Source: Snodgrassella alvi (lineage in GTDB: Bacteria; Pseudomonadota; Gammaproteobacteria; Burkholderiales; Neisseriaceae). From it: a DNA stretch of 64,000 nucleotides. Position numbers and translations under genes: made by a program. Shown one piece after another: positions 1-64,000 of this stretch. The stretch is taken from assembly GCF_002777425.1 (NCBI RefSeq), contig NZ_MDVC01000091.1:1-64000 (forward strand), read 5' to 3'. How positions within the stretch are numbered: position 1 is the first letter of the stretch; the number at the start of each line of letters is the position of its first letter. Under the pieces are notes generated by a model. That model worked only from the letters and a program-made list of their open reading frames with translations, searched no databases and was not told the origin of the DNA.

Positions 1-552
1 TTGGTATATTTTCCCAATCCCTTTAATATGACCAACATAATATGTATCTTGTGCGCATAAGTATCCAGGATGCTGGGTCTCAATTTCACCCTGTGCCTCT
101 CGCGCTGCTTTCGCTTTCTCTAAAGCCTGTAGCTGGCTTTCTGTTAACACAAGCCCTTCCTGAGCTACTTTTGTTTCCAGAGCGATCAGTCTTTTTTTGA
201 AGCTTTCTAAATCGTGGCGTAACCAGATTGAACGTACACCACTGCCAGAGACCATTATTCCTTGCAGACGTAGCTGATTAGCAACCCGATGTTGGCCATA
301 AGCAGGAAATTCATAAGCCATATTAACGACAGCCTGCTCAATATGAGGTTCTACGCGATTTTTCTCTATAGGTTTTTTGCGACTTATTTCCTGAAGAGCT
401 AATTCTCCGCCCTGTTCATAGAGTTTTTTGAAGCGATAATAGCTGTCGCGACTATACCCCAAGACTTTACAGGCTTGCTGAACGTTACCTAACTGTTTAG
501 CGAGTTCTAAAAGTCCTAATTTAGGTTTAATTATTTTTGCAGATTGATTCAT
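1..552 (-). CDS. IS481 family transposase, N-terminal part (runs off left edge)
   Basis: Reading the minus strand from ATG at 552 gives 184 uninterrupted codons to the window edge, beginning MNQSAKIIKPKLGLLELAKQ. Residues about 10-60 form a helix-turn-helix (motif ACKVLGYSRDSYYRFKK), followed by a second HTH-like part containing EFPAYGQHRVANQL. Near the edge the motif QDTYYVGHIKGIGKIY is the start of the DDE (rve) catalytic domain in IS481 transposases, its Asp being the first catalytic acid. The remaining catalytic residues lie outside the window. No stops or frameshifts are seen, so the copy may be intact. The family call rests on remembered motif order, not a search. Confidence 0.85.
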   Translation of the reverse strand, partial: MNQSAKIIKPKLGLLELAKQLGNVQQACKVLGYSRDSYYRFKKLYEQGGELALQEISRKKPIEKNRVEPHIEQAVVNMAYEFPAYGQHRVANQLRLQGIMVSGSGVRSIWLRHDLESFKKRLIALETKVAQEGLVLTESQLQALEKAKAAREAQGEIETQHPGYLCAQDTYYVGHIKGIGKIYQ

Positions 553-600
553 TACTGACACTCCATTGTTGGTTTAAAATACACTAAATGTCAGATTAAA
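1..600 (-). mobile_element. One end of an IS481-type insertion sequence, cut by the window edge
   Basis: The segment carries the 5' part of a transposase gene on the minus strand, preceded on its upstream side by AT-rich DNA where the terminal inverted repeat should lie (about 560-600, around the bases aatgtcagattaaat). The other end is outside the window, so the inverted repeat and target duplication cannot be confirmed. The right boundary at about 600 is an estimate. Confidence 0.7.
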
Positions 601-760
601 TAAAGACTACTACAGCTTATACTGGTTGTGGATAGTTGGATATTTTCGATAATGAAAATAATAATTGCATAAGTATTGTTTATGTTTTATGCTTTTGGCA
701 AATTTTAAGTGTAGCTATTTGTTGCTGAAACGCTTCAATCAGGTTTGACAGGAGATAGAG
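601..760. other. Intergenic region between the IS end and the comEA-like gene
   Basis: AT-rich DNA that should hold the promoter of the downstream gene. A purine-rich ribosome-binding site (aggagatagag) directly precedes the ATG at 761. I see no clear -35/-10 pair. Confidence 0.4.
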
Positions 761-1078
761 ATGCAGAAAATTTTTATGATTATGGTATTGCTGTTTGGCA
801 TGGCCCCAGTTTGGGCCGCTGTGAATATTAATACTGCATCAACGCAACAGTTGCAATCATTACCGCATATCGGTGTAGTCAAGGCTCAGGCAATTGTTGA
901 TTATCGCAATACACATGGTTCTTTCCATTCTACAGAAGAGATTATGCGCGTAAAGGGCATTGGTAAAGCAACTTATGAAAAGTTGCAAAATGATATCAGT
1001 GTTAGCGGTGTAACAGTAAAGCCTACTGCATCAACTTCTAAACATCGTCGTGCATTACCAGCCACTGTTGCCAGATAA
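761..1078 (+). CDS. comEA: ComEA-like helix-hairpin-helix DNA-binding protein (competence)
   Basis: This 105-aa protein has a Sec signal peptide (residues 1-19, ending VWAA) followed by a compact ComEA-type domain. VNINTASTQQLQSLPHIG and IMRVKGIGKATYEKLQ are the two halves of the helix-hairpin-helix pair. In Neisseria such small proteins are periplasmic and bind incoming double-stranded DNA during type IV pilus-dependent transformation. The length fits the short neisserial form, which lacks the long N-terminal region of Bacillus ComEA. The tail (about residues 88-105) is basic and Ser/Thr-rich. The start is supported by the strong ribosome-binding site just upstream. It stands alone between an IS end and a convergent LysR gene. 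Confidence 0.85.
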   Translation: MQKIFMIMVLLFGMAPVWAAVNINTASTQQLQSLPHIGVVKAQAIVDYRNTHGSFHSTEEIMRVKGIGKATYEKLQNDISVSGVTVKPTASTSKHRRALPATVAR

Positions 1079-1099
1079 TGGCCTGTGCTATGCTGGTTG

Positions 1100-1987
1100 T
1101 TAATTGCTAAAAATGTTGGCTTTGATGTGATGATAAAAGTTCTCTGCCTGTGCTGACAATTTGCGCTTTTTATGTTTAATTAGGTAGATAGAGCGCTCCA
1201 GATTCATGTCTGTAACATCTTTAATCACTAGATTCTTGTGCTCAAATTGAAATAGTGTCAGTCTGGGCACAAGACCGATGCCGTAGTTGGCTGCTACCAA
1301 TCCCATCATGGTAGTGAGCTGACTAACTTCTACTACATAGTTAATTCCAAATAAATCAACAATTTTATCTACATAATGACGGATGCTGGTACCTTTGGTA
1401 AAGCCTATCATGTCATATTCAAGTAAATCTTTTAATTCAATGTTTTTTTTGCTGGCCAATGGGTGATTGATATGACATATGAGATGAAATTTATCTGAAA
1501 AAAGAAATTCAGAAGAAATTTCGGTCAAGGAAGGGGATTTTGCGGTTAAGGCGAGCTCTGCATGTCCTTGCAATAAGGCTTGCAGACACCGGTCCCATTG
1601 AGTGTCGAGTAATTCAACTTTGATATTGTTATGCTGGTGATGAAAAGTCGCTAAAAGTTGTGAAACCCATTGTACGACGATGGACGGCATAACAGCCACA
1701 ACTAACTTTTCCTGGTGATTGTTTGCATGCGAACGTATTTCTTTGGTGGTACGTTCGTAGGCGAACATAAGTTCGCGTGCCAGTTTAATGAAGTGAATAC
1801 CGTTTTCATTTAATTGAACTTTACGCGTATCCCGGTCAAACAGGCGATAGCCGATTTCCTGTTCTAGATTGGCAATGAGGCTGCTGAATGCAGGCTGAGA
1901 CAGATGAATCTTTTGAGCTGCCCGGGTGAAATTGTCTTCCTCTACCAGGGCCAGAAAAGCTTTTATCTGTTTAATCGATATATTCAT
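1100..1987 (-). CDS. LysR family transcriptional regulator
   Basis: The 295-aa protein has the standard LysR plan. An N-terminal winged HTH (residues 1-60; FTRAAQKIHLSQPAFSSLIANLE, given here as two adjoining pieces: FTRAAQKIHLSQ and PAFSSLIANLE) precedes a periplasmic-binding-protein-like effector domain (about 90-295). It is divergent from the CitMHS transporter gene, with 233 bp between the start codons, which is the usual arrangement for a LysR activator and its target operon. I infer that it senses the transported carboxylate or a pathway intermediate. The inducer cannot be named from sequence. Confidence 0.9.
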   Translation of the reverse strand: MNISIKQIKAFLALVEEDNFTRAAQKIHLSQPAFSSLIANLEQEIGYRLFDRDTRKVQLNENGIHFIKLARELMFAYERTTKEIRSHANNHQEKLVVAVMPSIVVQWVSQLLATFHHQHNNIKVELLDTQWDRCLQALLQGHAELALTAKSPSLTEISSEFLFSDKFHLICHINHPLASKKNIELKDLLEYDMIGFTKGTSIRHYVDKIVDLFGINYVVEVSQLTTMMGLVAANYGIGLVPRLTLFQFEHKNLVIKDVTDMNLERSIYLIKHKKRKLSAQAENFYHHIKANIFSN

Positions 1988-2220
1988 ATAGCATTTATTG
2001 CCAATATTTTAATCCATACTATTATTCACAATAGCATATTTATTGTAAAGACAATTTGAGTTTTATCAAGTTTTTATGGATTGTTAGATTAATTGGTTTT
2101 GCTTATTAATCCATCTTTATTATCGATTAGACAGGCAGGGGCGTTATGGTGAGAATGCTGGGGCTTTCTTAGATATTTATTTTTTTCTTTATTTATAACG
2201 ACCCAAAAAGGGGGGCATTT
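1988..2220. promoter_or_regulatory. Divergent promoter region, candidate LysR operator
   Basis: The region between the divergent LysR and CitMHS genes is AT-rich. It has a direct repeat, atagcatttattg (1988-2000) and atagcatatttattg (2031-2045), about four helical turns apart, the first copy abutting the LysR start codon. Such spaced AT-rich repeats suit a LysR tetramer. A purine-rich stretch (aaaaaggggggc) precedes the transporter start. The operator role is inference. Confidence 0.45.
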
Positions 2221-3585
2221 ATGCTTGCATTAATAGGCATATTGACTATTGCTACTCTGCTTTTTTGTATTATGAGTAAGCGACTTTCTCCGATAGTCTC
2301 TTTGATTATTATTCCTATTCTGGGTGCTATAGTTGCACTTTATATCGTACCTGTTTTTCAAGGTAGTGTTGAGGCTTTACCGGCTTATTCAACTATTCCT
2401 AAGATGGCAGTTAAGGGGATCTCTAAGCTTGCGCCGATGGCTGCGATGTTTGTGTTTGCCATCATTTTCTTTGGTGTGGTCAGCGATGCGGGGATGTTTG
2501 ATCCGATTATTGCCAAGATACTGAAAGTGGTAGGAACCAGTCCGAAGAAGATTATTATTGGTACTGGTGTTCTGGCGTTGATTGCACATCTGGATGGCAA
2601 TGGTGCGGTCACTTTTCTGATTACTGTACCGGCAATGATTCCATTGTATGACAAACTGGGCATTGATAAGAGAATTCTGGCTGGTATTACTGCACTTAGT
2701 GCTGGGGTGAATTTTTTACCGTGGACAGGCCCGATGATTCGTGCCGCTTCAGCGTTGGACGTATCTACACATGATTTATTTACTCCACTGATTCCAGCGC
2801 AGATTACTGGTCTGGCGTTTATGGTTTTCATGGGATGGTATTGGGGACGTAAGGAAGAAAAACGTCTGGGGCTAGTTGGTGGTGCTGGTGGTGTCGTTGG
2901 TACTGATGAGAAGTCTGAAGTTGTGACTCATTTTAAACCGAAAGCGCTGACTGAAGAAGAGTTGAAATTACGTCGTCCGCATTTATTCTGGCCGAATCTT
3001 ATTCTGGTGATTATAGTCATTTCTCTGATGGTATCAACCAAAATAGCACCAACTATTATTTTTATGGTTGCCTGCTGTATCGCTCTCACTTTGAATTATC
3101 GTAAACCGGCTGAACAATCTGCACGTATCAATGCCCATGCTAAAGGTGCGTTGATGATGGCTACAATTTTGTTTGCTGCTGGGGTATTTACCGGCATTAT
3201 GAGTGAATCAGGCATGCTGAAAGCAATGGCCGTTTCGACTGGTGAATTTGTACCGGATGGTTTGGCCTCACATATCCCTTTTATTGTCAGTCTGATTGCA
3301 ATGCCATTAAGTCTGATCTTTGATCCTGATTCTTATTATTTTGGCATTATGCCAGTGGTGGCAAATATTGGTGGATTCCCACCAATTCAGGTTGCACAGG
3401 CTTCTCTATTAGGTCAAATGACGACAGGTTTCCCGGTGAGCCCGCTTACACCTGCAACTTTTCTGTTGTGCAGTCTGAGTGGGGTGGATTTGGCCGATCA
3501 TCAGAAATTTAGTATTCCAGTTTTGTGGGCAGCATCTATTGTTATGGCGATTGGAGCCATACTGACAGGGGTGTTCCCGTTGTAA
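2221..3585 (+). CDS. CitMHS family carboxylate (citrate-type) transporter
   Basis: This 454-aa polytopic membrane protein belongs to the CitMHS family, whose known members import metal-complexed citrate with protons. Hydrophobic segments run through the whole length. Conserved loops include AHLDGNGAVTFLITVPAMIP (about 122-141), LPWTGPMIRAASAL and the C-terminal FPVSPLTPATFLL, typical of the family. A hydrophilic central loop lies at about 215-255. It is the first gene of an operon with AtuA, CoA-transferase and thiolase genes and is divergent from a LysR regulator, so the true substrate may be another carboxylate than citrate. The ATG follows a strong poly-G ribosome-binding site. Confidence 0.88.
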   Translation: MLALIGILTIATLLFCIMSKRLSPIVSLIIIPILGAIVALYIVPVFQGSVEALPAYSTIPKMAVKGISKLAPMAAMFVFAIIFFGVVSDAGMFDPIIAKILKVVGTSPKKIIIGTGVLALIAHLDGNGAVTFLITVPAMIPLYDKLGIDKRILAGITALSAGVNFLPWTGPMIRAASALDVSTHDLFTPLIPAQITGLAFMVFMGWYWGRKEEKRLGLVGGAGGVVGTDEKSEVVTHFKPKALTEEELKLRRPHLFWPNLILVIIVISLMVSTKIAPTIIFMVACCIALTLNYRKPAEQSARINAHAKGALMMATILFAAGVFTGIMSESGMLKAMAVSTGEFVPDGLASHIPFIVSLIAMPLSLIFDPDSYYFGIMPVVANIGGFPPIQVAQASLLGQMTTGFPVSPLTPATFLLCSLSGVDLADHQKFSIPVLWAASIVMAIGAILTGVFPL

Positions 3586-3630
3586 GAATGCAGTCGGTTT
3601 TTCTTTAATTGCAATAATAAGGTGTATTTT

Positions 3631-4968
3631 ATGAAAAAAATCAGGATTGGTTGTGGTGCCGGATATGGTGGTGACCGGATTGAACCGGCAGTTGAGCTGG
3701 CTCAAAAGGGAAATATTCAGTATCTGGTATTTGAATGTCTGGCAGAGCGGACGATTGCGATTGGCCAGCGGCAGAAAAAACACAATCCGGAAGCAGGCTT
3801 TAATGAATTGTTGGCAGCGCGTATGCAGGCGGTATTGCCGGCCTGTCTGGAAAAGGGTATCAAAATTGTTACCAATATGGGCTCGGCCAATCCGCGTGCG
3901 GCTGCTAAGGTAACTGCTGATATCGCTCGTTCACTGGGTGCTAAAAATCTGAAAATTGCCATTATCGAGGGTGATGATGTTTATGAACAGGTAATACAGC
4001 AGGATTTGCCGCTGGATGAGTTACAAAAACCGGTGTCGCAATGTGGTAAGAAAATTGTTTCTGCCAATGCTTATATTGGTGCAGAACCTATGGTTGAGGC
4101 ATTGAATAATGGTGCTGACATTGTGATTGCCGGCCGTGTTTCTGACCCATCTTTGTTCCTGTCAATCATGATGCATGAGTTCAAATGGGGTGCAGAGGAT
4201 TGGGTTCATCTGGGTAAGGGTACTATCCTCGGGCATTTGCTTGAATGTGCCGGCCAGATTACTGGTGGTTATTTTGCTGATCCGGGCTATCGTGATGTGC
4301 CTGATTTGGCACGTTTGGGCTTTCCGATTGCTGAAATCAGTGCCGATGGTGATGCAGTGATTACTAAGGTTGAAGGTTCTGGCGGTATGGTGACTCCTGA
4401 TACCTGCAAGCAACAGATGCTGTATGAAATTCATCGCCCGGATGAATATAAAACACCAGATGTGATTGCTGATTTCTCTAATATTACTTTCACTCAGGAA
4501 GGTAAAGATCGTGTTGCGGTTACTGGCGGTACTGGTCGCGCTCGTCCTGAAACACTGAAAGTATCAGTAGGCTATGAAGATGGCTTTATTGGTGAAGGGG
4601 AAATGAGTTATGCCGGTCCGGGCGCAGTAGAACGTGGCAAACTGGCTCTGGATATTGTTAAAGAACGCTTTGCCATTTCAGGTGTTACACCACAGGAAGT
4701 GCGCTATGACCTGATTGGGGTTAATTCTTTGCATGGTGCCACTTTATCCTGCAACAGCCAGCCTTATGAAGTGCGTGTCCGTGTTGCTGGCCGTTTTGCT
4801 ACTAAAGCCGAAGCTGCTGTTGTTGGTAATGAGGTGGAAACTTTGTATACCAATGGGCCGGCTGGTGGCGGCGGTGCCATGAAATCTGTTAAGGAAATTG
4901 TAGCGATGGACTCAACTTACATTTCCCGCGATCTGGTTAAAACTAATATTGACTATCTGGAGGTTTGA
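3631..4968 (+). CDS. AtuA family protein, large N-terminal domain (DUF1446)
   Basis: This 445-aa protein matches the acyclic terpene utilisation AtuA / DUF1446 family. It opens KIRIGCGAGYGGDRIEPAVE and contains TNMGSANPRAAAK, AYIGAEPMVEALNNGADIVI, GRVSDPSLF and LECAGQITGGYF. I chose ATG 3631 over a GTG at 3622 because aataaggtg is well spaced from it. The family's biochemistry is unsettled. It was named from citronellol catabolism in Pseudomonas, but no geranyl-CoA carboxylase or citronellyl-CoA genes are present here. Its neighbours are a carboxylate importer, CoA-transferase and thiolase, so I infer a step that turns an imported acid into a CoA-transferase substrate. The partner domain is the next, separate gene. 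Confidence 0.85.
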   Translation: MKKIRIGCGAGYGGDRIEPAVELAQKGNIQYLVFECLAERTIAIGQRQKKHNPEAGFNELLAARMQAVLPACLEKGIKIVTNMGSANPRAAAKVTADIARSLGAKNLKIAIIEGDDVYEQVIQQDLPLDELQKPVSQCGKKIVSANAYIGAEPMVEALNNGADIVIAGRVSDPSLFLSIMMHEFKWGAEDWVHLGKGTILGHLLECAGQITGGYFADPGYRDVPDLARLGFPIAEISADGDAVITKVEGSGGMVTPDTCKQQMLYEIHRPDEYKTPDVIADFSNITFTQEGKDRVAVTGGTGRARPETLKVSVGYEDGFIGEGEMSYAGPGAVERGKLALDIVKERFAISGVTPQEVRYDLIGVNSLHGATLSCNSQPYEVRVRVAGRFATKAEAAVVGNEVETLYTNGPAGGGGAMKSVKEIVAMDSTYISRDLVKTNIDYLEV

Positions 4969-4970
4969 TA

Positions 4971-5273
4971 ATGAAGTTACGTGAAATTGCACATTCCCGT
5001 ACAGGTGATAAGGGTAATACCTCAAATATTTCGGTAATTGCTTATCAACCTGAAGACTATGAGCGTCTCAGAACGGCAGTAACGGCAGAAAAAGTAAAAG
5101 CATTTTTTGCGGATATTGTGACCGGTGATGTGGTGCGTTACGAATTGCCGAATATCGGTGCGCTGAATTTTGTGATGTATGGTGCTTTGGGTGGCGGGGT
5201 AACCCGTACGCTGGCTCATGATATGCATGGCAAAGGATTAAGTGCAGCGATTCTGGATATGGACATTGAGTAA
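4971..5273 (+). CDS. AtuA C-terminal-domain-like small protein
   Basis: This 100-aa protein corresponds to the separate C-terminal region found fused in long AtuA proteins. It begins KLREIAHSRTGDKGNTSNIS and contains the glycine-rich NFVMYGALGGGVTRTL. ATG 4971 is preceded by ggagg at good spacing, only 2 bp after the stop of the large subunit gene, so the two are almost certainly co-translated. I infer they form one complex, because other organisms carry them as one polypeptide. No enzymatic activity can be assigned from sequence. Confidence 0.82.
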   Translation: MKLREIAHSRTGDKGNTSNISVIAYQPEDYERLRTAVTAEKVKAFFADIVTGDVVRYELPNIGALNFVMYGALGGGVTRTLAHDMHGKGLSAAILDMDIE

Positions 5274-5281
5274 TTGCTGAA

Positions 5282-5314
5282 CTGCCGGCAGTGCTTTTCT
5301 GGTACTGCCGGCAG
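5282..5314 (+). other. Perfect GC-rich hairpin between operon halves
   Basis: ctgccggcagt (5282-5292) and actgccggcag (5304-5314) are perfect inverted repeats with an 11-base loop. No U-tract follows, so it is not a classic terminator. It may act as an RNA-stability or processing element separating the AtuA genes from the CoA-transferase genes. Confidence 0.6.
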
Positions 5315-5402
5315 GCAATGCAATATGCCCTGATGTGCTCGTTGACTGGATAGGTGGTTACTTATTCTGTTCGGTTTTTTGTTTATCTCAGGTTAGAAGA
5401 GT

Positions 5403-6056
5403 ATGAAAACGAAACAGCTCAGTTTGGCAGATGTGAAAAATCATCTGTGGGATGGCATGACTATTATGTTTGGCGGTTTTATGGGAGTTGGTACGCCCGC
5501 CAAACTAGTACAGGCAATTCTGGATGCAGGGGTTAAAGATTTAACGATTATTGGCAATGATACTGCGTTTGTAGAAACCGGTGTGGGCCCATTGATTACG
5601 CATAATCGAGTTAAAAAAGTTATTACTTCACATATTGGTACTAATCCGGAAACCGGTAAGAAAATGATTGCTGGTGAGATTGAGGTGGAACTGGTGCCAC
5701 AGGGAACATTGGCGGAACGGATTCGTGCGGCTGGTGCTGGTTTGGGTGGAGTGCTAACGCCAACTGGATTGGGTACGGTTGTTGAGGAAGGTAAACAGAA
5801 AATTGCCGTGAACGGACGGGAATTTTTGCTTGAGTTGCCGTTGCACGCTGATCTGGCCATTGTGGAGGCAAAAACGGCAGATAAGCTGGGTAATCTGGTG
5901 TATGAACTGTCGGCGCAGAATTTTAATCCGCTGGTGGCATTGGCTGCGAAAACAGTGATTGTAGAAGCTAATAATGTGGTTGAAGTAGGCGAAATTACGC
6001 CAGATGCAGCCGTTACACCAGCAGCACTGGTTGATTATATTATTTATCCGGAATAG
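5403..6056 (+). CDS. atoD: CoA-transferase subunit A (acetate/acetoacetate type)
   Basis: The 217-aa protein is the alpha subunit of a family I CoA-transferase. The N-terminus has [18 protein letters not shown] (nucleotide/CoA-binding loop), then [35 protein letters not shown] and [10 protein letters not shown], all typical of AtoD. Such heterodimers move CoA from acetyl-CoA or succinyl-CoA to a short 3-keto or fatty acid. It sits in an operon directly before the beta subunit (13-bp gap). The start is preceded by gaagagt. Acetoacetate is the family's classic substrate, but the actual acid here is unproven. Confidence 0.9.
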
Positions 6057-6069
6057 GGGAAGAATCACC

Positions 6070-6735
6070 ATGAATGCAAAAGAATTAATCGCACGCAGAA
6101 TTGCGATGGAATTTAATGATGGGGATGTGGTGAATCTGGGCATTGGTTTGCCTACTCAGGTGGCCAATTATGTGCCGGAAGATATTCATATTACCCTACA
6201 GTCTGAAAATGGTTTTCTAGGGTTGGCGGCGCTCAATCCGGATGCGGCCAATCCTAATCTGGTGAATGCCGGCGGGCAGCCGTGCGGGATTGCTGCTGGC
6301 GGCTGTACTTTTGATAGTGCGTTTTCATTTGCTCTGATCCGTGGTGGTCATATTGATGCGTGTGTGCTGGGCGGCCTGGAAGTTGATCAGGAAGCCAACC
6401 TGGCGAACTGGATGGTGCCGGGCAAAATGGTGCCGGGTATGGGCGGCGCAATGGATTTGGTTACTGGTTCACGCCGGGTAATTATCGGTATGGAGCACTG
6501 TACCAAACATGGTGAATCCAAAATACTGAAGCAGTGCACGCTGCCGCTGACGGCAAAAAACAAGGTTAATCTGATTGTCACTGAACTGGCGGTGTTTGCC
6601 TTTGCTGACGGACAACTGGTTTTGCAGGAACATGCACCGGGTGTTGACCTGGATACGATTAGAGCTAAAACGCAGGCTGAGTTTGTAGTGGCTGAAGATT
6701 TCCGTGAAATGGTAATCAGTCAGCGTGGTTTGTAA
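6070..6735 (+). CDS. atoA: CoA-transferase subunit B (acetate/acetoacetate type)
   Basis: The 221-aa beta subunit pairs with the preceding gene. It starts MNAKELIARRIAMEF and shows VNLGIGLPTQVANYVP. The catalytic glutamate is in LQSENGFLG (the conserved SENG motif), followed by GGHIDACVLGG and VPGMGGAMDLV. ATG 6070 was chosen because it follows aggggaagaat and gives the usual family length. An upstream in-frame extension would overlap subunit A. The thiolase follows 30 bp later, so the acyl-CoA product would probably be cleaved by it. Confidence 0.9.
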   Translation: MNAKELIARRIAMEFNDGDVVNLGIGLPTQVANYVPEDIHITLQSENGFLGLAALNPDAANPNLVNAGGQPCGIAAGGCTFDSAFSFALIRGGHIDACVLGGLEVDQEANLANWMVPGKMVPGMGGAMDLVTGSRRVIIGMEHCTKHGESKILKQCTLPLTAKNKVNLIVTELAVFAFADGQLVLQEHAPGVDLDTIRAKTQAEFVVAEDFREMVISQRGL

Positions 6736-6765
6736 ACCAGGAAACAATTAGGTTGAGGAGTGAGT

Positions 6766-7947
6766 ATGGAAAGTGCAGTTATTGTCAGTGCGGCGCGTAC
6801 GCCGGTAGGCAGTTTTAATGGTTCATTGGCCAGTGTGGGTACCGTAGACTTGGGCAAGCTGGTGATTGCAGAAGCAATCAGCCGCGCCGGTGTTGAGGGT
6901 ATTCTAGTTGATGAAGTGATGATGGGCAATGTGTTGCAGGCAGGTCTGGGGCAGAATCCAGCACGGCAGGCGGCGCTGGCGGCTGGGCTGGCTGATACAG
7001 TGCCAGCTTATACAGTCAATAAGGTATGTGGTTCTGGATTGAAAACGGTGGCACTGGCAGCGCAGGCCATTGCTGCCAGAGATGCTGAAGTTGTGGTGGC
7101 TGGTGGTATGGAAAATATGAGCCGGGCACCGTATCTGCTTGATAGCCGTGCACGCTGGGGCTATCGCATGGGCAATCAACAGGTTATTGATACTATGGTA
7201 CATGATGGGTTGACTTGTGCTACCAATCATTATCATATGGGGATTACGGCAGAAAATATTGCGCAGAAATACCAGATTAGCCGTCAGGAGCAGGATGAGC
7301 TGGCTTTGCGTTCGCAGCAACTGGCCGCACAGGCAGTGGCTGCCGGTGTGTTTGATGCCGAAATTGTGCCGGTGACGATTAAGTCGCGCAAAGGTGATGT
7401 TGTGTTTGCGCGTGATGAATATCCACGTGCTGAAGCAACAGCTGAGGCGCTGGCCAAATTAAAGCCGGCTTTTAGTACCGATGGTACGGTTACTGCGGGT
7501 AATTCTTCCGGTATTAATGATGGTGCTGCCGCTGTGGTGGTCATGTCTGAAAGCAAAGCCAAAGAACAGGGATTGCAACCTTTGGCGCGTATTCGCAGCT
7601 ATGCCAGTGCTGGTGTAAGCCCGGCACTGATGGGGCTGGGGCCGGTACCGGCTACGCAAAAAGCATTACAGAAAGCTGGCCTGACTTTGGCGGATATTGA
7701 TCTGATTGAAGCAAATGAAGCTTTTGCTGCCCAGTTCCTCGGAGTAGGCCGTGAGCTGCACTTTGATATGGATAAAACCAATGTTCATGGCGGGGCGATT
7801 GCCATCGGCCATCCGATTGGTGCCAGTGGCACGCGCATTCTGGTGAGTCTGCTGTATAGTATGCAGGCCAGAGATGCGCAGCTTGGTTTGGCTACGCTGT
7901 GTATCGGCGGTGGTCAGGGCATTGCTATGATTGTTGAACGGATGTAA
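6766..7947 (+). CDS. atoB: Acetyl-CoA C-acetyltransferase (thiolase)
   Basis: This 393-aa protein has the full thiolase signature. The nucleophilic Cys is in [12 protein letters not shown] (about residue 88), the catalytic His in [14 protein letters not shown] (about 348), and the second Cys in [14 protein letters not shown] (about 378). It interconverts acetoacetyl-CoA and acetyl-CoA. ATG 6766 is preferred over GTG 6760, because gaggag then lies at proper spacing and the length matches the family. It is last in the operon and followed by a strong terminator. In this setting the likely direction is thiolysis, feeding the TCA cycle. Confidence 0.93.
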
Positions 7948-7980
7948 TGCTGTAGATTCAATGTGATGCTGGATTAATAG

Positions 7981-8017
7981 CAGACCATATAACACAAGTG
8001 TTATATGGTCTGTTTTT
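7981..8017 (+). terminator. Rho-independent terminator of the catabolic operon
   Basis: cagaccatataacac (7981-7995) pairs perfectly with gtgttatatggtctg (7998-8012) and is followed by TTTTT. It lies 33 bp after the thiolase stop. Confidence 0.92.
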
Positions 8018-8256
8018 GTATCTGGATGAGCGTCAGCTAACTATTTACCAGTTGGAAAATTTAGTTGGTAAGGGCTATTTTTTGTTGGCTATCATTTGTG
8101 GGATATTAGCTTCACTCATGTTATGAGTTTAGTTGGTTAAGGAATATTTAGATTTATTATCCATATAGTTACAGGTTAAAATCCAGTGGAAGGGGCTGTT
8201 CAAAAATCTATGCTGCTATGAAATATTGATTGTTGTTTTTTGAGGAGATAACACAA

Positions 8257-8544
8257 ATGAAATTTCTAGTACTTACTACAGCGTTAGTTATTTTATCTTT
8301 TACAAGTCAGTTTTCGGAAGCCAGGTCAAACATACAAACAGATGATGCTATTAAGCAAAAAATAATTGATGCATCAATACAGCAGTATCCTAGTGTTTGT
8401 GCTTGTCCCTACAACACTGCCAGAAATGGTAGTTCTTGTGGAAAAAGAAGCGCATGGAGTAGACCGGGTGGATATTCGCCTATTTGCTATAAAAATGAAG
8501 TAACTCCTGAAATGGTTGATGCATGGAAAAAATCAAATCAATAA
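8257..8544 (+). CDS. Small secreted protein with CxCPYN...SRPGG cysteine motif
   Basis: The 95-aa product has a signal peptide (MKFLVLTTALVILSFTSQFS, cleaved near EARS) and a short Cys-rich mature part with VCACPYNTARNG, SSCGKRSAWSRPGG and SPICY. This gives four cysteines, which could form two disulphides in the periplasm. I recall this motif from small uncharacterised proteobacterial proteins, but know no function. ATG 8257 follows gaggag. It is a lone gene with an AT-rich upstream region. Codon use is more AT-rich than that of the operon before it. Confidence 0.75.
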   Translation: MKFLVLTTALVILSFTSQFSEARSNIQTDDAIKQKIIDASIQQYPSVCACPYNTARNGSSCGKRSAWSRPGGYSPICYKNEVTPEMVDAWKKSNQ

Positions 8545-8635
8545 TTATGTGTGATAAGAGCCAATCTGTATCAGATTTTGTGTAAATAGTTTTTCTATAA
8601 ATAAATCTGACGCGATTATCGAAATTAATCATAAA

Positions 8636-8668
8636 CCCATTCATAGCCGATCTCTAGCTATGAATGGG
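8636..8668. other. Perfect hairpin downstream of the small secreted protein gene
   Basis: cccattcatagc (8636-8647) pairs with gctatgaatggg (8657-8668). No U-tract follows on the plus strand. The minus-strand side is moderately U-rich. It may be a 3' stabilising element or weak terminator. Confidence 0.5.
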
Positions 8669-8989
8669 CATTGTCTGTTATTACGAATAATTTATATGTA
8701 TGGCATTCAGAATAAAATACTTTTTTGCCCACTTAGATAAATGGTAGTGTTTAATCAGCTATTTATACTCAAAGTAAATGTTGCCAGTATGCATGCTGGT
8801 CATTAACAGGCCGGCACTTCATTTGTCGCAGGTAAGGCTGTGACAGATTATTCAGTTCTAGCCAAGTTTAACCTTATCTCGAAGACAGCAACCGGTTTGT
8901 GTGGACCGAACATAAATTATCTTCCTAATAGCTGAAAAGCCTGTAGCGTACCTCTGCCGACCATTTTTTATATCAGCCGGTATTTATAT
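8669..8989. other. Non-coding stretch, nothing recognised
   Basis: About 320 bp with no open frame of coding character on either strand. It separates the small secreted protein gene from the convergent MAPEG gene. Confidence 0.5.
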
Positions 8990-9373
8990 TCAGATGGCGG
9001 CGATATATAGGGCGATGATACACAAAACGCCAAATCCCCAGATGCAGGAGCGGGCAAAGGATTTGTCGTTGATATAGCAGTAAAAATAACCCAGACGACT
9101 AAGGATAAATAGGACGCTCCAGAAATTGATGGTGAACTGGGCAGCATTTTCGGTTACATGGGCTATAATGACAGCGGCAGCGAATGGGGCAAAAATTTCA
9201 TAACCATTTTGCTGAGCAGCATTAGCGCGTGCAGCTTTGCCGTCAGCTTTAGCCAGAAATTCACGTGGCTGATGATTGTCGTCGGAGCCAAAACCACCAC
9301 TTTTTTTAGCATAGGAAGCGGCAATCCACGGCAGGAGCATAGCAATTAAAACACACCAGTAAGCAAGAGTCAT
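8990..9373 (-). CDS. MAPEG family inner-membrane protein
   Basis: The 127-aa protein resembles bacterial members of the MAPEG family (membrane-associated proteins in eicosanoid and glutathione metabolism). There is an N-terminal transmembrane helix (about 4-22), a hydrophilic loop with the Asn/Glu-rich stretch RANAAQQNGYEIFAPFAAAV, and further helices at about 58-75, 82-100 and 108-126 with LSRLGYFYCYINDK. Bacterial members are often glutathione-transferase-like, but roles are mostly unproven. It is divergent from pgk. Confidence 0.82.
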   Translation of the reverse strand: MTLAYWCVLIAMLLPWIAASYAKKSGGFGSDDNHQPREFLAKADGKAARANAAQQNGYEIFAPFAAAVIIAHVTENAAQFTINFWSVLFILSRLGYFYCYINDKSFARSCIWGFGVLCIIALYIAAI

Positions 9374-9615
9374 ATATTTTTCCTATTTGTGTTGTGGTTG
9401 TGTTGAGATAAGTTATAAATATAGATGGGTGGAAATCATAACGATCTTGTTTCTGACTTTACCCTATGAGTAAATTATAAGATAATTTAAAGTTTTTCAA
9501 GTTTTTTGTGGTTTATAACTATTTTATCTGTTTGATGCGCTGATAATGTGGTCATCTAGCAAGTATGGGGCAGTATGGCGATTTTGTTGGCGTTTTTCGT
9601 TTCAGGAACTCTACC

Positions 9616-10791
9616 ATGTTGTTTAAAAAGTTGGCTGATCAGGATGTGTCTGGTAAGACTGTCGTGATTCGGGTGGACATGAATGTGCCTATTAAAGATG
9701 GTGTCATTATTGATGATACGCGCATTCGTGCTTCGTTGGCCTCAATTCGTTATTGTTTACAGCAGGGCGCAGCGGTGGTGGTGCTGACGCATTTGGGGCG
9801 GCCGAAAGCGGGTGCGCCCAAACCGGAAGACAGTGTAGCGCCGTTAGCTCAACGTCTAGGAGAATTGCTGGGGCAGCGTGTTAGGGTAATGGAAGACTGG
9901 CGTGAGCATAAACCGCAATTGCAAGCAGCTGAGGTGGTGATGCTGCCTAATGTGCGCTTGAATATCGGCGAAAAAGAAAATGACCATGCTCTGGCTGCTG
10001 CTTATGCGGCCTTGGGTGATGTGTATGTTAATGATGCTTTTGGTACGGCGCATCGTGCTGAAGCTTCCACCGCAGCCGTGGCTGCTGCGGCACCATTAGC
10101 CTGTGCTGGCATGCTGCTAACAGCAGAATTGGAAGCGTTGACTCATGCGGTGCAGAATCCGCAGGCGCCGGTAGTGGCTATTGTGGGGGGCAGTAAAGTT
10201 TCTACTAAGCTGACTATTCTGGAAAGTCTGGCAGATAAGGTTGACCATTTAATTGTTGGTGGCGGAATTGCTAATACATTTTTGCTAGCACAAGGTCTGC
10301 CTATTGGGCAGTCCCTGGCTGAAACTGATCTGGTGGAAAATGCACGGCAGATTATGGCCAAAATAGCGGCCAAGGGCGGCAATATTCCTTTACCAACTGA
10401 TGTGGTGGTAGCCAAACGTTTTGCTGCGGATGCGCCTGCTGAAATCAAAAATGTAGCGGATGTGGCCGCGGATGATATGATTCTGGATATTGGCCCGCAA
10501 TCGGCGCAAAGGCTGGCACATATGATGAAAACAGCCAAAACCATTGTATGGAATGGGCCGGTAGGGGTATTTGAGTTTGCTTCATTTGCGCAGGGTACTA
10601 AGGTGCTGGCCGAGGCAATTGCGCAGAGTGATGCTTATTCGATTGCCGGTGGTGGGGATACGCTGGCGGCTATTGCTCAGTTTGGTGTTACTGACGACAT
10701 CAGTTATATCAGTACTGGAGGCGGGGCGTTTCTGGAATTTCTTGAAGGTAAGACTTTGCCGGCCGTAGCAGCGTTAACTGCTCGTGCCTAA
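9616..10791 (+). CDS. pgk: Phosphoglycerate kinase
   Basis: The 391-aa enzyme transfers phosphate between 1,3-bisphosphoglycerate and ADP in glycolysis/gluconeogenesis. It shows [14 protein letters not shown] (residues about 14-27), [50 protein letters not shown] and the nucleotide loop [16 protein letters not shown] 9616 fits the family start and follows aggaa. An upstream in-frame ATG at 9565 would add 17 atypical residues. It stands alone with its own terminator. Confidence 0.96.
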
Positions 10792-10836
10792 TCCTTAACA
10801 AAATTTGCTGGCATTATTGTGGTGTCATTGATTCTG

Positions 10837-10870
10837 GCGAAATCGCTATATATAGCGATTTCGCTTTTTT
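10837..10870 (+). terminator. Rho-independent terminator after pgk
   Basis: gcgaaatcgctata (10837-10850) is followed directly by its inverse tatagcgatttcgc (10851-10864) and then six T. Confidence 0.93.
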
Positions 10871-11402
10871 CTTACCTGTTAGTCTGGGTTTGAATGAACT
10901 AGCAGACGAGATGAGTGCGCTTTGTGGTTAAAATTTTATTTTGATATAAATGATGTAATCAGGGATTAATTTTTCTGCATAAGTTTAATCATTATCAGCT
11001 ATATCTGTATTTATTCTGCTGCTAAGTGGTTTGGCACTTGGCTATGGCGGGATTAGGTTGTTGACGCTGTTAATCTGGGCATGGATGCTTAGGGGCTGAC
11101 TTACTGGATACGAATAATGGCATCTGCGTAAGGAGGATATCAAAACCGTTAAGGATTATGTGGTGATTTCTGCCGCAAGTATCAATCACATGTGATTGCT
11201 TATGTGTTACCGGATAAAAAGTAAATCTGGCTGGCAGGATAAAGACAAATATCTTTTAGGGGACTATTTTGTTTTCTGAAGAAATGAAATAGGGTTGTTT
11301 ACTAATTTATTGCATTTATATTCCTGTTTTTACATTGGTTTATGGAATACTGATAGACAACGATGTAATGTATCGTTTACTGAAATAACAAGGAGTTGTG
11401 TT
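10871..11402. other. Intergenic region, possibly with a gene remnant
   Basis: No intact gene. Near 11160-11224 a plus-strand frame ends CRKYQSHVIAYVLPDKK followed by a stop, which reads like the tail of a lost protein but is too short to identify. The last 100 bp should hold the promoter of the downstream LTXXQ gene. Confidence 0.3.
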
Positions 11403-11906
11403 ATGAAAACTATTACCAGTGTAGTAACGCTTGCTGCTTTGTCTTCTATGAATATGGGTGCTTTTGCCGCTGTCACAACAACAGCACAACCGACTGCGGT
11501 AATGACTGAAACGGTAGTGGTACAGGAACAGACGCCGGTTCATGGTCTAGTAAATCCTCATTCAATTTTACCGCAGTTAAATTTGAGTACTCAGCAGAAG
11601 GCGCTGGTGCAGAAAATTGACCATCAATATGCTAGTCGGCGTCCGCTTATGAGTAATGAAAATCGCCAGACTTTGGCTAATCTGCGTCAGGAACGCAAAA
11701 ATCTAGTACTGAGCAAGTTGTTTGATGATGCTAGAGCTAAAAATATGATTGCGCAAGAACAGCATATCTGGGCACAACAGCAACAGGCACGTGCAGACTA
11801 TGATTTTTTACAACTTAAACGTGAACATGATATCTATCAGATTCTGACGCCAAAACAGCAACAGCAGTACTGGCGTTTGCGCCAGCAGCAGAAACTGATG
11901 TACTAA
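11403..11906 (+). CDS. Periplasmic LTXXQ (CpxP/Spy-like) protein
   Basis: The 167-aa product has a signal peptide (residues 1-21, ending GAFAA) and a helical, Gln-rich mature part. Two motifs resemble the LTxxQ repeats of CpxP/Spy: LNLSTQQKALVQKI (about 58-71) and the C-terminal LTPKQQQQYWRL (about 149-160). This family comprises periplasmic chaperones or envelope-stress modulators. ATG 11403 follows aaggag at ideal spacing. A longer upstream open frame (from 11295) would precede the signal peptide and is rejected. A terminator follows closely. No Cpx-type kinase or regulator is nearby. Confidence 0.72.
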   Translation: MKTITSVVTLAALSSMNMGAFAAVTTTAQPTAVMTETVVVQEQTPVHGLVNPHSILPQLNLSTQQKALVQKIDHQYASRRPLMSNENRQTLANLRQERKNLVLSKLFDDARAKNMIAQEQHIWAQQQQARADYDFLQLKREHDIYQILTPKQQQQYWRLRQQQKLMY

Positions 11907-11951
11907 GATTACAGTAATTTTCTGTTTCTGTAGGTTGAATTTGTCATTTCT

Positions 11952-11975
11952 AACCCCGGCAGCCGGGGTTTTTGT
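11952..11975 (+). terminator. Rho-independent terminator
   Basis: aaccccggc pairs with gccggggtt (11952-11970) and is followed by TTTTTG. It closes the LTXXQ gene. Confidence 0.88.
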
Positions 11976-12003
11976 TTGCACTGGCAGCGAATACGAGACC
12001 TTA

Positions 12004-12590
12004 TCAGAAACGTATCTGTGCCCTTGCCCACACAGGGTATGGCCTCATTCATTAACTCGGTATTCTTGTATTGAGTATGTGTCGAAATCGTAGGCAGATG
12101 TGTTTACTTTTTCAGCATAGGTTTTGTTAAAGACATTGTCGATGTCAATTTACACTAGTGTATTTTTGTTGGCTTTCCAGGCTACATTTAAGGCCAGTGT
12201 GCCAAAGGCGCTATTTTGGCCTAAATCTATGCGCCGGCGATATTATCCTGATTTCTAGCATAGCGGTGCTGGCGAGTACAAACTGGTCGTTTGCGGTAAT
12301 CAGCAGGCGCGAACCACCAAGGCCACGCAGCAGGGGATCGCCAGAAATATCACCCTTGCGGATAACGCTCATTCTCGCAATGGATTTAAGTAAATCAACG
12401 CCGTCAGAGACTAAAAAGCGGCTTTTGGGTCAATTACGTCGAAACTCGGTGTATTCTGCTTCGAGGCAACAATGACAACCGGCCTTAATTCAGCTGTGTG
12501 GTCTTCAGAAATGGCTGCCTGTGCTTGAGCGGTGTTAGAAAGGCACAACTAGGCAAGGAAGACGAGACAGCAGTCACGATAATGTATGGG
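12004..12590 (-). pseudogene. Decayed TonB-dependent copper receptor (OprC/NosA-like) with large internal deletion
   Basis: No intact ORF exists, but minus-strand fragments spell the two ends of a TonB-dependent receptor. The 5' part gives AQAAISEDHTAELRPVVIVA and, after a frameshift, SDGVDLLKSIARMSVIRKGD then DPLLRGLGGSRLLITAND, the plug domain of copper receptors. The 3' part gives SAFGTLALNVAWKANKNTLV, IDNVFNKTYAEKV and, after a one-base frameshift, LWARAQIRF with the terminal Phe typical of beta-barrel proteins (stop at 12004-12006). About 500 central codons are missing. In-frame stops and frameshifts confirm decay. Confidence 0.82.
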
Positions 12591-12695
12591 AAGTGCCTGA
12601 ACGAATGGGATAATGTGATTTATTATATATTAATTAATAAAAACAAATATTTAAATAGTTTGTATGGGTGGGTCAAATAATACTGACAGGCCTGT

Positions 12696-14012
12696 TCAGG
12701 TCGTTAGCCACTGAGAGAGAATATAAATAATCAGACCGATGCAGCCGCCTACCAGTGTGCCGTTGATGCGGATAAACTGTAAATCGCGGCCAACACTCAG
12801 TTCGAGTTTATCGACCATCTGTTTGCTGTCCCAGCTTTTCACTTTATCAGCGATAAACTGGCTGACGCGATTTTTGTATTGGCGGATGGTAAACCGTGCA
12901 CACAGGGTAATGCGGGTATCCAGCCGGCGCATAAATTGCGGATATTGGCTGGCCTGTTGCTGCATATGGGCACACAGGCGTGTGAGTTGTTGTTGCCACC
13001 ACGAGTTGCTCTGGCTGGTGTCATATTCACTCCAGCCAACAAAACTATCCCATAAATCCATGATGCTTTGCTGCAATGCGGCTGAATGCAGCATTTGCTC
13101 CCGTCCGGCCGCAAGACGCTGGTGCCAGTGCGGGTTGCGGCGTAACTGGCGTTCGGTGACCAAAAGTTGTTTGCGACAGGCACGCCAGAAAGCATGTTGC
13201 GGATTGGCCAGTACAGCATCTATATAGGAGTCTGCCCAGTTGAGTGCTTTGCTGGCTACCCAGTCGTCAATCTGGGCAGTAAGGGTAGTTTTCAGTGATG
13301 CTTTGAGCTTATCCCATGTATTGGGGTCGGTTTTTTCGATTTTACCCACCCATGACAGCAGGCTTTTTTCAAGCTGGTCACGTGTTTGCTCATTTTGCAG
13401 CCACTGGCGCACTTGCAGTAACAGGGTGCGTAACAGTAATGTGTCGATACCCTGTTTATGAATTAACACTAAGATATTGGCCAGCGTCCTGCCCAGACGG
13501 GCGCCGCTGTACTGATGGTTGAGAAGCTGGCTACAGAATCTGGCGACATCCCTGGCGGTGGCGGTACGCAATAGCAGTGGAATCTGGCGGATGAGAACAG
13601 GTAACCATTGTTGCTGGTTGTGCGGGTCAACCAGCCATTGCAGTGCTTTGCTGGCTGGATGCAGGCGATAGACACGGCTGGCAATGGCTTTATCCTGCAA
13701 GAAATTATTTTCGATAAAGCGCCCGAGTTCATCGGCAATTTTGTCCTGCTTTTGCGGCAGAATGGCCGTATGTGGAATAGGCAGGCCTAGCGGGTGGCGA
13801 AACAGTGCGCTTACTGCAAACCAATCAGCCAGCGCACCCACCATTGCTGCTTCGGCAAAGGCTTTCAGATAGGCCAGTGCCGGATATTGTTTTTGCCACA
13901 GGCAGCTTATGACAAATAGTACACAGGCTGTTAGCAGCAGACTGGTCGCCAGTAAGCGCATCCGGCGCAAACGCTGGCGTTGCTGAAAGCTGATAACGGT
14001 GGCGGTGGACAT
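12696..14012 (-). CDS. DUF445 family membrane protein
   Basis: This 438-aa protein matches DUF445 (YjiN-like). Two hydrophobic helices lie near the N-terminus (about 19-40 and 46-70), with the signature AAMVGALADWFAVSALFRHP and LPIPHTAILPQKQDKIAD. A long Gln/Arg-rich helical region follows, and a C-terminal hydrophobic helix (about 418-437) ends the protein with RINGTLVGGCIGLIIYILSQ. The role is unknown; members are inner-membrane proteins. The TonB receptor remnant lies downstream. I see no operon partner. Confidence 0.85.
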   Translation of the reverse strand: MSTATVISFQQRQRLRRMRLLATSLLLTACVLFVISCLWQKQYPALAYLKAFAEAAMVGALADWFAVSALFRHPLGLPIPHTAILPQKQDKIADELGRFIENNFLQDKAIASRVYRLHPASKALQWLVDPHNQQQWLPVLIRQIPLLLRTATARDVARFCSQLLNHQYSGARLGRTLANILVLIHKQGIDTLLLRTLLLQVRQWLQNEQTRDQLEKSLLSWVGKIEKTDPNTWDKLKASLKTTLTAQIDDWVASKALNWADSYIDAVLANPQHAFWRACRKQLLVTERQLRRNPHWHQRLAAGREQMLHSAALQQSIMDLWDSFVGWSEYDTSQSNSWWQQQLTRLCAHMQQQASQYPQFMRRLDTRITLCARFTIRQYKNRVSQFIADKVKSWDSKQMVDKLELSVGRDLQFIRINGTLVGGCIGLIIYILSQWLTT

Positions 14013-14297
14013 GGTAATCGGTTTGGTTCAGCCAGGAGTAAATGTATCAGTACCTGAGCTTAGCGGCTAATTGCGATTCATGCTGGCCTGATTTCCTGAA
14101 TTTTACGACACGATGAGAATATAAATATTAATATCAATACCTGATTTTCAATTGTATTTGTGCCATAAGAAAGTAGCCAGACATATACATTTATGTGAGA
14201 GAAAATAGACGGGGGCAGAGTCTACAGCTATTCCTTTAGCCAGATACTTATGGCACCGGCTGCGGTGATGCGGTTATTTCAGACAGTACGAAATAAT
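14013..14297. other. Intergenic region
   Basis: About 285 bp between two minus-strand genes. No terminator or coding signal stands out. Confidence 0.4.
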
Positions 14298-14699
14298 TCA
14301 GACAGGTGTCTGCGAGGTATGGCGTTTATATTGCCACCATTTGAACGCATAGCCGCCAATCACCGGAATCAGGGCATAAATAATCAGTGCTGGCCAGCTA
14401 CCATACCAGTGTACCAGTTTGGTGATGCTGCTATCACTATTGAAAATAATTTCGGCTGAGCAGTGATAAATGGCACGCCACCAGCACATAACCAGTAAAC
14501 CCAGAAACAGCGGCCAGATGTTGCGGGTACGACCACGCTGCCACAATAGGAAAAACACCAGTGCCCACACCAGCGTTAGGGTAGTTACCAGTAAACCTGT
14601 ATCAGTAGGCAGTTGCAGATAGCGGCAGATGATAAAGGTGATAGCGACCCAGATGCCGGCGAGTACGGCCATGATAAATTCTTCGGGTTTGTTTAGCAT
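14298..14699 (-). CDS. Small polytopic membrane protein of unknown function
   Basis: The 133-aa protein has about four transmembrane helices (roughly 9-28, 38-55, 61-78 and 98-118) and a short charged C-terminus. I do not recognise a family. The start codon follows ggaag at proper spacing. It lies 50 bp downstream of recB on the same strand, so it may be transcribed with recCB, though nothing links its function to recombination. Confidence 0.6.
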   Translation of the reverse strand: MLNKPEEFIMAVLAGIWVAITFIICRYLQLPTDTGLLVTTLTLVWALVFFLLWQRGRTRNIWPLFLGLLVMCWWRAIYHCSAEIIFNSDSSITKLVHWYGSWPALIIYALIPVIGGYAFKWWQYKRHTSQTPV

Positions 14700-14752
14700 G
14701 CTGTTGCTTCCTTAGCGAAAATGCGGCAATGACTGTCAATATACCGCAGCTA

Positions 14753-17700
14753 TTATGCTTTGTCATGTTCTACCAGCCACGGCATCAGGCTGCTGGTGTC
14801 TATGTCCCATTTCCAGATACCATGCTGGTTGTGCGGATTGAGGCCGCGCAGAAAAAGATAACGTACGCTGATGCTGGCCGGCAGTTGCTGGTGGCTGTGC
14901 AGGAAACGTGCACAGGCAATGCTGTAAATCAGTGCCTGAAGGTAATAGTGATGTTTGGCAATGGCCGCATCCATGTTTTCCTGTGCATAGTCGGCCAGAC
15001 GATTGCCCAGATGGTTGGATTTGTAATCAATCACATATACCTGTCCGTGAATGTCTTCGCCCAAAAGGTCGATGGCGCCGTTGATAAAGCCGTTAACGGT
15101 GGCAAAATCCAGCTCCTGTACTGCCTGAATGCAACACGCCGGCAGCCCGGAGGCACGGGCAAACCACTGTTGTAAATCTGCGATATTGAAATCGGCAACA
15201 TGCAGCATGAAGTTCATTTCTGCCACCCGTTGCTGCACTGGCAGGGTGGCGATGGTGGTGTGTGCTGACAGCGGACACTGGCGCACAGCATCGGTGAGTG
15301 CCTGCATGGTGCTGCCATGCTCGCTGTCAAAACCGTAACGCACCAGACAGTCCAGTATATGCGCCTGTTCAGCCGCACTGGCTGGCTGGCTGAATTCAGT
15401 CTGCTCCAGTATGGCATGCAGACACAGACCGGCGTTAATACCGCGTTCGAATGCCAGTAGGGCAGTTTCGGCTTCAGTGCTGGTATTTAATGGCTGTATT
15501 TGCACTTCGGCCAGATCCAGTGCCGGTGCCAGTTTTTCTTCTTCGAGGCTCTGTTCCTGATGACGGTAATCATGCCGGCTCAGGCTGGTAAAGCTGGTAT
15601 AGCGTACGGCGTGAAACGGGCGTGCAGTCAGAGTTAAGGCACGATAAGGCTGTTCGGGAGCATTCTGGGTATGGATGCTGGTGGGCGCTACGCTGCCCTC
15701 ACACCAGTGAAACAGTGACGGGCTGCTATTGGCCAGACAGGTTTGCCATGCTGCGCGCAGGGTACTGGGCAGATGTTTTTTATGGGTTTGCTGCCAGAAT
15801 AGCTGTGATTCTTCCAGCGTACCTTCTGGCTGGCCATCCAGCAGCCACGCCATGGGATTGGTAGCGGTGCTGTTGCAGGCGGCCGTGTACAGAACCAGTT
15901 GTTCGCGCGCACGGGTAAAGGCTACATAATACAGGCGCAGGCTCTCGGCCATGCTTTCGCGTGCCAGCTCTTCACGGTCGCTATCGCTGAGCAGGTCATT
16001 GGCAATCAGTTCGACATTATCCTGCTGGTGCAGGCGTTGCCAGCGCTCCTGATTTTTAACGGCCTGTTTGCCGTCCCATGCAAATGGACAGAATACCACC
16101 GGATATTCCAGCCCCTTGGACGCGTGCATGGTTACAATTTTCACCAGTGCTTCGTCACTTTCCAGCCGCAGCAGGTAGTTTTCATTGGCCGGACGCTCAT
16201 TGCTGATGGCGCTGGCTAGCCAGCCCAGCAGGGCATTGGCGGTAGGCAGCGTTTGTTCAGCATCGGCCAGTAGCTCGGCCAGTTGCCACAGATTGGTCAG
16301 GCTGCGTTCATTGCGCTGGCTGAGCAGTCTGGTTTCCATGCCGGTCTGGCTGGTAAACCACTGTATGGCGGTATAAATGCCATACTGCTGCCATTGCTCA
16401 CGTGTTTGCAGTGCTAGCTGAATCCATTCGCTCAGCGTATTTTCATTCTGGTTCAGTTCTGCCAGTTGCGCCGCTGTCCAGCCAAACAGCACACCGCCAA
16501 GGATAAAACGCAGGGTTTCGGTACGCTGTGGTTGCAGCCAGAAGCGTAACAGTGCCATCACAGCCTGTGCTTCAGTACTGGCAAAAACCGACTGGTTGCC
16601 AAGAGAGACACTCATAATGCCACAGCGTTTCAGCGCACTGGCAATCATGCTGCCTTCATTGTGTGAGTGCACCAGTACAGCAATATCACCGGCCTGTAAT
16701 GGCCGATTACCCAGTTGCAGTTCGCCGCGCATACCCTGATTAATCATGTCCGCGATTTCATAAGCACAACATTCGGCAGCACGTACCCGCAGGCTGTCCT
16801 TGTTGGGGATAATTTCTTCGTCTTTGTCGTTAACCTCAATCTGCTCAGGCAGCCAGCGCACCACCACCGCCGGCACGACAGTGCTGTTTTGGCTGGTATG
16901 CAGACGGTTATCTGCTGCTTGTGCCTGTACCGGTGGATAATCAATGCCTTCGAGAATGAATGGCCGCTGCTTGCCACTGAATAAATGGCCAATTGCCTGT
17001 ACCAGCGCCTGATGACTGCGGTAATTGGTGGTGAGAGTATAGCGCTGCTGTGGTGGGGTATCGGCGGCGGCACGCAGATAGGCGTGAATGTCGGCGCCGC
17101 GAAAGCGATAAATGGCCTGTTTCGGGTCGCCCACCATGATGAGCGGTCGGTTCTGTGCGGCAAACGCGGTTTTGAAAATCCGATATTGTAGCGGGTCGGT
17201 GTCCTGACATTCATCTACTAACGCAATCTGCCAGGTTTGTGCCAGCGCAGCGGCCAGAGTTTCTGCCATCGGATTATCCGCAGACAGCGCCATGCCTACA
17301 TCAGCGAGTAAATCATCATAACTGCGCTGGTGACTATTACGCCGGTGTTCTTGTAAACACTGGCGCACATGGTTAAAGCAGTCTAGCTGTAATTGCAGCA
17401 CTACGCTGTTTTCTGCTGCCTGCATGGCGCTGGCTGTGTCTGCCAGCTCGGCCAGCAAAGCAACTTTAGCTACCAGCTCATTATTGAGAATTTGATTTTT
17501 TTTGGTTTTTTCGTGTAATTGAGCTGCGGCCAGTTTGGCACATCTTTCCAGTGTAGTTGCTGAAAAGGTCTGATAGCTGGCAGTGTTGTCCACAGCCTGT
17601 TGCAGTTCGCAGAAAAGTTGCTGATAGCTTTTTTGGACGTAAGATTTACCATTGAGTTGCGGATATAACTGCCAGAATGCATCCTGAATACTGCTGAAAT

Positions 17701-18379
17701 GGGTACAGACTGTTTGCCATGCTTGCTGCCAGTTGTCATTAATGGCCGCCATGTCTACAGCAGGTGGCTGGCGTAGCTGTAAATCAGCCACGCCGCAATG
17801 CCTCCCCATTTCCTGCATAAGTCGGGCAGGGGTGAGTTTATTTGCTACAGCCAGCGTAGCCATGCGGCTGTTATTGCTTACCTGCCGGCGCCAGAAATCT
17901 TCAGCAAAGCGGCACAACAGTTCCGGGTCGGTATCTATGGTTTCAGTATCAAATGGTGTCTGGCACAAAAAGGCATAATCAGTGAGTACACGCTGGCAGA
18001 ATCCATGAATAGTATAGACGGCGGCTCGGTCAAACTGGGTAATCGCTGCCTGTAGGCGCAGCATCAAGCTACTGTCGTCATCCTGAGCGCGCGCACTGTC
18101 AATCAACTGTTGCAGTACCGGGTCGTTTTGTTCCGGTGGCAGATTATTTTGCAGCAAGGCCAGTGCCTGATTCAGGCGGGTACGCAGACGGGTTTTCAGC
18201 TCTGCCGTAGCCGCCTTGGTAAAGGTTACGACTAGAATGGCATCAACCGGCAGACGTTCCAGCAATACCAGCCGCGCAAACAGGGCGGCAATGTTGAAAG
18301 TTTTGCCAGTACCGGCAGATGCTTCAATCAGGCTCGTGCCGTGTAAAGGCATGGTAATCGGGTTTAAGGCTTGGCTCAT
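14753..18379 (-). CDS. recB: Exodeoxyribonuclease V beta subunit RecB (helicase-nuclease)
   Basis: This 1208-aa protein is the UvrD-like helicase and nuclease subunit of RecBCD, which resects double-strand breaks. The Walker A motif EASAGTGKTFN lies at about 19-29. Then come VTFTKAATAELKTRL, the Walker B-type VDECQDTDPLQYRIF, GDPKQAIYRFRGADIHAYL, MHASKGLEYPVVF and YVAFTRAREQLVLYTA. The C-terminal nuclease site is GAIDLLGED...VIDYKSN at about 1095-1122. The length matches the family. The start overlaps the recC stop by 4 bp (ATGA), indicating translational coupling. No recD follows. Confidence 0.95.
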   Translation of the reverse strand: MSQALNPITMPLHGTSLIEASAGTGKTFNIAALFARLVLLERLPVDAILVVTFTKAATAELKTRLRTRLNQALALLQNNLPPEQNDPVLQQLIDSARAQDDDSSLMLRLQAAITQFDRAAVYTIHGFCQRVLTDYAFLCQTPFDTETIDTDPELLCRFAEDFWRRQVSNNSRMATLAVANKLTPARLMQEMGRHCGVADLQLRQPPAVDMAAINDNWQQAWQTVCTHFSSIQDAFWQLYPQLNGKSYVQKSYQQLFCELQQAVDNTASYQTFSATTLERCAKLAAAQLHEKTKKNQILNNELVAKVALLAELADTASAMQAAENSVVLQLQLDCFNHVRQCLQEHRRNSHQRSYDDLLADVGMALSADNPMAETLAAALAQTWQIALVDECQDTDPLQYRIFKTAFAAQNRPLIMVGDPKQAIYRFRGADIHAYLRAAADTPPQQRYTLTTNYRSHQALVQAIGHLFSGKQRPFILEGIDYPPVQAQAADNRLHTSQNSTVVPAVVVRWLPEQIEVNDKDEEIIPNKDSLRVRAAECCAYEIADMINQGMRGELQLGNRPLQAGDIAVLVHSHNEGSMIASALKRCGIMSVSLGNQSVFASTEAQAVMALLRFWLQPQRTETLRFILGGVLFGWTAAQLAELNQNENTLSEWIQLALQTREQWQQYGIYTAIQWFTSQTGMETRLLSQRNERSLTNLWQLAELLADAEQTLPTANALLGWLASAISNERPANENYLLRLESDEALVKIVTMHASKGLEYPVVFCPFAWDGKQAVKNQERWQRLHQQDNVELIANDLLSDSDREELARESMAESLRLYYVAFTRAREQLVLYTAACNSTATNPMAWLLDGQPEGTLEESQLFWQQTHKKHLPSTLRAAWQTCLANSSPSLFHWCEGSVAPTSIHTQNAPEQPYRALTLTARPFHAVRYTSFTSLSRHDYRHQEQSLEEEKLAPALDLAEVQIQPLNTSTEAETALLAFERGINAGLCLHAILEQTEFSQPASAAEQAHILDCLVRYGFDSEHGSTMQALTDAVRQCPLSAHTTIATLPVQQRVAEMNFMLHVADFNIADLQQWFARASGLPACCIQAVQELDFATVNGFINGAIDLLGEDIHGQVYVIDYKSNHLGNRLADYAQENMDAAIAKHHYYLQALIYSIACARFLHSHQQLPASISVRYLFLRGLNPHNQHGIWKWDIDTSSLMPWLVEHDKA

Positions 18380-21300
18380 TGTTCTTTATCAGCGGTTTCC
18401 AGCGTCACCATCAGCGGCAGCAGTAATTCTTCAATCAGTTGCCAGAACAGGGGGCTGTCAATTGGCAGCTCTGCATCGCGGCCAAATACCTGAGCTACTT
18501 CAGGATAATCGGCCTGCGGTTTACCGTTGTGGCTGTCCATATAGACTTTAAAGGCTGCGCTGCGTTCTTCGGCGCCATGCCCGGGTTCGCAGTTTTTCTT
18601 TTGTCGGCGTTTATACCAGGAGCGGGCTGCGCTGAGGCTGGTTTTTGGAAAAAACGGCAGTGGCCGGCTTTGCCCCAGCTGGTAATATTCCAGCCATAAA
18701 GCCAGTTGTGCCTGAGCATCCAGCCGGCTCAGTGCTGCCAGCTTACGCGGCTTGGCTGGATAAAGCTCGTATGTATCCTGTGCACACTCAGCTTCGGCTG
18801 CACAGAAGAGTAAATGGCGCAGGTATAATTCAATATTATCCGGTGCAGTGGGCGCTTGACAGCGTTCAAGCAGTTGGCCGCACTGGTGTAGATGGCAGAT
18901 GTTACCACTTAGCTGTAGCTGCTGATGATTAAAGACAAAAGTAATATCGGCCACGGCCGGGCTAAACAATATTTCGCTATCCAGAGCCAGCGTCTGCGTG
19001 CGTAGCGTCTGGCTGACAATCACACCCAGCTCACCTTCCGGTATTAGCCCGCTGACAGCCAGCGCTGCATCTACATCGGTAAAATCCAGATGCTGCTGGC
19101 GTGCGCGGGTGTAGGCAGTATAGATTAGCGCACTGTTTTCAATAGCAAATGGTTCCGCTGCACTAACCGGTGTTTCCTGATACGGTGCCTGCCATTGTAA
19201 CTGTTGCTGGAGCCAGTGGCGTACCGGATTGCGCCAGAAACGGATGAAAGATTCAATATCAATTTCCTGATTATTTTCTTCCGGTTCAATAGTCGCTGCA
19301 TAGAAAGGTGTAGGTGGAACGATTTCCTGATTTAGCGCATCGGCATAATCATGGCGACAGCTAGCTAAATCACCATTGAAATAGCGATAGGAAAAAGGCT
19401 GTAACGGATGCTGGATGATATGCTGCTGATTAAACTCCAGTGGATTGCAGCCGGTCATGGCTGCCAGTACATCGGTAAGTTCATATAGCAAAGCAGAAGG
19501 TGCCAGTTCTTCATTTTTGCGGATATCTTTACCGACATAGGATAGATACAGTTTTTCGCGTGCGCTCAGAATGGATTCCAGAAACAGATAGTGGTCGTCA
19601 TTGCGGCGGGCACGGTCGCCACGGCGCGGATGCTGGGCAATTAAATCGAAAGCAGCCGATTTGGTGGTGCGCGGAAACTCGCCATCATTCAGACCCAGCA
19701 GGCAGATACAGCGAAAGGGCAGACTGCGCATCGGCACCATACTGCAAAAAGTAATGCCGCCACGGAGAAATCCGGCCTGACGAGTGCTGGATAGATGATT
19801 CTGTAAATGCTCAATGGCAATAACCGGTTCAATAGGCAGCTCAAACTGTGCCAGTGCTGCCTGTGCCTGCCAGTCGGCCAAACTGGTCTCCAGTTGCTGC
19901 ATGGCATTACCGGCCAGAGAGTCTTCATCGGCCAAATCTCGCAGTAACTGCCGAGTACGCGTAATCCATTCTGTAATGGTGGCTGCATTCTGCCAGCGCG
20001 TATGATGCTCAATCAGGCAATCAATTAACTGTTGTGCACGTGCCAGAATTTCTGTCTGGCCAATATCGCCGAACCACGGAAGCTGTTGCTGCCACAGTGC
20101 AGTGTGTTTATTGTCTGGCAGCAGCCAGCCCAGTACTGTACGCTCACGTGCCTGCTGCCAGGTAAAATGTTTACCCTGACCACCATATTCATGGCGCATA
20201 TCTGCATTTACACCCCAGCGTACCCCCTGTTCACGCCAGACACGGTTTATCAGTGCCACATCGCTGTCGTTTAAATCGAAGCGTGCACGCAGGGCGGATT
20301 CGTCTAGCAGGGGTTGCACCGTTTCGATATCAAAGCGGCTCTGCATCAGTTGCAGCAGTTTTTCCAGCAATTGCAATAAAGGTTCTTGCAGACTGATTTT
20401 AACGTCGGCTATGTTGTAAGGCAGGGCAGGTGTATTGCCCTGATTCTGGCCGAATACGGCATGGATAAACGGCAGATATGGCTCAATATGTGGTGTGAGT
20501 ACAGCAATGTCCTGTGGCTGCCAGCCCGGATGTGCCGCCAGATCCTGAAGTAGCTGTTCTTTCAGAATTTGCAGCTCACGCAAACGTGAATGTGCGGCAA
20601 CAATCTGGATGGAGCTATCATAGGCCTGTCGCTGGTAGGGTGGTTCAGTCTGTTTCGGATGCTGCAGACACTGAATATCATTTTGCAGCCGATGCAGCAG
20701 ACTATCAGCTACTTCACCGCATTCAGCGTACACGGACGGCATATGTATCACTTCACCCAAATCATTGAGTGCATCAAAAAAATCCCGTCCCTGTTTGCCC
20801 AAGCTGGCCAGTAAAGGATGGCCAACCACGCTCAGATCAGCTTCCTGATTATGTAGCAGTAAATCGGCAGAAAGCACATTGCCCCAGTATTCCGCACATG
20901 GATTAACTGCAAATACATGCACATCAGTATGTTGTGCCATTGCCTGAAATGCTTGCAGATAAACCGGTGCCAGTGTGGCAATTCCGAATACAAAAATTCG
21001 TTGCGGCAGGTGTTCTGCACTAAGCTGCGCCAGAAAGTTCTGCATCAGGCCAGCGCGATGGGGAGAATCTGTTTCATTACTCAGCCAGTGCCATAATTCT
21101 GCTTGCCAGCCTTCGTCTTCACCCAGGTGAGCAGACTCACCGGCTTGCCAAATATTTATCCAATCATTGCGATAGATTAAATATTGGTCAAACATATCAG
21201 CAAGTTTTCCGGCTAAATGGTAAGGTGCCTGTATACTGCTATCAAGGTATGATTGCAGTGCTCTGGCAGTCTGGCATAATTGCGGCTGCTGAAACGCTGC

Positions 21301-21603
21301 ACTGCGAAATAAAGCCAGCAGGCGCCAGCGCAGCACTTCCGACTGAAATGGATTAAGTTTCGGCGTCTCTGGCAATACTTGATGGGTTAATTGCCAAATA
21401 TAACCGGCAGGCAGACTAAAATGCAGATTGGCGGCAATGCCGTGCTCCTGTGCCAGATAATGGTTCAGATAGCGGCGCATACCCTGACTCTGTACCACGA
21501 TTTCCGTGGCCGTCCATGCCGATTGCGGTGAAGTATGCTGATATACGCTGGCAAACAGAGCAGCTAAATCAGCTAATTGATTGGATTGATAAACATACAG
21601 CAT
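18376..21603 (-). CDS. recC: Exodeoxyribonuclease V gamma subunit RecC
   Basis: This 1075-aa protein is RecC, the subunit that splits the strands and recognises Chi, using a helicase-like fold without active ATPase motifs. It begins MLYVYQSNQLADLAALF, like other RecC proteins, and contains VQSQGMRRYLNHYLAQEHGI, FGIATLAPVYLQAFQAM, PLRCICLLGLNDGEFPR-like text (here LPFRCICLLGLNDGEFPR) and SARFWRNPVRHWL-like text (here FIRFWRNPVRHWLQQQL). I prefer ATG 21603 to an upstream GTG at 21618, because it matches the family N-terminus. recB follows with a 4-bp overlap. Confidence 0.94.
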   Translation of the reverse strand: MLYVYQSNQLADLAALFASVYQHTSPQSAWTATEIVVQSQGMRRYLNHYLAQEHGIAANLHFSLPAGYIWQLTHQVLPETPKLNPFQSEVLRWRLLALFRSAAFQQPQLCQTARALQSYLDSSIQAPYHLAGKLADMFDQYLIYRNDWINIWQAGESAHLGEDEGWQAELWHWLSNETDSPHRAGLMQNFLAQLSAEHLPQRIFVFGIATLAPVYLQAFQAMAQHTDVHVFAVNPCAEYWGNVLSADLLLHNQEADLSVVGHPLLASLGKQGRDFFDALNDLGEVIHMPSVYAECGEVADSLLHRLQNDIQCLQHPKQTEPPYQRQAYDSSIQIVAAHSRLRELQILKEQLLQDLAAHPGWQPQDIAVLTPHIEPYLPFIHAVFGQNQGNTPALPYNIADVKISLQEPLLQLLEKLLQLMQSRFDIETVQPLLDESALRARFDLNDSDVALINRVWREQGVRWGVNADMRHEYGGQGKHFTWQQARERTVLGWLLPDNKHTALWQQQLPWFGDIGQTEILARAQQLIDCLIEHHTRWQNAATITEWITRTRQLLRDLADEDSLAGNAMQQLETSLADWQAQAALAQFELPIEPVIAIEHLQNHLSSTRQAGFLRGGITFCSMVPMRSLPFRCICLLGLNDGEFPRTTKSAAFDLIAQHPRRGDRARRNDDHYLFLESILSAREKLYLSYVGKDIRKNEELAPSALLYELTDVLAAMTGCNPLEFNQQHIIQHPLQPFSYRYFNGDLASCRHDYADALNQEIVPPTPFYAATIEPEENNQEIDIESFIRFWRNPVRHWLQQQLQWQAPYQETPVSAAEPFAIENSALIYTAYTRARQQHLDFTDVDAALAVSGLIPEGELGVIVSQTLRTQTLALDSEILFSPAVADITFVFNHQQLQLSGNICHLHQCGQLLERCQAPTAPDNIELYLRHLLFCAAEAECAQDTYELYPAKPRKLAALSRLDAQAQLALWLEYYQLGQSRPLPFFPKTSLSAARSWYKRRQKKNCEPGHGAEERSAAFKVYMDSHNGKPQADYPEVAQVFGRDAELPIDSPLFWQLIEELLLPLMVTLETADKEQ

Positions 21604-21852
21604 AACAGCATCCGCCACCGGTTAAGGTTGTTATTATAGCCGTACCGAAGTAGTTTGCGTTTGACACTGAACAGGATTTTGCGCCTTTGGGCGGATTTCT
21701 TGTACAGACACAAAAGCGCATGCTTGGATGTTGAATGGAAAGATTTTTTTAATTAAAAAAAGTTAATGCTGGTCAAAAGCCGGAAAAAATTGGAAAATAG
21801 ATAATCAAATACCCTGCCATAAGCAATATGGCAATAGAAGAAGGATATCACA

Positions 21853-22224
21853 GTGAGATTTGATGGCGTCATTGATGAGTTGGCGGCAACTAAAGGTGTC
21901 ATGGCGTGTGCTGTCGTGGATTATGAAAGCGGAATGTTTATAGATGGTGTCAGCCCGTCAGGAATGGATCTGGACATTCTGTCTGCCGGCAATACCGAAA
22001 TTGTGCGTTCGGAGGTTAAGGCAATTGCCCGCCTGTATGGTCAGGACAATAACGAAGATGCCATAGATGATATTCTCATCAGTTTGCATAAACAGTATTA
22101 TTTATTGCGGCCGATGAAGAATGTGAAGGGCGTATTCATGTTTATGGTGCTCGACCGCACAATCGCCAATCTGGCGCTGGCACGACGTGCGCTGAAAGTG
22201 GCCGACCGCCATTATCGTGACTGA
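21853..22224 (+). CDS. Roadblock/LC7-like small protein
   Basis: This 123-aa protein has the pattern of roadblock/LC7 domains, with an N-terminal helix (FDGVIDELAATKGVMACAVV), a central strand-helix unit and a C-terminal LVLDRTIANLALARR-type helix. In bacteria such domains often partner small Ras-like GTPases or act in motility and polarity, but no GTPase is adjacent. It uses a GTG start at 21853 after gaaggat. It is a single gene convergent with dsbD, sharing the terminator at 22267-22298. Confidence 0.65.
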   Translation: MRFDGVIDELAATKGVMACAVVDYESGMFIDGVSPSGMDLDILSAGNTEIVRSEVKAIARLYGQDNNEDAIDDILISLHKQYYLLRPMKNVKGVFMFMVLDRTIANLALARRALKVADRHYRD

Positions 22225-22266
22225 ATACAATTAAACACAAGTTGCCAGTATAGTTGGCTCTCTGTG

Positions 22267-22298
22267 TAATAGCCTCCTTGTATACAAGGAGGCTATTA
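22267..22298. terminator. Bidirectional terminator between convergent genes
   Basis: taatagcctccttgta (22267-22282) is followed directly by its perfect inverse tacaaggaggctatta (22283-22298). It lies between the roadblock gene (+) and dsbD (-). It also marks the point where strand composition changes. Confidence 0.85.
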
Positions 22299-22300
22299 AT

Positions 22301-24160
22301 TTATTGCACTTTCTGAATCTGTTTGTCATACCAGCTTAACAGTTCCGATGCCGGTACATAGCCAACCAGTGGCTGGCTGCGATAGCCGTTACTGTGAACC
22401 ACAAATAAACCCGGCGGGCCGTATAAACCATATTGTTGCATCATCCGTCGCTGTGCTGGGGTGTTATTGGTGACATCAATCTGTAAAAATCGTTCCTCTT
22501 CAATCACCCTCCTGACGGAAGCTTTGCTTAAAGTAAATGCAGTCATTTCCTTACAGGAAATGCACCAGTCTGCATAGAAATCCACCAGTACCGGCTTATC
22601 CGGATTATCATCAAACAGTTGTTGCATGGCCTGACTCAATTGTTCCGGCTCTTTGAAATAGCGGCCAAAATACTGATTGTTTGGCGGCGTCAAAGTTAGA
22701 AAACGGTGCAGAGGTGTGGCATAGTTCACTACACTGGCCGCCACAAAAAAAATTCCGCCAGTCAGAAACAGTACACCGGCTACCGCATTAAACCAGCGCT
22801 GGCGTCCCTGTGAGTGATACCACTGCCAGCCCAGATAAAGTGCTGGTACCAGCATAAGCAGGGTATAAATAGTTACCACCAGATAGTAATGCAGAAACGG
22901 AGTGGCAATATAAGTAGCCGCCCCTAGCAGCATCAGCCCGAACAGGTATTTCACACCAGTCATCCAGCCACCGGCTCGTGGCATAATGTGAACACCGAAT
23001 ACCGAAATCAGAATCAGTGGAATGCCGGTACCCAGTGCCATCACATACAGTGCCATACCGCCCAGCGTAGCATCACCACTCTGACCAATATAGCCAAGGG
23101 CAAAAGCCAGAGGCGGCGCCACACATGGGCCGACAATCAGCGCTGACAGCGCGCCCATCACCATTACAGACAGCAAATGTCCACCGCGAAAACGGCCACT
23201 GACACGCTGAAAGTAAGACTGCCAGCGTGTGGGCAATTGAATACTGTACAAATCAAACATCGATAGAGCCAGAATCACCAGTATGGCCGCTGCGGTCAGT
23301 ACTACCGTCGGCTGTTGCAGCCAGCCTGTCAGAAATGACCCCGTACGCGCCGTGACAATACCCACAATGGTGTAAGTAAAAGCCAGTCCCTGCACATATA
23401 CAAACGACAGTACAAACGCCCGCCATTTAGTTGCTTTCTTGCGTGAACCCATCACAATAGCCGACACAATCGGTAGTAGCGGATACATGCATGCAGTCAG
23501 GCTCAGACCCATCCCGGCAATAAAAAAGGTCATTAAATTGGTAATCAGCGTTGCCCGAGAGAGTTGAAACAAACTATCGCTACCGGAGCTGCCAGACCAC
23601 GCAGCTGGCGGTTTTTTTTCGCGTGGCTTGGTGAAAGTATCCACATCCGGCTGGCCATGCAATGGCTGGGAAGCAATAGAATATTTGCCGGTACGGCTGA
23701 TGGTTAACGTATTTTCCACCGGCGGATAACAGATACCCGCTTCGGCACAGCCCTGATACGACAGGGTTAACTGATACGGGACAGTTTGTGCACCTGCACT
23801 GTAGCGCCAGAGTACATCAGCATGGTTATAATAAACCTGCTGCGTACCAAAAAACTCATCATGTTTCTGTGTGCCTGACTGGACAAACTGTGCAGCGTCA
23901 AACAGACCTTCTGGTTTGGTAGAAACCTGAATTTTATTCTGGTAGAGATAATAGCCTTTAGCAATAACAAAATGTACCCTAACATCCTGATCATGAACAA
24001 CTAATTGCGGTACAAAAGCCTGCTCTGGTGACAATGGCTTGCCATTGTCATCAGCGGCGAATGCAGTTTGGTTCAGCCCAAATAGCAAAACCAGTAGCAG
24101 AAATAACAGTTTTAACAGGGAAACCGTGCAGGCACGCAAGCGAGAAGAAATGTGATACAT
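22301..24160 (-). CDS. dsbD: Thiol:disulphide interchange protein DsbD
   Basis: The 619-aa protein carries electrons from cytoplasmic thioredoxin to periplasmic partners. It has a signal peptide (ending QTAFAAD), an N-terminal periplasmic domain with the CAEAGICYPP cysteine pair, and a central eight-helix domain with TACMYPLLPIVSAIV and VGPCVAPPLAFALGY. A C-terminal thioredoxin-like domain carries YADWCISCKEM at about 530-540. ATG 24160 gives a normal signal peptide. A TTG at 24205 would add an unlikely extension. The next gene upstream on the same strand, folE2, is 154 bp away. Confidence 0.94.
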   Translation of the reverse strand: MYHISSRLRACTVSLLKLLFLLLVLLFGLNQTAFAADDNGKPLSPEQAFVPQLVVHDQDVRVHFVIAKGYYLYQNKIQVSTKPEGLFDAAQFVQSGTQKHDEFFGTQQVYYNHADVLWRYSAGAQTVPYQLTLSYQGCAEAGICYPPVENTLTISRTGKYSIASQPLHGQPDVDTFTKPREKKPPAAWSGSSGSDSLFQLSRATLITNLMTFFIAGMGLSLTACMYPLLPIVSAIVMGSRKKATKWRAFVLSFVYVQGLAFTYTIVGIVTARTGSFLTGWLQQPTVVLTAAAILVILALSMFDLYSIQLPTRWQSYFQRVSGRFRGGHLLSVMVMGALSALIVGPCVAPPLAFALGYIGQSGDATLGGMALYVMALGTGIPLILISVFGVHIMPRAGGWMTGVKYLFGLMLLGAATYIATPFLHYYLVVTIYTLLMLVPALYLGWQWYHSQGRQRWFNAVAGVLFLTGGIFFVAASVVNYATPLHRFLTLTPPNNQYFGRYFKEPEQLSQAMQQLFDDNPDKPVLVDFYADWCISCKEMTAFTLSKASVRRVIEEERFLQIDVTNNTPAQRRMMQQYGLYGPPGLFVVHSNGYRSQPLVGYVPASELLSWYDKQIQKVQ

Positions 24161-24314
24161 AAATGTCACAGTAAACAGTGTAATTTCAACCTGAACAACG
24201 AACAAAGAGAATGACTACCAGCAAAATCGTACAGGGTAGCCATTCATCTCCCCTTAATCTTTCTTGACCTTATCCATATAAATACAGATAAAGCTTAAGT
24301 CTGAATATGTCAGT

Positions 24315-25088
24315 TTACGGGTATTGTATCAGCGCATAGGCAGAATGATTATGAATTGATTCAAAATTTTCACTTTCCACTGTAAAAGACTGAATGCGGG
24401 CATCGGCTTTCAGCGCCGTGGCTACATCTCGTACCATGTCTTCAACAAATTTCGGATTATCATAAGCATATTCAGTAACAAATTTTTCATCCGGCCGCTT
24501 CAGCAACCCGTATAGCTGGCACGAACCCTGCTGCTCCACCAGATCAATAATTTCTTCAACCGCCATCGCCTCGGTAGATGTCAGCGTAACCGTGACATGT
24601 GAACGCTGATTGTGCGCCCCATATGCCGAAATTTCCTTGCTGCACGGACACAGGCTGGTTACCGGAATGATTACCTGCAAGCTATGCTGATAAACACCAT
24701 CATTAATTTCACCACTGAGCATCACCTCATAATCCAGCAGGCTGGAAATAGCAGTTACCGGTGCCTGTTTGCGCCGGAAAAAAGGAAAGCGCATACTGAT
24801 TTTACCCGCTGTTGCCTGAAGTTTCTGCAACATATCAGTGGTTAGCTGTTGGAGTGCTACAAAATCAATGCTGCCATGCTGTGCTTGCATTAACTCGATA
24901 AAACGCGACATATGCGTGCCTTTCTGCTCGGCTGGCAGCGATACAGTCATGGTTAAATCAGCTACAGTATGCTGTTCACCGGCAGCGCAGATAATACTCA
25001 GCGGCAGCCGCAAGCCCTTCACACCAACCTGATTGATTGGCATATTGCGTTTATCAACACTGCTTTGCACATCAGCAATAATGTCCAT
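24315..25088 (-). CDS. folE2: GTP cyclohydrolase IB (FolE2)
   Basis: The 257-aa enzyme makes 7,8-dihydroneopterin triphosphate from GTP for folate and queuosine-type pathways. It matches the FolE2/COG1469 family, with GVKGLRLPL, the active-site region [39 protein letters not shown] and NPKFVEDMVRDVA. ATG 25088 follows gaggaa and starts MDIIADVQSSVDKR, the family start. A longer frame to 25172 is rejected. FolE2 can replace Zn-dependent FolE and is often induced by zinc shortage, but I see no clear Zur site. A degenerate copy of its active-site region lies near 28.3 kb. Confidence 0.93.
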   Translation of the reverse strand: MDIIADVQSSVDKRNMPINQVGVKGLRLPLSIICAAGEQHTVADLTMTVSLPAEQKGTHMSRFIELMQAQHGSIDFVALQQLTTDMLQKLQATAGKISMRFPFFRRKQAPVTAISSLLDYEVMLSGEINDGVYQHSLQVIIPVTSLCPCSKEISAYGAHNQRSHVTVTLTSTEAMAVEEIIDLVEQQGSCQLYGLLKRPDEKFVTEYAYDNPKFVEDMVRDVATALKADARIQSFTVESENFESIHNHSAYALIQYP

Positions 25089-25345
25089 TCTGATGGTTTT
25101 CCTCGCGAAACAAATCTGAATCCAGCCAGACCGGCATAATAAAACCACACAAACCGGCGGCATATAAGACATAAAATTATACTTTATGGCTTAATTCCGA
25201 GCAAATCAGTCGGAATTAGTAATGAAGAAACAGCATACTGCCTGATAAGCGGTGTGCGTGCTAAACTAGACATCCTCAATGCAAACGCCCTCGACGGTAT
25301 AAACAGCTGCCTGAACAGCATAACCAGTAACATATCGGAGAAAAT

Positions 25346-26503
25346 ATGAAATTTGCCACACAGACCATTCATTCCAGTTACCAGCCGGAACAACATAACC
25401 GTGCTCTGATGCCACCGATTTATCAGAACAGCATGTTTGCCCTGCATGAAATTGGTGAAAATATTCCGTTTCGTTATGCGCGTATCTCCAATCCCACACG
25501 GCAGGTGCTGGAAGATACAGTAGCCGAATTGGAAAATGGCTGTGCTGGCTTTGCCTATGGTAGCGGGATGGCCGGAATTGATGCCGTATGGCGTACTTTT
25601 CTGCGCCCGGGCGATACCATTGTTGCGGTTGCCGATATTTATGGTGGTGCCTACGATCTGCTGACGGAAGTATATGCACAGTGGGGCGTTAACGTCATTT
25701 TTGCCGACCTCACCAATCCGGCCAACCTCGACCGCATACTGGCACAGACCAAAGTGAAAATGGTGTGGCTGGAAACCCCGAGCAACCCGCTGCTGCGTCT
25801 GATAGACATCGCAGAACTGGCAGCCAAAGCCAAAGCGGCCGGTGCCATCGTTGGCATCGACAATACTTTTGCCACCCCCTATGTACAACAACCGCTGAAT
25901 CTGGGCGTGGATATCGTGTTCCATTCCGCTACCAAATACCTGTGCGGCCATTCTGATGTGCTAATGGGCATTGTCGTGGTTAAAGACCCGGCACAGGCCA
26001 GATTACTGCGTGCCATGAGCACCAACACCGGGGGCGTGGCCGGCCCGATGGATTGTGCACTGGTATTACGCGGCATCAAAACATTGGTTGTGCGCATGGA
26101 TCGGCATCTGGCCAATGCAGCCGAGCTGGCCAAACGTTTGCAGCGGCATCCGGCAGTAGAAAAAGTGTTTTACCCCGGCCTGCCCGAGCACGAACACCAC
26201 GATATAGCCTGCAAACAAATGCAGCATGGTTTTGGTGGCGTGGTATCAATTTATCTGCGCCACAACAGCCGCGAAGCAGCCAACAGCGTGATTAAAAACC
26301 TGCGCCTGATTCGTATGGCTGCCAGCCTCGGGGGCGTAGAAAGCCTGATTAACCACAGTGCCAGCCAGTCGCACAGCGGCATGAGTACAGAAGTCAAAGA
26401 ATCTCTGGGCATTCGTGAAGGCCTGCTGCGTATTTCTGCCGGTATCGAAGACATCGAAGATATCTGGGATGATATCAACCATGCACTCAATACCTTGATT
26501 TAA
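25346..26503 (+). CDS. metC: Cys/Met metabolism PLP enzyme (cystathionine beta-lyase or gamma-synthase type)
   Basis: This 385-aa protein belongs to the trans-sulphuration PLP family. It has RYARISNPTRQVLEDTVAEL, the cofactor-stacking region YGSGMAGIDAV, VWLETPSNPLLRLIDI, DNTFATPYVQQPLNLG and the PLP lysine in HSATKYLCGHSDVLMG (about residue 200). The C-terminus has GGVESLINHSASQSHSGM and LLRISAGIEDIEDIWDD. Sequence alone does not separate cystathionine beta-lyase from gamma-synthase; I lean to a lyase. ATG 25346 follows cggag. A 255-aa open frame on the opposite strand is a shadow. Confidence 0.85.
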   Translation: MKFATQTIHSSYQPEQHNRALMPPIYQNSMFALHEIGENIPFRYARISNPTRQVLEDTVAELENGCAGFAYGSGMAGIDAVWRTFLRPGDTIVAVADIYGGAYDLLTEVYAQWGVNVIFADLTNPANLDRILAQTKVKMVWLETPSNPLLRLIDIAELAAKAKAAGAIVGIDNTFATPYVQQPLNLGVDIVFHSATKYLCGHSDVLMGIVVVKDPAQARLLRAMSTNTGGVAGPMDCALVLRGIKTLVVRMDRHLANAAELAKRLQRHPAVEKVFYPGLPEHEHHDIACKQMQHGFGGVVSIYLRHNSREAANSVIKNLRLIRMAASLGGVESLINHSASQSHSGMSTEVKESLGIREGLLRISAGIEDIEDIWDDINHALNTLI

Positions 26504-26523
26504 CCTGTGTAAGTGAAAAATCC

Positions 26524-27312
26524 GTGCACAACTATTACGACGTATTAAATGTTGCTCCGGGAGCGTCCGACGAAGTGATTCGTGCGGCCTATCGGGCTTT
26601 ATCACAAAAATACCATCCTGACCGCAATCCACATAATCCACAGGCGCACCAGCGCATGGCCGAAATTAACCAAGCCTATGCCGTGCTCTCCGATCCAGAA
26701 AAGCGCCATCATCATGATGTGTGGATTGCACGACAAAGCCTACAGGCTCGCTTGTCACCGGCATTGCTCTCACGCAGGCAAACCCCGTTTGCGCCGCCGG
26801 CCTTATTGCCCAATCATGAAGACAAAATAGTTGTTCTGCATGAACATGGCCATGGCTGGTTGTGGATAGTGGGTATCGCCATCCTGATTGCCATGGGCGG
26901 CGTCTGGTGGCGACTGGCGCATCCGCCAGTAGATAATACCCCGGCACAAACACAAAGCGGCATACCGGTGCCAGTGGCACCCAATGGTCAGCTTTTCCCG
27001 CTTAAGGCTGCCTATGTTTCCGGCTATCCGATTCTGCGCCAGCGCGGTAATAACACCATTGTGGTACATGCCACATCCTTGCAATCGCCGGTATTTGCCC
27101 AATTATACGAACTGCACGCCGGTAAATTTACCGCTATACGTACCTTTTACATACCGGCGGGCGAAACCTTTACCCTGCATAAAATCGGTGATGGCAATTT
27201 CAGCCTGCAATACCAGCGTATCAACGATGGTAAATGGGCAGTGAGCGATGGTATTGAAATCAGCAATACCGAGGCCAGCCGAAAATATCAGGATATCGAT
27301 ATCAGACTGTAA
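26524..27312 (+). CDS. J-domain (DnaJ-like) membrane-anchored protein
   Basis: This 262-aa protein starts with a J domain (residues 1-70): NYYDVLNVAPGASDEVIRAA, the HPD motif in YHPDRNPHNPQAH, and AEINQAYAVLSDPEKRHHHD. A linker (70-105) leads to one transmembrane helix (about 112-130; GWLWIVGIAILIAMGGVWW) and an extracytoplasmic C-terminal domain of about 120 residues with no recognised family. The J domain should stimulate DnaK at the membrane. It uses GTG 26524, 20 bp after the PLP enzyme stop, and the next gene is 47 bp away, so the three may form an operon. Confidence 0.85.
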   Translation: MHNYYDVLNVAPGASDEVIRAAYRALSQKYHPDRNPHNPQAHQRMAEINQAYAVLSDPEKRHHHDVWIARQSLQARLSPALLSRRQTPFAPPALLPNHEDKIVVLHEHGHGWLWIVGIAILIAMGGVWWRLAHPPVDNTPAQTQSGIPVPVAPNGQLFPLKAAYVSGYPILRQRGNNTIVVHATSLQSPVFAQLYELHAGKFTAIRTFYIPAGETFTLHKIGDGNFSLQYQRINDGKWAVSDGIEISNTEASRKYQDIDIRL

Positions 27313-27359
27313 ACCAATACCGCCACCGGCCAGCCGGTGGCATACACAGGAATAACTGC

Positions 27360-28136
27360 ATGCAGGCTGCCGCAGAAGCCAAATTCACCGAAGAAATCGT
27401 ATTATGGGTTAAGCAGCATACCCCGAAACTGCTGACCTTTGCCATTACCCGGCCAGAAGCCTATCGTTTCAGTGCCGGCCAGTTTTCGCGTCTGGGCTTT
27501 CGTGACGGAGCAGGATTTATCTGGCGTGCCTATTCCATCGTCTCTGCCGAATATGCAGAAACGCTGGAATTTTTTGTAGTATTGATTGAAGAAGGGTCAA
27601 TGAGTGCCCGACTGGCACAACTACAGCCCGGCGACCATATCCTGCTGGACAAAACCGCTTTTGGCTTTTTACTGCCCGGCAGATTTACCGATGGTGATCA
27701 GCTGGTGATGCTCAGTACCGGCAGCGGCATAGCGCCATTTTTGTCCATGCTGCAACAGCCGGCTGTCTGGGAGCGCTTCCAGCATATCGGGCTGGTACAT
27801 TCCGTCTCTCATGCCAGCGAACTGATTTTCAGCCAGCATATAAACGACTTAATCCACCACCCCCTGATTGGCGAATATACCGGCAAACTGTCCTACCAGC
27901 CGGTAGTTACCCGCGAAAGCGTAGCAGGGGTGCTAAACCAGCGTCTGCCACAGTTATTGCAAAATGGCACACTGGCAACAGCATTAGGCCTGACTTTTAC
28001 CCCTGCGCAGACCCGCTTTATGTTGTGCGGCAATCCGGCCATGGTGGCAGACACCTTTAAGGCTTTGCTTGATATGGGCTACAGCATGCACCGCAACAGA
28101 ACACTCGGACAGATTATCATGGAAAACGGCTTTTAA
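27360..28136 (+). CDS. Ferredoxin-NADP(+) reductase, divergent paralogue
   Basis: This 258-aa flavoenzyme has the FNR layout. An FAD-binding beta-barrel carries FSAGQFSRLGF and the flavin motif RAYSIVSAEY (about 59-68). An NADP domain carries MLSTGSGIAPFLSMLQQP and LCGNPAMVADTFKALL. It lacks the conserved bacterial ERAF-type C-terminus seen in the paralogue at 34.05 kb, ending LGQIIMENGF instead, which could change pyridine-nucleotide preference or the re-face flavin stack. ATG follows caggaat. It lies 47 bp downstream of the J-domain gene. Confidence 0.85.
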   Translation: MQAAAEAKFTEEIVLWVKQHTPKLLTFAITRPEAYRFSAGQFSRLGFRDGAGFIWRAYSIVSAEYAETLEFFVVLIEEGSMSARLAQLQPGDHILLDKTAFGFLLPGRFTDGDQLVMLSTGSGIAPFLSMLQQPAVWERFQHIGLVHSVSHASELIFSQHINDLIHHPLIGEYTGKLSYQPVVTRESVAGVLNQRLPQLLQNGTLATALGLTFTPAQTRFMLCGNPAMVADTFKALLDMGYSMHRNRTLGQIIMENGF

Positions 28137-28278
28137 ATGGTTGTGTATCACCATCTTCATACAAAGTTTTCCACAAGCTGCCTTTTATTTACTGTCTATA
28201 TGTCTTGATATTGCGCTAATGGCTGCTTGCACAAATTACCATTGATTTTTCAATTGAATTTATATTTACAAGTAGCTA

Positions 28279-28370
28279 TCAGTGTAACCGTGACATGTGA
28301 GCGTTGATTATGCGCCCCATACGCAGAAATTTTCTTACTGCACGTACACAAACTGGTTATAAGGGTAAAC
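28279..28370 (-). pseudogene. Degenerate fragment of a second folE2 copy
   Basis: Plus-strand bases 28279-28362 align without long gaps to 24581-24664 inside folE2. Both contain gtgacatgtga, gcgccccata and the run leading to ctggtta. Differences are scattered, at about one in five bases. The matching part covers the FolE2 active-site Cys region. No flanking homology is seen, so this is a small leftover of a duplication or a lost paralogue. Confidence 0.8.
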
Positions 28371-28440
28371 CATAGCCATTGTTATCGGGTATAAAGGTAA
28401 ATACCCTGATGTTATTAATAATCTACGTTAGTATACCGGT

Positions 28441-28857
28441 ATGAATCTGAATCGTTTTGGCAAGAAAAATGCCCAGCTTAATCAGTTGCTGACACAATCA
28501 GCACACTGGCAACGTTTGAGCACCTGCCTTAAACAGGAGCTACCGGCCAGCATGCGTGCCCATTTCAATGTAGCCTGTGTGCGCGACGGCTGTGTAGTGG
28601 TGATTGCCCATAATAGTATGGCCGCCTCACGCTTACGCATGGTATTACCAGCCTTATTACCGCAACTACAGCAAATTGATGCCACAATCGAAAGCGTAAA
28701 AATTAAAGTACAGCCGCTAGAATCGAAGCCCGAGGCAGTTAAGCGTGCCAGTTTAAGCCCTGTAGCACGTGGAGCCTTGGCACGCTCGGCACAGGCTTTA
28801 ACCCATCATCCCGAGCTGGCGGCAGCGTTACGCCGCCTAAGTGAAAAAAACAGTTAG
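28441..28857 (+). CDS. DciA-like (DUF721) protein
   Basis: The 138-aa protein resembles the DUF721/DciA family, which load the replicative helicase in bacteria lacking DnaC. It has a basic helical N-terminus (LNRFGKKNAQLNQLLTQS), a KH-like core with VRDGCVVVIAHNSMAASRLR and LPALLPQLQQID, and a Lys/Arg/Ala-rich disordered C-terminus. DUF721 genes often lie near secA, as here (2.3 kb upstream), but an accessory insertion separates them. The call is made on fold pattern and location and is not certain. Confidence 0.65.
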   Translation: MNLNRFGKKNAQLNQLLTQSAHWQRLSTCLKQELPASMRAHFNVACVRDGCVVVIAHNSMAASRLRMVLPALLPQLQQIDATIESVKIKVQPLESKPEAVKRASLSPVARGALARSAQALTHHPELAAALRRLSEKNS

Positions 28858-29222
28858 ACTGATATTTGTGTGTGCTGATGATAACACTTTACCAATTAAA
28901 AATCTGACCGCAGCAAACCATAAAGTTGTTGAATAATAACGAATTGGTATTCAGTGAAACATGCCAAAAATGAAAAATCCCAATCAGACCAAATATATTA
29001 ATTTATTTAACCCAATTTCAATTACTTATTGCTTCTATACCTAAAACCTCTTTTTCCCCTAATGAGTTACCGATAGTAAAATTGAGACAGCTCTAAAATA
29101 TATTCGCGAATACAAATACATAGTACTTTGGGTATGGTTATCAAAGTAATATTTTAGTATCCAGTTTTGCTAGTTTTATTATTAAGCAGAAAAAGTATAG
29201 CTTAATCAAATGGAAGCGTAAT
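28858..29222. other. AT-rich non-coding stretch
   Basis: No gene, hairpin with U-tract or repeat was recognised. It starts an accessory-looking AT-rich island that runs to about 30.2 kb. Confidence 0.4.
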
Positions 29223-29463
29223 ATGAAATTCTTTTATACAAAAGACTCGAATACAAGCAAGAAAGTTACTTACCAGATTGTTGATATGATTTGCAAAGAA
29301 GAGAAGAAATGTTTAAAGAAAAATTAGCGGTCGATGAGGACAGGACTCATAAAAAAAACAACAGTGTTTAGAAGAATTTCAACCAACACCTACAATTACT
29401 TTATTAGATACAGGCGCATCAATTGAAGAGTTTGCTAATACTATGAATCTTACAGTGACATAA
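29223..29463 (+). pseudogene. Remnant of a small accessory gene
   Basis: An ATG at 29223 opens a 34-codon frame (MKFFYTKDSNTSKKVTYQIV) that stops. Neighbouring frames then continue with coding-like text: MFKEKLAVDEDRTHKKN, and further on TITLLDTGASIEEFANTMNL, ending at a stop near 29461. Together this looks like one small gene broken by at least two frameshifts. No family recognised. Confidence 0.4.
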
Positions 29464-29636
29464 GTTGAGGTGATTGTTAATAAAATATAATAATATTTAT
29501 TATGATTAGTTTTTGGTATTCCACACTACAACGGTTTTGCTGAACTTTAATTTATTAATTTTTATTTGAAATGCTGCTGCTAATGTTGTATATTTACAAA
29601 CGCTTATAAATGAATTGCGAAAATAGGAGGAATTAA

Positions 29637-29906
29637 ATGGCAATGTATCTTATTTCATACGATTTAATCAAAAATAAGGATTATAAAAAATTATATGAAG
29701 CAATAATGTCATATCAACAGTATGCTCATATTACTGATTCTCTCTGGGCTATAGTTTCGAGCAAAAAAGCAGTAGAAATCATAAATTTTTTAACAAAGTA
29801 TATAGATAATGATGATGTATTATTCGTTTGTGAAATAAACGGTGAAGCTGCTTGGCTTAATTTAAATAAAGATGTTAGTGACTGGTTAAAAAAAATGTAT
29901 AGTTAA
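29637..29906 (+). CDS. Standalone Cas2/VapD-like small protein
   Basis: This 89-aa protein begins MYLISYDLIKNKDYKKLYEA (after two residues), a first strand ending in an acidic residue as in Cas2-type ferredoxin folds. It then has SLWAIVSSKKAVEIINFLT, NDDVLFVCEINGEAAW and a C-terminal WLKKMY. The layout (strand-helix-strand-strand-helix-strand, about 90 residues) fits standalone Cas2/VapD-like proteins, some of which are nucleases or toxins. There is no CRISPR array or cas1 in the window, so a CRISPR role is unlikely. The start follows a perfect aggagg. It is AT-rich compared with the housekeeping genes around it, suggesting transfer. Confidence 0.65.
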   Translation: MAMYLISYDLIKNKDYKKLYEAIMSYQQYAHITDSLWAIVSSKKAVEIINFLTKYIDNDDVLFVCEINGEAAWLNLNKDVSDWLKKMYS

Positions 29907-29914
29907 ATTTTGAC

Positions 29915-29932
29915 GTGAGCTGTAAAGCTCAC
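29915..29932 (+). terminator. Short hairpin after the Cas2-like gene
   Basis: gtgagct (29915-29921) and agctcac (29926-29932) form a 7-bp stem with a 4-base loop, 9 bp after the stop. Only a weak T/A tract follows, so termination would be modest. Confidence 0.45.
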
Positions 29933-30217
29933 TTAAATATGAAAATTCTGGATTCAATTTAAGGTCATTATTTAATGTAATAGCGACTTTCCCATATAAC
30001 AGTCTTAAAATAGAAAGAATATCTGATACAACAAGTGAAGTTATGATTTAGCTTGAACCACTACATATGGTGCATCAAGCACTAGCAGCGATTTAAAAAT
30101 ATTAAATGATATTTGAATAAAATATATTTACTATTTAAGCAAGTCTAACTCAGTATAATAGACTGTCTTTCTGATTAATACCCACATAATTCAATTATTA
30201 TCATTCAGAACAGAAAT
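29933..30217. other. AT-rich gap with a possible coding remnant
   Basis: A plus-strand frame around 30039-30113 reads SYDLA, a stop, then TTTYGASSTSSDLKILNDI. This may be the tail of a lost gene. Nothing else stands out. Confidence 0.3.
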
Positions 30218-30751
30218 ATGAGAATACCGCACAAACTCTTATGCAGCTTATTACTTATATTTAACTTATCTGCATGGGCGCAGACCACAAAAACAAATAC
30301 CACAGCAGAAACACAATTTGAAGCAGCGCTATTATGCAAAAGCGCACCTATTGACGCACGTGATTCAGATATAACTACACAGCTTAATAAACAAAAAATT
30401 ACAGTAAAAAATCTCGACAAAGACGGCCTCATTAATCTGGAATATCGCTTTACCAAACCGCTACAGATTGCAAATGCTTCAGTTTCTGTTGTTCGATATC
30501 TGGGCGATAGCGGTTCATACTTTTTTGCCGTAGCCAAAGGAGATATGGCCACATTTGCCAAATCTATTGATGCCAAACCCGTACCGGTTCAGTTAAAAGA
30601 GACTCTTTCCTGGGGCGATATAAACCAGTATTATCAACATACAACTGACGTAACTGCTGATAACCCCTATCCAGACACTATTCTTATCGGACGAGACAAA
30701 ACTTCGAAACAGGGTGAATTTTATTTTGGCTGCTTACGATTTGATTATTAA
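30218..30751 (+). CDS. Secreted protein of unknown function
   Basis: The 177-aa product has a clear signal peptide (residues 1-22, LLCSLLLIFNLSAWAQ). The mature protein has two cysteines (LLCKSAPID near the start and FGCLRFDY at the end) that could pair in the periplasm. I recognise no family. It lies 367 bp upstream of secA with no sign of co-transcription. Confidence 0.7.
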   Translation: MRIPHKLLCSLLLIFNLSAWAQTTKTNTTAETQFEAALLCKSAPIDARDSDITTQLNKQKITVKNLDKDGLINLEYRFTKPLQIANASVSVVRYLGDSGSYFFAVAKGDMATFAKSIDAKPVPVQLKETLSWGDINQYYQHTTDVTADNPYPDTILIGRDKTSKQGEFYFGCLRFDY

Positions 30752-31118
30752 TCATTTAAAAAACCGTAACAATAACATAGCCTTGTAGCTAAACTTAACC
30801 ATTCTCAATATCTTTTAACCACATCACTATCTGTATCTTGAATAATTATCCGCATTGCAGATGATATTTTTTATATTGACACTGCTGTATTAACCACAGC
30901 AGCAACAGCATCTTTTACCACAGACAGCGCTTGGAAAAAACAGTTTCACCTTTATATTAGCCACCATAAACAGCAACCTATAACTTCAAACCGGTTTCTG
31001 ATTGCCCATAATTGACACACGCATGCAAACAGCCATACAGCAGAGTAGACGCTTGTGTTAAAATTCCCCATTTCATGCTTACTTTTTATTGCGCCTGCTG
31101 GTGCCGGACTATTGATTT
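30752..31118. other. Region upstream of secA
   Basis: 367 bp without a gene. It should contain the secA promoter. I see no SecM-like arrest peptide in front of secA: no ORF with a signal peptide and a terminal arrest-like motif. Confidence 0.45.
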
Positions 31119-33785
31119 ATGTTGAAAAACTTAGCTAAAAAAATTCTCGGAAGCCGCAACGACCGGCTTCTGAAACAATATCGTAAAGAAGTATCCAAAA
31201 TCAATGCGCTCGAACCAAAAATTCAGGCACTGAGCGATACCGAACTACAGGCTAAAACTGCTGAATTCAAACAACGTCTGGCTGATGGCGAAAAACTCGA
31301 CAACCTGCTGGTAGAAGCCTTTGCTGTATGTCGTGAAGCCAGCCAGCGTATCCTTGGCATGCGCCACTTTGATGTTCAGCTCATCGGGGGCATGGTACTG
31401 CATCACGGCAAAATTGCGGAAATGCGTACCGGCGAAGGAAAAACACTGGTAGCCACCACCGCCGTCTATCTCAATGCACTGGCCGGCAGAGGCGTACATG
31501 TCGTTACCGTAAATGATTATCTGGCTGCACGCGACGCCAGCATCATGCGCCCCCTATACGAATTTCTGGGCATGACAGTTGGTATCATCGTCAGCAACAT
31601 GGATCATGAGGATAAACAAGCCGCTTATCAGGCCGATATTACCTACGGCACCAACAACGAATACGGCTTTGATTACCTGCGCGACAACATGGTGCGCGAC
31701 CTGAGTGAAAAAGTGCAGCGTGAACTGTCATTTGCCGTAGTCGATGAAGTCGACTCCATCCTCATTGACGAAGCGCGTACCCCACTGATTATTTCCGGTC
31801 AGGCCGACGATAACGTCACCCTGTATCAGGTAATGAACCAGATTCCGCCACAACTGATTGCACAAAAAAGCGAAGAAGGAGAGGGCGATTACTGGGTAGA
31901 CGAAAAAGCACGTCAGGTTGTCCTCAGCGATCAGGGGCATGAACACGCCGAACAGATTCTCAGCAGCATGGGGCTGTTACAGGAAGGCGATTCCCTGTAT
32001 TCCGCCACCAACATCATGCTGATGCACCACCTGATGGCCGCATTGCGTGCCCATACCCTGTACCAGCGCGACCAGCATTACGTCGTACAGAACGGCGAAG
32101 TAGTGATTGTTGACGAATTTACCGGCCGCCTGATGGCCGGCCGGCGCTGGTCTGATGGCCTGCATCAGGCAGTAGAGGCCAAAGAAGGCGTAGAAATCAA
32201 CAAAGAAAACCAGACACTGGCTTCCATCACCTTCCAGAACTTCTTCCGTCTGTACGACAAACTGGCCGGCATGACCGGTACAGCCGACACCGAAGCATTT
32301 GAATTCCAGAATATTTATGGTTTGGAAACCGTTATCATCCCGACAAACCGGCCGATGGTACGCAAAGACCTGAACGACCAGATTTACCGTTCCAGCGAAG
32401 AAAAATACGAAGCTGTTGTAGCCGATATCAAAGAGCGCCATGCCAAAGGCCAGCCAATATTAGTTGGTACCACCAGCATCGAAAATTCCGAGCTGGTGTC
32501 CGCCTTACTGAATAAAGAACATCTGCAACACAATGTTCTCAATGCCAAAGAACACGCGCGTGAAGCCGACATCATTGCTCAGGCCGGCCGGCCGGGCATG
32601 ATTACCGTCGCCACCAACATGGCCGGCCGTGGTACCGACATCGTACTTGGCGGCAACATCAAGCCACAGATAGATGCCATCAATGCCGATGACAGCCTCA
32701 CCGAAGCAGCTAAAGCAAGCAAAATCGATACACTGCAACAGCAATGGCAACGCGACCATGATGCCGTGATTGCTGCCGGGGGTTTACACATTATCGGTAC
32801 CGAACGCCATGAAAGCCGCCGTATCGACAATCAGTTGCGTGGCCGTGCCGGCCGGCAGGGTGATGCCGGTTCCAGCCGCTTTTACCTGTCATTTGAAGAC
32901 CCATTACTGCGTCTGTTTGCCCTTGACCGTGCCACCGCCATTCTTAATCGTCTGGCTCCTGAACGCGGCGTAGCCATAGAAGCCGGCATGCTCAACCGTC
33001 AGATTGAAGGCGCGCAGCGCAAAGTGGAAAACCGCAACTTCGACATGCGCAAACAGGTACTTGAATACGACGACGTAGCCAACGACCAGCGTAAAGTGAT
33101 TTATCACCAGCGTGCCGATATTCTGGCCAGCAACGACATTGATGGTCTGATGCAGGAAATTCGCCATGATGCCATCGTTGATACCGTAGACAGCTTTATC
33201 CCGCCAGACAGCATGGAAGAGCAGTGGGATATTTCCGGCCTCGAGCAAAAACTGGCCGCCGATTATCACATCGATGTTGCCATCAGCGACTGGCTCAAAG
33301 AAGACAACAGCCTCGACAACGAAAGCATTTGTAAACGTCTGCTCGACATCGTCGAAAAAGATTATGCCCACAAAGTCGAGCTGGTTGGCATTGATACCAT
33401 GCGCCGATTTGAACGCGATATCATGCTGCAAATCATTGATAGCCGCTGGCGCGAACATCTGGCCGATATGGATTACCTGCGTCAGGGGATTCACCTGCGC
33501 GGCTATGCCCAGAAAAACCCGAAACAGGAATACAAACGCGAAGCATTTGAAATGTTTCAAACCATGTGGAGCAACATCCGCAATAGCGTTGCCTCACTGC
33601 TGATTTCTGTGCAGTTTGAACAGGCGCAGGCAGAAGAGCAGCCAGAAATATCTGCTGCTACCAGAATCGAAGATGAAGATTTTAGCCCCAAAGCCATGGA
33701 AGCTCGCGGCATCATCGTACGCCGCAACGACCCCTGTCCATGTGGCAGCGGCCTGAAATACAAATTGTGTCACGGCCGCCTGTAA
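31119..33785 (+). CDS. secA: Protein translocase ATPase SecA
   Basis: This 888-aa motor drives preproteins through SecYEG. It begins [20 protein letters not shown]. The Walker A loop is [13 protein letters not shown] (about 102-114), followed by the DEAD-type [20 protein letters not shown], the preprotein cross-linking part, [14 protein letters not shown], and the helicase motif [14 protein letters not shown]. The C-terminal SEC-C zinc finger [14 protein letters not shown] is present (SecB/ribosome contact). The length is normal. A terminator follows. Confidence 0.98.
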
Positions 33786-33807
33786 TTCCAGTTAAATCAA
33801 AATAATA

Positions 33808-33846
33808 TCAACAGGTTGTCATCAGAATGGCAGCCTGTTGATTTAT
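33808..33846 (+). terminator. Terminator after secA
   Basis: tcaacagg (33808-33815) pairs with cctgttga (33834-33841), with further imperfect pairing in the loop, followed by a T-rich tail. Confidence 0.7.
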
Positions 33847-34053
33847 TTGTACCAGCCGCAGACAAAACACACAAATCAGCTTACATTTATTAAAGTGAAT
33901 ACTCTAAACCCCATTGAACAGCGCATCAAATTGTCTTAAAATTCACACCTTACGCCAGAGGCCAGAGTATAAACTGCCCCAAAACGGCAACAGACAACTG
34001 GCGTGTTTTCGGTTTACGCTAATAATACCGCTTTCCTTAACCATGGATAATTA
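33847..34053. other. Promoter region of fpr
   Basis: About 200 bp between secA and the FNR gene. The ribosome-binding site before ATG 34054 is weak (ggataa). No clear operator was found. Confidence 0.35.
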
Positions 34054-34830
34054 ATGGCAGCCTACAACACACAAAAAGTCCTGTCCGTACACCACTGGAC
34101 AGATGCATACTTCACATTCACCTGCACCCGTGACGAATCATTACGCTTTCAGAATGGCCAGTTTGTCATGATTGGCCTGATGGTAGACGGTAAGCCACTG
34201 ATGCGTGCCTACAGTATTGCCAGTGCCAACTGGGAAGAAGAGCTGGCTTTTTTCAGTATCAAAGTACAGAACGGCCCATTAACCAGTCGCTTGCAGCATC
34301 TGAAAGTAGGTGATGAAGTCCTCGTGAGCAAAAAGCCCACCGGCACCCTGATTGCCGGTGACCTCAATCCCGGCAAAAACCTGTACCTGCTGTCTACCGG
34401 TACCGGTTTAGCACCATTTCTCAGTGTTACCAAAGACCCGGATATCTACGAACAGTTTGAAAAAATCATCCTGATTCACGGCGTACGCTACAAAAAAGAT
34501 TTGGCTTATTACGACCACTTCACCACCGAATTACCCAATCACGAATATCTGGGTGAAATGGTGCGCGAAAAACTGATTTACTATCCCGTGGTTTCCAGAG
34601 AAGACTACATTCATCACGGACGCCTGACTGATTTAATGAAATCCGGTAAACTCTTTACCGACATTGGCCTGCCACCGATTAATCCGGCAGACGACCGCGC
34701 CATGATTTGTGGCAGTCCGGAAATGCTCAAGGATACCTGTGAAACCCTTAACAGCTTTGGTTTAACCATCTCCCCGAAAATGGGGCAGCGTGGCGACTAC
34801 GTTATCGAACGCGCTTTCGTTGACCAATAA
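34054..34830 (+). CDS. fpr: Ferredoxin-NADP(+) reductase
   Basis: This 258-aa enzyme exchanges electrons between NADPH and ferredoxin/flavodoxin. It has FQNGQFVMIGL, the FAD motif RAYSIASANWEEELAFFSIK, YLLSTGTGLAPFLSVTKDP for NADP, MICGSPEMLKDTCETL, and the C-terminus GDYVIERAFVDQ, which is the bacterial subclass II ending. It is the canonical paralogue; the divergent one is at 27.36 kb. It is monocistronic, with a terminator. Confidence 0.93.
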   Translation: MAAYNTQKVLSVHHWTDAYFTFTCTRDESLRFQNGQFVMIGLMVDGKPLMRAYSIASANWEEELAFFSIKVQNGPLTSRLQHLKVGDEVLVSKKPTGTLIAGDLNPGKNLYLLSTGTGLAPFLSVTKDPDIYEQFEKIILIHGVRYKKDLAYYDHFTTELPNHEYLGEMVREKLIYYPVVSREDYIHHGRLTDLMKSGKLFTDIGLPPINPADDRAMICGSPEMLKDTCETLNSFGLTISPKMGQRGDYVIERAFVDQ

Positions 34831-34847
34831 AGCTTAAATGCATATTC

Positions 34848-34884
34848 ACAGGCAGCCATTGTCACCCAATGTGCTGCCTGTTTT
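34848..34884 (+). terminator. Rho-independent terminator after fpr
   Basis: acaggcagc (34848-34856) pairs with gctgcctgt (34873-34881), with additional inner pairing of catt and aatg, followed by TTTTG. Confidence 0.85.
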
Positions 34885-34942
34885 GTACCTGCCGGCAGCC
34901 GCAGCCGCCTATTACCCTTAACTTCACCATATAGAACCATCC

Positions 34943-35860
34943 ATGCAAAATTTAATTCCCCTGCTAATCATCCTCATTCCCCTGCTGGCAGGATTTTGCA
35001 TACCCGTACCAGCGCGTGCCATCAACTGGCTCAACCGCGGCTTAGCATGGCTGGTATATCTAATTTTATTCCTGATTGGCCTGTCACTGGCACAAATCCC
35101 CAACCTTAGCGCACAGTTGACTAACATCAGCCTTACCGTAGGCGCATTGTTTACCTGCCTGATAACCACCAATCTGCTGGTATTCATCTGGTTTGACCGC
35201 CGCTATCCGTGGCACCTGAACCGACAACAATCAGCCGGCCAGTGCGGTGATATCAGCATTATGGGCAGCTTCAAACAGGTTGGCAGTCTGCTTGTAGGGC
35301 TGATAGCCGGCAACTACTTATCTTTTAGTTGGTTAGGCGATCCACAGGCTGCCGTCAACAAAGCACTGCTAATACTACTATTACTGGTAGGCATGCAGTT
35401 GCGCAGCAGCGGCATCACTCTGAAACAGGTATTTCTCAACCGCCGTGGCGTTATCAGTGCCGGATTATTCACACTGGCCAGCCTGCTTGGCGGCCTAATA
35501 TTTGCCCTGATTATGCCTGACATATCCATCAGCAAAGGGCTGGCGCTCAGCAACGGCTATGGCTGGTATTCACTCTCCAGCATCATTATGACTAAGGCCT
35601 ATGGCGCAGTCTGGGGCAGTATCGCCTTATTCAACGACTTGGCACGCGAATTTTTTGCCCTCATCTTTATCCCCATACTAATGCGCCGCTATCCCACCAC
35701 CGCCGTCAGCATTGGTGGCGCTACCAGCTTAGATTTCACCCTGCCGGCTATTCAGGCTTCCGGTGGCATTAGCGCTGTTCCTTTGGCCATCAGCTTCGGC
35801 TTTATCGTTAATATTACCGCGCCAATACTAATGGTGGTTTTCTCATCATTGCCGTTTTAG
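34943..35860 (+). CDS. lysO: LysO family lysine exporter
   Basis: This 305-aa polytopic protein matches the LysO (YbjE, DUF340) family that exports lysine. It has about eight hydrophobic helices. GVISAGLFTLASLLGGLIFA, LALSNGYGWYSLSSIIMTKA and LARRFFALIFIP-like text (here LAREFFALIFIPILMRR) are the conserved family regions, followed by GGATSLDFTLPAI. The spacing of acidic residues in the membrane parts suits cation export. No lysine riboswitch was seen upstream. Monocistronic. Confidence 0.88.
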   Translation: MQNLIPLLIILIPLLAGFCIPVPARAINWLNRGLAWLVYLILFLIGLSLAQIPNLSAQLTNISLTVGALFTCLITTNLLVFIWFDRRYPWHLNRQQSAGQCGDISIMGSFKQVGSLLVGLIAGNYLSFSWLGDPQAAVNKALLILLLLVGMQLRSSGITLKQVFLNRRGVISAGLFTLASLLGGLIFALIMPDISISKGLALSNGYGWYSLSSIIMTKAYGAVWGSIALFNDLAREFFALIFIPILMRRYPTTAVSIGGATSLDFTLPAIQASGGISAVPLAISFGFIVNITAPILMVVFSSLPF

Positions 35861-36026
35861 CAAAAGATGCTGATTTAAAACATTTATGAAAGCCCAAAAT
35901 GCCTGTCAGCGATAGCGCTTATTACTGAGATAATCACAGAGTCATCCTGTAACTTGGGTTGATAATAATAAGCACAGAGTGCTTAAACTAATAATAGAAC
36001 AACTCATTGCTATCATCATAGAATGA

Positions 36027-36342
36027 CTTGCTGTAGTTCCTGTACCCAAGCTTTACAAGCTTTGACGGGCACTAGAGCTTTTTTTATGATTTCCTCCTGT
36101 AGCTGAGATTTCAAACTCAGCTCGACAACCATCTATTAAAGCTTACGATTTTCAGCATCCAGTTCCTTTAGACAGTTGATATCAGACATTTGCATACCGC
36201 CGTATTTTTCCCGCCATTTGTAAAAGTCTAATTGCCTACATCCTGTTTCCAGCAAAGCTCTTTGACCAGAATACCGGCTTTTACTCCTTTTAATATAGAT
36301 ATAATTTAATGCTCAATCATCTTTTTCAAATTTAAATCCTCT
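36027..36342 (-). pseudogene. Remnant of an IS3-type transposase OrfA
   Basis: Minus-strand frames give ILKGVKAGILVKELCWKQDV, then after a stop and frameshift KWREKYGGMQMSDINCLKEL, DAENRKL, a stop, and VVELSLKSQLQEEIIKKALV. This is the order of IS3-family OrfA (HTH, WRxKYGGM, leucine-zipper region). At least two stops and one frameshift make it non-functional. OrfB is absent. Confidence 0.8.
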
Positions 36343-36510
36343 GTGAGGATACTAGAGCAAATTTTCTACTCTTTAATTTGCACTATTTTAGAAATATTTA
36401 TCATTCACTTTAGTTTGAGTGCTAACTTTTTTACTTATAATTGAATAAAAGTTTTTAACTATATAGAAATATCTAACGGATTATTGCACAAAGTACAATT
36501 TGAGGTTCAT

Positions 36511-36635
36511 ATGTTTCATTGTTTTTTAAAAAAAAGAAAACCATTTCGGCTGATGAGCAGAGTTTTATTCACGTGATGGAGTGGGCAAATAAGATTGCAA
36601 ATATAAATGCACATAATTTATCAAAAAAAAAATGA
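36511..36635 (+). pseudogene. Out-of-frame N-terminal part of the following gene
   Basis: ATG 36511 gives MFHCFLKK. After the A8 tract at 36528-36535 the coding text continues in another frame as TISADEQSFIHVMEWANKIA and NINAHNLSKK. After the A10 tract at 36623-36632 it would join the next ORF as NDALHDLIKII. So the natural start of that protein is probably 36511, and two opposite one-base slips at poly-A tracts separate the parts. Confidence 0.65.
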
Positions 36636-37200
36636 TGCATTGCATGATCTAATTAAAATAATTATGAGACCTATCCAAGCTGAACATATCAGAAACGCTT
36701 ATTTAAATTCTCCACACTGCGCTATAACAGAAATTAAATTTCCAATGGATTTCTTTGGTTTTTTTCCAACAGATCAAGAAATTAAAAGTAAAAATCTGTC
36801 ACACGAAGATTCACTGGAAAAGTATTCCCTTAAATTATCTTCCGACATAGTATTACCTACCTGCTGGCATCCAAGTAGTTTAATTTGTAATCTTGGCTCT
36901 ATTGGACACCAAGCACGCCCGGGTGGAGAGTTTACACAAAGTGGTAATCATAGCGTAGTTCTTATTTTACCAATGATGATTGGTATAGTAACAGGCGGGA
37001 ATCATTCTATTACTCAAGGAATACTTACTGGTAATGGCGAAATATCACCTAGTGATTTAATAGACCTATCTGATGAACTTAATAAAATTTATTTTAATGG
37101 AAAGCATTGGATTAGCTCAACTACCAATCAGATCATTGGTTCGCCTAGATATCCTGAATTTGGTTGGATATGGGAAATAGCAAAATTACTAACTAAATAA
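36607..37200 (+). CDS. Conserved hypothetical protein, main part (N-terminus frameshifted)
   Basis: The open frame gives 197 residues, but the first eight (MHIIYQKK) are probably not native. The true N-terminus lies upstream in other frames (from 36511). The body contains LIKIIMRPIQAEHIRNAYLN, LPTCWHPSSLICNLGSIG, ARPGGEFTQSGNHSVVLILP and GNHSITQGILTGNGEI, a glycine/histidine-rich core. From memory it resembles the DUF6710-type proteins, but I am not sure. No signal peptide or membrane helix. It is AT-rich, lies in an accessory island with an IS3 remnant, and is followed by another gene fragment. Confidence 0.6.
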   Translation: MHIIYQKKNDALHDLIKIIMRPIQAEHIRNAYLNSPHCAITEIKFPMDFFGFFPTDQEIKSKNLSHEDSLEKYSLKLSSDIVLPTCWHPSSLICNLGSIGHQARPGGEFTQSGNHSVVLILPMMIGIVTGGNHSITQGILTGNGEISPSDLIDLSDELNKIYFNGKHWISSTTNQIIGSPRYPEFGWIWEIAKLLTK

Positions 37201-37210
37201 AATAGGAATC

Positions 37211-37336
37211 ATAAACAATCATCCGATTGATATCACAGTAGAAAGTGCTATTCCTCAAGCAAGAAAAGTAACCGAAGAATGGCCAACGATTTATAACACC
37301 ATAACACTCATAAAAATTCTTTATATTAAAAATTAG
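37211..37336 (+). pseudogene. Start-less fragment of an accessory gene
   Basis: A frame without an ATG reads INNHPIDITVESAIPQARKV and TEEWPTIYNTITLIKILY to a stop at 37334-37336. The text looks protein-coding. It begins right after the preceding gene, as in a small accessory cassette. No family recognised. Confidence 0.4.
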
Positions 37337-38240
37337 ACCTTTACTTTTGAATATAAAAAAATTTTTACACAGAGAAACCTTACTATTTCATGAGAAACTA
37401 AATAATGTGGTACTAAATCAGCACAAAACACTTAGAAATACAGCGTAACTTTTTACGTAATTTTTGTACTCATGCAGGCATATCTACACATAACCTTATT
37501 AGCACTAATAAAATTGTAAAAACAAATATAATACAAAAATCAAATTTAAAAGTCTAAGCAAATAGTTAACAGACAGAAACCATAACAGCCGGCCACAACG
37601 CACGTATGAATAATAGACCACGCACACCACACAAAATTGCAATAAATTATTCTATTTGCATATATACTGATGCCATTGTTGATGCCATATCAAAAAGTAC
37701 CATAACAAAACAACAGCCCCGCATGAAACACAACTTCAGCAATGACCCATATATTAGCCATGATTATTTAATTTTAAATTAATAATTGTTGCTGATATTT
37801 TTTGTACAATAGTCATCTATTCGGGTTTATTAATAGCATAAAAAAATTTACAACAAAAAGATTGCACAAAATGCGCCACATTTATTAGAATTAAATTATT
37901 TTATTTATAATTATAATTAACGATAAAGGATGTCCTCCAATCAACCATTTGCTGTACCTAATTATTGTTGTTGACTACTAGCAGTACCCTATTTCGTTAA
38001 ATCCGTATCAATTAGTGAGCACCTGTGTATAAATTGGTAATTAACAAGTTACTGATTTACAAAGAATCAAATAAACATTGCCAAATTAATTTGATTTAGT
38101 TCAAATAAACAAAGATTTTCTTATTGGCGGTAAATGTTGTTAAGAGTAAATTAAAGACATAAAGTTCTAAAAAACTTTATTCAGCTGCAAACAAATCAAA
38201 ACTATATATTCTCGAAAATAGACAAAGAAAGAAAAACTTT
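37337..38240. other. Long AT-rich non-coding region
   Basis: About 900 bp without a credible gene on either strand. It contains long A/T runs and no convincing terminator. The part next to 38240 should contain the promoter of the transporter-hydrolase pair. Confidence 0.5.
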
Positions 38241-39509
38241 ATGTTTATGTGGTATCGGGCAGTATCAGGAAATGAGAGAAAAACCTTTTGGGCATGCTTT
38301 GGTGGCTGGGCACTAGACGCTCTGGAAAGTCAAATGTTCGGTTTAGTTGTCCCATCGCTGATTGCCTATTTTGCCATTAGCAGAGGAGAGGCCGGATTAT
38401 TCAGCAGTGCCACACTGGTCACGTCGGCCTTGGGTGGCTGGTTTGCTGGAGCCCTTTCAGACCGGTATGGACGCGTCAAAACATTGCAAATCATGATTGT
38501 ATGGTTTGCATTTTTTACATTTCTGGCCGCATTTGTAACCGATTACTACTGGCTGCTGGCTTTAAAAGCCTTGCAGGGATTTGGTATTGGCGGCGAATGG
38601 GCGGCCGGTGCTGTACTTATGGCCGAAACCATCACCAGCCAGTATCGCGGTAAAGTCATGGCGATAGTACAGAGTGCATGGGCAGTAGGGTGGGGATTGG
38701 CAGTCATACTATTTTCAGTAACCTTCAGTCTGGCACCAGAAAATATAGCTTGGCGCATCATGTTTGCCGTAGGCTTACTGCCGTCATTACTAATTTTTTA
38801 TGTACGCCGGCACGTACAGGAACCGGTAAAACAAAATACAGTAATACAGAAAAACGAAGACAGGCAACCAATAGCTAGCGCATTGTTCGGCATTTTTTCA
38901 CCTTCATTGATTCGCACTACCTTACTCGGTGGTTTATTGGGTCTTGGCGCACATGGCGGCTATCACGCCATCATGTCGTGGCTGCCTACCTACCTCAAAG
39001 TAGAACGCAACCTTTCCGTGCTTAATTCCAGTGGCTATCTGGCGGTAATTATTTTTGCCTTCTGGTGTGGCTGTATGGCCAGCTCAATCCTGCTCGACAA
39101 AATCGGCAGACGTTTTAATGTTGCCCTGTTTGCCATCTGCTGCGTCATCACCGTACGCATTTACCTGTTTATGCCCTTAACCAACACCCAGATGCTGTTC
39201 CTTGGCTTTCCACTGGGCTTTTTTGCCGCCGGCATTCCCTCCAGTCTGGGCGCATTGTTTAATGAGCTTTATCCACAGCAGTATCGTGGCGCCGGAGTAG
39301 GCTTCTGTTACAACTTCGGCCGTATTCTGTCCTCAATATTTCCGTTCCTCGTGGGGCACATGAGCGCATCAATGTCTCTGGGGTCAGCCATTGGTATTGA
39401 TGCCAGTTGGGCTTACTCAATAGTAGTGATTAGCGTCTTGCTGCTACCCGAAACCAAAGGGCGCGATTTAAAACAGATTAATCCGGATGGGCAGATTTCT
39501 GAGAAATAA
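38241..39509 (+). CDS. MFS transporter, aromatic-acid:H+ symporter type
   Basis: This 422-aa protein has about 12 transmembrane helices and the MFS loop signatures: DRYGRVKTLQI after TM2, FGIGGEWAAGAVLMAETI, and DKIGRRFNVALF in the second half. The N-terminal WALDALESQMFGLVVPSLIA with the central acidic residues resembles the AAHS (aromatic acid:H+ symporter) branch. The gene 20 bp downstream encodes a lactonase-like amidohydrolase, so an aromatic or dicarboxylic acid derivative is a reasonable substrate. ATG 38241 follows a purine-rich but weak ribosome-binding site. Confidence 0.85.
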   Translation: MFMWYRAVSGNERKTFWACFGGWALDALESQMFGLVVPSLIAYFAISRGEAGLFSSATLVTSALGGWFAGALSDRYGRVKTLQIMIVWFAFFTFLAAFVTDYYWLLALKALQGFGIGGEWAAGAVLMAETITSQYRGKVMAIVQSAWAVGWGLAVILFSVTFSLAPENIAWRIMFAVGLLPSLLIFYVRRHVQEPVKQNTVIQKNEDRQPIASALFGIFSPSLIRTTLLGGLLGLGAHGGYHAIMSWLPTYLKVERNLSVLNSSGYLAVIIFAFWCGCMASSILLDKIGRRFNVALFAICCVITVRIYLFMPLTNTQMLFLGFPLGFFAAGIPSSLGALFNELYPQQYRGAGVGFCYNFGRILSSIFPFLVGHMSASMSLGSAIGIDASWAYSIVVISVLLLPETKGRDLKQINPDGQISEK

Positions 39510-39529
39510 AAATAGAAAAGAGAAATAAA

Positions 39530-40354
39530 ATGAATCAAGTAATAACTGGCAGAATAGACAGCCATGCACATGTATTTAATCTGGCTTTGCCAATGGTAGC
39601 CAGCCGGCGCTATACACCGGCACAAAGTGCGCCACTGGAAAACTATCTGGCTCATCTGCACGGCCTTGGCTGCACGCACGGCGTACTGATTCAGCCGAGC
39701 TTTCTTGGTTGTGATAACAGCTTTATGCTACAGGCCATCGCACAGGCCGCGCCCCGTCTCAGAGGCGTAGCCTGCGTCGATCCCACAATCACCTTGCCTG
39801 AGCTACAGGCAATGGATAGGGCAGGCATAGTGGGCATACGCCTGAATGTTATAGACGGCACCCAGCCCCAGCTGCAATCCGCTCCGTGGCAAAACCTGCT
39901 CGAAAAAATCAAAACCCTTAACTGGCATGTGGAACTGCATTGCCACAGTAACAAACTCGACACCATGATTACCACCCTGCTCAAACACCAAATCCGCGTA
40001 GTAGTCGACCATTTCGGCCGGCCAGCGGATGGTGTACCCGCTCGTGATAATGGTTTTCAGCGGCTACTGCAATGGGGGCATAGCGGAATGGTGTGGTGCA
40101 AACTTTCCGCGGTATACCGCATCAGTGCTGCCGCGGCCGACGGGCATAAATTTTTTGCCGCCGCCATCCCCTTATTACTTGAAAATTTCGGCAGCCACCG
40201 CCTGATGTGGGGCAGTGACTGGCCGCATACCCAGTATGAACAACAAATCAACCCCGAGTATCTGGCTACCCAACTGAATATGCTGTTACAGGATAAACAA
40301 CTGGCACCAGCCTTATTGTGGGATACACCAGCAAAACTGTTCAGGTTTATCTAA
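39530..40354 (+). CDS. Amidohydrolase, 2-pyrone-4,6-dicarboxylate lactonase-like
   Basis: The 274-aa TIM-barrel protein belongs to the amidohydrolase_2/LigI-like branch of the superfamily. It has IDSHAHVFNLALP (metal-site HxH), LNWHVELHCHSNKL, VVVDHFGRPADGVP and LMWGSDWPHTQYE, all characteristic of PDC lactonase-type enzymes. It probably hydrolyses a lactone or related acid in the cytoplasm. It follows the MFS gene by 20 bp, so the two form an operon for uptake and first use of one compound. The exact substrate is not deducible. There is no adjacent regulator. Confidence 0.85.
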   Translation: MNQVITGRIDSHAHVFNLALPMVASRRYTPAQSAPLENYLAHLHGLGCTHGVLIQPSFLGCDNSFMLQAIAQAAPRLRGVACVDPTITLPELQAMDRAGIVGIRLNVIDGTQPQLQSAPWQNLLEKIKTLNWHVELHCHSNKLDTMITTLLKHQIRVVVDHFGRPADGVPARDNGFQRLLQWGHSGMVWCKLSAVYRISAAAADGHKFFAAAIPLLLENFGSHRLMWGSDWPHTQYEQQINPEYLATQLNMLLQDKQLAPALLWDTPAKLFRFI

Positions 40355-40453
40355 AATATTGCTTAGTAGAAGTACTAACAACATTGCCTGACAGTGATTA
40401 CACAACGTATCGCTATTGAGAATCTGCACCATAGAGTAAGCTGAATAGCTAAA

Positions 40454-40474
40454 GCCGGCAGCCAACTTGCCGGC
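40454..40474. other. Small GC-rich hairpin
   Basis: gccggca (40454-40460) and tgccggc (40468-40474) are inverted repeats about 100 bp after the hydrolase gene. No U-tract follows. Confidence 0.45.
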
Positions 40475-41262
40475 ACTGCAAACCATATCCTGAAAACTAT
40501 CGCGCACAAGCAAATACCAGTACCGGGGTAGATAAGCAAACTGCTAATAGCTGGAGATTAATAGCCAAAAATTTAGCGTTCAGAATCCGCACGCCATGCC
40601 GCACAGAATATCGCGGCATCATAAAGCAAGTTAGCGGCAATATAGCCAAGCAAAGCAAAAAGAGTGATATCAACAAGCCAGCCTATAAATTTGCAGCTTC
40701 AAATACCGCAAACCTGCCTGTGCACAGCATCGCGTAAAAGCCTTGCCATCCACTGCCAATAATCAGCTCCGCTTTCTTAAACGCCACAGTTAAAGCACAT
40801 CTGTATAATGCCCACCGGCAACAATACCAGCCGCTTAAAAGAAATGCACACACAGGAGATTGCCATTAATCCAAGAGCCAGCAGTCTAGATTCAGTAACG
40901 AAACAGTTATTAACAACAGCATTAAAAGCAGCAAAACCGGCTGCCCAGCAGTGCCGATGATGACAAACAGCCTGATTATTCCAAGCGTACACCAAAACAA
41001 ACCCACAAACCGCCTTGCCGGCAGTTTATTGATTGAGATGAACAACGCAGCCAATTGCAAGTAGCAACCAAATTTCTGTTTTTGGGGATATAAGCGTTAT
41101 AGCCACAAAAGCGTAAATAGTTTTGTGGTGCAGCATGAGTCAAAGCTATCAGCAAATTTTCTGCCGGATTTTTGTATCACCAGCCTTTTCCAGCCTGCAT
41201 ACACGCAATTAGCCTATAAGACTATCAAGTATTATTTAGGTAAACAATATCAGTCAGATAGT
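40475..41262. other. Gene-free tract with a possible decayed membrane-protein gene (minus strand)
   Basis: No intact gene. Minus-strand frames between about 40860 and 41080 give strongly hydrophobic text such as QPVLLLLMLLLITVSLLNLD and LAALFISINKLPARRFVGLF, broken by stops, as if a small membrane protein gene had decayed. The remaining sequence shows nothing. Confidence 0.35.
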
Positions 41263-42660
41263 TCAGTTAAGCCTGAATGAAGACGAAATTTCAATAGCAT
41301 TTTTTATTCTTAATAAGTCCCGTATAGTGATTTCAAATCCTTTAACCATATTAAAACTATGTATTAATTTTTGTTTTTTAACATCATTGAGTTTGTATTT
41401 CCTAACATAATCGTCAATGGTTTCTTCATAAGAGAATTGTGAAGCTGGCCTGATAACACTTAAAAGCATACATTCTAAAAATTCAAAATGATAAATATCG
41501 TTATCAGTATCACTAGAATATTGTGAATTGATATTTTCTAATACATCAGAAATAAAATTGCTTTTATTATCTCTATTCAGACTTTTATATAAATCTGGAA
41601 ATTTTAATTTGAGTATAATCAGCAAGAATAGCAGAGTATATTCTTCTGTTATAACTTGATTTATAGTTCTCATTACTATACTAAGAATATTACAAAGAGC
41701 TTCTTGCTCTCTTAATGTTAATTTATATAGATGAGTAATATCTTTTAATATATTTAGAAGAGTGTAATTATGATAAGGTGGCTTTATATTTAAATCTTCA
41801 CTAAGTCCTAATTGTTTAGATAAACTATCAATGTAATCAGATTTAACTGGGCTAGGTAATAAATAATCAAAATCAATAAACCGGCGCAGATACCCATTAA
41901 CATCCAGCCCCTGCCCATACACAGCCCTGATAGAATGGCCTAGCTGGGTTTTATCCGTAGCCAGTACAAAGATAATATTATCCACATTAAACAGATGTTT
42001 GGCCTTTTCCAGTACCTCAATAGCAAAATTAGGACGGCAGCGATCCAGCTCATCAATAAAAATTACCAGCGGCTTGTGAGCGTCGCCATCCGCATAGCAG
42101 CGAGCCAGCTCACTTAAAGCCCCTTTGAAGTTGCCCAGTGTCTTGCGTGACTCTTCGTATTTGGTAATCTGTTCTTTTACCAGTGATTCACTTAGATTAC
42201 CAGATGCTTTGGATACTTCATCGGCATCGGTTAAGCTACCACAAACCGCTTTAATAATCAGATTGACCATAGCAGGGGCAGCGGCTTTAGTAAAATTGAC
42301 CGCAAGTTTATAGAGATGCCCCATTATTTTTTCTGCGGTTGTTTTATCTTCACCCACTAGTTCCTGTATGGATAAACCAATCTCCCCAATCAACGCAATC
42401 AGCGCATCATCCGTATAATCACTTTCCCATGCATTAAAATAAATAGTCGGAATATTCTGATTTTTCAGATATTGCTGCCACATCCTAATAAAAGTGGTTT
42501 TACCCTGTCCCCAGCCAGCATCAATACACAGCACAATCGATTGTTCATAGCTGGTAATAAATTGGGTCAGAATTTCAATATTGGCTTTTCTATCCAGCAC
42601 ATCATTTTTAAACGGATCAGCGGCATCAATTTCCACTTGCTGGCATTTCTTCAGGCTCAT
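41263..42660 (-). CDS. KAP family P-loop NTPase
   Basis: This 465-aa protein is a KAP-type STAND-like NTPase. Walker A is AGWGQGKTTFIRMW (about 48-61), followed by YFNAWESDYTDDALIALIG, the sensor-like region, and the Walker B signature LVIFIDELDRCRPNFAIEVL (about 198-217). FVLATDKTQLGHSIRAVYG follows. The hydrophobic stretch around AAAPAMVNLIIKAVCG (about 125-140) may be the membrane-associated insert typical of the family. The C-terminal third is very AT-rich and unlike the N-terminal part. The KAP family includes PifA, which excludes phage T7, so a defence role is possible but unproven. It is a lone gene. Confidence 0.85.
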   Translation of the reverse strand: MSLKKCQQVEIDAADPFKNDVLDRKANIEILTQFITSYEQSIVLCIDAGWGQGKTTFIRMWQQYLKNQNIPTIYFNAWESDYTDDALIALIGEIGLSIQELVGEDKTTAEKIMGHLYKLAVNFTKAAAPAMVNLIIKAVCGSLTDADEVSKASGNLSESLVKEQITKYEESRKTLGNFKGALSELARCYADGDAHKPLVIFIDELDRCRPNFAIEVLEKAKHLFNVDNIIFVLATDKTQLGHSIRAVYGQGLDVNGYLRRFIDFDYLLPSPVKSDYIDSLSKQLGLSEDLNIKPPYHNYTLLNILKDITHLYKLTLREQEALCNILSIVMRTINQVITEEYTLLFLLIILKLKFPDLYKSLNRDNKSNFISDVLENINSQYSSDTDNDIYHFEFLECMLLSVIRPASQFSYEETIDDYVRKYKLNDVKKQKLIHSFNMVKGFEITIRDLLRIKNAIEISSSFRLN

Positions 42661-43170
42661 AATCTGCTTATTCCCTGTATACTAATGGCTGGCCGGTAAT
42701 TGCCGGCCATTCTGTTTCATTTAATTATTGTGCCATTATAATGGTTTATGTCATTAAAAATGGCAGTGATATCTGGCGAATCACAGAAAATTGGCGCAAA
42801 ACATACTAGTTAGCCGGTTTTGTAGCACAAATACACACACCCAAGTATTAACTGGCCATTAAATATTACCCATACTCTATCAAACCCCAACAGTCGGGCA
42901 GCAGTGCTGATTCAGAAAAAACGACCTGTCCAGCCCCTGCTGAATATTCCATTTTCTGGATAACAAGCTGATCTGTAAGTAAATGTACAGCAAAAGTAAA
43001 GTCTGGTTGCAGCCGCGCATTCAGCCCCTGATTGCGTTATAAAGCCAGCAGACAAACTTGCTTTTTGTCCACACTGGCCTTATGTGTAGCACAAACCGCC
43101 CAGCGCGGTTTTAACTGTTTTAACCACAGTTATTTTTCCTCGGTTGAATTTATTTTCAGGTTACAAACTT
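42661..43170. other. Divergent region between the KAP gene and uvrB
   Basis: About 500 bp with promoters expected for both genes. No LexA-type palindrome or terminator was recognised with confidence. Confidence 0.35.
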
Positions 43171-45198
43171 ATGGATGTTATTCAGTATCCCGGTAGTGTG
43201 TTTAAACTGCACCAGCCATTTCCACCGGCTGGCGACCAGCCCACGGCAATTCAGGGATTGCTGGAAGGGCTGGAAGATGGCCTGGCCAGCCAAACCCTGC
43301 TCGGGGTTACCGGCTCAGGCAAAACCTTTACCATGGCCAACGTCATTGCCCAGAGCGGCCGCCCGGCCATCATCATGGCGCACAACAAAACTCTGGCCGC
43401 ACAGCTATACGCAGAAATGCGCGAATTTTTTCCCGAAAACGCCGTTGAGTATTTTGTTTCCTACTATGATTACTATCAGCCGGAAGCCTACGTACCCAGT
43501 CGCGACCTGTTTATCGAAAAAGATTCAGCCATAAACGAACACATCGAGCAAATGCGCCTGAGCGCCACCAAAAGCCTGATGCAGCGGCAGGACGTAATCA
43601 TAGTGGCCACCGTATCGGCAATTTACGGTATTGGCGACCCCAACGAATACCATCAAATGATTCTGCACCTGAAAGAAGGGCAGAAAATCGACCAACGCGA
43701 CATCATCGCCAGGCTGGTAGCCATGCAGTATGAACGTGGCGATATCGACTTTGCCCGTGGCTCATTCCGCGTGCGCGGTGACGTGATTGACATCTTTCCC
43801 GCCGAAAGCTCCGAGCTTGCCTTGCGTGTCAGCCTGTTTGACGACGAAGTCGACCGTATGCAACTGTTTGACCCGATATCCGGCAGCCTGCAACAGCGCG
43901 TTGGCCGCTATACCGTATTCCCGTCCAGCCACTACGTTACCCCGCGCGACACCGTTTTACGTGCCTGTGAACACATCAAGCAGGAGCTGGGCGACCGCAT
44001 CAAATGGTTTACCCATGAAGGGCGGCTGGTAGAAGCCCAGCGCATCGAACAGCGCACCCGCTTTGATTTAGAAATGCTTTACGAAATGGGTTTCTGCAAG
44101 GGCATTGAAAACTACTCACGCCACTTTTCCGGTAAACCAGAGGGCGAGCCGCCACCTACCTTAATGGACTACCTGCCCAAAAACGCCCTCATGTTTATCG
44201 ACGAAAGCCACGTTACCGTCAGCCAGATTGGCGGCATGTACAAGGGCGATGCCTCACGCAAGCAGAATCTGGTGGATTACGGCTTTCGCCTGCCATCCGC
44301 CCGCGACAACCGCCCCTTAAAATTCCATGAATTTGAGCGCGTCATGCCGCAAACCATATTTGTATCAGCCACCCCGGCCAAATATGAAGAAGAGCATGCC
44401 GGCCAGGTAGTCGAGCAGGTAGTACGCCCCACCGGCCTGATTGATCCGGAAATCATCATCCGCCCCGTGGCCACACAGGTAGACGACTTACTGTCTGAAA
44501 TCAATATCCGCCGCGAGCAGGGCGAGCGTGTACTCGTTACCACCCTCACCAAACGCATGGCCGAACAGCTCACCGACTACTATGCCGAGCTTGGCGTAAA
44601 AGTGCGCTACCTGCACAGCGACATCGACACCGTAGAGCGCGTAGAAATCATTCGCGACCTGCGTCTCGGCCTGTTTGATGTACTCGTAGGCATCAACCTG
44701 CTGCGAGAAGGGTTGGATATTCCCGAAGTTTCATTGGTGGCCATACTTGATGCCGACAAAGAAGGCTTTCTGCGCAGCCATCGCAGCCTGATACAAACCA
44801 TCGGCCGCGCCGCACGCAACGTTAACGGCAAAGCCATACTATATGCCGACAAAATCACCGACTCCATGAAAGCCGCGATTGACGAAACCGAGCGCCGCCG
44901 TGCCCGCCAGATAGCCTTCAATACCGAACACGGCATCGTACCGCAGCAAATCAAAAAACAGGTACGTGACCTGATAGATGGCGTTTATCACGATGAAAAC
45001 GGCAGCAAAGGCCGTGGCCGCAGCAAGCTCAAAGTAGGCGAAATCCACAACGAAGACGATGCCGTTAAAGAAATCGCCAAACTCGAAAAAGCCATGCAGG
45101 CCGCCGCGCGCGATTTACAGTTTGAAGAAGCCGCCCAGATTCGCGACAAAATCCGCGCCATCAAAGAAAACCTGCTGTTTGGTGCCAGCGACACCTGA
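43171..45198 (+). CDS. uvrB: Excinuclease ABC subunit UvrB
   Basis: This 675-aa damage-verifying helicase works with UvrA and UvrC in nucleotide excision repair. It starts [20 protein letters not shown] and has Walker [14 protein letters not shown] and the beta-hairpin [12 protein letters not shown]. Helicase motifs [19 protein letters not shown] and [20 protein letters not shown] are present, with the C-terminal UVR motif [20 protein letters not shown] for UvrC binding. ATG 43171 matches the family start. The TTG at 43144 is rejected. Confidence 0.97.
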
Positions 45199-45398
45199 GC
45201 AGCCAGCACCGGCTACCGGCAAAGCATTTCACAATGCATCTGGCCGGTAGCCAGAACATACCAACCACCACCACACCCAGCATACAGATTACACAGCGAA
45301 AAATACCCCCACACCGCCATTTCAGGTATACTCAACATAACATCCGCATGCCCGCATGCACCCACAACCGCGCAAGCCAGCCAACCGGGGACAGCATC

Positions 45399-45845
45399 AT
45401 GCAGCACCAGCACACACACCAGCCATCGGCATCAGCCCGGCTACCCACACTTATCCTGCAAACCATAAGCAGCATAATCGCTACCGGTGTATTCTACATC
45501 GTACTATTCTACTGGTACGCTAACAGTGGCGTGCCGCTCAATCATATTAGCTTACTCGACACTGGCGACATCAAATTTATACTATTATTTGTACTGAGTT
45601 TCGTCGGCATTTACGCCTTCATACCTTCACTGCTGGCCGCCATAACCAGTTGCTACTTTATCAATCACCATCCCCCTTATCGCATCAGTATCGGCGCAGC
45701 CATGATCGCACTACTATGTGGATTCGTGCAAAACTTGCTGTTAACCTCGTCGCCAAACTGGATGCTTATATTGCTCAACGCCCTGGCCGCCGCCCTCAGC
45801 GCCCTCTATTTTGCCCGGCCAAAACCACAGACACAGAAACATTAA
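45399..45845 (+). CDS. Small four-helix membrane protein of unknown function
   Basis: This 148-aa product has a polar N-terminus (MQHQHTHQPSASARLP), about four hydrophobic helices (roughly 18-38, 57-77, 85-103 and 110-133) and a basic tail. I chose ATG 45399, which follows gggga. The frame is open back to 45234 but with low-complexity, non-coding-like text. No family recognised. It is 200 bp downstream of uvrB on the same strand. Confidence 0.55.
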   Translation: MQHQHTHQPSASARLPTLILQTISSIIATGVFYIVLFYWYANSGVPLNHISLLDTGDIKFILLFVLSFVGIYAFIPSLLAAITSCYFINHHPPYRISIGAAMIALLCGFVQNLLLTSSPNWMLILLNALAAALSALYFARPKPQTQKH

Positions 45846-46225
45846 TAGCCTGAGCATTCCATCACTCATCGCCCTTTATCTGTTCACCAAGATAAACTAT
45901 TGTATTGATATCAATAATCAAAATATCAACAATCAATCCATAAACGCCCACAGTGGCCATAAAATAGCTACGTCATACAGAAACAAAAAAACAATCACAT
46001 TAATAATCAATAGGCTATGATTTACAGCGCCATCCCAGCCTCGCATAAACCCTATTTTGCTATTGCTGCCGTCAAGCAAAAGTGCTTAAATTAAGCTCTC
46101 GTTATTGTCAATGATTTAAGTCAAAAATACATAAATCACATCAATACTGAATGCTCCTTGTGTGAACTACCAGATAAACATTTAATTCAGCATAGCCTGA
46201 TAGAGAAGAGAGAAGAGTTTACGTT
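45846..46225. other. AT-rich region upstream of mqo
   Basis: 380 bp without a gene. A repeated tatcaataatc/tatcaacaatca motif occurs at about 45905-45935. It should hold the mqo promoter. The start codon is preceded by gaagagagaagagt. Confidence 0.4.
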
Positions 46226-47719
46226 ATGAAAAACACCAATAGCGATAGCTCAGCAGATGTGGTACTAATTGGCGCTGGCATAATGAGCGCAACACTGGGA
46301 ACATTTCTGAAAGAGTTACAGCCAGACTGGCAAATCAACATCTACGAACGTCTGGCCAACGTGGCCACCGAAAGCTCCGATGCCTGGAATAACGCCGGCA
46401 CCGGCCATTCAGCCCTGTGCGAGCTCAACTACACACCAGAGCTGAAAGACGGCACCATCGAAGTATCCAAAGCCATCAAAATTATCGAACAGTTTGAACT
46501 ATCCAAACAGTTCTGGGCATCACTTGTCGATGCCGGCCTGATTACCGACCCCGGCGCATTTATCCGCAGCGTGCCCCACATGAGTCTGGTGCGCGGAGAA
46601 ACAGACGTCGCCTTTTTGCGCAAACGCTTTGCCGCCTTGCAGCAATACCGCCTGTTTCAGGACATGCTCTATACCGAAGACAAAGACCAGATTAGCCAGT
46701 GGGTACCCCTCATGATGCAGGGACGTGACAACAGCGAACCTATTGCCGCTACCTGGTCAGACCTTGGTACCGACGTCAACTATGGCGCCTTAAGCCGAAT
46801 CCTCATCAACAACCTTACTAACGAAGGCTGCAAGCTGCACCTGCAACACGAAGTTGTCGACCTCAAACAGCACAATGGCCGCTGGCATCTCGACATCAAA
46901 AACCTCATTAACGGCACACATCAGCAGGTATCAGCCCGTTTTGTCTTTATCGGCGCCGGCGGTGGCTCCCTGCACCTATTACAAAAAAGCCGTATCGAAG
47001 TCAGCAAAGGCTATGGCGGCTTTCCCGTATCCGGCCAGTGGCTCGTGTGTAAAAATCCCGACGTCGTCAGGCAGCATAATGCCAAAGTCTATGGCAAAGC
47101 CTCCGTGGGTGCACCGCCCATGAGCGTGCCCCATCTCGACAAACGCGTCATCAACGGCGAAGACGCCTTACTCTTCGGCCCCTTTGCCGGCTTTACCACC
47201 AAATTCCTCAAACGCGGTTCCTTTCAAGACTTATTCAAAACCCTCAATTTCGCCAACATCCGCCCCATGCTCACCGTAGGCATACACAACTTCGCCCTCG
47301 AACACTACCTTATTCAGCAGGTTCGATTAAGCTTTGCCGACCGCATGCAGGAATTGCGCACCTTCTACCCCGAGGCACGCGATGAAGACTGGCATCTGGC
47401 TATTGCAGGTAATCGCGTACAGGTAATCAAAAAAGATCCGCAAAAAGGCGGCGTCCTACAATTTGGTACCGAACTGGTAAAATCCACAGACGGCACACTG
47501 GCCGCCTTATTAGGCGCCTCCCCGGGTGCTTCCACCTCAGTATCCATCATGCTCGAACTGCTCGAACACTGCTTCCCCAGCAAAGTCAGCAACGAATGGG
47601 CACCCATATTGCACAAGTGGATACCCAGCTATGGCCAGAAGCTCGAACACAACCCCGCACTCGTACAGCAAGTGCGCGACTGGACAAGCAAATCCCTCGG
47701 TTTGCACAGTCCAAAATAG
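46226..47719 (+). CDS. mqo: Malate:quinone oxidoreductase
   Basis: This 497-aa peripheral membrane flavoprotein oxidises malate to oxaloacetate and reduces quinone in the TCA cycle. The FAD loop is VVLIGAGIMSATLGTFLKEL (about 11-30), followed by SSDAWNNAGTGHSALCELNY, the substrate region and YGGFPVSGQWLVCKN. The C-terminal LLGASPGASTSVSIMLELLE completes the family signature. It links to acetyl-CoA input from the operon at 2.2-7.9 kb only at pathway level. It has its own terminator. Confidence 0.96.
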   Translation: MKNTNSDSSADVVLIGAGIMSATLGTFLKELQPDWQINIYERLANVATESSDAWNNAGTGHSALCELNYTPELKDGTIEVSKAIKIIEQFELSKQFWASLVDAGLITDPGAFIRSVPHMSLVRGETDVAFLRKRFAALQQYRLFQDMLYTEDKDQISQWVPLMMQGRDNSEPIAATWSDLGTDVNYGALSRILINNLTNEGCKLHLQHEVVDLKQHNGRWHLDIKNLINGTHQQVSARFVFIGAGGGSLHLLQKSRIEVSKGYGGFPVSGQWLVCKNPDVVRQHNAKVYGKASVGAPPMSVPHLDKRVINGEDALLFGPFAGFTTKFLKRGSFQDLFKTLNFANIRPMLTVGIHNFALEHYLIQQVRLSFADRMQELRTFYPEARDEDWHLAIAGNRVQVIKKDPQKGGVLQFGTELVKSTDGTLAALLGASPGASTSVSIMLELLEHCFPSKVSNEWAPILHKWIPSYGQKLEHNPALVQQVRDWTSKSLGLHSPK

Positions 47720-47778
47720 CAAACACACAACTAGTAAACACACACATAGCATCAACTAACCGTGCCACAAATTGCCTC

Positions 47779-47807
47779 ACCAAATTCCTGCCGAATTTGG
47801 TTTTTTA
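47779..47807 (+). terminator. Rho-independent terminator after mqo
   Basis: accaaattc (47779-47787) and gaatttggt (47793-47801) form a perfect stem, followed by TTTTT and ATTT. Confidence 0.9.
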
Positions 47808-48044
47808 TTTGTGCCAGAAGTGGCCACTTACCCCTGCAAAAAGCATTGGTTTCCACTGTTTGATACTACTTCTCCCAATACACAATCATTAGGTGTAGTA
47901 GCTATCCAACACAACTATTTGTAAATTCACCACCAAAATCGAAAATAGAAAAAATATTTTTGCCATAAATATTAATTATGTTTAATATAAATTTGTAAAT
48001 AAATAACATAGACACACAAAATTATATTTATAATTAATGTAATC
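47808..48044. other. AT-rich non-coding stretch before the first sibling hairpin
   Basis: No gene is seen. If the hairpin at 48045 ends a small RNA, its promoter would lie here. Confidence 0.35.
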
Positions 48045-48082
48045 AACGCCACTGTATACTGAAAATTCAGTGGCGTTTTCTT
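48045..48082 (+). terminator. Terminator hairpin, first of two related copies
   Basis: aacgccactg (48045-48054) pairs with cagtggcgtt (48068-48077), followed by TTCTTT. No protein gene precedes it, which suggests a small RNA. Confidence 0.8.
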
Positions 48083-48360
48083 TCAGATTAACCTGTCAAG
48101 ATCAGGCATAAGCCTTTTATATCCATTGTTGCAATGTTTATATTCATACATCAGAACAGGAAATAAAGCCATCTCATTGCAATGACAAACTATATTTGTA
48201 CCAATATAAACAGTTTTGCAACAAAATCCTGAATTAATAAAAAAAGTCTTGTCAAGTCCACAGAGTTAGCAGTAATCTGCCATTAGCGTTTCATTAACGC
48301 TGACTTCGACTTCGAATCAACGCCATTGCATCCATACCGATGCAGTGGCGTTTTATTATT
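48083..48360 (+). ncRNA. Candidate small RNA ending in the second related terminator
   Basis: The stretch has no ORF and ends in a hairpin (48319-48352) whose right arm, cagtggcgtt, is identical to that of the hairpin at 48045-48077. The left arm aacgccattgcatc pairs with gatgcagtggcgtt with one G-U pair, and TTTTATTATTT follows. Inside is a second small hairpin, attagcg...cgct (about 48287-48300). Neisseria species have tandem sibling small RNAs, so a similar pair is plausible. The 5' end cannot be placed; I cannot show homology. Confidence 0.4.
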
Positions 48361-49161
48361 TGGTTATTAATATTTTAATATAGCAAATACAACAAGCGTA
48401 TTTCTCTTTCTTAGCTACTTGTCAGCTATAACATTATGTTGTATTAATAATTAATTGGATTATATAGAAAATAAATAATAAGCAACACACAGCAGCCAGA
48501 ATTATTCAAATAATATTTTGTTGGCTATACTTTTACTAAGTGATACATCACACATTCTCTAATTTTCAATCAGCTATTCATCACTTATAGTATTGTAGAA
48601 AAAAGATGATTTATATCCGCGCATTACAAGCTATTTCGCAAAACTTGGAAATCCTTCATTTTCCAGTTTTTAATTAAACCTATAGCCGACTATCGTCATA
48701 TTAAAGCCTAGTTGGTTACGATAAAAAGAACGTAACAATATCCCGCAGGTAATTCTGCCAGAATATATTCAGCAATTGCGGTAACAGGGCAAATCACCTG
48801 TATCTGCTAAATAAGCTTTTAGTAGTATTGCAGCTTGTCTGCCTCCAGCAAAGGATTGTATCAGTGAACTTTTAATATAGTGAGATGTATTTTTGTGCAG
48901 CTTATGTTATTAGGTTTTTGATATTATTATATTTTTTATTTAAAAATTTGTTTTATACGCTACCTTATATAGGTGAAATAATGTTTTACGTTAAAAATAG
49001 CGAACCGGGAGACATTATCCTATTAGACTAATGATACAGATGTTGCTGTTATATCTGGGATTTACTTTTTGCTCGACAGGTGTTAAGTGGTGTATACGTT
49101 GAATGTATAACAATAGTTTATAGCAAGAGTGATTTGATAGGTAAATAATTAAAAGGGAGTT
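48361..49161. other. Long AT-rich gene-free region
   Basis: 800 bp without a credible ORF or terminator. Strand composition shifts across it, from C/A-rich to G/T-rich on the plus strand. Confidence 0.45.
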
Positions 49162-49272
49162 ATGATGAGGAGGGTTGAGGATAGTGGATGTATCTATAAT
49201 GCTAATTTAAAAAGATTTATATGCTTGTTGATGGTTTTGCTGACCCTGATGTCTGTCGAAGTGCTGACGTAG
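49162..49272 (+). CDS. Possible 36-aa membrane peptide
   Basis: ATG 49162 follows gggag at ideal spacing and opens MMRRVEDSGCIYNANLKRFI followed by CLLMVLLTLMSVEVLT and a stop. It has a charged head and a single hydrophobic helix. It could be a small membrane peptide or toxin-like peptide, or the start of a truncated gene. No family recognised. Confidence 0.3.
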   Translation: MMRRVEDSGCIYNANLKRFICLLMVLLTLMSVEVLT

Positions 49273-50034
49273 CTAATTGTTAACCTGAACCAGAATACCG
49301 GAGGACGGCGTGGCCAGATGGTGGTCGGATGTACAGGTATTTTTAGCTGATGATGTTGCTAACCATGGCAAGGATGGTTCCGACGATACGGGTAATAATG
49401 CATATTTGGCTGCTATTGCAGTGTGGTTATGCCGTTTTTTCTTGTTGTGATTTTCGATGGCGGGATTCTTTGGGTTGGCCGCTTTTTTGTATGGCCATTT
49501 CATCAGCGCGGGAAACCTGCTGCTGTTATGTGCTGGCCGGTTTCTGCTGGTTTTCTCTGTTTGTGCTAACTCTGTTTGCTCCTTTGGTTTAGTGTGTCGG
49601 CTGACAGAACATTCCATGCCATTCAGGCCTGAATGATGTAATGATTAATAATCTGTACCGAGACTGATGTGTAGTGCTGGTGTTTATGCAGTTGATATCA
49701 GCCGGATAGGGATTGCTGTTGGCTAAAGTATCATCTGTTCCCGTGGATCTCTGAACGATAGCCTTATACGGGTTAACAACCTTGTAACAGGTAAATAAGC
49801 GTTTTCCGACGAGTGCTTGCGCAATCTTTGCCATATTACTGTATGGTATAGATAGTATGTTATCGGCCAGTAGAATCAGGATACTGTACTTATTGAGCAC
49901 GCACAGAATGACCAAACTTAGTATTAATCAATGATGCGCTTCCTATGCTTATCCGTGTATTAGTAGCAGCGATTGAGGCCTTTGAAGTTTGGTATATTCG
50001 GAATATTTTTAATAGGCAGTATAATTTACTTCAA
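49273..50034. other. Gene-poor stretch
   Basis: Open frames of 80-114 codons exist on both strands at about 49270-49620, but neither looks like a known protein or has a good start. A hydrophobic plus-strand frame (RETCCCYVLAGFCWFSLFVL) may be a decayed membrane protein. Confidence 0.3.
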
Positions 50035-50060
50035 TAAAAAAGCCAGCATAGCAGGCTTGG
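50035..50060 (-). terminator. Minus-strand terminator
   Basis: On the minus strand agcctgc-tat-gctggct forms a hairpin with one mismatch and is followed by TTTTTATT. It lies after the gene fragment at 50074-50213. Confidence 0.6.
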
Positions 50061-50073
50061 TGTAATCTAAAAA

Positions 50074-50213
50074 TTAATTAATAAATCTAGTAGGGTGTAA
50101 TTCTTCTATAGGCACATCCAATCTTGAATTGCTGCACTCTACGTGCGTAATAAAATCTTCAACTTTAAGGGCGCTGCAAATAAAAACCACTCTTAAGAGT
50201 GGTTGATTGTGTT
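50074..50213 (-). pseudogene. Start-less fragment of an accessory gene
   Basis: A minus-strand frame without ATG reads RVVFICSALKVEDFITHVEC then SNSRLDVPIEELHPTRFIN and stops at 50074-50076. It looks coding. The first part overlaps the terminator of the next gene upstream, so it is probably a leftover C-terminus, perhaps another member of the immunity-like cluster. Confidence 0.4.
50180..50204 (-). terminator. Minus-strand terminator of the LprI-like gene
   Basis: aaccactctt (50185-50194) and aagagtggtt (50195-50204) form a perfect palindrome, and the minus strand continues with TTTATTTG. It follows the stop at 50226. Confidence 0.85.
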
Positions 50214-50225
50214 ACATAATCAAGA

Positions 50226-51170
50226 TTAAATTTTGTATCCTTGTAGCTCTTTAATCTTGGCTTTTGCCAGTTTTGTTATGCAGGTATATCGGTTGATATC
50301 TGTCTGCACCTGGGTATCAGCCGGCTTTGCTGCATCGCATTCATTGTTGGCACTCTCAGTCCAGTTTTTAAAGTTTGAATTCAAGTGGTCTTTAATTGGT
50401 TCTGGTATGGTATCCCATGTTGTATGTAGTGTTTCTAATGAATCTTTTGCTTCCTGTTTGACTTTTTGTAGCTGTGCTTCTTTTATTTCTGTGTAAATCT
50501 GATTTTTCTGAGCTTGAAGTTCGAGAATGCGTGTGCGCGTTATATTTGTTTCACAGTTTAAATAAGCTATCTGGTTTTGCTCAGGTGTTGAGTATTCGTT
50601 GGTTTGGCACTGTTTTTTCTTTTCGTGGTTCCATGTGAGCTGCTGAGGCTTTAAATAATTGCGCACATCGGCATCCATGTCTGTCCATACGGTATTGATT
50701 TCGTTATTTGCTGCTGCGTTATCTTGTAGTGCGCTTTGTAATAAAGCCTGTATGTTTTCCTGTGCAGTTTTCTGATTATCTGTATTGGCGATATTCTGAG
50801 GTGCTGGCTCTGGTGCTGGGATGTCTGGTGTTGTCTTTTCGTTGTCAGAGCATGTTTGCAGAAGTATGGCAATAACAGCTAAAAAACCAATTGCCGCTAA
50901 GGTGGTTTTTAAACAACCTCCATTTTTAGCTATGGCTGCTGCGCTAGATGATGCTGCCGCTGAGGTACTTTGGTTGATGATAATCTGCGGCTTTTCCTCT
51001 GCTGATTTGGTTTGAGCGGGATTACTGTATTCGTCGTCAGGAAAGGGAGTGCCACGGGCTTTGCTTAATAGTAAAGCTTTGTGCTCTTCGTACTCTTCTT
51101 TTGTTATTGCTCCTTTTTCCAATAATTCATACAGGCGAGTAAGTTCATTTGTTAAAGATGGCTTAGACAT
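50226..51170 (-). CDS. Membrane-anchored protein with SHOCT-like start and two LprI-like repeats
   Basis: This 314-aa protein has three parts. Residues 7-40 (LTRLYELLEKGAITKEEYEE) resemble a SHOCT motif. A single transmembrane helix (about 87-106; TLAAIGFLAVIAILLQTCS) follows. The extracytoplasmic part contains two repeats of about 75 residues. Repeat 1 has KKQCQTNEYSTPEQ...LNCETNITRTRILEL. Repeat 2 has NNECDAAKPADTQ...YTCITKLAKAKIKEL. Each has a Cys pair and a helix ending, as in LprI/DUF1311 lysozyme-inhibitor domains. It may inhibit a periplasmic muramidase. Assignment by pattern only. It is first in order of a minus-strand cluster of small envelope proteins. Confidence 0.6.
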   Translation of the reverse strand: MSKPSLTNELTRLYELLEKGAITKEEYEEHKALLLSKARGTPFPDDEYSNPAQTKSAEEKPQIIINQSTSAAASSSAAAIAKNGGCLKTTLAAIGFLAVIAILLQTCSDNEKTTPDIPAPEPAPQNIANTDNQKTAQENIQALLQSALQDNAAANNEINTVWTDMDADVRNYLKPQQLTWNHEKKKQCQTNEYSTPEQNQIAYLNCETNITRTRILELQAQKNQIYTEIKEAQLQKVKQEAKDSLETLHTTWDTIPEPIKDHLNSNFKNWTESANNECDAAKPADTQVQTDINRYTCITKLAKAKIKELQGYKI

Positions 51171-51251
51171 ATAAACTCCTTATGTAATATCTAAGTTGCT
51201 ACGAAGATTGGCATTAGTGATTTTTGCTATAACGACGATAAAAATCATAGT

Positions 51252-51482
51252 CTATACAAGCGGTACTCTCGGTGATTTCACTGTACTTTTTACCTCGGCA
51301 TATATTTGTTTCAGATTTCTATTAAAGTATTTTAAATAGTAATCTGGGTTATTATTTGTTTTGCGATTCTTGAGTTTTACGCTTTCTTGATACATTGATT
51401 TTATGTATTGCAATTGTGGATTTTCTGCGCAAACATAGGAGCTGGTGCATAAGCTGAAAAGAGCCAGTAGTAGTTTTTTCAT
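51252..51482 (-). CDS. Small secreted protein of unknown function
   Basis: The 76-aa product has a signal peptide (MKKLLLALFSLCTSSYVCAE) and a short basic mature part (QYIKSMYQESVKLKNRKTNN and LKYFNRNLKQIYAEVKS). ATG 51482 follows ggaaag. An upstream in-frame extension to 51512 precedes the signal peptide and is rejected. Its length and abrupt end leave open that it is a truncated protein. Like its neighbours it would be periplasmic. Confidence 0.5.
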   Translation of the reverse strand: MKKLLLALFSLCTSSYVCAENPQLQYIKSMYQESVKLKNRKTNNNPDYYLKYFNRNLKQIYAEVKSTVKSPRVPLV

Positions 51483-51648
51483 TTGCTTTCCTGATTTAAA
51501 TCTATTTCCCAAACCGCGCGCTACTAATGGAGTACAGTAATTTTGTTAACTTTTGTTGTATGGTTGGCTATAAAAAGTTAAATAAATCAAAACACTGAGT
51601 GATAACTGTTTGGCCATTTGCAAGCATTAACTGATTATATAGCTTATT

Positions 51649-51954
51649 TTATTTTCTAGTTGTAAGTTGATTAAAGCTAACATTTTTTTTCTGTTTTGGT
51701 TGTTTTGTTTTCAGGGCTGCTTTTACATTGATAGGGGGTATTAAGGCGCATTGCTGGCTGCTTTTCGCCTTTAAATATTGGATTGGAAGAGGTATTTTTG
51801 CGATGATAATTTTGCCTTTAAGTGTTGCTGGTTTGTGATAAGTTAGTGGATTGGCTGCAACAGTAAATCTGGCGATTTGCGCGATTAAAGTGAGGGTAAT
51901 TGATGTGATTGAAGCCCTAAGTAGATAAAGTAAAATTTGGAGTGCTAGTTGATT
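51649..51954 (-). other. Long open frame without start codon
   Basis: About 100 codons are open on the minus strand without ATG/GTG at a sensible place. They begin ITNQLALQILLYLLRASITS, with LTLIAQIARFTVAANPLTYH later, and stop at 51649-51651. It may be a decayed or frameshifted gene, or a chance frame in AT-rich DNA. The neighbouring gene's stop overlaps its 5' end. Confidence 0.25.
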
Positions 51955-51956
51955 AG

Positions 51957-52331
51957 TTATTTAATTGTGTATTTTTCAATCTGGTCTGGTTGATCCCCCC
52001 AGCCTGCCCAAATATTTTTAACAGTGGTTTTATTTTTCTTTATCGATTTAAATTGCATGACGATAACTTGAGGAGCATTTTCTGCGGTTTTGTTCCTCTC
52101 TACCAGCATGACGGTATTGTTATTTAGCCATTTAACGCGTAAAGACAAATTAGGTAAGCACTTGGCGCCTTGTTCTGCATATATAAACGCATATAATCCA
52201 TTGCTTGAAAAAGCCACTCCCGCGCAATTTTCGCCCTTATAGGTTAACTTTTTACCAGATATGATTGTTTTGTAATCTTTAGCCATTGCTAAAGAGGGTA
52301 GAAGTAAAAGAATTATTAATAGTTTTTTCAT
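51957..52331 (-). CDS. Secreted immunity-like protein of unknown function
   Basis: This 124-aa protein has a strong signal peptide (MKKLLIILLLLPSLAMAKD). The mature part is predicted beta-rich and has two cysteines, GENCAGVAF and GAKCLPNLS, that could pair. It ends with IWAGWGDQPDQIEKYTIK. No family recognised. Its start overlaps (ATGA) the stop of the decayed frame upstream (52335-52865), as expected for an effector-immunity pair. AT-rich. Confidence 0.65.
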   Translation of the reverse strand: MKKLLIILLLLPSLAMAKDYKTIISGKKLTYKGENCAGVAFSSNGLYAFIYAEQGAKCLPNLSLRVKWLNNNTVMLVERNKTAENAPQVIVMQFKSIKKNKTTVKNIWAGWGDQPDQIEKYTIK

Positions 52332-52865
52332 GTTGTTGATGTCTCAGGCTGGTTAAACATGTAGTTTTGTGTTTCTTTTATTGCAGCTACGGTATGGCTA
52401 TTTACTGTGCCTGACGATGTTTTAACGTCAAGAGTTTGTCTATTAATATTAACATGTTTGCTGTTGTTAGTATGGGGTACAGACTGATTAAATCTTTATT
52501 GATTGTTTGCTATATGTGTTAAGCTTTTGCTGCTCCATTGGCTACGCCAATTGCGCGTGTATGATTTTTTATTTTATTTGCGCTATTCATTATATGAGCA
52601 GCATCCGTTTTATCTGTTGCATAACTCGCTTTATAATCATTTTTTGCAGAAATCACTGTTAGTATATCTTCTTGTTGATGAAGTTTAATATGTTCTCAAG
52701 CTAAATCATCTTCGGAATAGGCTCTGTAATAAGCCTAATTTCCAGTTCTTTTGTCTAAAATTTTGTTTTTGCTCCTTGCCAGTATGTATCGGTCTTATGG
52801 TGTTTGAGCTGTATTCAGTGGCGGAGGTTATATGCTGCCTCTATCTGGTTTCTTGCGCTCATTGA
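52328..52865 (-). pseudogene. C-terminal remnant of a decayed large gene
   Basis: Minus-strand text, interrupted by stops and shifts, reads in order: SIKHFNSMSARNQIEAAYNL, HHKTDTYWQGAKTK, KILDKRTGN, AYYRAYSEDDLA, EHIKLHQQEDILTVISAKND, SYATDKTDAAHIMNSANKI, TRAIGVANGAAKA, and finally INRQTLDVKTSSGTVNSHTV ... YMFNQPETSTT with a stop overlapping the next gene. The text is clearly protein-like but holds at least four disruptions. Weak coding traces continue to about 53190. The family is unknown. Ala/Asn/Thr-rich C-terminal text and context suggest a secreted effector or toxin. Confidence 0.6.
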
Positions 52866-53660
52866 GTTAAAATGCTTTATGGATAAATCGCCTATTTAAC
52901 TCTCTTAAACTTCGGCAGCTACGCCATAATGTTTTTGCTAAATTTTCTTTAGCCGACGGCCATTTCCCGGTTATATGCACGTTGCCGGTAGTGCCATTAC
53001 ACACAGCTTTGCCTGTTCTGACGGAGACGTTGGATTTAAGCGGCCTCGTTATACTATTCTTCCCGTCATAATCTTTACCACTATGTGTTGCTCTGCTTTG
53101 TGGCTGGTAACTTTTATTTATAAAGGTAATGTTTTTTATAAGGCTGTATTGGTGTGGGTTAAAGTTGGCTTTCAGGCTGAATCCGTACAATTGTATATAA
53201 AAATTTTATTTACTGGGTTGGTTAGGCTATGAAGTAAGTTTGGATATTGGGCTGTTATGTTGTGGTTGGCTACCGGCACAGAAAGAGCAGGCTTTGGTGT
53301 TTGATGCTGAGATAGCCGGCGATTTGCTGTGAATGCCGGTAACGGGCTAGACAGTATTCTGGTGGTAATGTTTGTTTACAGGATGGCTGAATGTTGCAAA
53401 ACAACGGTAATCCGAATAGTGGTATCTGGGGGCAGGGTAATGTGTTGTATAAATTTTGTACTACAGCTTCTGTGACCAAAAGATTTTATCGCCGAACAAG
53501 GTGAGCTTTTGAATGGTTGGCCATTGTTTCTGGGAAATATTTGCTGCTAAGAGCAAGGGATGAAGCAATATAATTGTTAATTATGATTGTTTTGTAGTGA
53601 TTCGTTTCCTGTTTTAGCAGTTCCCTGAGTAGCGGATTGGGTTGAGTATGATGATGGGTC
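52866..53660. other. Gene-poor region
   Basis: Frames of 70-107 codons exist on both strands, but none has a convincing start or recognisable text. Decayed coding traces of the preceding pseudogene may reach about 53190. Confidence 0.3.
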
Positions 53661-53686
53661 TTTACTAAACTTTAGTAGTTAGTAAA
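53661..53686. promoter_or_regulatory. Palindromic candidate operator upstream of glnS
   Basis: tttactaa (53661-53668) and ttagtaaa (53679-53686) are inverted repeats around a second short palindrome, ctaaactttag. A related ttactaaag recurs at about 53735. It lies about 190 bp before glnS in very AT-rich DNA. A regulator site is inference. Confidence 0.35.
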
Positions 53687-53871
53687 TTTTTTTTATGTTT
53701 TACTTGATTTGATTTGGTATTTACTTGACTATTACTAAAGTATTTAATATTTTTTTGTTTAGTATAATTGTATATTTCTTATATAAGTTGGGTATATAAT
53801 TATAACCTTTTAGTTGGTGTTTTCTGGAGTTTTAATTCTGAAAAACGCCTTTGCACATATTCAGAATAACT

Positions 53872-55563
53872 ATGCTTAATAAAGATCAGTTTGCCGATAA
53901 TCATTTTATACGTTCTATTATTGAGGATGACCTGCAAAGCGGGAAATGCCAGCGAGTGATGACACGTTTTCCTCCTGAACCAAATGGATATCTGCATATT
54001 GGCCATGCTAAATCTATCTGTCTGAACTTTGGTCTGGCCTATATTTATGATGGTTTGTGTAATCTGCGCTTTGACGATACGAATCCTGAGAAGGAATCGG
54101 ATGAGTATGTGCGCTCGATTAAGGAAGATGTGCAGTGGCTGGGTTTCCAGTGGAATGAGGAGCGTTTTGCTTCGGATTATTTCGAGCGCCTGTATGAATA
54201 TGCGCTGGAGCTGATTAAGGCCGGTAAGGCATATGTGGACGATCTGGATGCGGAGGAAATGCGCCAGTATCGTGGTACGCTTACGGAGCCGGGTAAAAAC
54301 AGCCCGTATCGTGAGCGTACGGTTGAGGAAAATCTGGATTTGTTTGCGCGTATGCGTGATGGTGAGTTTCCGGATGGCAGTAAAACGCTGCGGCTGAAAA
54401 TTGATATGGCTGCGGGCAATATTAATCTGCGCGACCCGGTGATTTACCGTATTCGCCGTGTACATCATCATCGTACCGGCGATAAATGGGTAATTTATCC
54501 GATGTACGATTATACGCATGCGATTTCGGATGCGATTGAAAATATTACGCATTCGCTGTGTACGCTGGAGTTTGAATCACACCGGCCGTTATACGACTGG
54601 GTGGTGGAAAATATTGAAATTGCGCATCAGCCACATCAATATGAGTTTTCCCGGCTGGAACTGTTGTATTCGATTACTTCAAAGCGTAAGCTCAATCAGC
54701 TGGTGGTGCAGGATCATGTGTCTGGCTGGGACGACCCGCGTATGCCTACGATTTCGGGTATGCGTCGTCGTGGCTATACGCCAGAAGGGCTGCGCCTGTT
54801 TGCTAAGCGGGTGGGTATTTCCAAGAGTGAAAATGTGGTGGACATGAGTGTGCTGGAAGGCGCGATTCGTGAAGACCTGGAAAGTGTGGCACCACGGATG
54901 ATTGCGGTGCTCAATCCGATTAAGGTGGAGCTGATTAATTTTGATGAGGCGTTAACGCAAAGCCGTGAGGCGCCGTTTCATCCGCATCACCCGGAAATGG
55001 GTGAGCGCCTGATACCGCTGACGGAAACGATTTATATTGAAGCAGATGATTTTGCGCTTGACCCTCCTAAAGGCTGGCAGCGCCTGACTCTGGGTGGTGA
55101 GGTGCGCCTGCGCTACAGTTATGTGATTAAGTGTGAGGAAGTGGTGCAGGATGCGTCTGGCCGGGTGGTATCGCTGAAATGTTCGATAGACCACGATACG
55201 CTTGCTTCCAAGCCGCAGGGGCGCAAAGTGAAGGGGGTTATTCACTGGCTGTCTACTGAGCATGCTGTATCGGCTAAAGTGCGTTTGTACGACCGCCTGT
55301 TTACAGTTGAACGCCCTGATGCAGTGCGTGGTGATGATGGGCAGTATCGTGACTTTGTTGAGTTTCTGAATCCGGCATCGGTAACAGAAATTGATGCGCT
55401 GGTGGAACCGGTAGCAAATACGCTGGTACCGGAAACGCGCTATCAGTTTGAGCGTCTGGGCTATTTTGTAACTGACCGCTATGATCACAGTGCGGAAAAT
55501 CCGGTATTTAACCGCACGGTAACTTTGCGTGATACGTGGCAGGCACAGGCAGAGAAGAAGTAA
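53872..55563 (+). CDS. glnS: Glutaminyl-tRNA synthetase
   Basis: This 563-aa class I synthetase charges tRNA-Gln. The HIGH motif is in [20 protein letters not shown] (about 36-55). The KMSKS-equivalent is [12 protein letters not shown], followed by [20 protein letters not shown], and the C-terminal anticodon-binding barrels are complete. ATG 53872 gives [16 protein letters not shown], like other bacterial GlnRS. The TTG at 53851 is rejected. Its presence indicates that Gln-tRNA can be made directly. A terminator follows. Confidence 0.96.
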
Positions 55564-55583
55564 TGATGCTTGTGTTTGTGCAG

Positions 55584-55612
55584 AAAGCCGGCCTTTTATG
55601 GCCGGCTTTTTT
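55584..55612 (+). terminator. Rho-independent terminator after glnS
   Basis: aaagccggcc (55584-55593) and ggccggcttt (55600-55609) form a perfect stem, followed by TTT. Confidence 0.93.
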
Positions 55613-55694
55613 GTACGCTAAATATCTGGCTGGGTAATTCGCTGGCTTGTTAAAATGAATTGAATGGTATTTTCTGGTGATTAGAGGCGGTGTA

Positions 55695-57827
55695 ATGCGA
55701 GTAATTCCGGTGCGTGCTGGTTATCTGGCTAATTTACCGATGCTGCTGAGTATGGTGCTGGCAGCGTGGTGGGTATGGTATACGGGTCATACGGCAGAAA
55801 GTACGGCGCTGTTTCTGGGGATTATTGCTGGCGGGCTGGTGGATCTGGATGATGGATTCACCGGCCGTTTGCGCAATCTGTTTTTTACACTGGTGCATTT
55901 TTCGCTGGCTGCTACGGCAGTGCAGTGGACATTCGGGCATCCGCTGGCGTTTTCATTGCTGATGGTGTGGGCGGCATTCAGTACGACGATGATAGGCGCA
56001 ATTGATGTGCGTTACCGGACGATTGCCTTTGGTACGCTGCTGGTGATGCTGTATACGGTGCTGACTTATTCGCCGCATTTGCCGTGGTATACCAATCCGC
56101 TGATGCTAGTTTGTGGTACGTGTTTGTTTAGTATATGTACGCTGGTGCTGCATCTGTTGTTTCCAAACCGGCCGGTACAGGACAATCTGGCCGGTGCTTT
56201 TGCCAGACTGGCAGACTATATGCTGGTGAAAGCACAGTTTTTTGACCCCGATGAGGCAGATTTGCTCTCGGAAAGGGAGCTGGCGCTGGCAATGAAGAAT
56301 ACGGCAGTGATTGACGGGTTTAACCGCTGCCGTGCGGCACTGTTTTACCGTTTGCGCCGGCAGCACCGCCAGCGTGGTATCAGTATGCTGCTGCAATACT
56401 ATCTGACAGCACAGAATATTCATGAGCGGATCAGTTCGCGCCATGTGGATTATGCAGCGCTGGCGCACAGGTTGGCGCACTCGGATTTGATTTACCGGAT
56501 TCAGCGCCTGATTGTGTTGCAGGCACAGGCTTGCCAGCAGATGAGTGAGTGTCTGCATGAGGATAAGCCTTATGTGTTTAATATGGGGCTCCAGCGTGCT
56601 GGTGAAGGGGTGCAACAGGCAGTAGCACGTTATTGTGCTGAATGTGATACGGATGAGGATACGCCGGGTTTGCAGCAGTTAATTGCGAATATTCTAACGA
56701 TTAATGAGCAACTGCTCTGGCTGGAACAGGTAAAGGCTGCTGGTGCCAAACAGGAGGCAGGGGATATGCAGATTGCCGGGCAGGATGTTGACCGGATACG
56801 CGATATTCTGCCGGCGTTAAAGACGCATTTTACTTTGCAGTCGAATGTGATGCGCCATGCTATCCGGCTGGCGATTCTAACGGCTGTGATTTGTGTGGTG
56901 GTTGAAAGCGGCCAGTTGAAGATGGGCTACTGGATTTTGCTCACTGGGGTGATTGTGTGCCAGCCGAACTATTCGGCAACCACGACTCGTTTGAAGCAGC
57001 GCATAATGGGTACGCTGCTTGGTGTGCTGGTGGGCTCGGTATTGCCATATTTTGTGCCTACGCTGGCAGGCCGGCTGGTGATTGTGGTGGTGAGTACGGT
57101 GCTGTTTTTCGCATTCAGGCTACGCCGTTATAGTTTTTCTACGTTTTTTATTACGGTACAGGTACTGGTGGGTTTTGCGATTATTGGTATGGATACGCAG
57201 TCGGCAATGCTGTCGCGTTTTGTGGATACGATTCTGGGCTCGGTGCTGGCGTGGTGTGCGGTATCGTGCCTGTGGCCGGACTGGCGCTATCTGACGCTGG
57301 GGCGGATTGCTAGACGTGCTTTGTGCGCTGATGCTGCTTATCTGCGGCAGGTGGCACAACAGTTTCAGAACGGGCACTGTGATGATTTGGTTTATCGTGC
57401 TGCGCGGCGCAATGCGCATGAGCTGGCCGCTATGTTGAGTAATACTGTGGCGGATATGTCGCTGGAACCAAGGCGTTACGGGCAGCATCTGGTTGAAGGT
57501 AAAGCTTTGTTGCAACTGAATTATGTGCTGCTTAGCTGTATTTCTGCACTGGGTGCGATTCGGGTACAGGTAGACCGTGTGCAGCCGCTGTTGACACCTG
57601 AGCGGGTACAGCACTGGTGTACGATTGCCAGCAGGCTGGCAGAACTGATGACACAAAATGCTGATTATTCTGTGTTTCAGGCTGAATGGGAGGCCGTTGG
57701 CGAGCTGTTAAAGGTGCACAAACCACAGCCGGATGATGATGTGGTGGGAAAGGTATTATGGCGGCAATTGCAGCGGATTCATGTGCAGCTACCATTGTAT
57801 CGGCAAGCTTTACTGACTGGTACCTGA
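55695..57827 (+). CDS. FUSC (YccS/AaeB-type) family inner-membrane protein
   Basis: This 710-aa protein has the two-block layout of the FUSC family: an N-terminal group of about six helices (1-160), a cytoplasmic helical region (about 165-380), and a second membrane block (about 390-515). In the second block are AIRLAILTAVICVVVESGQL, YWILLTGVIVCQPNYSATTT and RLKQRIMGTLLGVLVGS, the FUSC signature. A second cytoplasmic part follows. YccS-like members have unproven transport roles; some relatives export aromatic acids. ATG 55695 follows gaggcgg. A GTG at 55677 is a weaker alternative. Confidence 0.88.
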   Translation: MRVIPVRAGYLANLPMLLSMVLAAWWVWYTGHTAESTALFLGIIAGGLVDLDDGFTGRLRNLFFTLVHFSLAATAVQWTFGHPLAFSLLMVWAAFSTTMIGAIDVRYRTIAFGTLLVMLYTVLTYSPHLPWYTNPLMLVCGTCLFSICTLVLHLLFPNRPVQDNLAGAFARLADYMLVKAQFFDPDEADLLSERELALAMKNTAVIDGFNRCRAALFYRLRRQHRQRGISMLLQYYLTAQNIHERISSRHVDYAALAHRLAHSDLIYRIQRLIVLQAQACQQMSECLHEDKPYVFNMGLQRAGEGVQQAVARYCAECDTDEDTPGLQQLIANILTINEQLLWLEQVKAAGAKQEAGDMQIAGQDVDRIRDILPALKTHFTLQSNVMRHAIRLAILTAVICVVVESGQLKMGYWILLTGVIVCQPNYSATTTRLKQRIMGTLLGVLVGSVLPYFVPTLAGRLVIVVVSTVLFFAFRLRRYSFSTFFITVQVLVGFAIIGMDTQSAMLSRFVDTILGSVLAWCAVSCLWPDWRYLTLGRIARRALCADAAYLRQVAQQFQNGHCDDLVYRAARRNAHELAAMLSNTVADMSLEPRRYGQHLVEGKALLQLNYVLLSCISALGAIRVQVDRVQPLLTPERVQHWCTIASRLAELMTQNADYSVFQAEWEAVGELLKVHKPQPDDDVVGKVLWRQLQRIHVQLPLYRQALLTGT

Positions 57828-58025
57828 GCTGGCAGGATGATGGCACAGTGACTTGTTGAGTGAGCGGTTTAAAAGTCTGCCCAAAATAAAATAATTGTAG
57901 CGCATGTAACCCTTTTTCGATTATGCTGTTGCTAGTTTTCTTTAAAATTCAAGTATAAAGCACCTTTTTGGCTGCATGTTATAATCTTAAAGAATCATTT
58001 CAATATTAATAATGAAAGGGTTACC
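57828..58025. other. Intergenic region before the ProP-like gene
   Basis: About 200 bp with the expected promoter of the transporter gene and a ribosome-binding site (gaaaggg) before ATG 58026. No terminator for the FUSC gene is seen. Confidence 0.35.
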
Positions 58026-59591
58026 ATGACAGCACCGAATGAACAGAATGAGGGTTCTTCTCATGTACCGCCATTGATTCCTACCCAGAATGGAACACTG
58101 GAGTTACACGATATTACGATTATTGACCAGACTAAGCTGAGAAAGGCAATTTCTGCCGCTGCGCTGGGTAATGCCATGGAATGGTTTGACTTTGGCGTGT
58201 ATGGTTTTGTGGCTTATGCGCTGGGGCAGGTGTTTTTTCCGTCTGCTTCTCCCAGTGTGCAGATGATTGCAGCATTGGGTACGTTTTCTGTACCGTTTCT
58301 GGTACGCCCGCTGGGCGGTGTGTTTTTTGGTATTCTTGGTGATCGTTTTGGCCGGCAAAAGGTATTGTCGACCACGATTATTATTATGGCGCTCAGTACT
58401 TTCTGTATTGGGCTGATACCATCGTATAACAGTATTGGCATCTGGGCGCCGATATTGTTGCTGCTGTGCAAACTGGCGCAGGGATTTTCGGTGGGTGGTG
58501 AATATACTGGTGCAGCGATTTTTGTGGCGGAATATTCCCCCGACCGCCAGCGTGGTTTTCTGGGCAGTTTTCTGGATTTTGGTTCGATATGTGGCTTTGT
58601 GCTGGGCGCAGGGATAGTGGTTTTGCTGGAAAATATTATGGGTTCGGGGCATTTTCTCTCATGGGGCTGGCGCATTCCATTTTTTCTGGCCGCACCTTTG
58701 GGTTTGCTCGGCTTGTATCTGCGCCATGCTGCTGAGGAAACGCCGGCATTCCAGAAACATCTGGATATGATGGAAAAAGAAGAACAGGAAGAGGTGGGCA
58801 GTCGTCCGCGGATTTCGTTTACGGAAATTGTGCGGCGTTTCTGGCGTACGCTGCTGGTAAGTGTGGGGCTGGTATTAACTACTAATATTACTTATTATAT
58901 GCTGCTGACCTATATGCCTAGCTATCTGTCGCACAATATGCATTACGGTGAAGATCGCGGTGTGCTGATTATTATTGCGATTATGATTGGCATGATGTTT
59001 ATGCAGCCGATTATCGGTTTTATGAGTGACAAAATCGGGCGCAAGCCGTTTGTTATCGGTGGTTCTGTTGCGCTGCTGGTTCTGGCCATTCCTTGCTTTC
59101 AGTTGATTACCAGTGGCAAGGTAGGGCTGATTTTTCTTGGCCTGTTTATTCTGGCACTGATTCTGAATTGCTTTACTGGGGTGATGGCATCAACTTTACC
59201 GGCGCTGTTTCCTACGCGTATCCGCTACAGTGCGCTGGCCAGTGCTTTTAATATTGCGATTATTGTTGCCGGTTTAACGCCGACTATCGCCGCGGCACTG
59301 GTGGATGCCACTAATAATCTGTTTATTCCGGCCTATTATCTGATGGTGGTAGGCGGTATCGGGATTGTTACCGGTATTTATCTGAAAGAAACAGCTAACC
59401 GTCCATTACGTGGCGTCTCTCCTTCGGCTTCGAATAAAAAGGAAGCACGCGAGTTGCTGGCTGAGACGTATGAGCATATTGAGCAGAGTGTGGATGATAT
59501 TGATGCAGCCATCGCCAACTTGCAGGAGCAGATACAGGCGCTGGAAAAACGCAAACAGCAGTATGTTGATTTGCATCCGAAAATGGAGTAA
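58026..59591 (+). CDS. proP: ProP-like MFS osmolyte:H+ symporter
   Basis: This 521-aa MFS protein resembles ProP, which imports proline and glycine betaine under osmotic stress. It has NAMEWFDFGVYGFVAYALGQ, the MFS loops ILGDRFGRQKVLSTT and SDKIGRKPFVIGG, and FSVGGEYTGAAIFVAEYSPD. The cytoplasmic tail (about 470-521) is a heptad-rich coiled coil, IDAAIANLQEQIQALEKRKQ, like the ProP osmosensing coiled coil. A polar N-terminal extension of about 40 residues is longer than in E. coli ProP. Monocistronic, with a terminator. Confidence 0.88.
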   Translation: MTAPNEQNEGSSHVPPLIPTQNGTLELHDITIIDQTKLRKAISAAALGNAMEWFDFGVYGFVAYALGQVFFPSASPSVQMIAALGTFSVPFLVRPLGGVFFGILGDRFGRQKVLSTTIIIMALSTFCIGLIPSYNSIGIWAPILLLLCKLAQGFSVGGEYTGAAIFVAEYSPDRQRGFLGSFLDFGSICGFVLGAGIVVLLENIMGSGHFLSWGWRIPFFLAAPLGLLGLYLRHAAEETPAFQKHLDMMEKEEQEEVGSRPRISFTEIVRRFWRTLLVSVGLVLTTNITYYMLLTYMPSYLSHNMHYGEDRGVLIIIAIMIGMMFMQPIIGFMSDKIGRKPFVIGGSVALLVLAIPCFQLITSGKVGLIFLGLFILALILNCFTGVMASTLPALFPTRIRYSALASAFNIAIIVAGLTPTIAAALVDATNNLFIPAYYLMVVGGIGIVTGIYLKETANRPLRGVSPSASNKKEARELLAETYEHIEQSVDDIDAAIANLQEQIQALEKRKQQYVDLHPKME

Positions 59592-59620
59592 TTAGTTCGG
59601 TATCCCTAGCTGAAATTTTA

Positions 59621-59664
59621 GCCACTAATGTTAGCCTGTTTGGGTTAATATTAGTGGTTTTTTT
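59621..59664 (+). terminator. Rho-independent terminator after proP
   Basis: agccactaatgtta (59621-59634) pairs with taatattagtggtt (59647-59660), with G-U pairs, followed by a T-run. Confidence 0.85.
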
Positions 59665-59700
59665 ACATTCTGGTTTGCAATTTTATAGGAGGAAGAAAAT

Positions 59701-60465
59701 ATGGATAATCTGGAGTCAGGATTCAAAATCACCAAAGAATTTTTTGGGTTATCAGGGCTTATAGGTAATATCATTGGTACAATTATTTTAATAATCTATT
59801 GTTGTACAATAAGATTTTTTCCTGCTGGATTATCTGTTGGTGATGTATTATTTTGTTTATGCATATTTGCCATATATGGAATTTTGTATATTTTTTTTAC
59901 TGGTATATTACATTTGGCTAGCAAGTTATTTTTAATTTTATTTGAAAAGCAAATAAACAAAATTCTTATTAAGAAAAAAAATAATCCTGTTACTTTCTCT
60001 CCTGTTGCTTTCTCTAAAGATCGACGTTTTTTTCTTTGTTTGGGCGGTATTGCAAACATTCTGATTTTGTCTATCGCTTATAGTATATGGATTCAATCAA
60101 GTAGTTTACAAACAGGTCTGGTTTTTGGGTTCACAGTCTATATGGCAATTTTTTGTGTTGGTTGTATGAATATTTTGGTTTATCAATGGGAAGGGCTAAA
60201 GATAAAAAATGAATTTGAGCCCAGTAAGGAAAACGATAGAAGGCTATATTTCTATATACGGAATATAAAGATTCCTTCAAAGCTCCTTTTCAGAATAGGT
60301 ATGTTTATCACGCCACTAATTGTTGTTTCTGGTATCTATGTTGGTCTAACTAATATTACCTTTTCTTTAATTGGCGTAAGACAATCTGATGTTACGATCT
60401 ATGTGGATAAAAATTATCAAGATTTATTTTATAATTCTGACAACAAAAGCTTTTTGATAAGATAA
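59701..60465 (+). CDS. Polytopic membrane protein, truncated by frameshift
   Basis: The open frame gives 254 residues with about five transmembrane helices (roughly 18-40, 47-80, 112-130, 138-160 and 198-218) and a C-terminal extracytoplasmic part starting VRQSDVTIYVDKNYQDLFYN. It stops at 60463-60465. The natural C-terminus probably continues in another frame after the T-tract near 60451 (see next entry). It is AT-rich. The start follows taggaggaag. No family recognised. Confidence 0.65.
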   Translation: MDNLESGFKITKEFFGLSGLIGNIIGTIILIIYCCTIRFFPAGLSVGDVLFCLCIFAIYGILYIFFTGILHLASKLFLILFEKQINKILIKKKNNPVTFSPVAFSKDRRFFLCLGGIANILILSIAYSIWIQSSSLQTGLVFGFTVYMAIFCVGCMNILVYQWEGLKIKNEFEPSKENDRRLYFYIRNIKIPSKLLFRIGMFITPLIVVSGIYVGLTNITFSLIGVRQSDVTIYVDKNYQDLFYNSDNKSFLIR

Positions 60466-60629
60466 ATTGTTCATCTGTATGTCGATTAGACCATATAAAT
60501 ATTCTGATGACGAATATTGGTACGAAAACTAAATTTCAAATTCCGGCTAAATCAATTCATAATGCAACTGATAGTCCGATAGAATTTGAAGTGCCTAATG
60601 AGGCAATTAAAGGCATTAGGAATAAATAG
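60456..60629 (+). pseudogene. Frameshifted C-terminus of the preceding membrane protein
   Basis: In another frame the text continues DKINCSSVCRLDHINILMTN, GTKTKFQIPAKSIHNATDSP and EFEVPNEAIKGIRNK to a stop at 60627-60629. Joining at the T-tract of tttttgataag restores one protein of about 308 residues. The join is a one-base shift. Confidence 0.65.
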
Positions 60630-60736
60630 AATCTTTATAATAATCGGCTTTAAGTAGCAAATTATAAAATTCATAATCTAAATTAAGGTGGGAAATGAAT
60701 CTGGCATAACTGATAAAACTGTGAAAAGAAGATACC

Positions 60737-60829
60737 AGACGGGTGGGATTAGCAGGTGCAGCATGGGGTATGCTGGCGTTATTCGGTGGTTACGGTTTGT
60801 CTACGGAGCAGGGTCTGCATATTGATTAG
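60737..60829 (+). pseudogene. Small membrane-protein fragment
   Basis: A start-less frame reads RRVGLAGAAWGMLALFGGYG then LSTEQGLHID and a stop. The hydrophobic, glycine-rich text suggests the remnant of a membrane protein. The rest of 60630-61099 shows no gene. Confidence 0.35.
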
Positions 60830-61099
60830 ATATGCCGGTACTATTTATTTGTTAGGATTGTGATTTAGGCTTCCACTATATTTCATGCAAAATATTTACT
60901 ATTTTGGGAATAAATGAAAACGCCCTATCTGCTGTAATGCTACTTAAATATGTGCTTTGTTTTCGGCTTGATAGCTGTTTCTGTATGATGGGTAAATCAG
61001 GCATTGCCGGTATGGTTGCGATTTTTCCTTGCGGATGTGGATAGGCTGTTTGGTATGGATATTTTTATCTGAATTTTTAAGAGTTGGTTAGTCTGGACG

Positions 61100-61426
61100 A
61101 TGGAATTGGTTTTATCGGCATCTATTCTGGCTGCATTGCCCCCTTTGCCGCAGGCAGATGCTGGCTGGGCGGTTTATTTGCTGTATTGTGCTAATGGTGC
61201 ATTTTATTGCGGGATTACTAACCGGCCGGCACAACGCTGGCTGGCACACTGTTCGGGGAATGGTGCCCGGTATACGCGTATGTATCCGCCACTTGAGATG
61301 CGTCTGGTTTGTGAGGGTATTACTAAAGCCGCAGCAGCACGATGTGAATATCGGCTAAAGCGGCTCAAGGCAGCAGACAAGGCTGTTTTATGGCAATCGC
61401 TGGAGAATTTTTTACCCCAGACTTAA
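61100..61426 (+). CDS. GIY-YIG nuclease-like protein
   Basis: This 108-aa protein has a YhbQ/UPF0213-type GIY-YIG domain: the V-Y-L-L-Y-C strand in GWAVYLLYCANGAFYCGITN, arginine in PAQRWLAHCSGNGARYTRMY, and a glutamate in ARCEYRLKRLKAADK. The core residues for metal-dependent nuclease activity appear to be present. The usual Y-I-G is C-G-I here (YCGITN). Function of small stand-alone members is poorly known. It has a hydrophobic N-terminal leader of about 18 residues. It converges with the L,D-transpeptidase gene. Confidence 0.88.
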   Translation: MELVLSASILAALPPLPQADAGWAVYLLYCANGAFYCGITNRPAQRWLAHCSGNGARYTRMYPPLEMRLVCEGITKAAAARCEYRLKRLKAADKAVLWQSLENFLPQT

Positions 61427-61462
61427 TTTCTTGAACCAATTAAACAGCCAGATGGGATTGGC

Positions 61463-62464
61463 TTACATCAGTACATCAAAACCAGAATCGGCTGAGGCTG
61501 GCGTGGTGCTAGCTGGAGCAGGCCGTTCGGGATTAGCTGGTGTGGTGGCTGGATGTAGTGGGGTGATGTTCTGTTTGGGTGCTTCGTCTGCGTCTTCATC
61601 AACCTCAATACTGCTGCTTTCAGGAGCAATTTCCTGTTTTGGTTTATTGTCTGTTGTATCAATATACTTCAATTCAACAATTGCACCGATACCGCTGGTC
61701 CATTGCAATGAGCTCAGATTACCGCTAACTTTGGTTTTGCCGCTACTACAGGTCAGGCAGATTAAGGTGTTGGCCGGTTTATTCAGGGCGTTGTTTAAGC
61801 GTTTGTGATCTACTTGTAGCTGGTGTTGCTCTGCCCATGAGCTAATGCTTTGGTTTAATAGTTTTTTGTTTAGAGTGCGTTTGTTGTAGGGGTCTCGGTA
61901 AACGGCAATCCAGATGTCGTTTTGTGCATCGGTGTTTACGGAAGCCTGCTGGTAAATTACAGCGGCATCGGCACCGCTTTGTACGGCAGCGGCAAAATCC
62001 AGTGCATTCGGGCTGCGTAAGCGAACACAGCCATGGCTACGTACGCCGGGTACGCTGCTGGGTACGTTGGTGCCATGGATACCCAAACCCAGACGAGGAG
62101 CGCCTAGGCGCACAAATACGGGGCCAAGCGGGTTATTGGGGCCGGGCGGTACCGATTTTTGTACGGTTTTACCACTTGCGGCCATTTCTTTCTGAATGCT
62201 GAGTGGTACGCTCCAGGTAGGATTGGTGACTTTGGCGCCAATTTTGTATTCACCCAGCGGTGTTTGTGTACTCGCTTTGCCTACTGTTATCGGATAGGTT
62301 TTGATTAATTTTCCGTCCTGAAACAAAAATAACCGTAGTTGAGGAATATTCAGGATGACCTGCTGCCCCTGACCGGGTACGGCATAGTCTGGCATTGGGA
62401 TGGCAGCATATGCACTTGTTGATATGATGGTGGTAGTGAGTGCACAAAGTATTGGTTTCAACAT
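61463..62464 (-). CDS. L,D-transpeptidase (YkuD family)
   Basis: The 333-aa exported enzyme cross-links peptidoglycan or attaches proteins to it. It has a signal peptide (MLKPILCALTTTIISTSAYA) and a YkuD domain with VILNIPQLRLFLFQDGKLIK at the start. The catalytic motif is GIHGTNVPSS...VRSHGCVRLRSPNA, with the Cys about residue 174. A C-terminal extension of about 100 residues includes a Cys pair (LICLTCSSG) and ends in a Pro/Ala/Glu-rich low-complexity tail. ATG 62464 is chosen because it opens the signal peptide. The frame extends upstream to 62560. Confidence 0.9.
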   Translation of the reverse strand: MLKPILCALTTTIISTSAYAAIPMPDYAVPGQGQQVILNIPQLRLFLFQDGKLIKTYPITVGKASTQTPLGEYKIGAKVTNPTWSVPLSIQKEMAASGKTVQKSVPPGPNNPLGPVFVRLGAPRLGLGIHGTNVPSSVPGVRSHGCVRLRSPNALDFAAAVQSGADAAVIYQQASVNTDAQNDIWIAVYRDPYNKRTLNKKLLNQSISSWAEQHQLQVDHKRLNNALNKPANTLICLTCSSGKTKVSGNLSSLQWTSGIGAIVELKYIDTTDNKPKQEIAPESSSIEVDEDADEAPKQNITPLHPATTPANPERPAPASTTPASADSGFDVLM

Positions 62465-62582
62465 TATTCTGAAAATCCGGTATGGCAATATGAATATAAT
62501 CATAACGTAATTTGTCTGCAATGTGAGAAAATAAACGTAGTTAAGTTTATTTACGGCCATTTCTCTGGCTTGAGGTTACGAT

Positions 62583-63902
62583 TTGGAACAACGGTTTATA
62601 GCACAGGTTATTGACTGGAATCAGGAAGGGCGCGGTGTTGCCCGGGTAGACGGTAAAGCGGTTTTTATTGATGATGCTTTACCGGGTGAGGTGGTAGAGT
62701 GGCAGCCAATGCGGGTGAAAAAATCCTATACTGAAGGCAGAATCAGCCGAGTGCTGATGCCTGGTAATGCGCGTGTACAACCGCCTTGTGAATATTATGA
62801 GCGTTGTGGCGGCTGTAATAGTCAGCATATCGAATTTACCACGCAGGTGGCGCTGAAACAGCGTGCCTGGCTGAATCAGATGCGTCGTTTGGGCAAGGTA
62901 CAGCCAGATGAGCTGATGCCACCAATTTATGGGTTGCCCTGGCGTTATCGTGAACGGGTGCGTTTGCGCGCTGTGTATGAATATGGCCAGTTAAAGCTGG
63001 GTTTTCAGGCCAGACAGACGCATGCGATTGTGGATATTGATGGCTGTCTGGTGTTGCCGGTGGTGCTGTCTGAGGCTTTGAAGCCGATTAAAGCTTTATT
63101 GCAAAGCTGGCCTGTAGGCAGTGTGGAAGGGATGATGCTGCATCAGGGTAATGCGGTTATTGCGCTTACTTTGCAGATTTGCGGCGGGATAAGTCAGAAA
63201 ATGCGGATGCAGGTGGATGGCTTACTGGCGCAGCTACAACAGCAAAGCGGTTGGCTATGGCAGTGGTGGTTACAGGCTGGCCGGAAAACTACTTTGCAGT
63301 CGGCATCGGCGACACCGGTACTGGCTTATGGTTTACCTGAATATCAGCTTGAGATTCCGTATCAGCCTGAAGATTTTACGCAGGTTAATCAGGCTACTAA
63401 TGAGCTGATGGTACGGCGTGCCATACAGTGGTTGCAGCCTCAGGCTGGCGAGCGGATTATCGACTGGTTTTGCGGACTGGGTAATTTTAGTTTGCCGGTT
63501 GCACGGATGCAGGCAGAAGTGGTTGGTGTGGAAGGTATGGCGGCTATGTGTCAGCGTGCCGGTAATAATGCGCAACGCAATGGGCTGGCGCAGTTGGCTC
63601 GTTTTCAGCAGGCTGATCTTTTTGCTATGAACGGGCAGCGTCTGCGACGGTTTGGTTATGCGCATAAATGGCTGCTCGACCCGCCAAGAGCTGGTGCTCA
63701 GGCTTTAATTCTGGCTTTAAATGAGCTGGAAGACCGGCAACTGCCGGGCAGGATTGTTTATGTTTCCTGTGATCCGGCAACACTGGCACGTGATGCTGGC
63801 TTGCTGGTTAAGCGTGGCTATCTGTATCGTGCCGGCGGTATTATGAATCTGTTTGCACAGACTGCGCATGTTGAATCTATGGCGGTATTTGACTGGCGAT
63901 AA
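62583..63902 (+). CDS. rlmD: 23S rRNA (uracil(1939)-C5)-methyltransferase RlmD
   Basis: The 439-aa enzyme methylates U1939 of 23S rRNA with S-adenosylmethionine. It has an N-terminal TRAM domain (GRGVARVDGKAVFIDDALPG), the iron-sulphur cluster motif CEYYERCGGCNSQH (about 76-89), and the SAM-binding WFCGLGNFSLPVA. The catalytic region LLDPPRAGAQ and the nucleophilic Cys in IVYVSCDPATLARD follow. It uses a TTG start, preceded by gaggtta at good spacing. It is divergent from the L,D-transpeptidase gene. Confidence 0.93.
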   Translation: MEQRFIAQVIDWNQEGRGVARVDGKAVFIDDALPGEVVEWQPMRVKKSYTEGRISRVLMPGNARVQPPCEYYERCGGCNSQHIEFTTQVALKQRAWLNQMRRLGKVQPDELMPPIYGLPWRYRERVRLRAVYEYGQLKLGFQARQTHAIVDIDGCLVLPVVLSEALKPIKALLQSWPVGSVEGMMLHQGNAVIALTLQICGGISQKMRMQVDGLLAQLQQQSGWLWQWWLQAGRKTTLQSASATPVLAYGLPEYQLEIPYQPEDFTQVNQATNELMVRRAIQWLQPQAGERIIDWFCGLGNFSLPVARMQAEVVGVEGMAAMCQRAGNNAQRNGLAQLARFQQADLFAMNGQRLRRFGYAHKWLLDPPRAGAQALILALNELEDRQLPGRIVYVSCDPATLARDAGLLVKRGYLYRAGGIMNLFAQTAHVESMAVFDWR

Positions 63903-64000
63903 AGGTTATTGGTTGTTTGCCAGTCAGACAGGCTGGATTATCTAGTTAAGAATATACATGAATATCTGAATATTGTTTCTTATGAGGAAATAATATTTTT
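63903..64000. other. Right-edge intergenic sequence
   Basis: About 100 bp without a visible gene or terminator before the window ends. Confidence 0.3.

What the first reader, a model, noticed from the sequence alone, without database searches (positions are those of the whole stretch)
2221..7947. Carboxylate-use operon built around a split AtuA pair, without the terpene genes that named the family
Seen: CitMHS transporter, AtuA large part, separate AtuA C-terminal part (2 bp after the large-part stop), CoA-transferase A and B, thiolase, one terminator, and a divergent LysR gene. Known: AtuA was named from citronellol catabolism, where geranyl-CoA carboxylase is needed; none is here. Inference: AtuA/DUF1446 converts an imported acid into a 3-keto acid that the CoA-transferase activates and thiolase cleaves to acetyl-CoA. 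This would be an uncharacterised pathway feeding the TCA cycle.
Basis: partly seen in the sequence, partly recalled or inferred. Interest (0 to 1): 0.72.

Follow-up and report, generated by a model that had tools for sequence, protein, structure and literature searches.

The report
Bee gut symbiont's probable hydroxymethylglutarate operon
A six-gene operon in the bee gut bacterium Snodgrassella most likely imports 3-hydroxy-3-methylglutarate, an acid that bees secrete into their gut, and breaks it into acetate and acetoacetate, which would fill a gap that a published study of this symbiosis left open.

Summary
The split pair is the normal form (adjacent in 79 of 80 relatives). Terpene use is excluded for this genome, whose only carboxyltransferase proteins have AccA and AccD size.

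Both AtuA parts match, by predicted fold, the two chains of a solved citramalate lyase. The CoA-transferase and thiolase are close relatives of the acetoacetate (ato) enzymes. Thiolases of separate origin stand beside the same module in enteric bacteria and Rhizobium. An Orbaceae operon still holds atoE. This points to acetoacetate as product, hence 3-hydroxy-3-methylglutarate (HMG) as substrate.

S. alvi is reported to consume host HMG and release acetate, with the first two steps "not annotated". This genome has no HMG-CoA lyase and no isocitrate lyase; the latter fits HMG serving only as co-substrate.

I judge it a new variant of a known lyase kind, supplying a missing pathway. The substrate is inferred, not measured, and whether HMG is cleaved free or as CoA ester is open.

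The parts
1100..1987 (-). LysR-type regulator, divergent; likely senses the substrate
   Evidence: PF03466 and PF00126; 97-98% identical LysR at the same place in L009 and L010, 70% in Orbaceae L014
2119..2133 (.). Conserved block in the LysR-CitMHS intergenic region, possible regulator site
   Evidence: 13 of its 15 positions are invariant in 7 of 7 aligned sequences, Orbaceae included; function inferred
2221..3585 (+). CitMHS-type carboxylate importer; substrate proposed to be HMG
   Evidence: TIGR00784 368 bits; of the genome's four PF03600 proteins, this is the only one that matches TIGR00784
3631..4968 (+). AtuA large subunit, proposed acetate-releasing HMG lyase
   Evidence: PF07287 531 bits; model pLDDT 92.6; best PDB match 9evf chain A, E 2.5e-25; profile finds 9erq at E 3.1e-6
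4971..5273 (+). Small AtuA partner subunit
   Evidence: PF23544 129 bits; model pLDDT 88.1; only PDB match with E under 0.001 is 9evf chain B, E 4.8e-5; no match to that chain by sequence
5403..6056 (+). CoA-transferase subunit A (AtoD type)
   Evidence: NF007394 376 bits; 63% identical to E. coli AtoD, 70% to the genome's own ato copy
6070..6735 (+). CoA-transferase subunit B (AtoA type)
   Evidence: TIGR02428 302 bits; 70% identical to E. coli AtoA, 72% to the own ato copy
6766..7947 (+). Thiolase (AtoB type); GTG 6760 is the alternative start
   Evidence: TIGR01930 504 bits; 70% identical to E. coli AtoB, 74% to the own ato copy
7979..8014 (+). Intrinsic terminator of the operon
   Evidence: 16-pair stem followed by T run

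Best explanation
The operon is a 3-hydroxy-3-methylglutarate (HMG, meglutol) catabolic operon. CitMHS imports HMG. The AtuA pair, a two-subunit acetate-releasing lyase built like citramalate lyase CmlAB, cleaves HMG into acetoacetate and acetate. The AtoDA-type CoA-transferase moves CoA from acetyl-CoA or another acyl-CoA to acetoacetate, and the thiolase splits acetoacetyl-CoA with CoA into two acetyl-CoA. LysR responds to the substrate. A variant order, in which HMG is activated first and AtuA cleaves HMG-CoA to acetoacetyl-CoA and acetate, gives the same kinds of end product; I put the free-acid order at about 60:40 over it. In Snodgrassella this would feed on HMG that the bee secretes. Shown by computation: operon anatomy, conservation, fold match of both subunits, ato-type enzymes, and absence from this genome of HMG-CoA lyase, a terpene-type carboxylase and isocitrate lyase. 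Reported by others: HMG consumption with acetate release. Inferred: the substrate and every reaction step.
For: Window is Snodgrassella (AtuA 98% identical to S. communis). S. alvi depletes host HMG, gains growth from it only with citrate, makes acetate from it, and its first two steps are unannotated (PMC11343714). AtuA and its partner match chains A and B of citramalate lyase 9evf. CoA-transferase and thiolase are ato type, with a complete separate atoSC-atoDAEB operon in the same genome and atoE still inside the Orbaceae operon. Thiolases of separate origin sit behind the same lyase module. No HMG-CoA lyase: the only HMGL-like protein is LeuA. No isocitrate lyase, so C2 units alone cannot support growth. 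In two haloarchaea the AtuA gene directly follows degradative HMG-CoA reductase. AtuA is in 11 of 14 Snodgrassella genomes and 1 of 69 others of the family.
Against: No experiment names the substrate. Sequence identity to CmlA is low (17% in the structural alignment) and the small partner does not match CmlB by sequence. 29 of 80 relatives lack CitMHS directly upstream, and 25 of 80 have CitMHS and both AtuA parts but no CoA-transferase beside them, so the substrate may differ there, or other genes may do the later steps. Three of five haloarchaeal plasmid copies of the reductase have no AtuA next to them. CitMHS is named for citrate, and this one is the only TIGR00784 match among the genome's four PF03600 proteins, so it could carry citrate.
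Confidence: 0.7

Rival explanations
1. The operon serves citramalate or citrate. CitMHS imports it, the AtuA pair splits citramalate to pyruvate and acetate (or citrate to oxaloacetate and acetate), and the CoA-transferase activates the acetate.
For: Best structural match of both subunits is citramalate lyase; the importer matches the citrate:proton symporter model; citrate is a main substrate of S. alvi (PMC11343714); 25 of 80 relatives have CitMHS and the AtuA pair without CoA-transferase.
Against: Neither route needs a thiolase, yet ato-type thiolases of separate origin are joined to the module. True CmlA-type genes are distant in the tree and pair with DUF4387, not PF23544. The genome has other carboxylate carriers: a DASS symporter, a MatC-type carrier and a CitMHS_2 protein.
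Confidence: 0.12
2. HMG is the substrate, but the CoA-transferase first makes HMG-CoA and the AtuA pair cleaves it to acetoacetyl-CoA and acetate. This is a variant of the best explanation and its odds are contained in it.
For: Terpene AtuA is described as acting on a CoA ester (PMC4847356); two haloarchaeal operons pair AtuA with HMG-CoA reductase.
Against: The CoA-transferase is 63-72% identical to acetoacetate CoA-transferases, and many relatives have no CoA-transferase gene next to the lyase.
Confidence: 0.28
3. The substrate is another tertiary or 3-hydroxy acid that yields a different 3-keto acid, for example a longer or substituted HMG relative.
For: Relatives stand beside ABC or tripartite transporters or beside 3-hydroxybutyrate-oligomer hydrolase genes, so the family has more than one setting.
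Against: Ato-type enzymes handle acetoacetate; S. alvi uses HMG and no gene for its first steps was known (PMC11343714).
Confidence: 0.12
4. The operon is an acyclic terpene (citronellol) pathway, as the family name says.
For: The family name alone.
Against: No geranyl-CoA or methylcrotonyl-CoA type carboxylase: only two carboxyltransferase-domain proteins, with open frames of 329 and 303 aa. Terpene-type clusters have a fused AtuA of 595-601 aa beside carboxylase genes.
Confidence: 0.02

Closest known systems
Citramalate lyase CmlAB (PDB 9erq, 9evf; AtuA family + DUF4387)
   Same: Both subunits match by fold; a large and a small chain encoded side by side; acetate released from a tertiary hydroxy acid (release by citramalate lyase)
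   Different: Low identity (17%); the small partner is PF23544, not DUF4387, and does not match CmlB by sequence; no methylaspartate genes; joined to CoA-transferase and thiolase
AtuA of the acyclic terpene (Atu) pathway
   Same: Same Pfam domains, PF07287 and PF23544; described as an acetate lyase acting on isohexenyl-HMG-CoA (PMC4847356, passages)
   Different: Fused single chain beside carboxylase genes there; split and without carboxylase here; separate branch of the tree
E. coli atoDAEB acetoacetate operon
   Same: CoA-transferase A and B and thiolase 63, 70 and 70% identical, in the same order
   Different: No atoE in this operon, no atoSC beside it; LysR and the CitMHS-AtuA module in front; a complete ato operon lies elsewhere in the same genome
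HMG-CoA lyase route of leucine and ketone body metabolism
   Same: Would turn the same C6 skeleton into acetoacetate and a C2 unit (recalled chemistry)
   Different: No HMG-CoA lyase in this genome; the AtuA pair would release acetate, not acetyl-CoA

Membership tests
AtuA family (PF07287 + PF23544) | Both domains over the curated cut-offs | tested here: met
   531 bits (cut-off 22.8) and 129 bits (cut-off 27)
Acyclic terpene utilisation pathway | Geranyl-CoA carboxylase in the genome | tested here: not met
   Only two carboxyltransferase proteins, 329 and 303 aa frames, AccA and AccD size
Acyclic terpene utilisation pathway | Fused AtuA chain of about 600 aa beside carboxylase genes | tested here: not met
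   Split genes here; 595-601 aa beside carboxylase genes in three terpene-type clusters, two domains confirmed in two of them
Citramalate lyase CmlAB | Fold of both subunits | tested here: met
   9evf_A E 2.5e-25, TM 0.73/0.71; 9evf_B E 4.8e-5, TM 0.68/0.65; predicted models, not structures
Citramalate lyase CmlAB | DUF4387 small subunit and sequence match to CmlB | tested here: not met
   Partner is PF23544; no CmlB match
Citramalate lyase CmlAB | Cleaves citramalate | not testable with these tools
   Needs enzyme assay
ato (acetoacetate) operon | AtoD, AtoA and AtoB type enzymes | tested here: met
   63, 70 and 70% identity to E. coli; NF007394 over cut-off
ato (acetoacetate) operon | AtoE and AtoSC alongside | tested here: not met
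   Absent from this operon; AtoE present in the Orbaceae relative; the full set is elsewhere in the genome
HMG catabolic pathway (proposed) | Genes needed for HMG depletion, growth gain and acetate release | not testable with these tools
   Needs deletion strains

The most novel reading that the evidence does not exclude
The AtuA pair is a new enzyme, an HMG acetate-lyase that cleaves free HMG without prior CoA activation. Together with ato enzymes recruited more than once it forms an uncharacterised HMG pathway, which Snodgrassella and an Orbaceae lineage share from an enteric gammaproteobacterial source and use to live on an acid secreted by the host. The PF07287 superfamily would then be one class of acetate-releasing lyases for tertiary hydroxy acids: citramalate, HMG and isohexenyl-HMG-CoA.
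Probability: 0.4. Interest if true: 0.8.

Novelty: new variant of a known kind. Interest (0 to 1): 0.67.

Why it matters
HMG was the one metabolite depleted by all five Snodgrassella strains tested in a study that could not assign the first two steps of its use (PMC11343714). This operon is a concrete candidate for those steps, and one deletion would test it. It would explain why HMG speeds growth but does not support it alone: only C2 units arise and there is no isocitrate lyase. It would also give a function to family members that stand, as in the loci seen here, far from any terpene genes, and correct a misleading label.

Tried and rejected
Terpene reading: rejected for this genome. HMG-CoA lyase elsewhere in it: rejected, the only HMGL-like protein is LeuA. 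The split AtuA as unusual: rejected, 79 of 80 relatives. A wider test of HMG-CoA lyase (NF004283 over cut-off, 28 genomes) gave 2 of 17 genomes with the compact full operon and 11 of 11 with other layouts, but the two sets differ in taxonomy, so I give it little weight; I sent 28 of the possible genomes. The CoA-transferase tree does not resolve the order of recruitment; the thiolase tree does, with groups for the AU test named after the tree was seen, and only two of the three Rhizobium-like thiolases were long enough to enter. The AtuA tree is a quick one with several long branches, so its deep order is unsure.

Literature: searches listed no paper that I could see tying these genes to HMG, and no paper on 9erq. 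The library holds only open-licence papers, so this is not proof of absence. The Tn-seq paper on S. alvi is not held. One search listed the best 40 of 166 plasmid records, a spread of 40.

Rows left out: one search found an AtuA frame in only 64 loci, and I do not rest on its counts. One search left out L001, L037, L094-L103 and three near-identical genus copies (L106, L107, L112); loci whose AtuA lies on the minus strand of the fetched stretch, L117 (G008) among them, were never in it. Searches left out L001 and L094-L103; 101 and 103 also L133; 103 also L126. Some of the 80 loci are cut by contig ends, so genes counted as absent may lie beyond. In one search, L066 and L078 count as full operons under wide distance limits; 18 are compact. 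L037 is the same record as L003.
Full report
What is there. The window carries the operon as described: a divergent LysR gene (1100-1987, minus strand), CitMHS (2221-3585), AtuA (3631-4968), a small protein whose ATG lies 2 bases after the AtuA stop (4971-5273), CoA-transferase A (5403-6056) and B (6070-6735), thiolase (6760 or 6766-7947) and a 16-pair terminator at 7979-8014. Family assignments are far over their cut-offs.

Whose genome. A scan of named genomes with an AtuA alignment places the window in Snodgrassella: AtuA is 98% identical to S. communis LMG 28360 and to strain Nev4-2, and the seven genes are 96-100% identical there, in the same order. Snodgrassella is a gut symbiont of honey bees and bumble bees (PMC11343714).

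Conservation. The scan kept the best 80 of 501 confirmed stretches. Among these 80, the small partner directly follows AtuA in 79, CitMHS directly precedes it in 51, and a divergent LysR-like gene is found in 50, some at only 22-28% identity. CoA-transferase and thiolase are also present in 20, of which 18 are compact: five Snodgrassella or uncultured Neisseriaceae, one Orbaceae, nine enteric-type loci (Budvicia, Pectobacterium, Brenneria, Samsonia, Entomohabitans, Yersinia massiliensis and one labelled Martelella alba that groups with Yersinia) and three Rhizobium-like; the two looser ones are L066 and L078. Five have the CoA-transferase but no thiolase, and 25 only CitMHS, AtuA and partner. 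In the genus, 11 of 14 genomes have AtuA (misses: G073, 60% complete, and G076 and G078, 99% complete), against 1 of 69 other genomes of the family; that one has the minimal form.

Not terpenes. Terpene-type clusters on Acinetobacter, Rhodococcus and Achromobacter plasmids have one AtuA chain of 595-601 aa beside acyl-CoA carboxylase genes; both domains were confirmed in the first two. They lie on long branches outside the group that holds the window. The window genome has only two carboxyltransferase-domain proteins, of AccA and AccD size.

What the AtuA pair works like. A model of AtuA (pLDDT 92.6) has one convincing match in the PDB, chain A of 'citramalate lyase - ADP - pyruvate complex' (9evf; E 2.5e-25, TM 0.73/0.71, 17% identity); the other two with E under 0.001 are aspartate kinase chains with TM under 0.2. 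The model of the small partner (pLDDT 88.1) has chain B of the same complex as its only match with E under 0.001 (E 4.8e-5, TM 0.68/0.65). By sequence, the AtuA profile finds the same lyase at E 3.1e-6, but the small partner finds nothing. A Prevotella plasmid shows the setting of the solved enzyme: an AtuA-family gene and a DUF4387 gene beside methylaspartate mutase, methylaspartate ammonia-lyase and fumarase genes, matching CmlA and CmlB at E 5.8e-150 and 7.4e-27. Citramalate lyase yields acetate and pyruvate (PMC8473912, passages). Terpene AtuA is described as a lyase that removes acetate from 3-hydroxy-3-isohexenylglutaryl-CoA (PMC4847356, passages). Inference: the superfamily releases acetate from tertiary hydroxy acids, and HMG, with methyl in place of isohexenyl, would give acetoacetate and acetate. 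The ADP in the title of 9evf may mean a nucleotide in the mechanism or may mimic part of CoA; I could not read the entry or a paper on it.

What the product is. The CoA-transferase subunits and thiolase are 70, 72 and 74% identical to a second locus in the same genome (contig C91, 141945-149261), a complete atoSC-atoDAEB operon, and 63, 70 and 70% identical to E. coli AtoD, AtoA and AtoB. In the Orbaceae operon an AtoE-type gene (TIGR00366, 703 bits) lies between CoA-transferase B and thiolase, the E. coli order. In the thiolase tree the Snodgrassella and Orbaceae operon thiolases group with E. coli AtoB and the Snodgrassella ato locus (98/92), apart from the enteric operon thiolases and the Rhizobium ones. 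Holding the enteric and Snodgrassella/Orbaceae operon thiolases in one clade is rejected (p 3.5e-4), as is holding all three groups together (p 5.8e-9, groups chosen after seeing the tree). AtuA shows another pattern: the Snodgrassella and Orbaceae copies nest with the enteric ones (support 99 for that set). So thiolases of separate origin stand behind one lyase module, which is good evidence that its product is acetoacetate or acetoacetyl-CoA. The CoA-transferase tree leaves this question open. Two Snodgrassella genomes, G071 and G072, have AtuA but no AtoE, so there the operon may be the only ato-type set.

An independent link to HMG. On plasmids of Salinigranum and Halalkalicoccus, degradative HMG-CoA reductase is directly followed by AtuA and a small protein; in Salinigranum the reductase (TIGR00532, 431 bits) and the PF23544 partner were confirmed. 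The other three haloarchaeal copies in the list have no such neighbour, and a Rhizobium copy has HMG-CoA lyase nearby instead.

Fit with reported physiology. Quinn et al. 2024 (PMC11343714; abstract, sections 10-12 and passages) report that S. [quoted passage not shown] The operon predicts these results: it yields acetate and acetyl-CoA only, and the window genome has no isocitrate lyase. The only HMGL-like protein of the window genome is LeuA. G068, a single contig of 2,527,978 bases with the whole operon, may be the type strain wkB2; that identity rests on recall of its genome size.

What stays open. Whether AtuA acts on free HMG or on HMG-CoA. For the free acid: the CoA-transferase is of the acetoacetate type, and many genomes have the lyase module with no CoA-transferase beside it. 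For HMG-CoA: the terpene relative acts on a CoA ester, and the haloarchaeal operons make HMG-CoA. Whether CitMHS carries HMG, citrate or both is untested; it is the only TIGR00784 match among the genome's four PF03600 proteins, the others being a DASS symporter, a MatC-type carrier and a CitMHS_2 protein. Relatives with other transporters or neighbours may have other substrates. The direction of transfer between Snodgrassella, Orbaceae and enteric bacteria is not shown; nesting of the Snodgrassella AtuA suggests a gammaproteobacterial source.

Noticed in passing
L092:10167-12206, L003/L037:10993-12780, L052:11422-13434: A 3-hydroxybutyrate-oligomer hydrolase gene (PF10605 confirmed in L092 and L052) lies close to the AtuA pair in Pseudomonas luteola, Microvirga and Tardiphaga. 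It may be an esterase that frees the substrate from a conjugate (guess).
   Followed up: partly
Genomes G076 and G078: Two 99% complete Snodgrassella genomes lack both AtuA and AtoE; they would be natural negatives for HMG use.
   Followed up: no
Contig C113 of the window genome, 95805-97624 (L116): The LeuA frame starts about 90 codons upstream with a stretch that matches the small 'carph-isopro' domain model (NF046037, 62.6 bits): a fused N-terminal extension or a different start.
   Followed up: no
L052:8001-11422: In a Tardiphaga MAG the small AtuA partner lies about 1.7 kb further downstream than in the other 79 relatives.
   Followed up: no
window 38241-40354: An MFS transporter gene followed by a gene whose product looks like an amidohydrolase/lactonase (by eye, no family search): possibly another small-acid uptake pair.
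   Followed up: no
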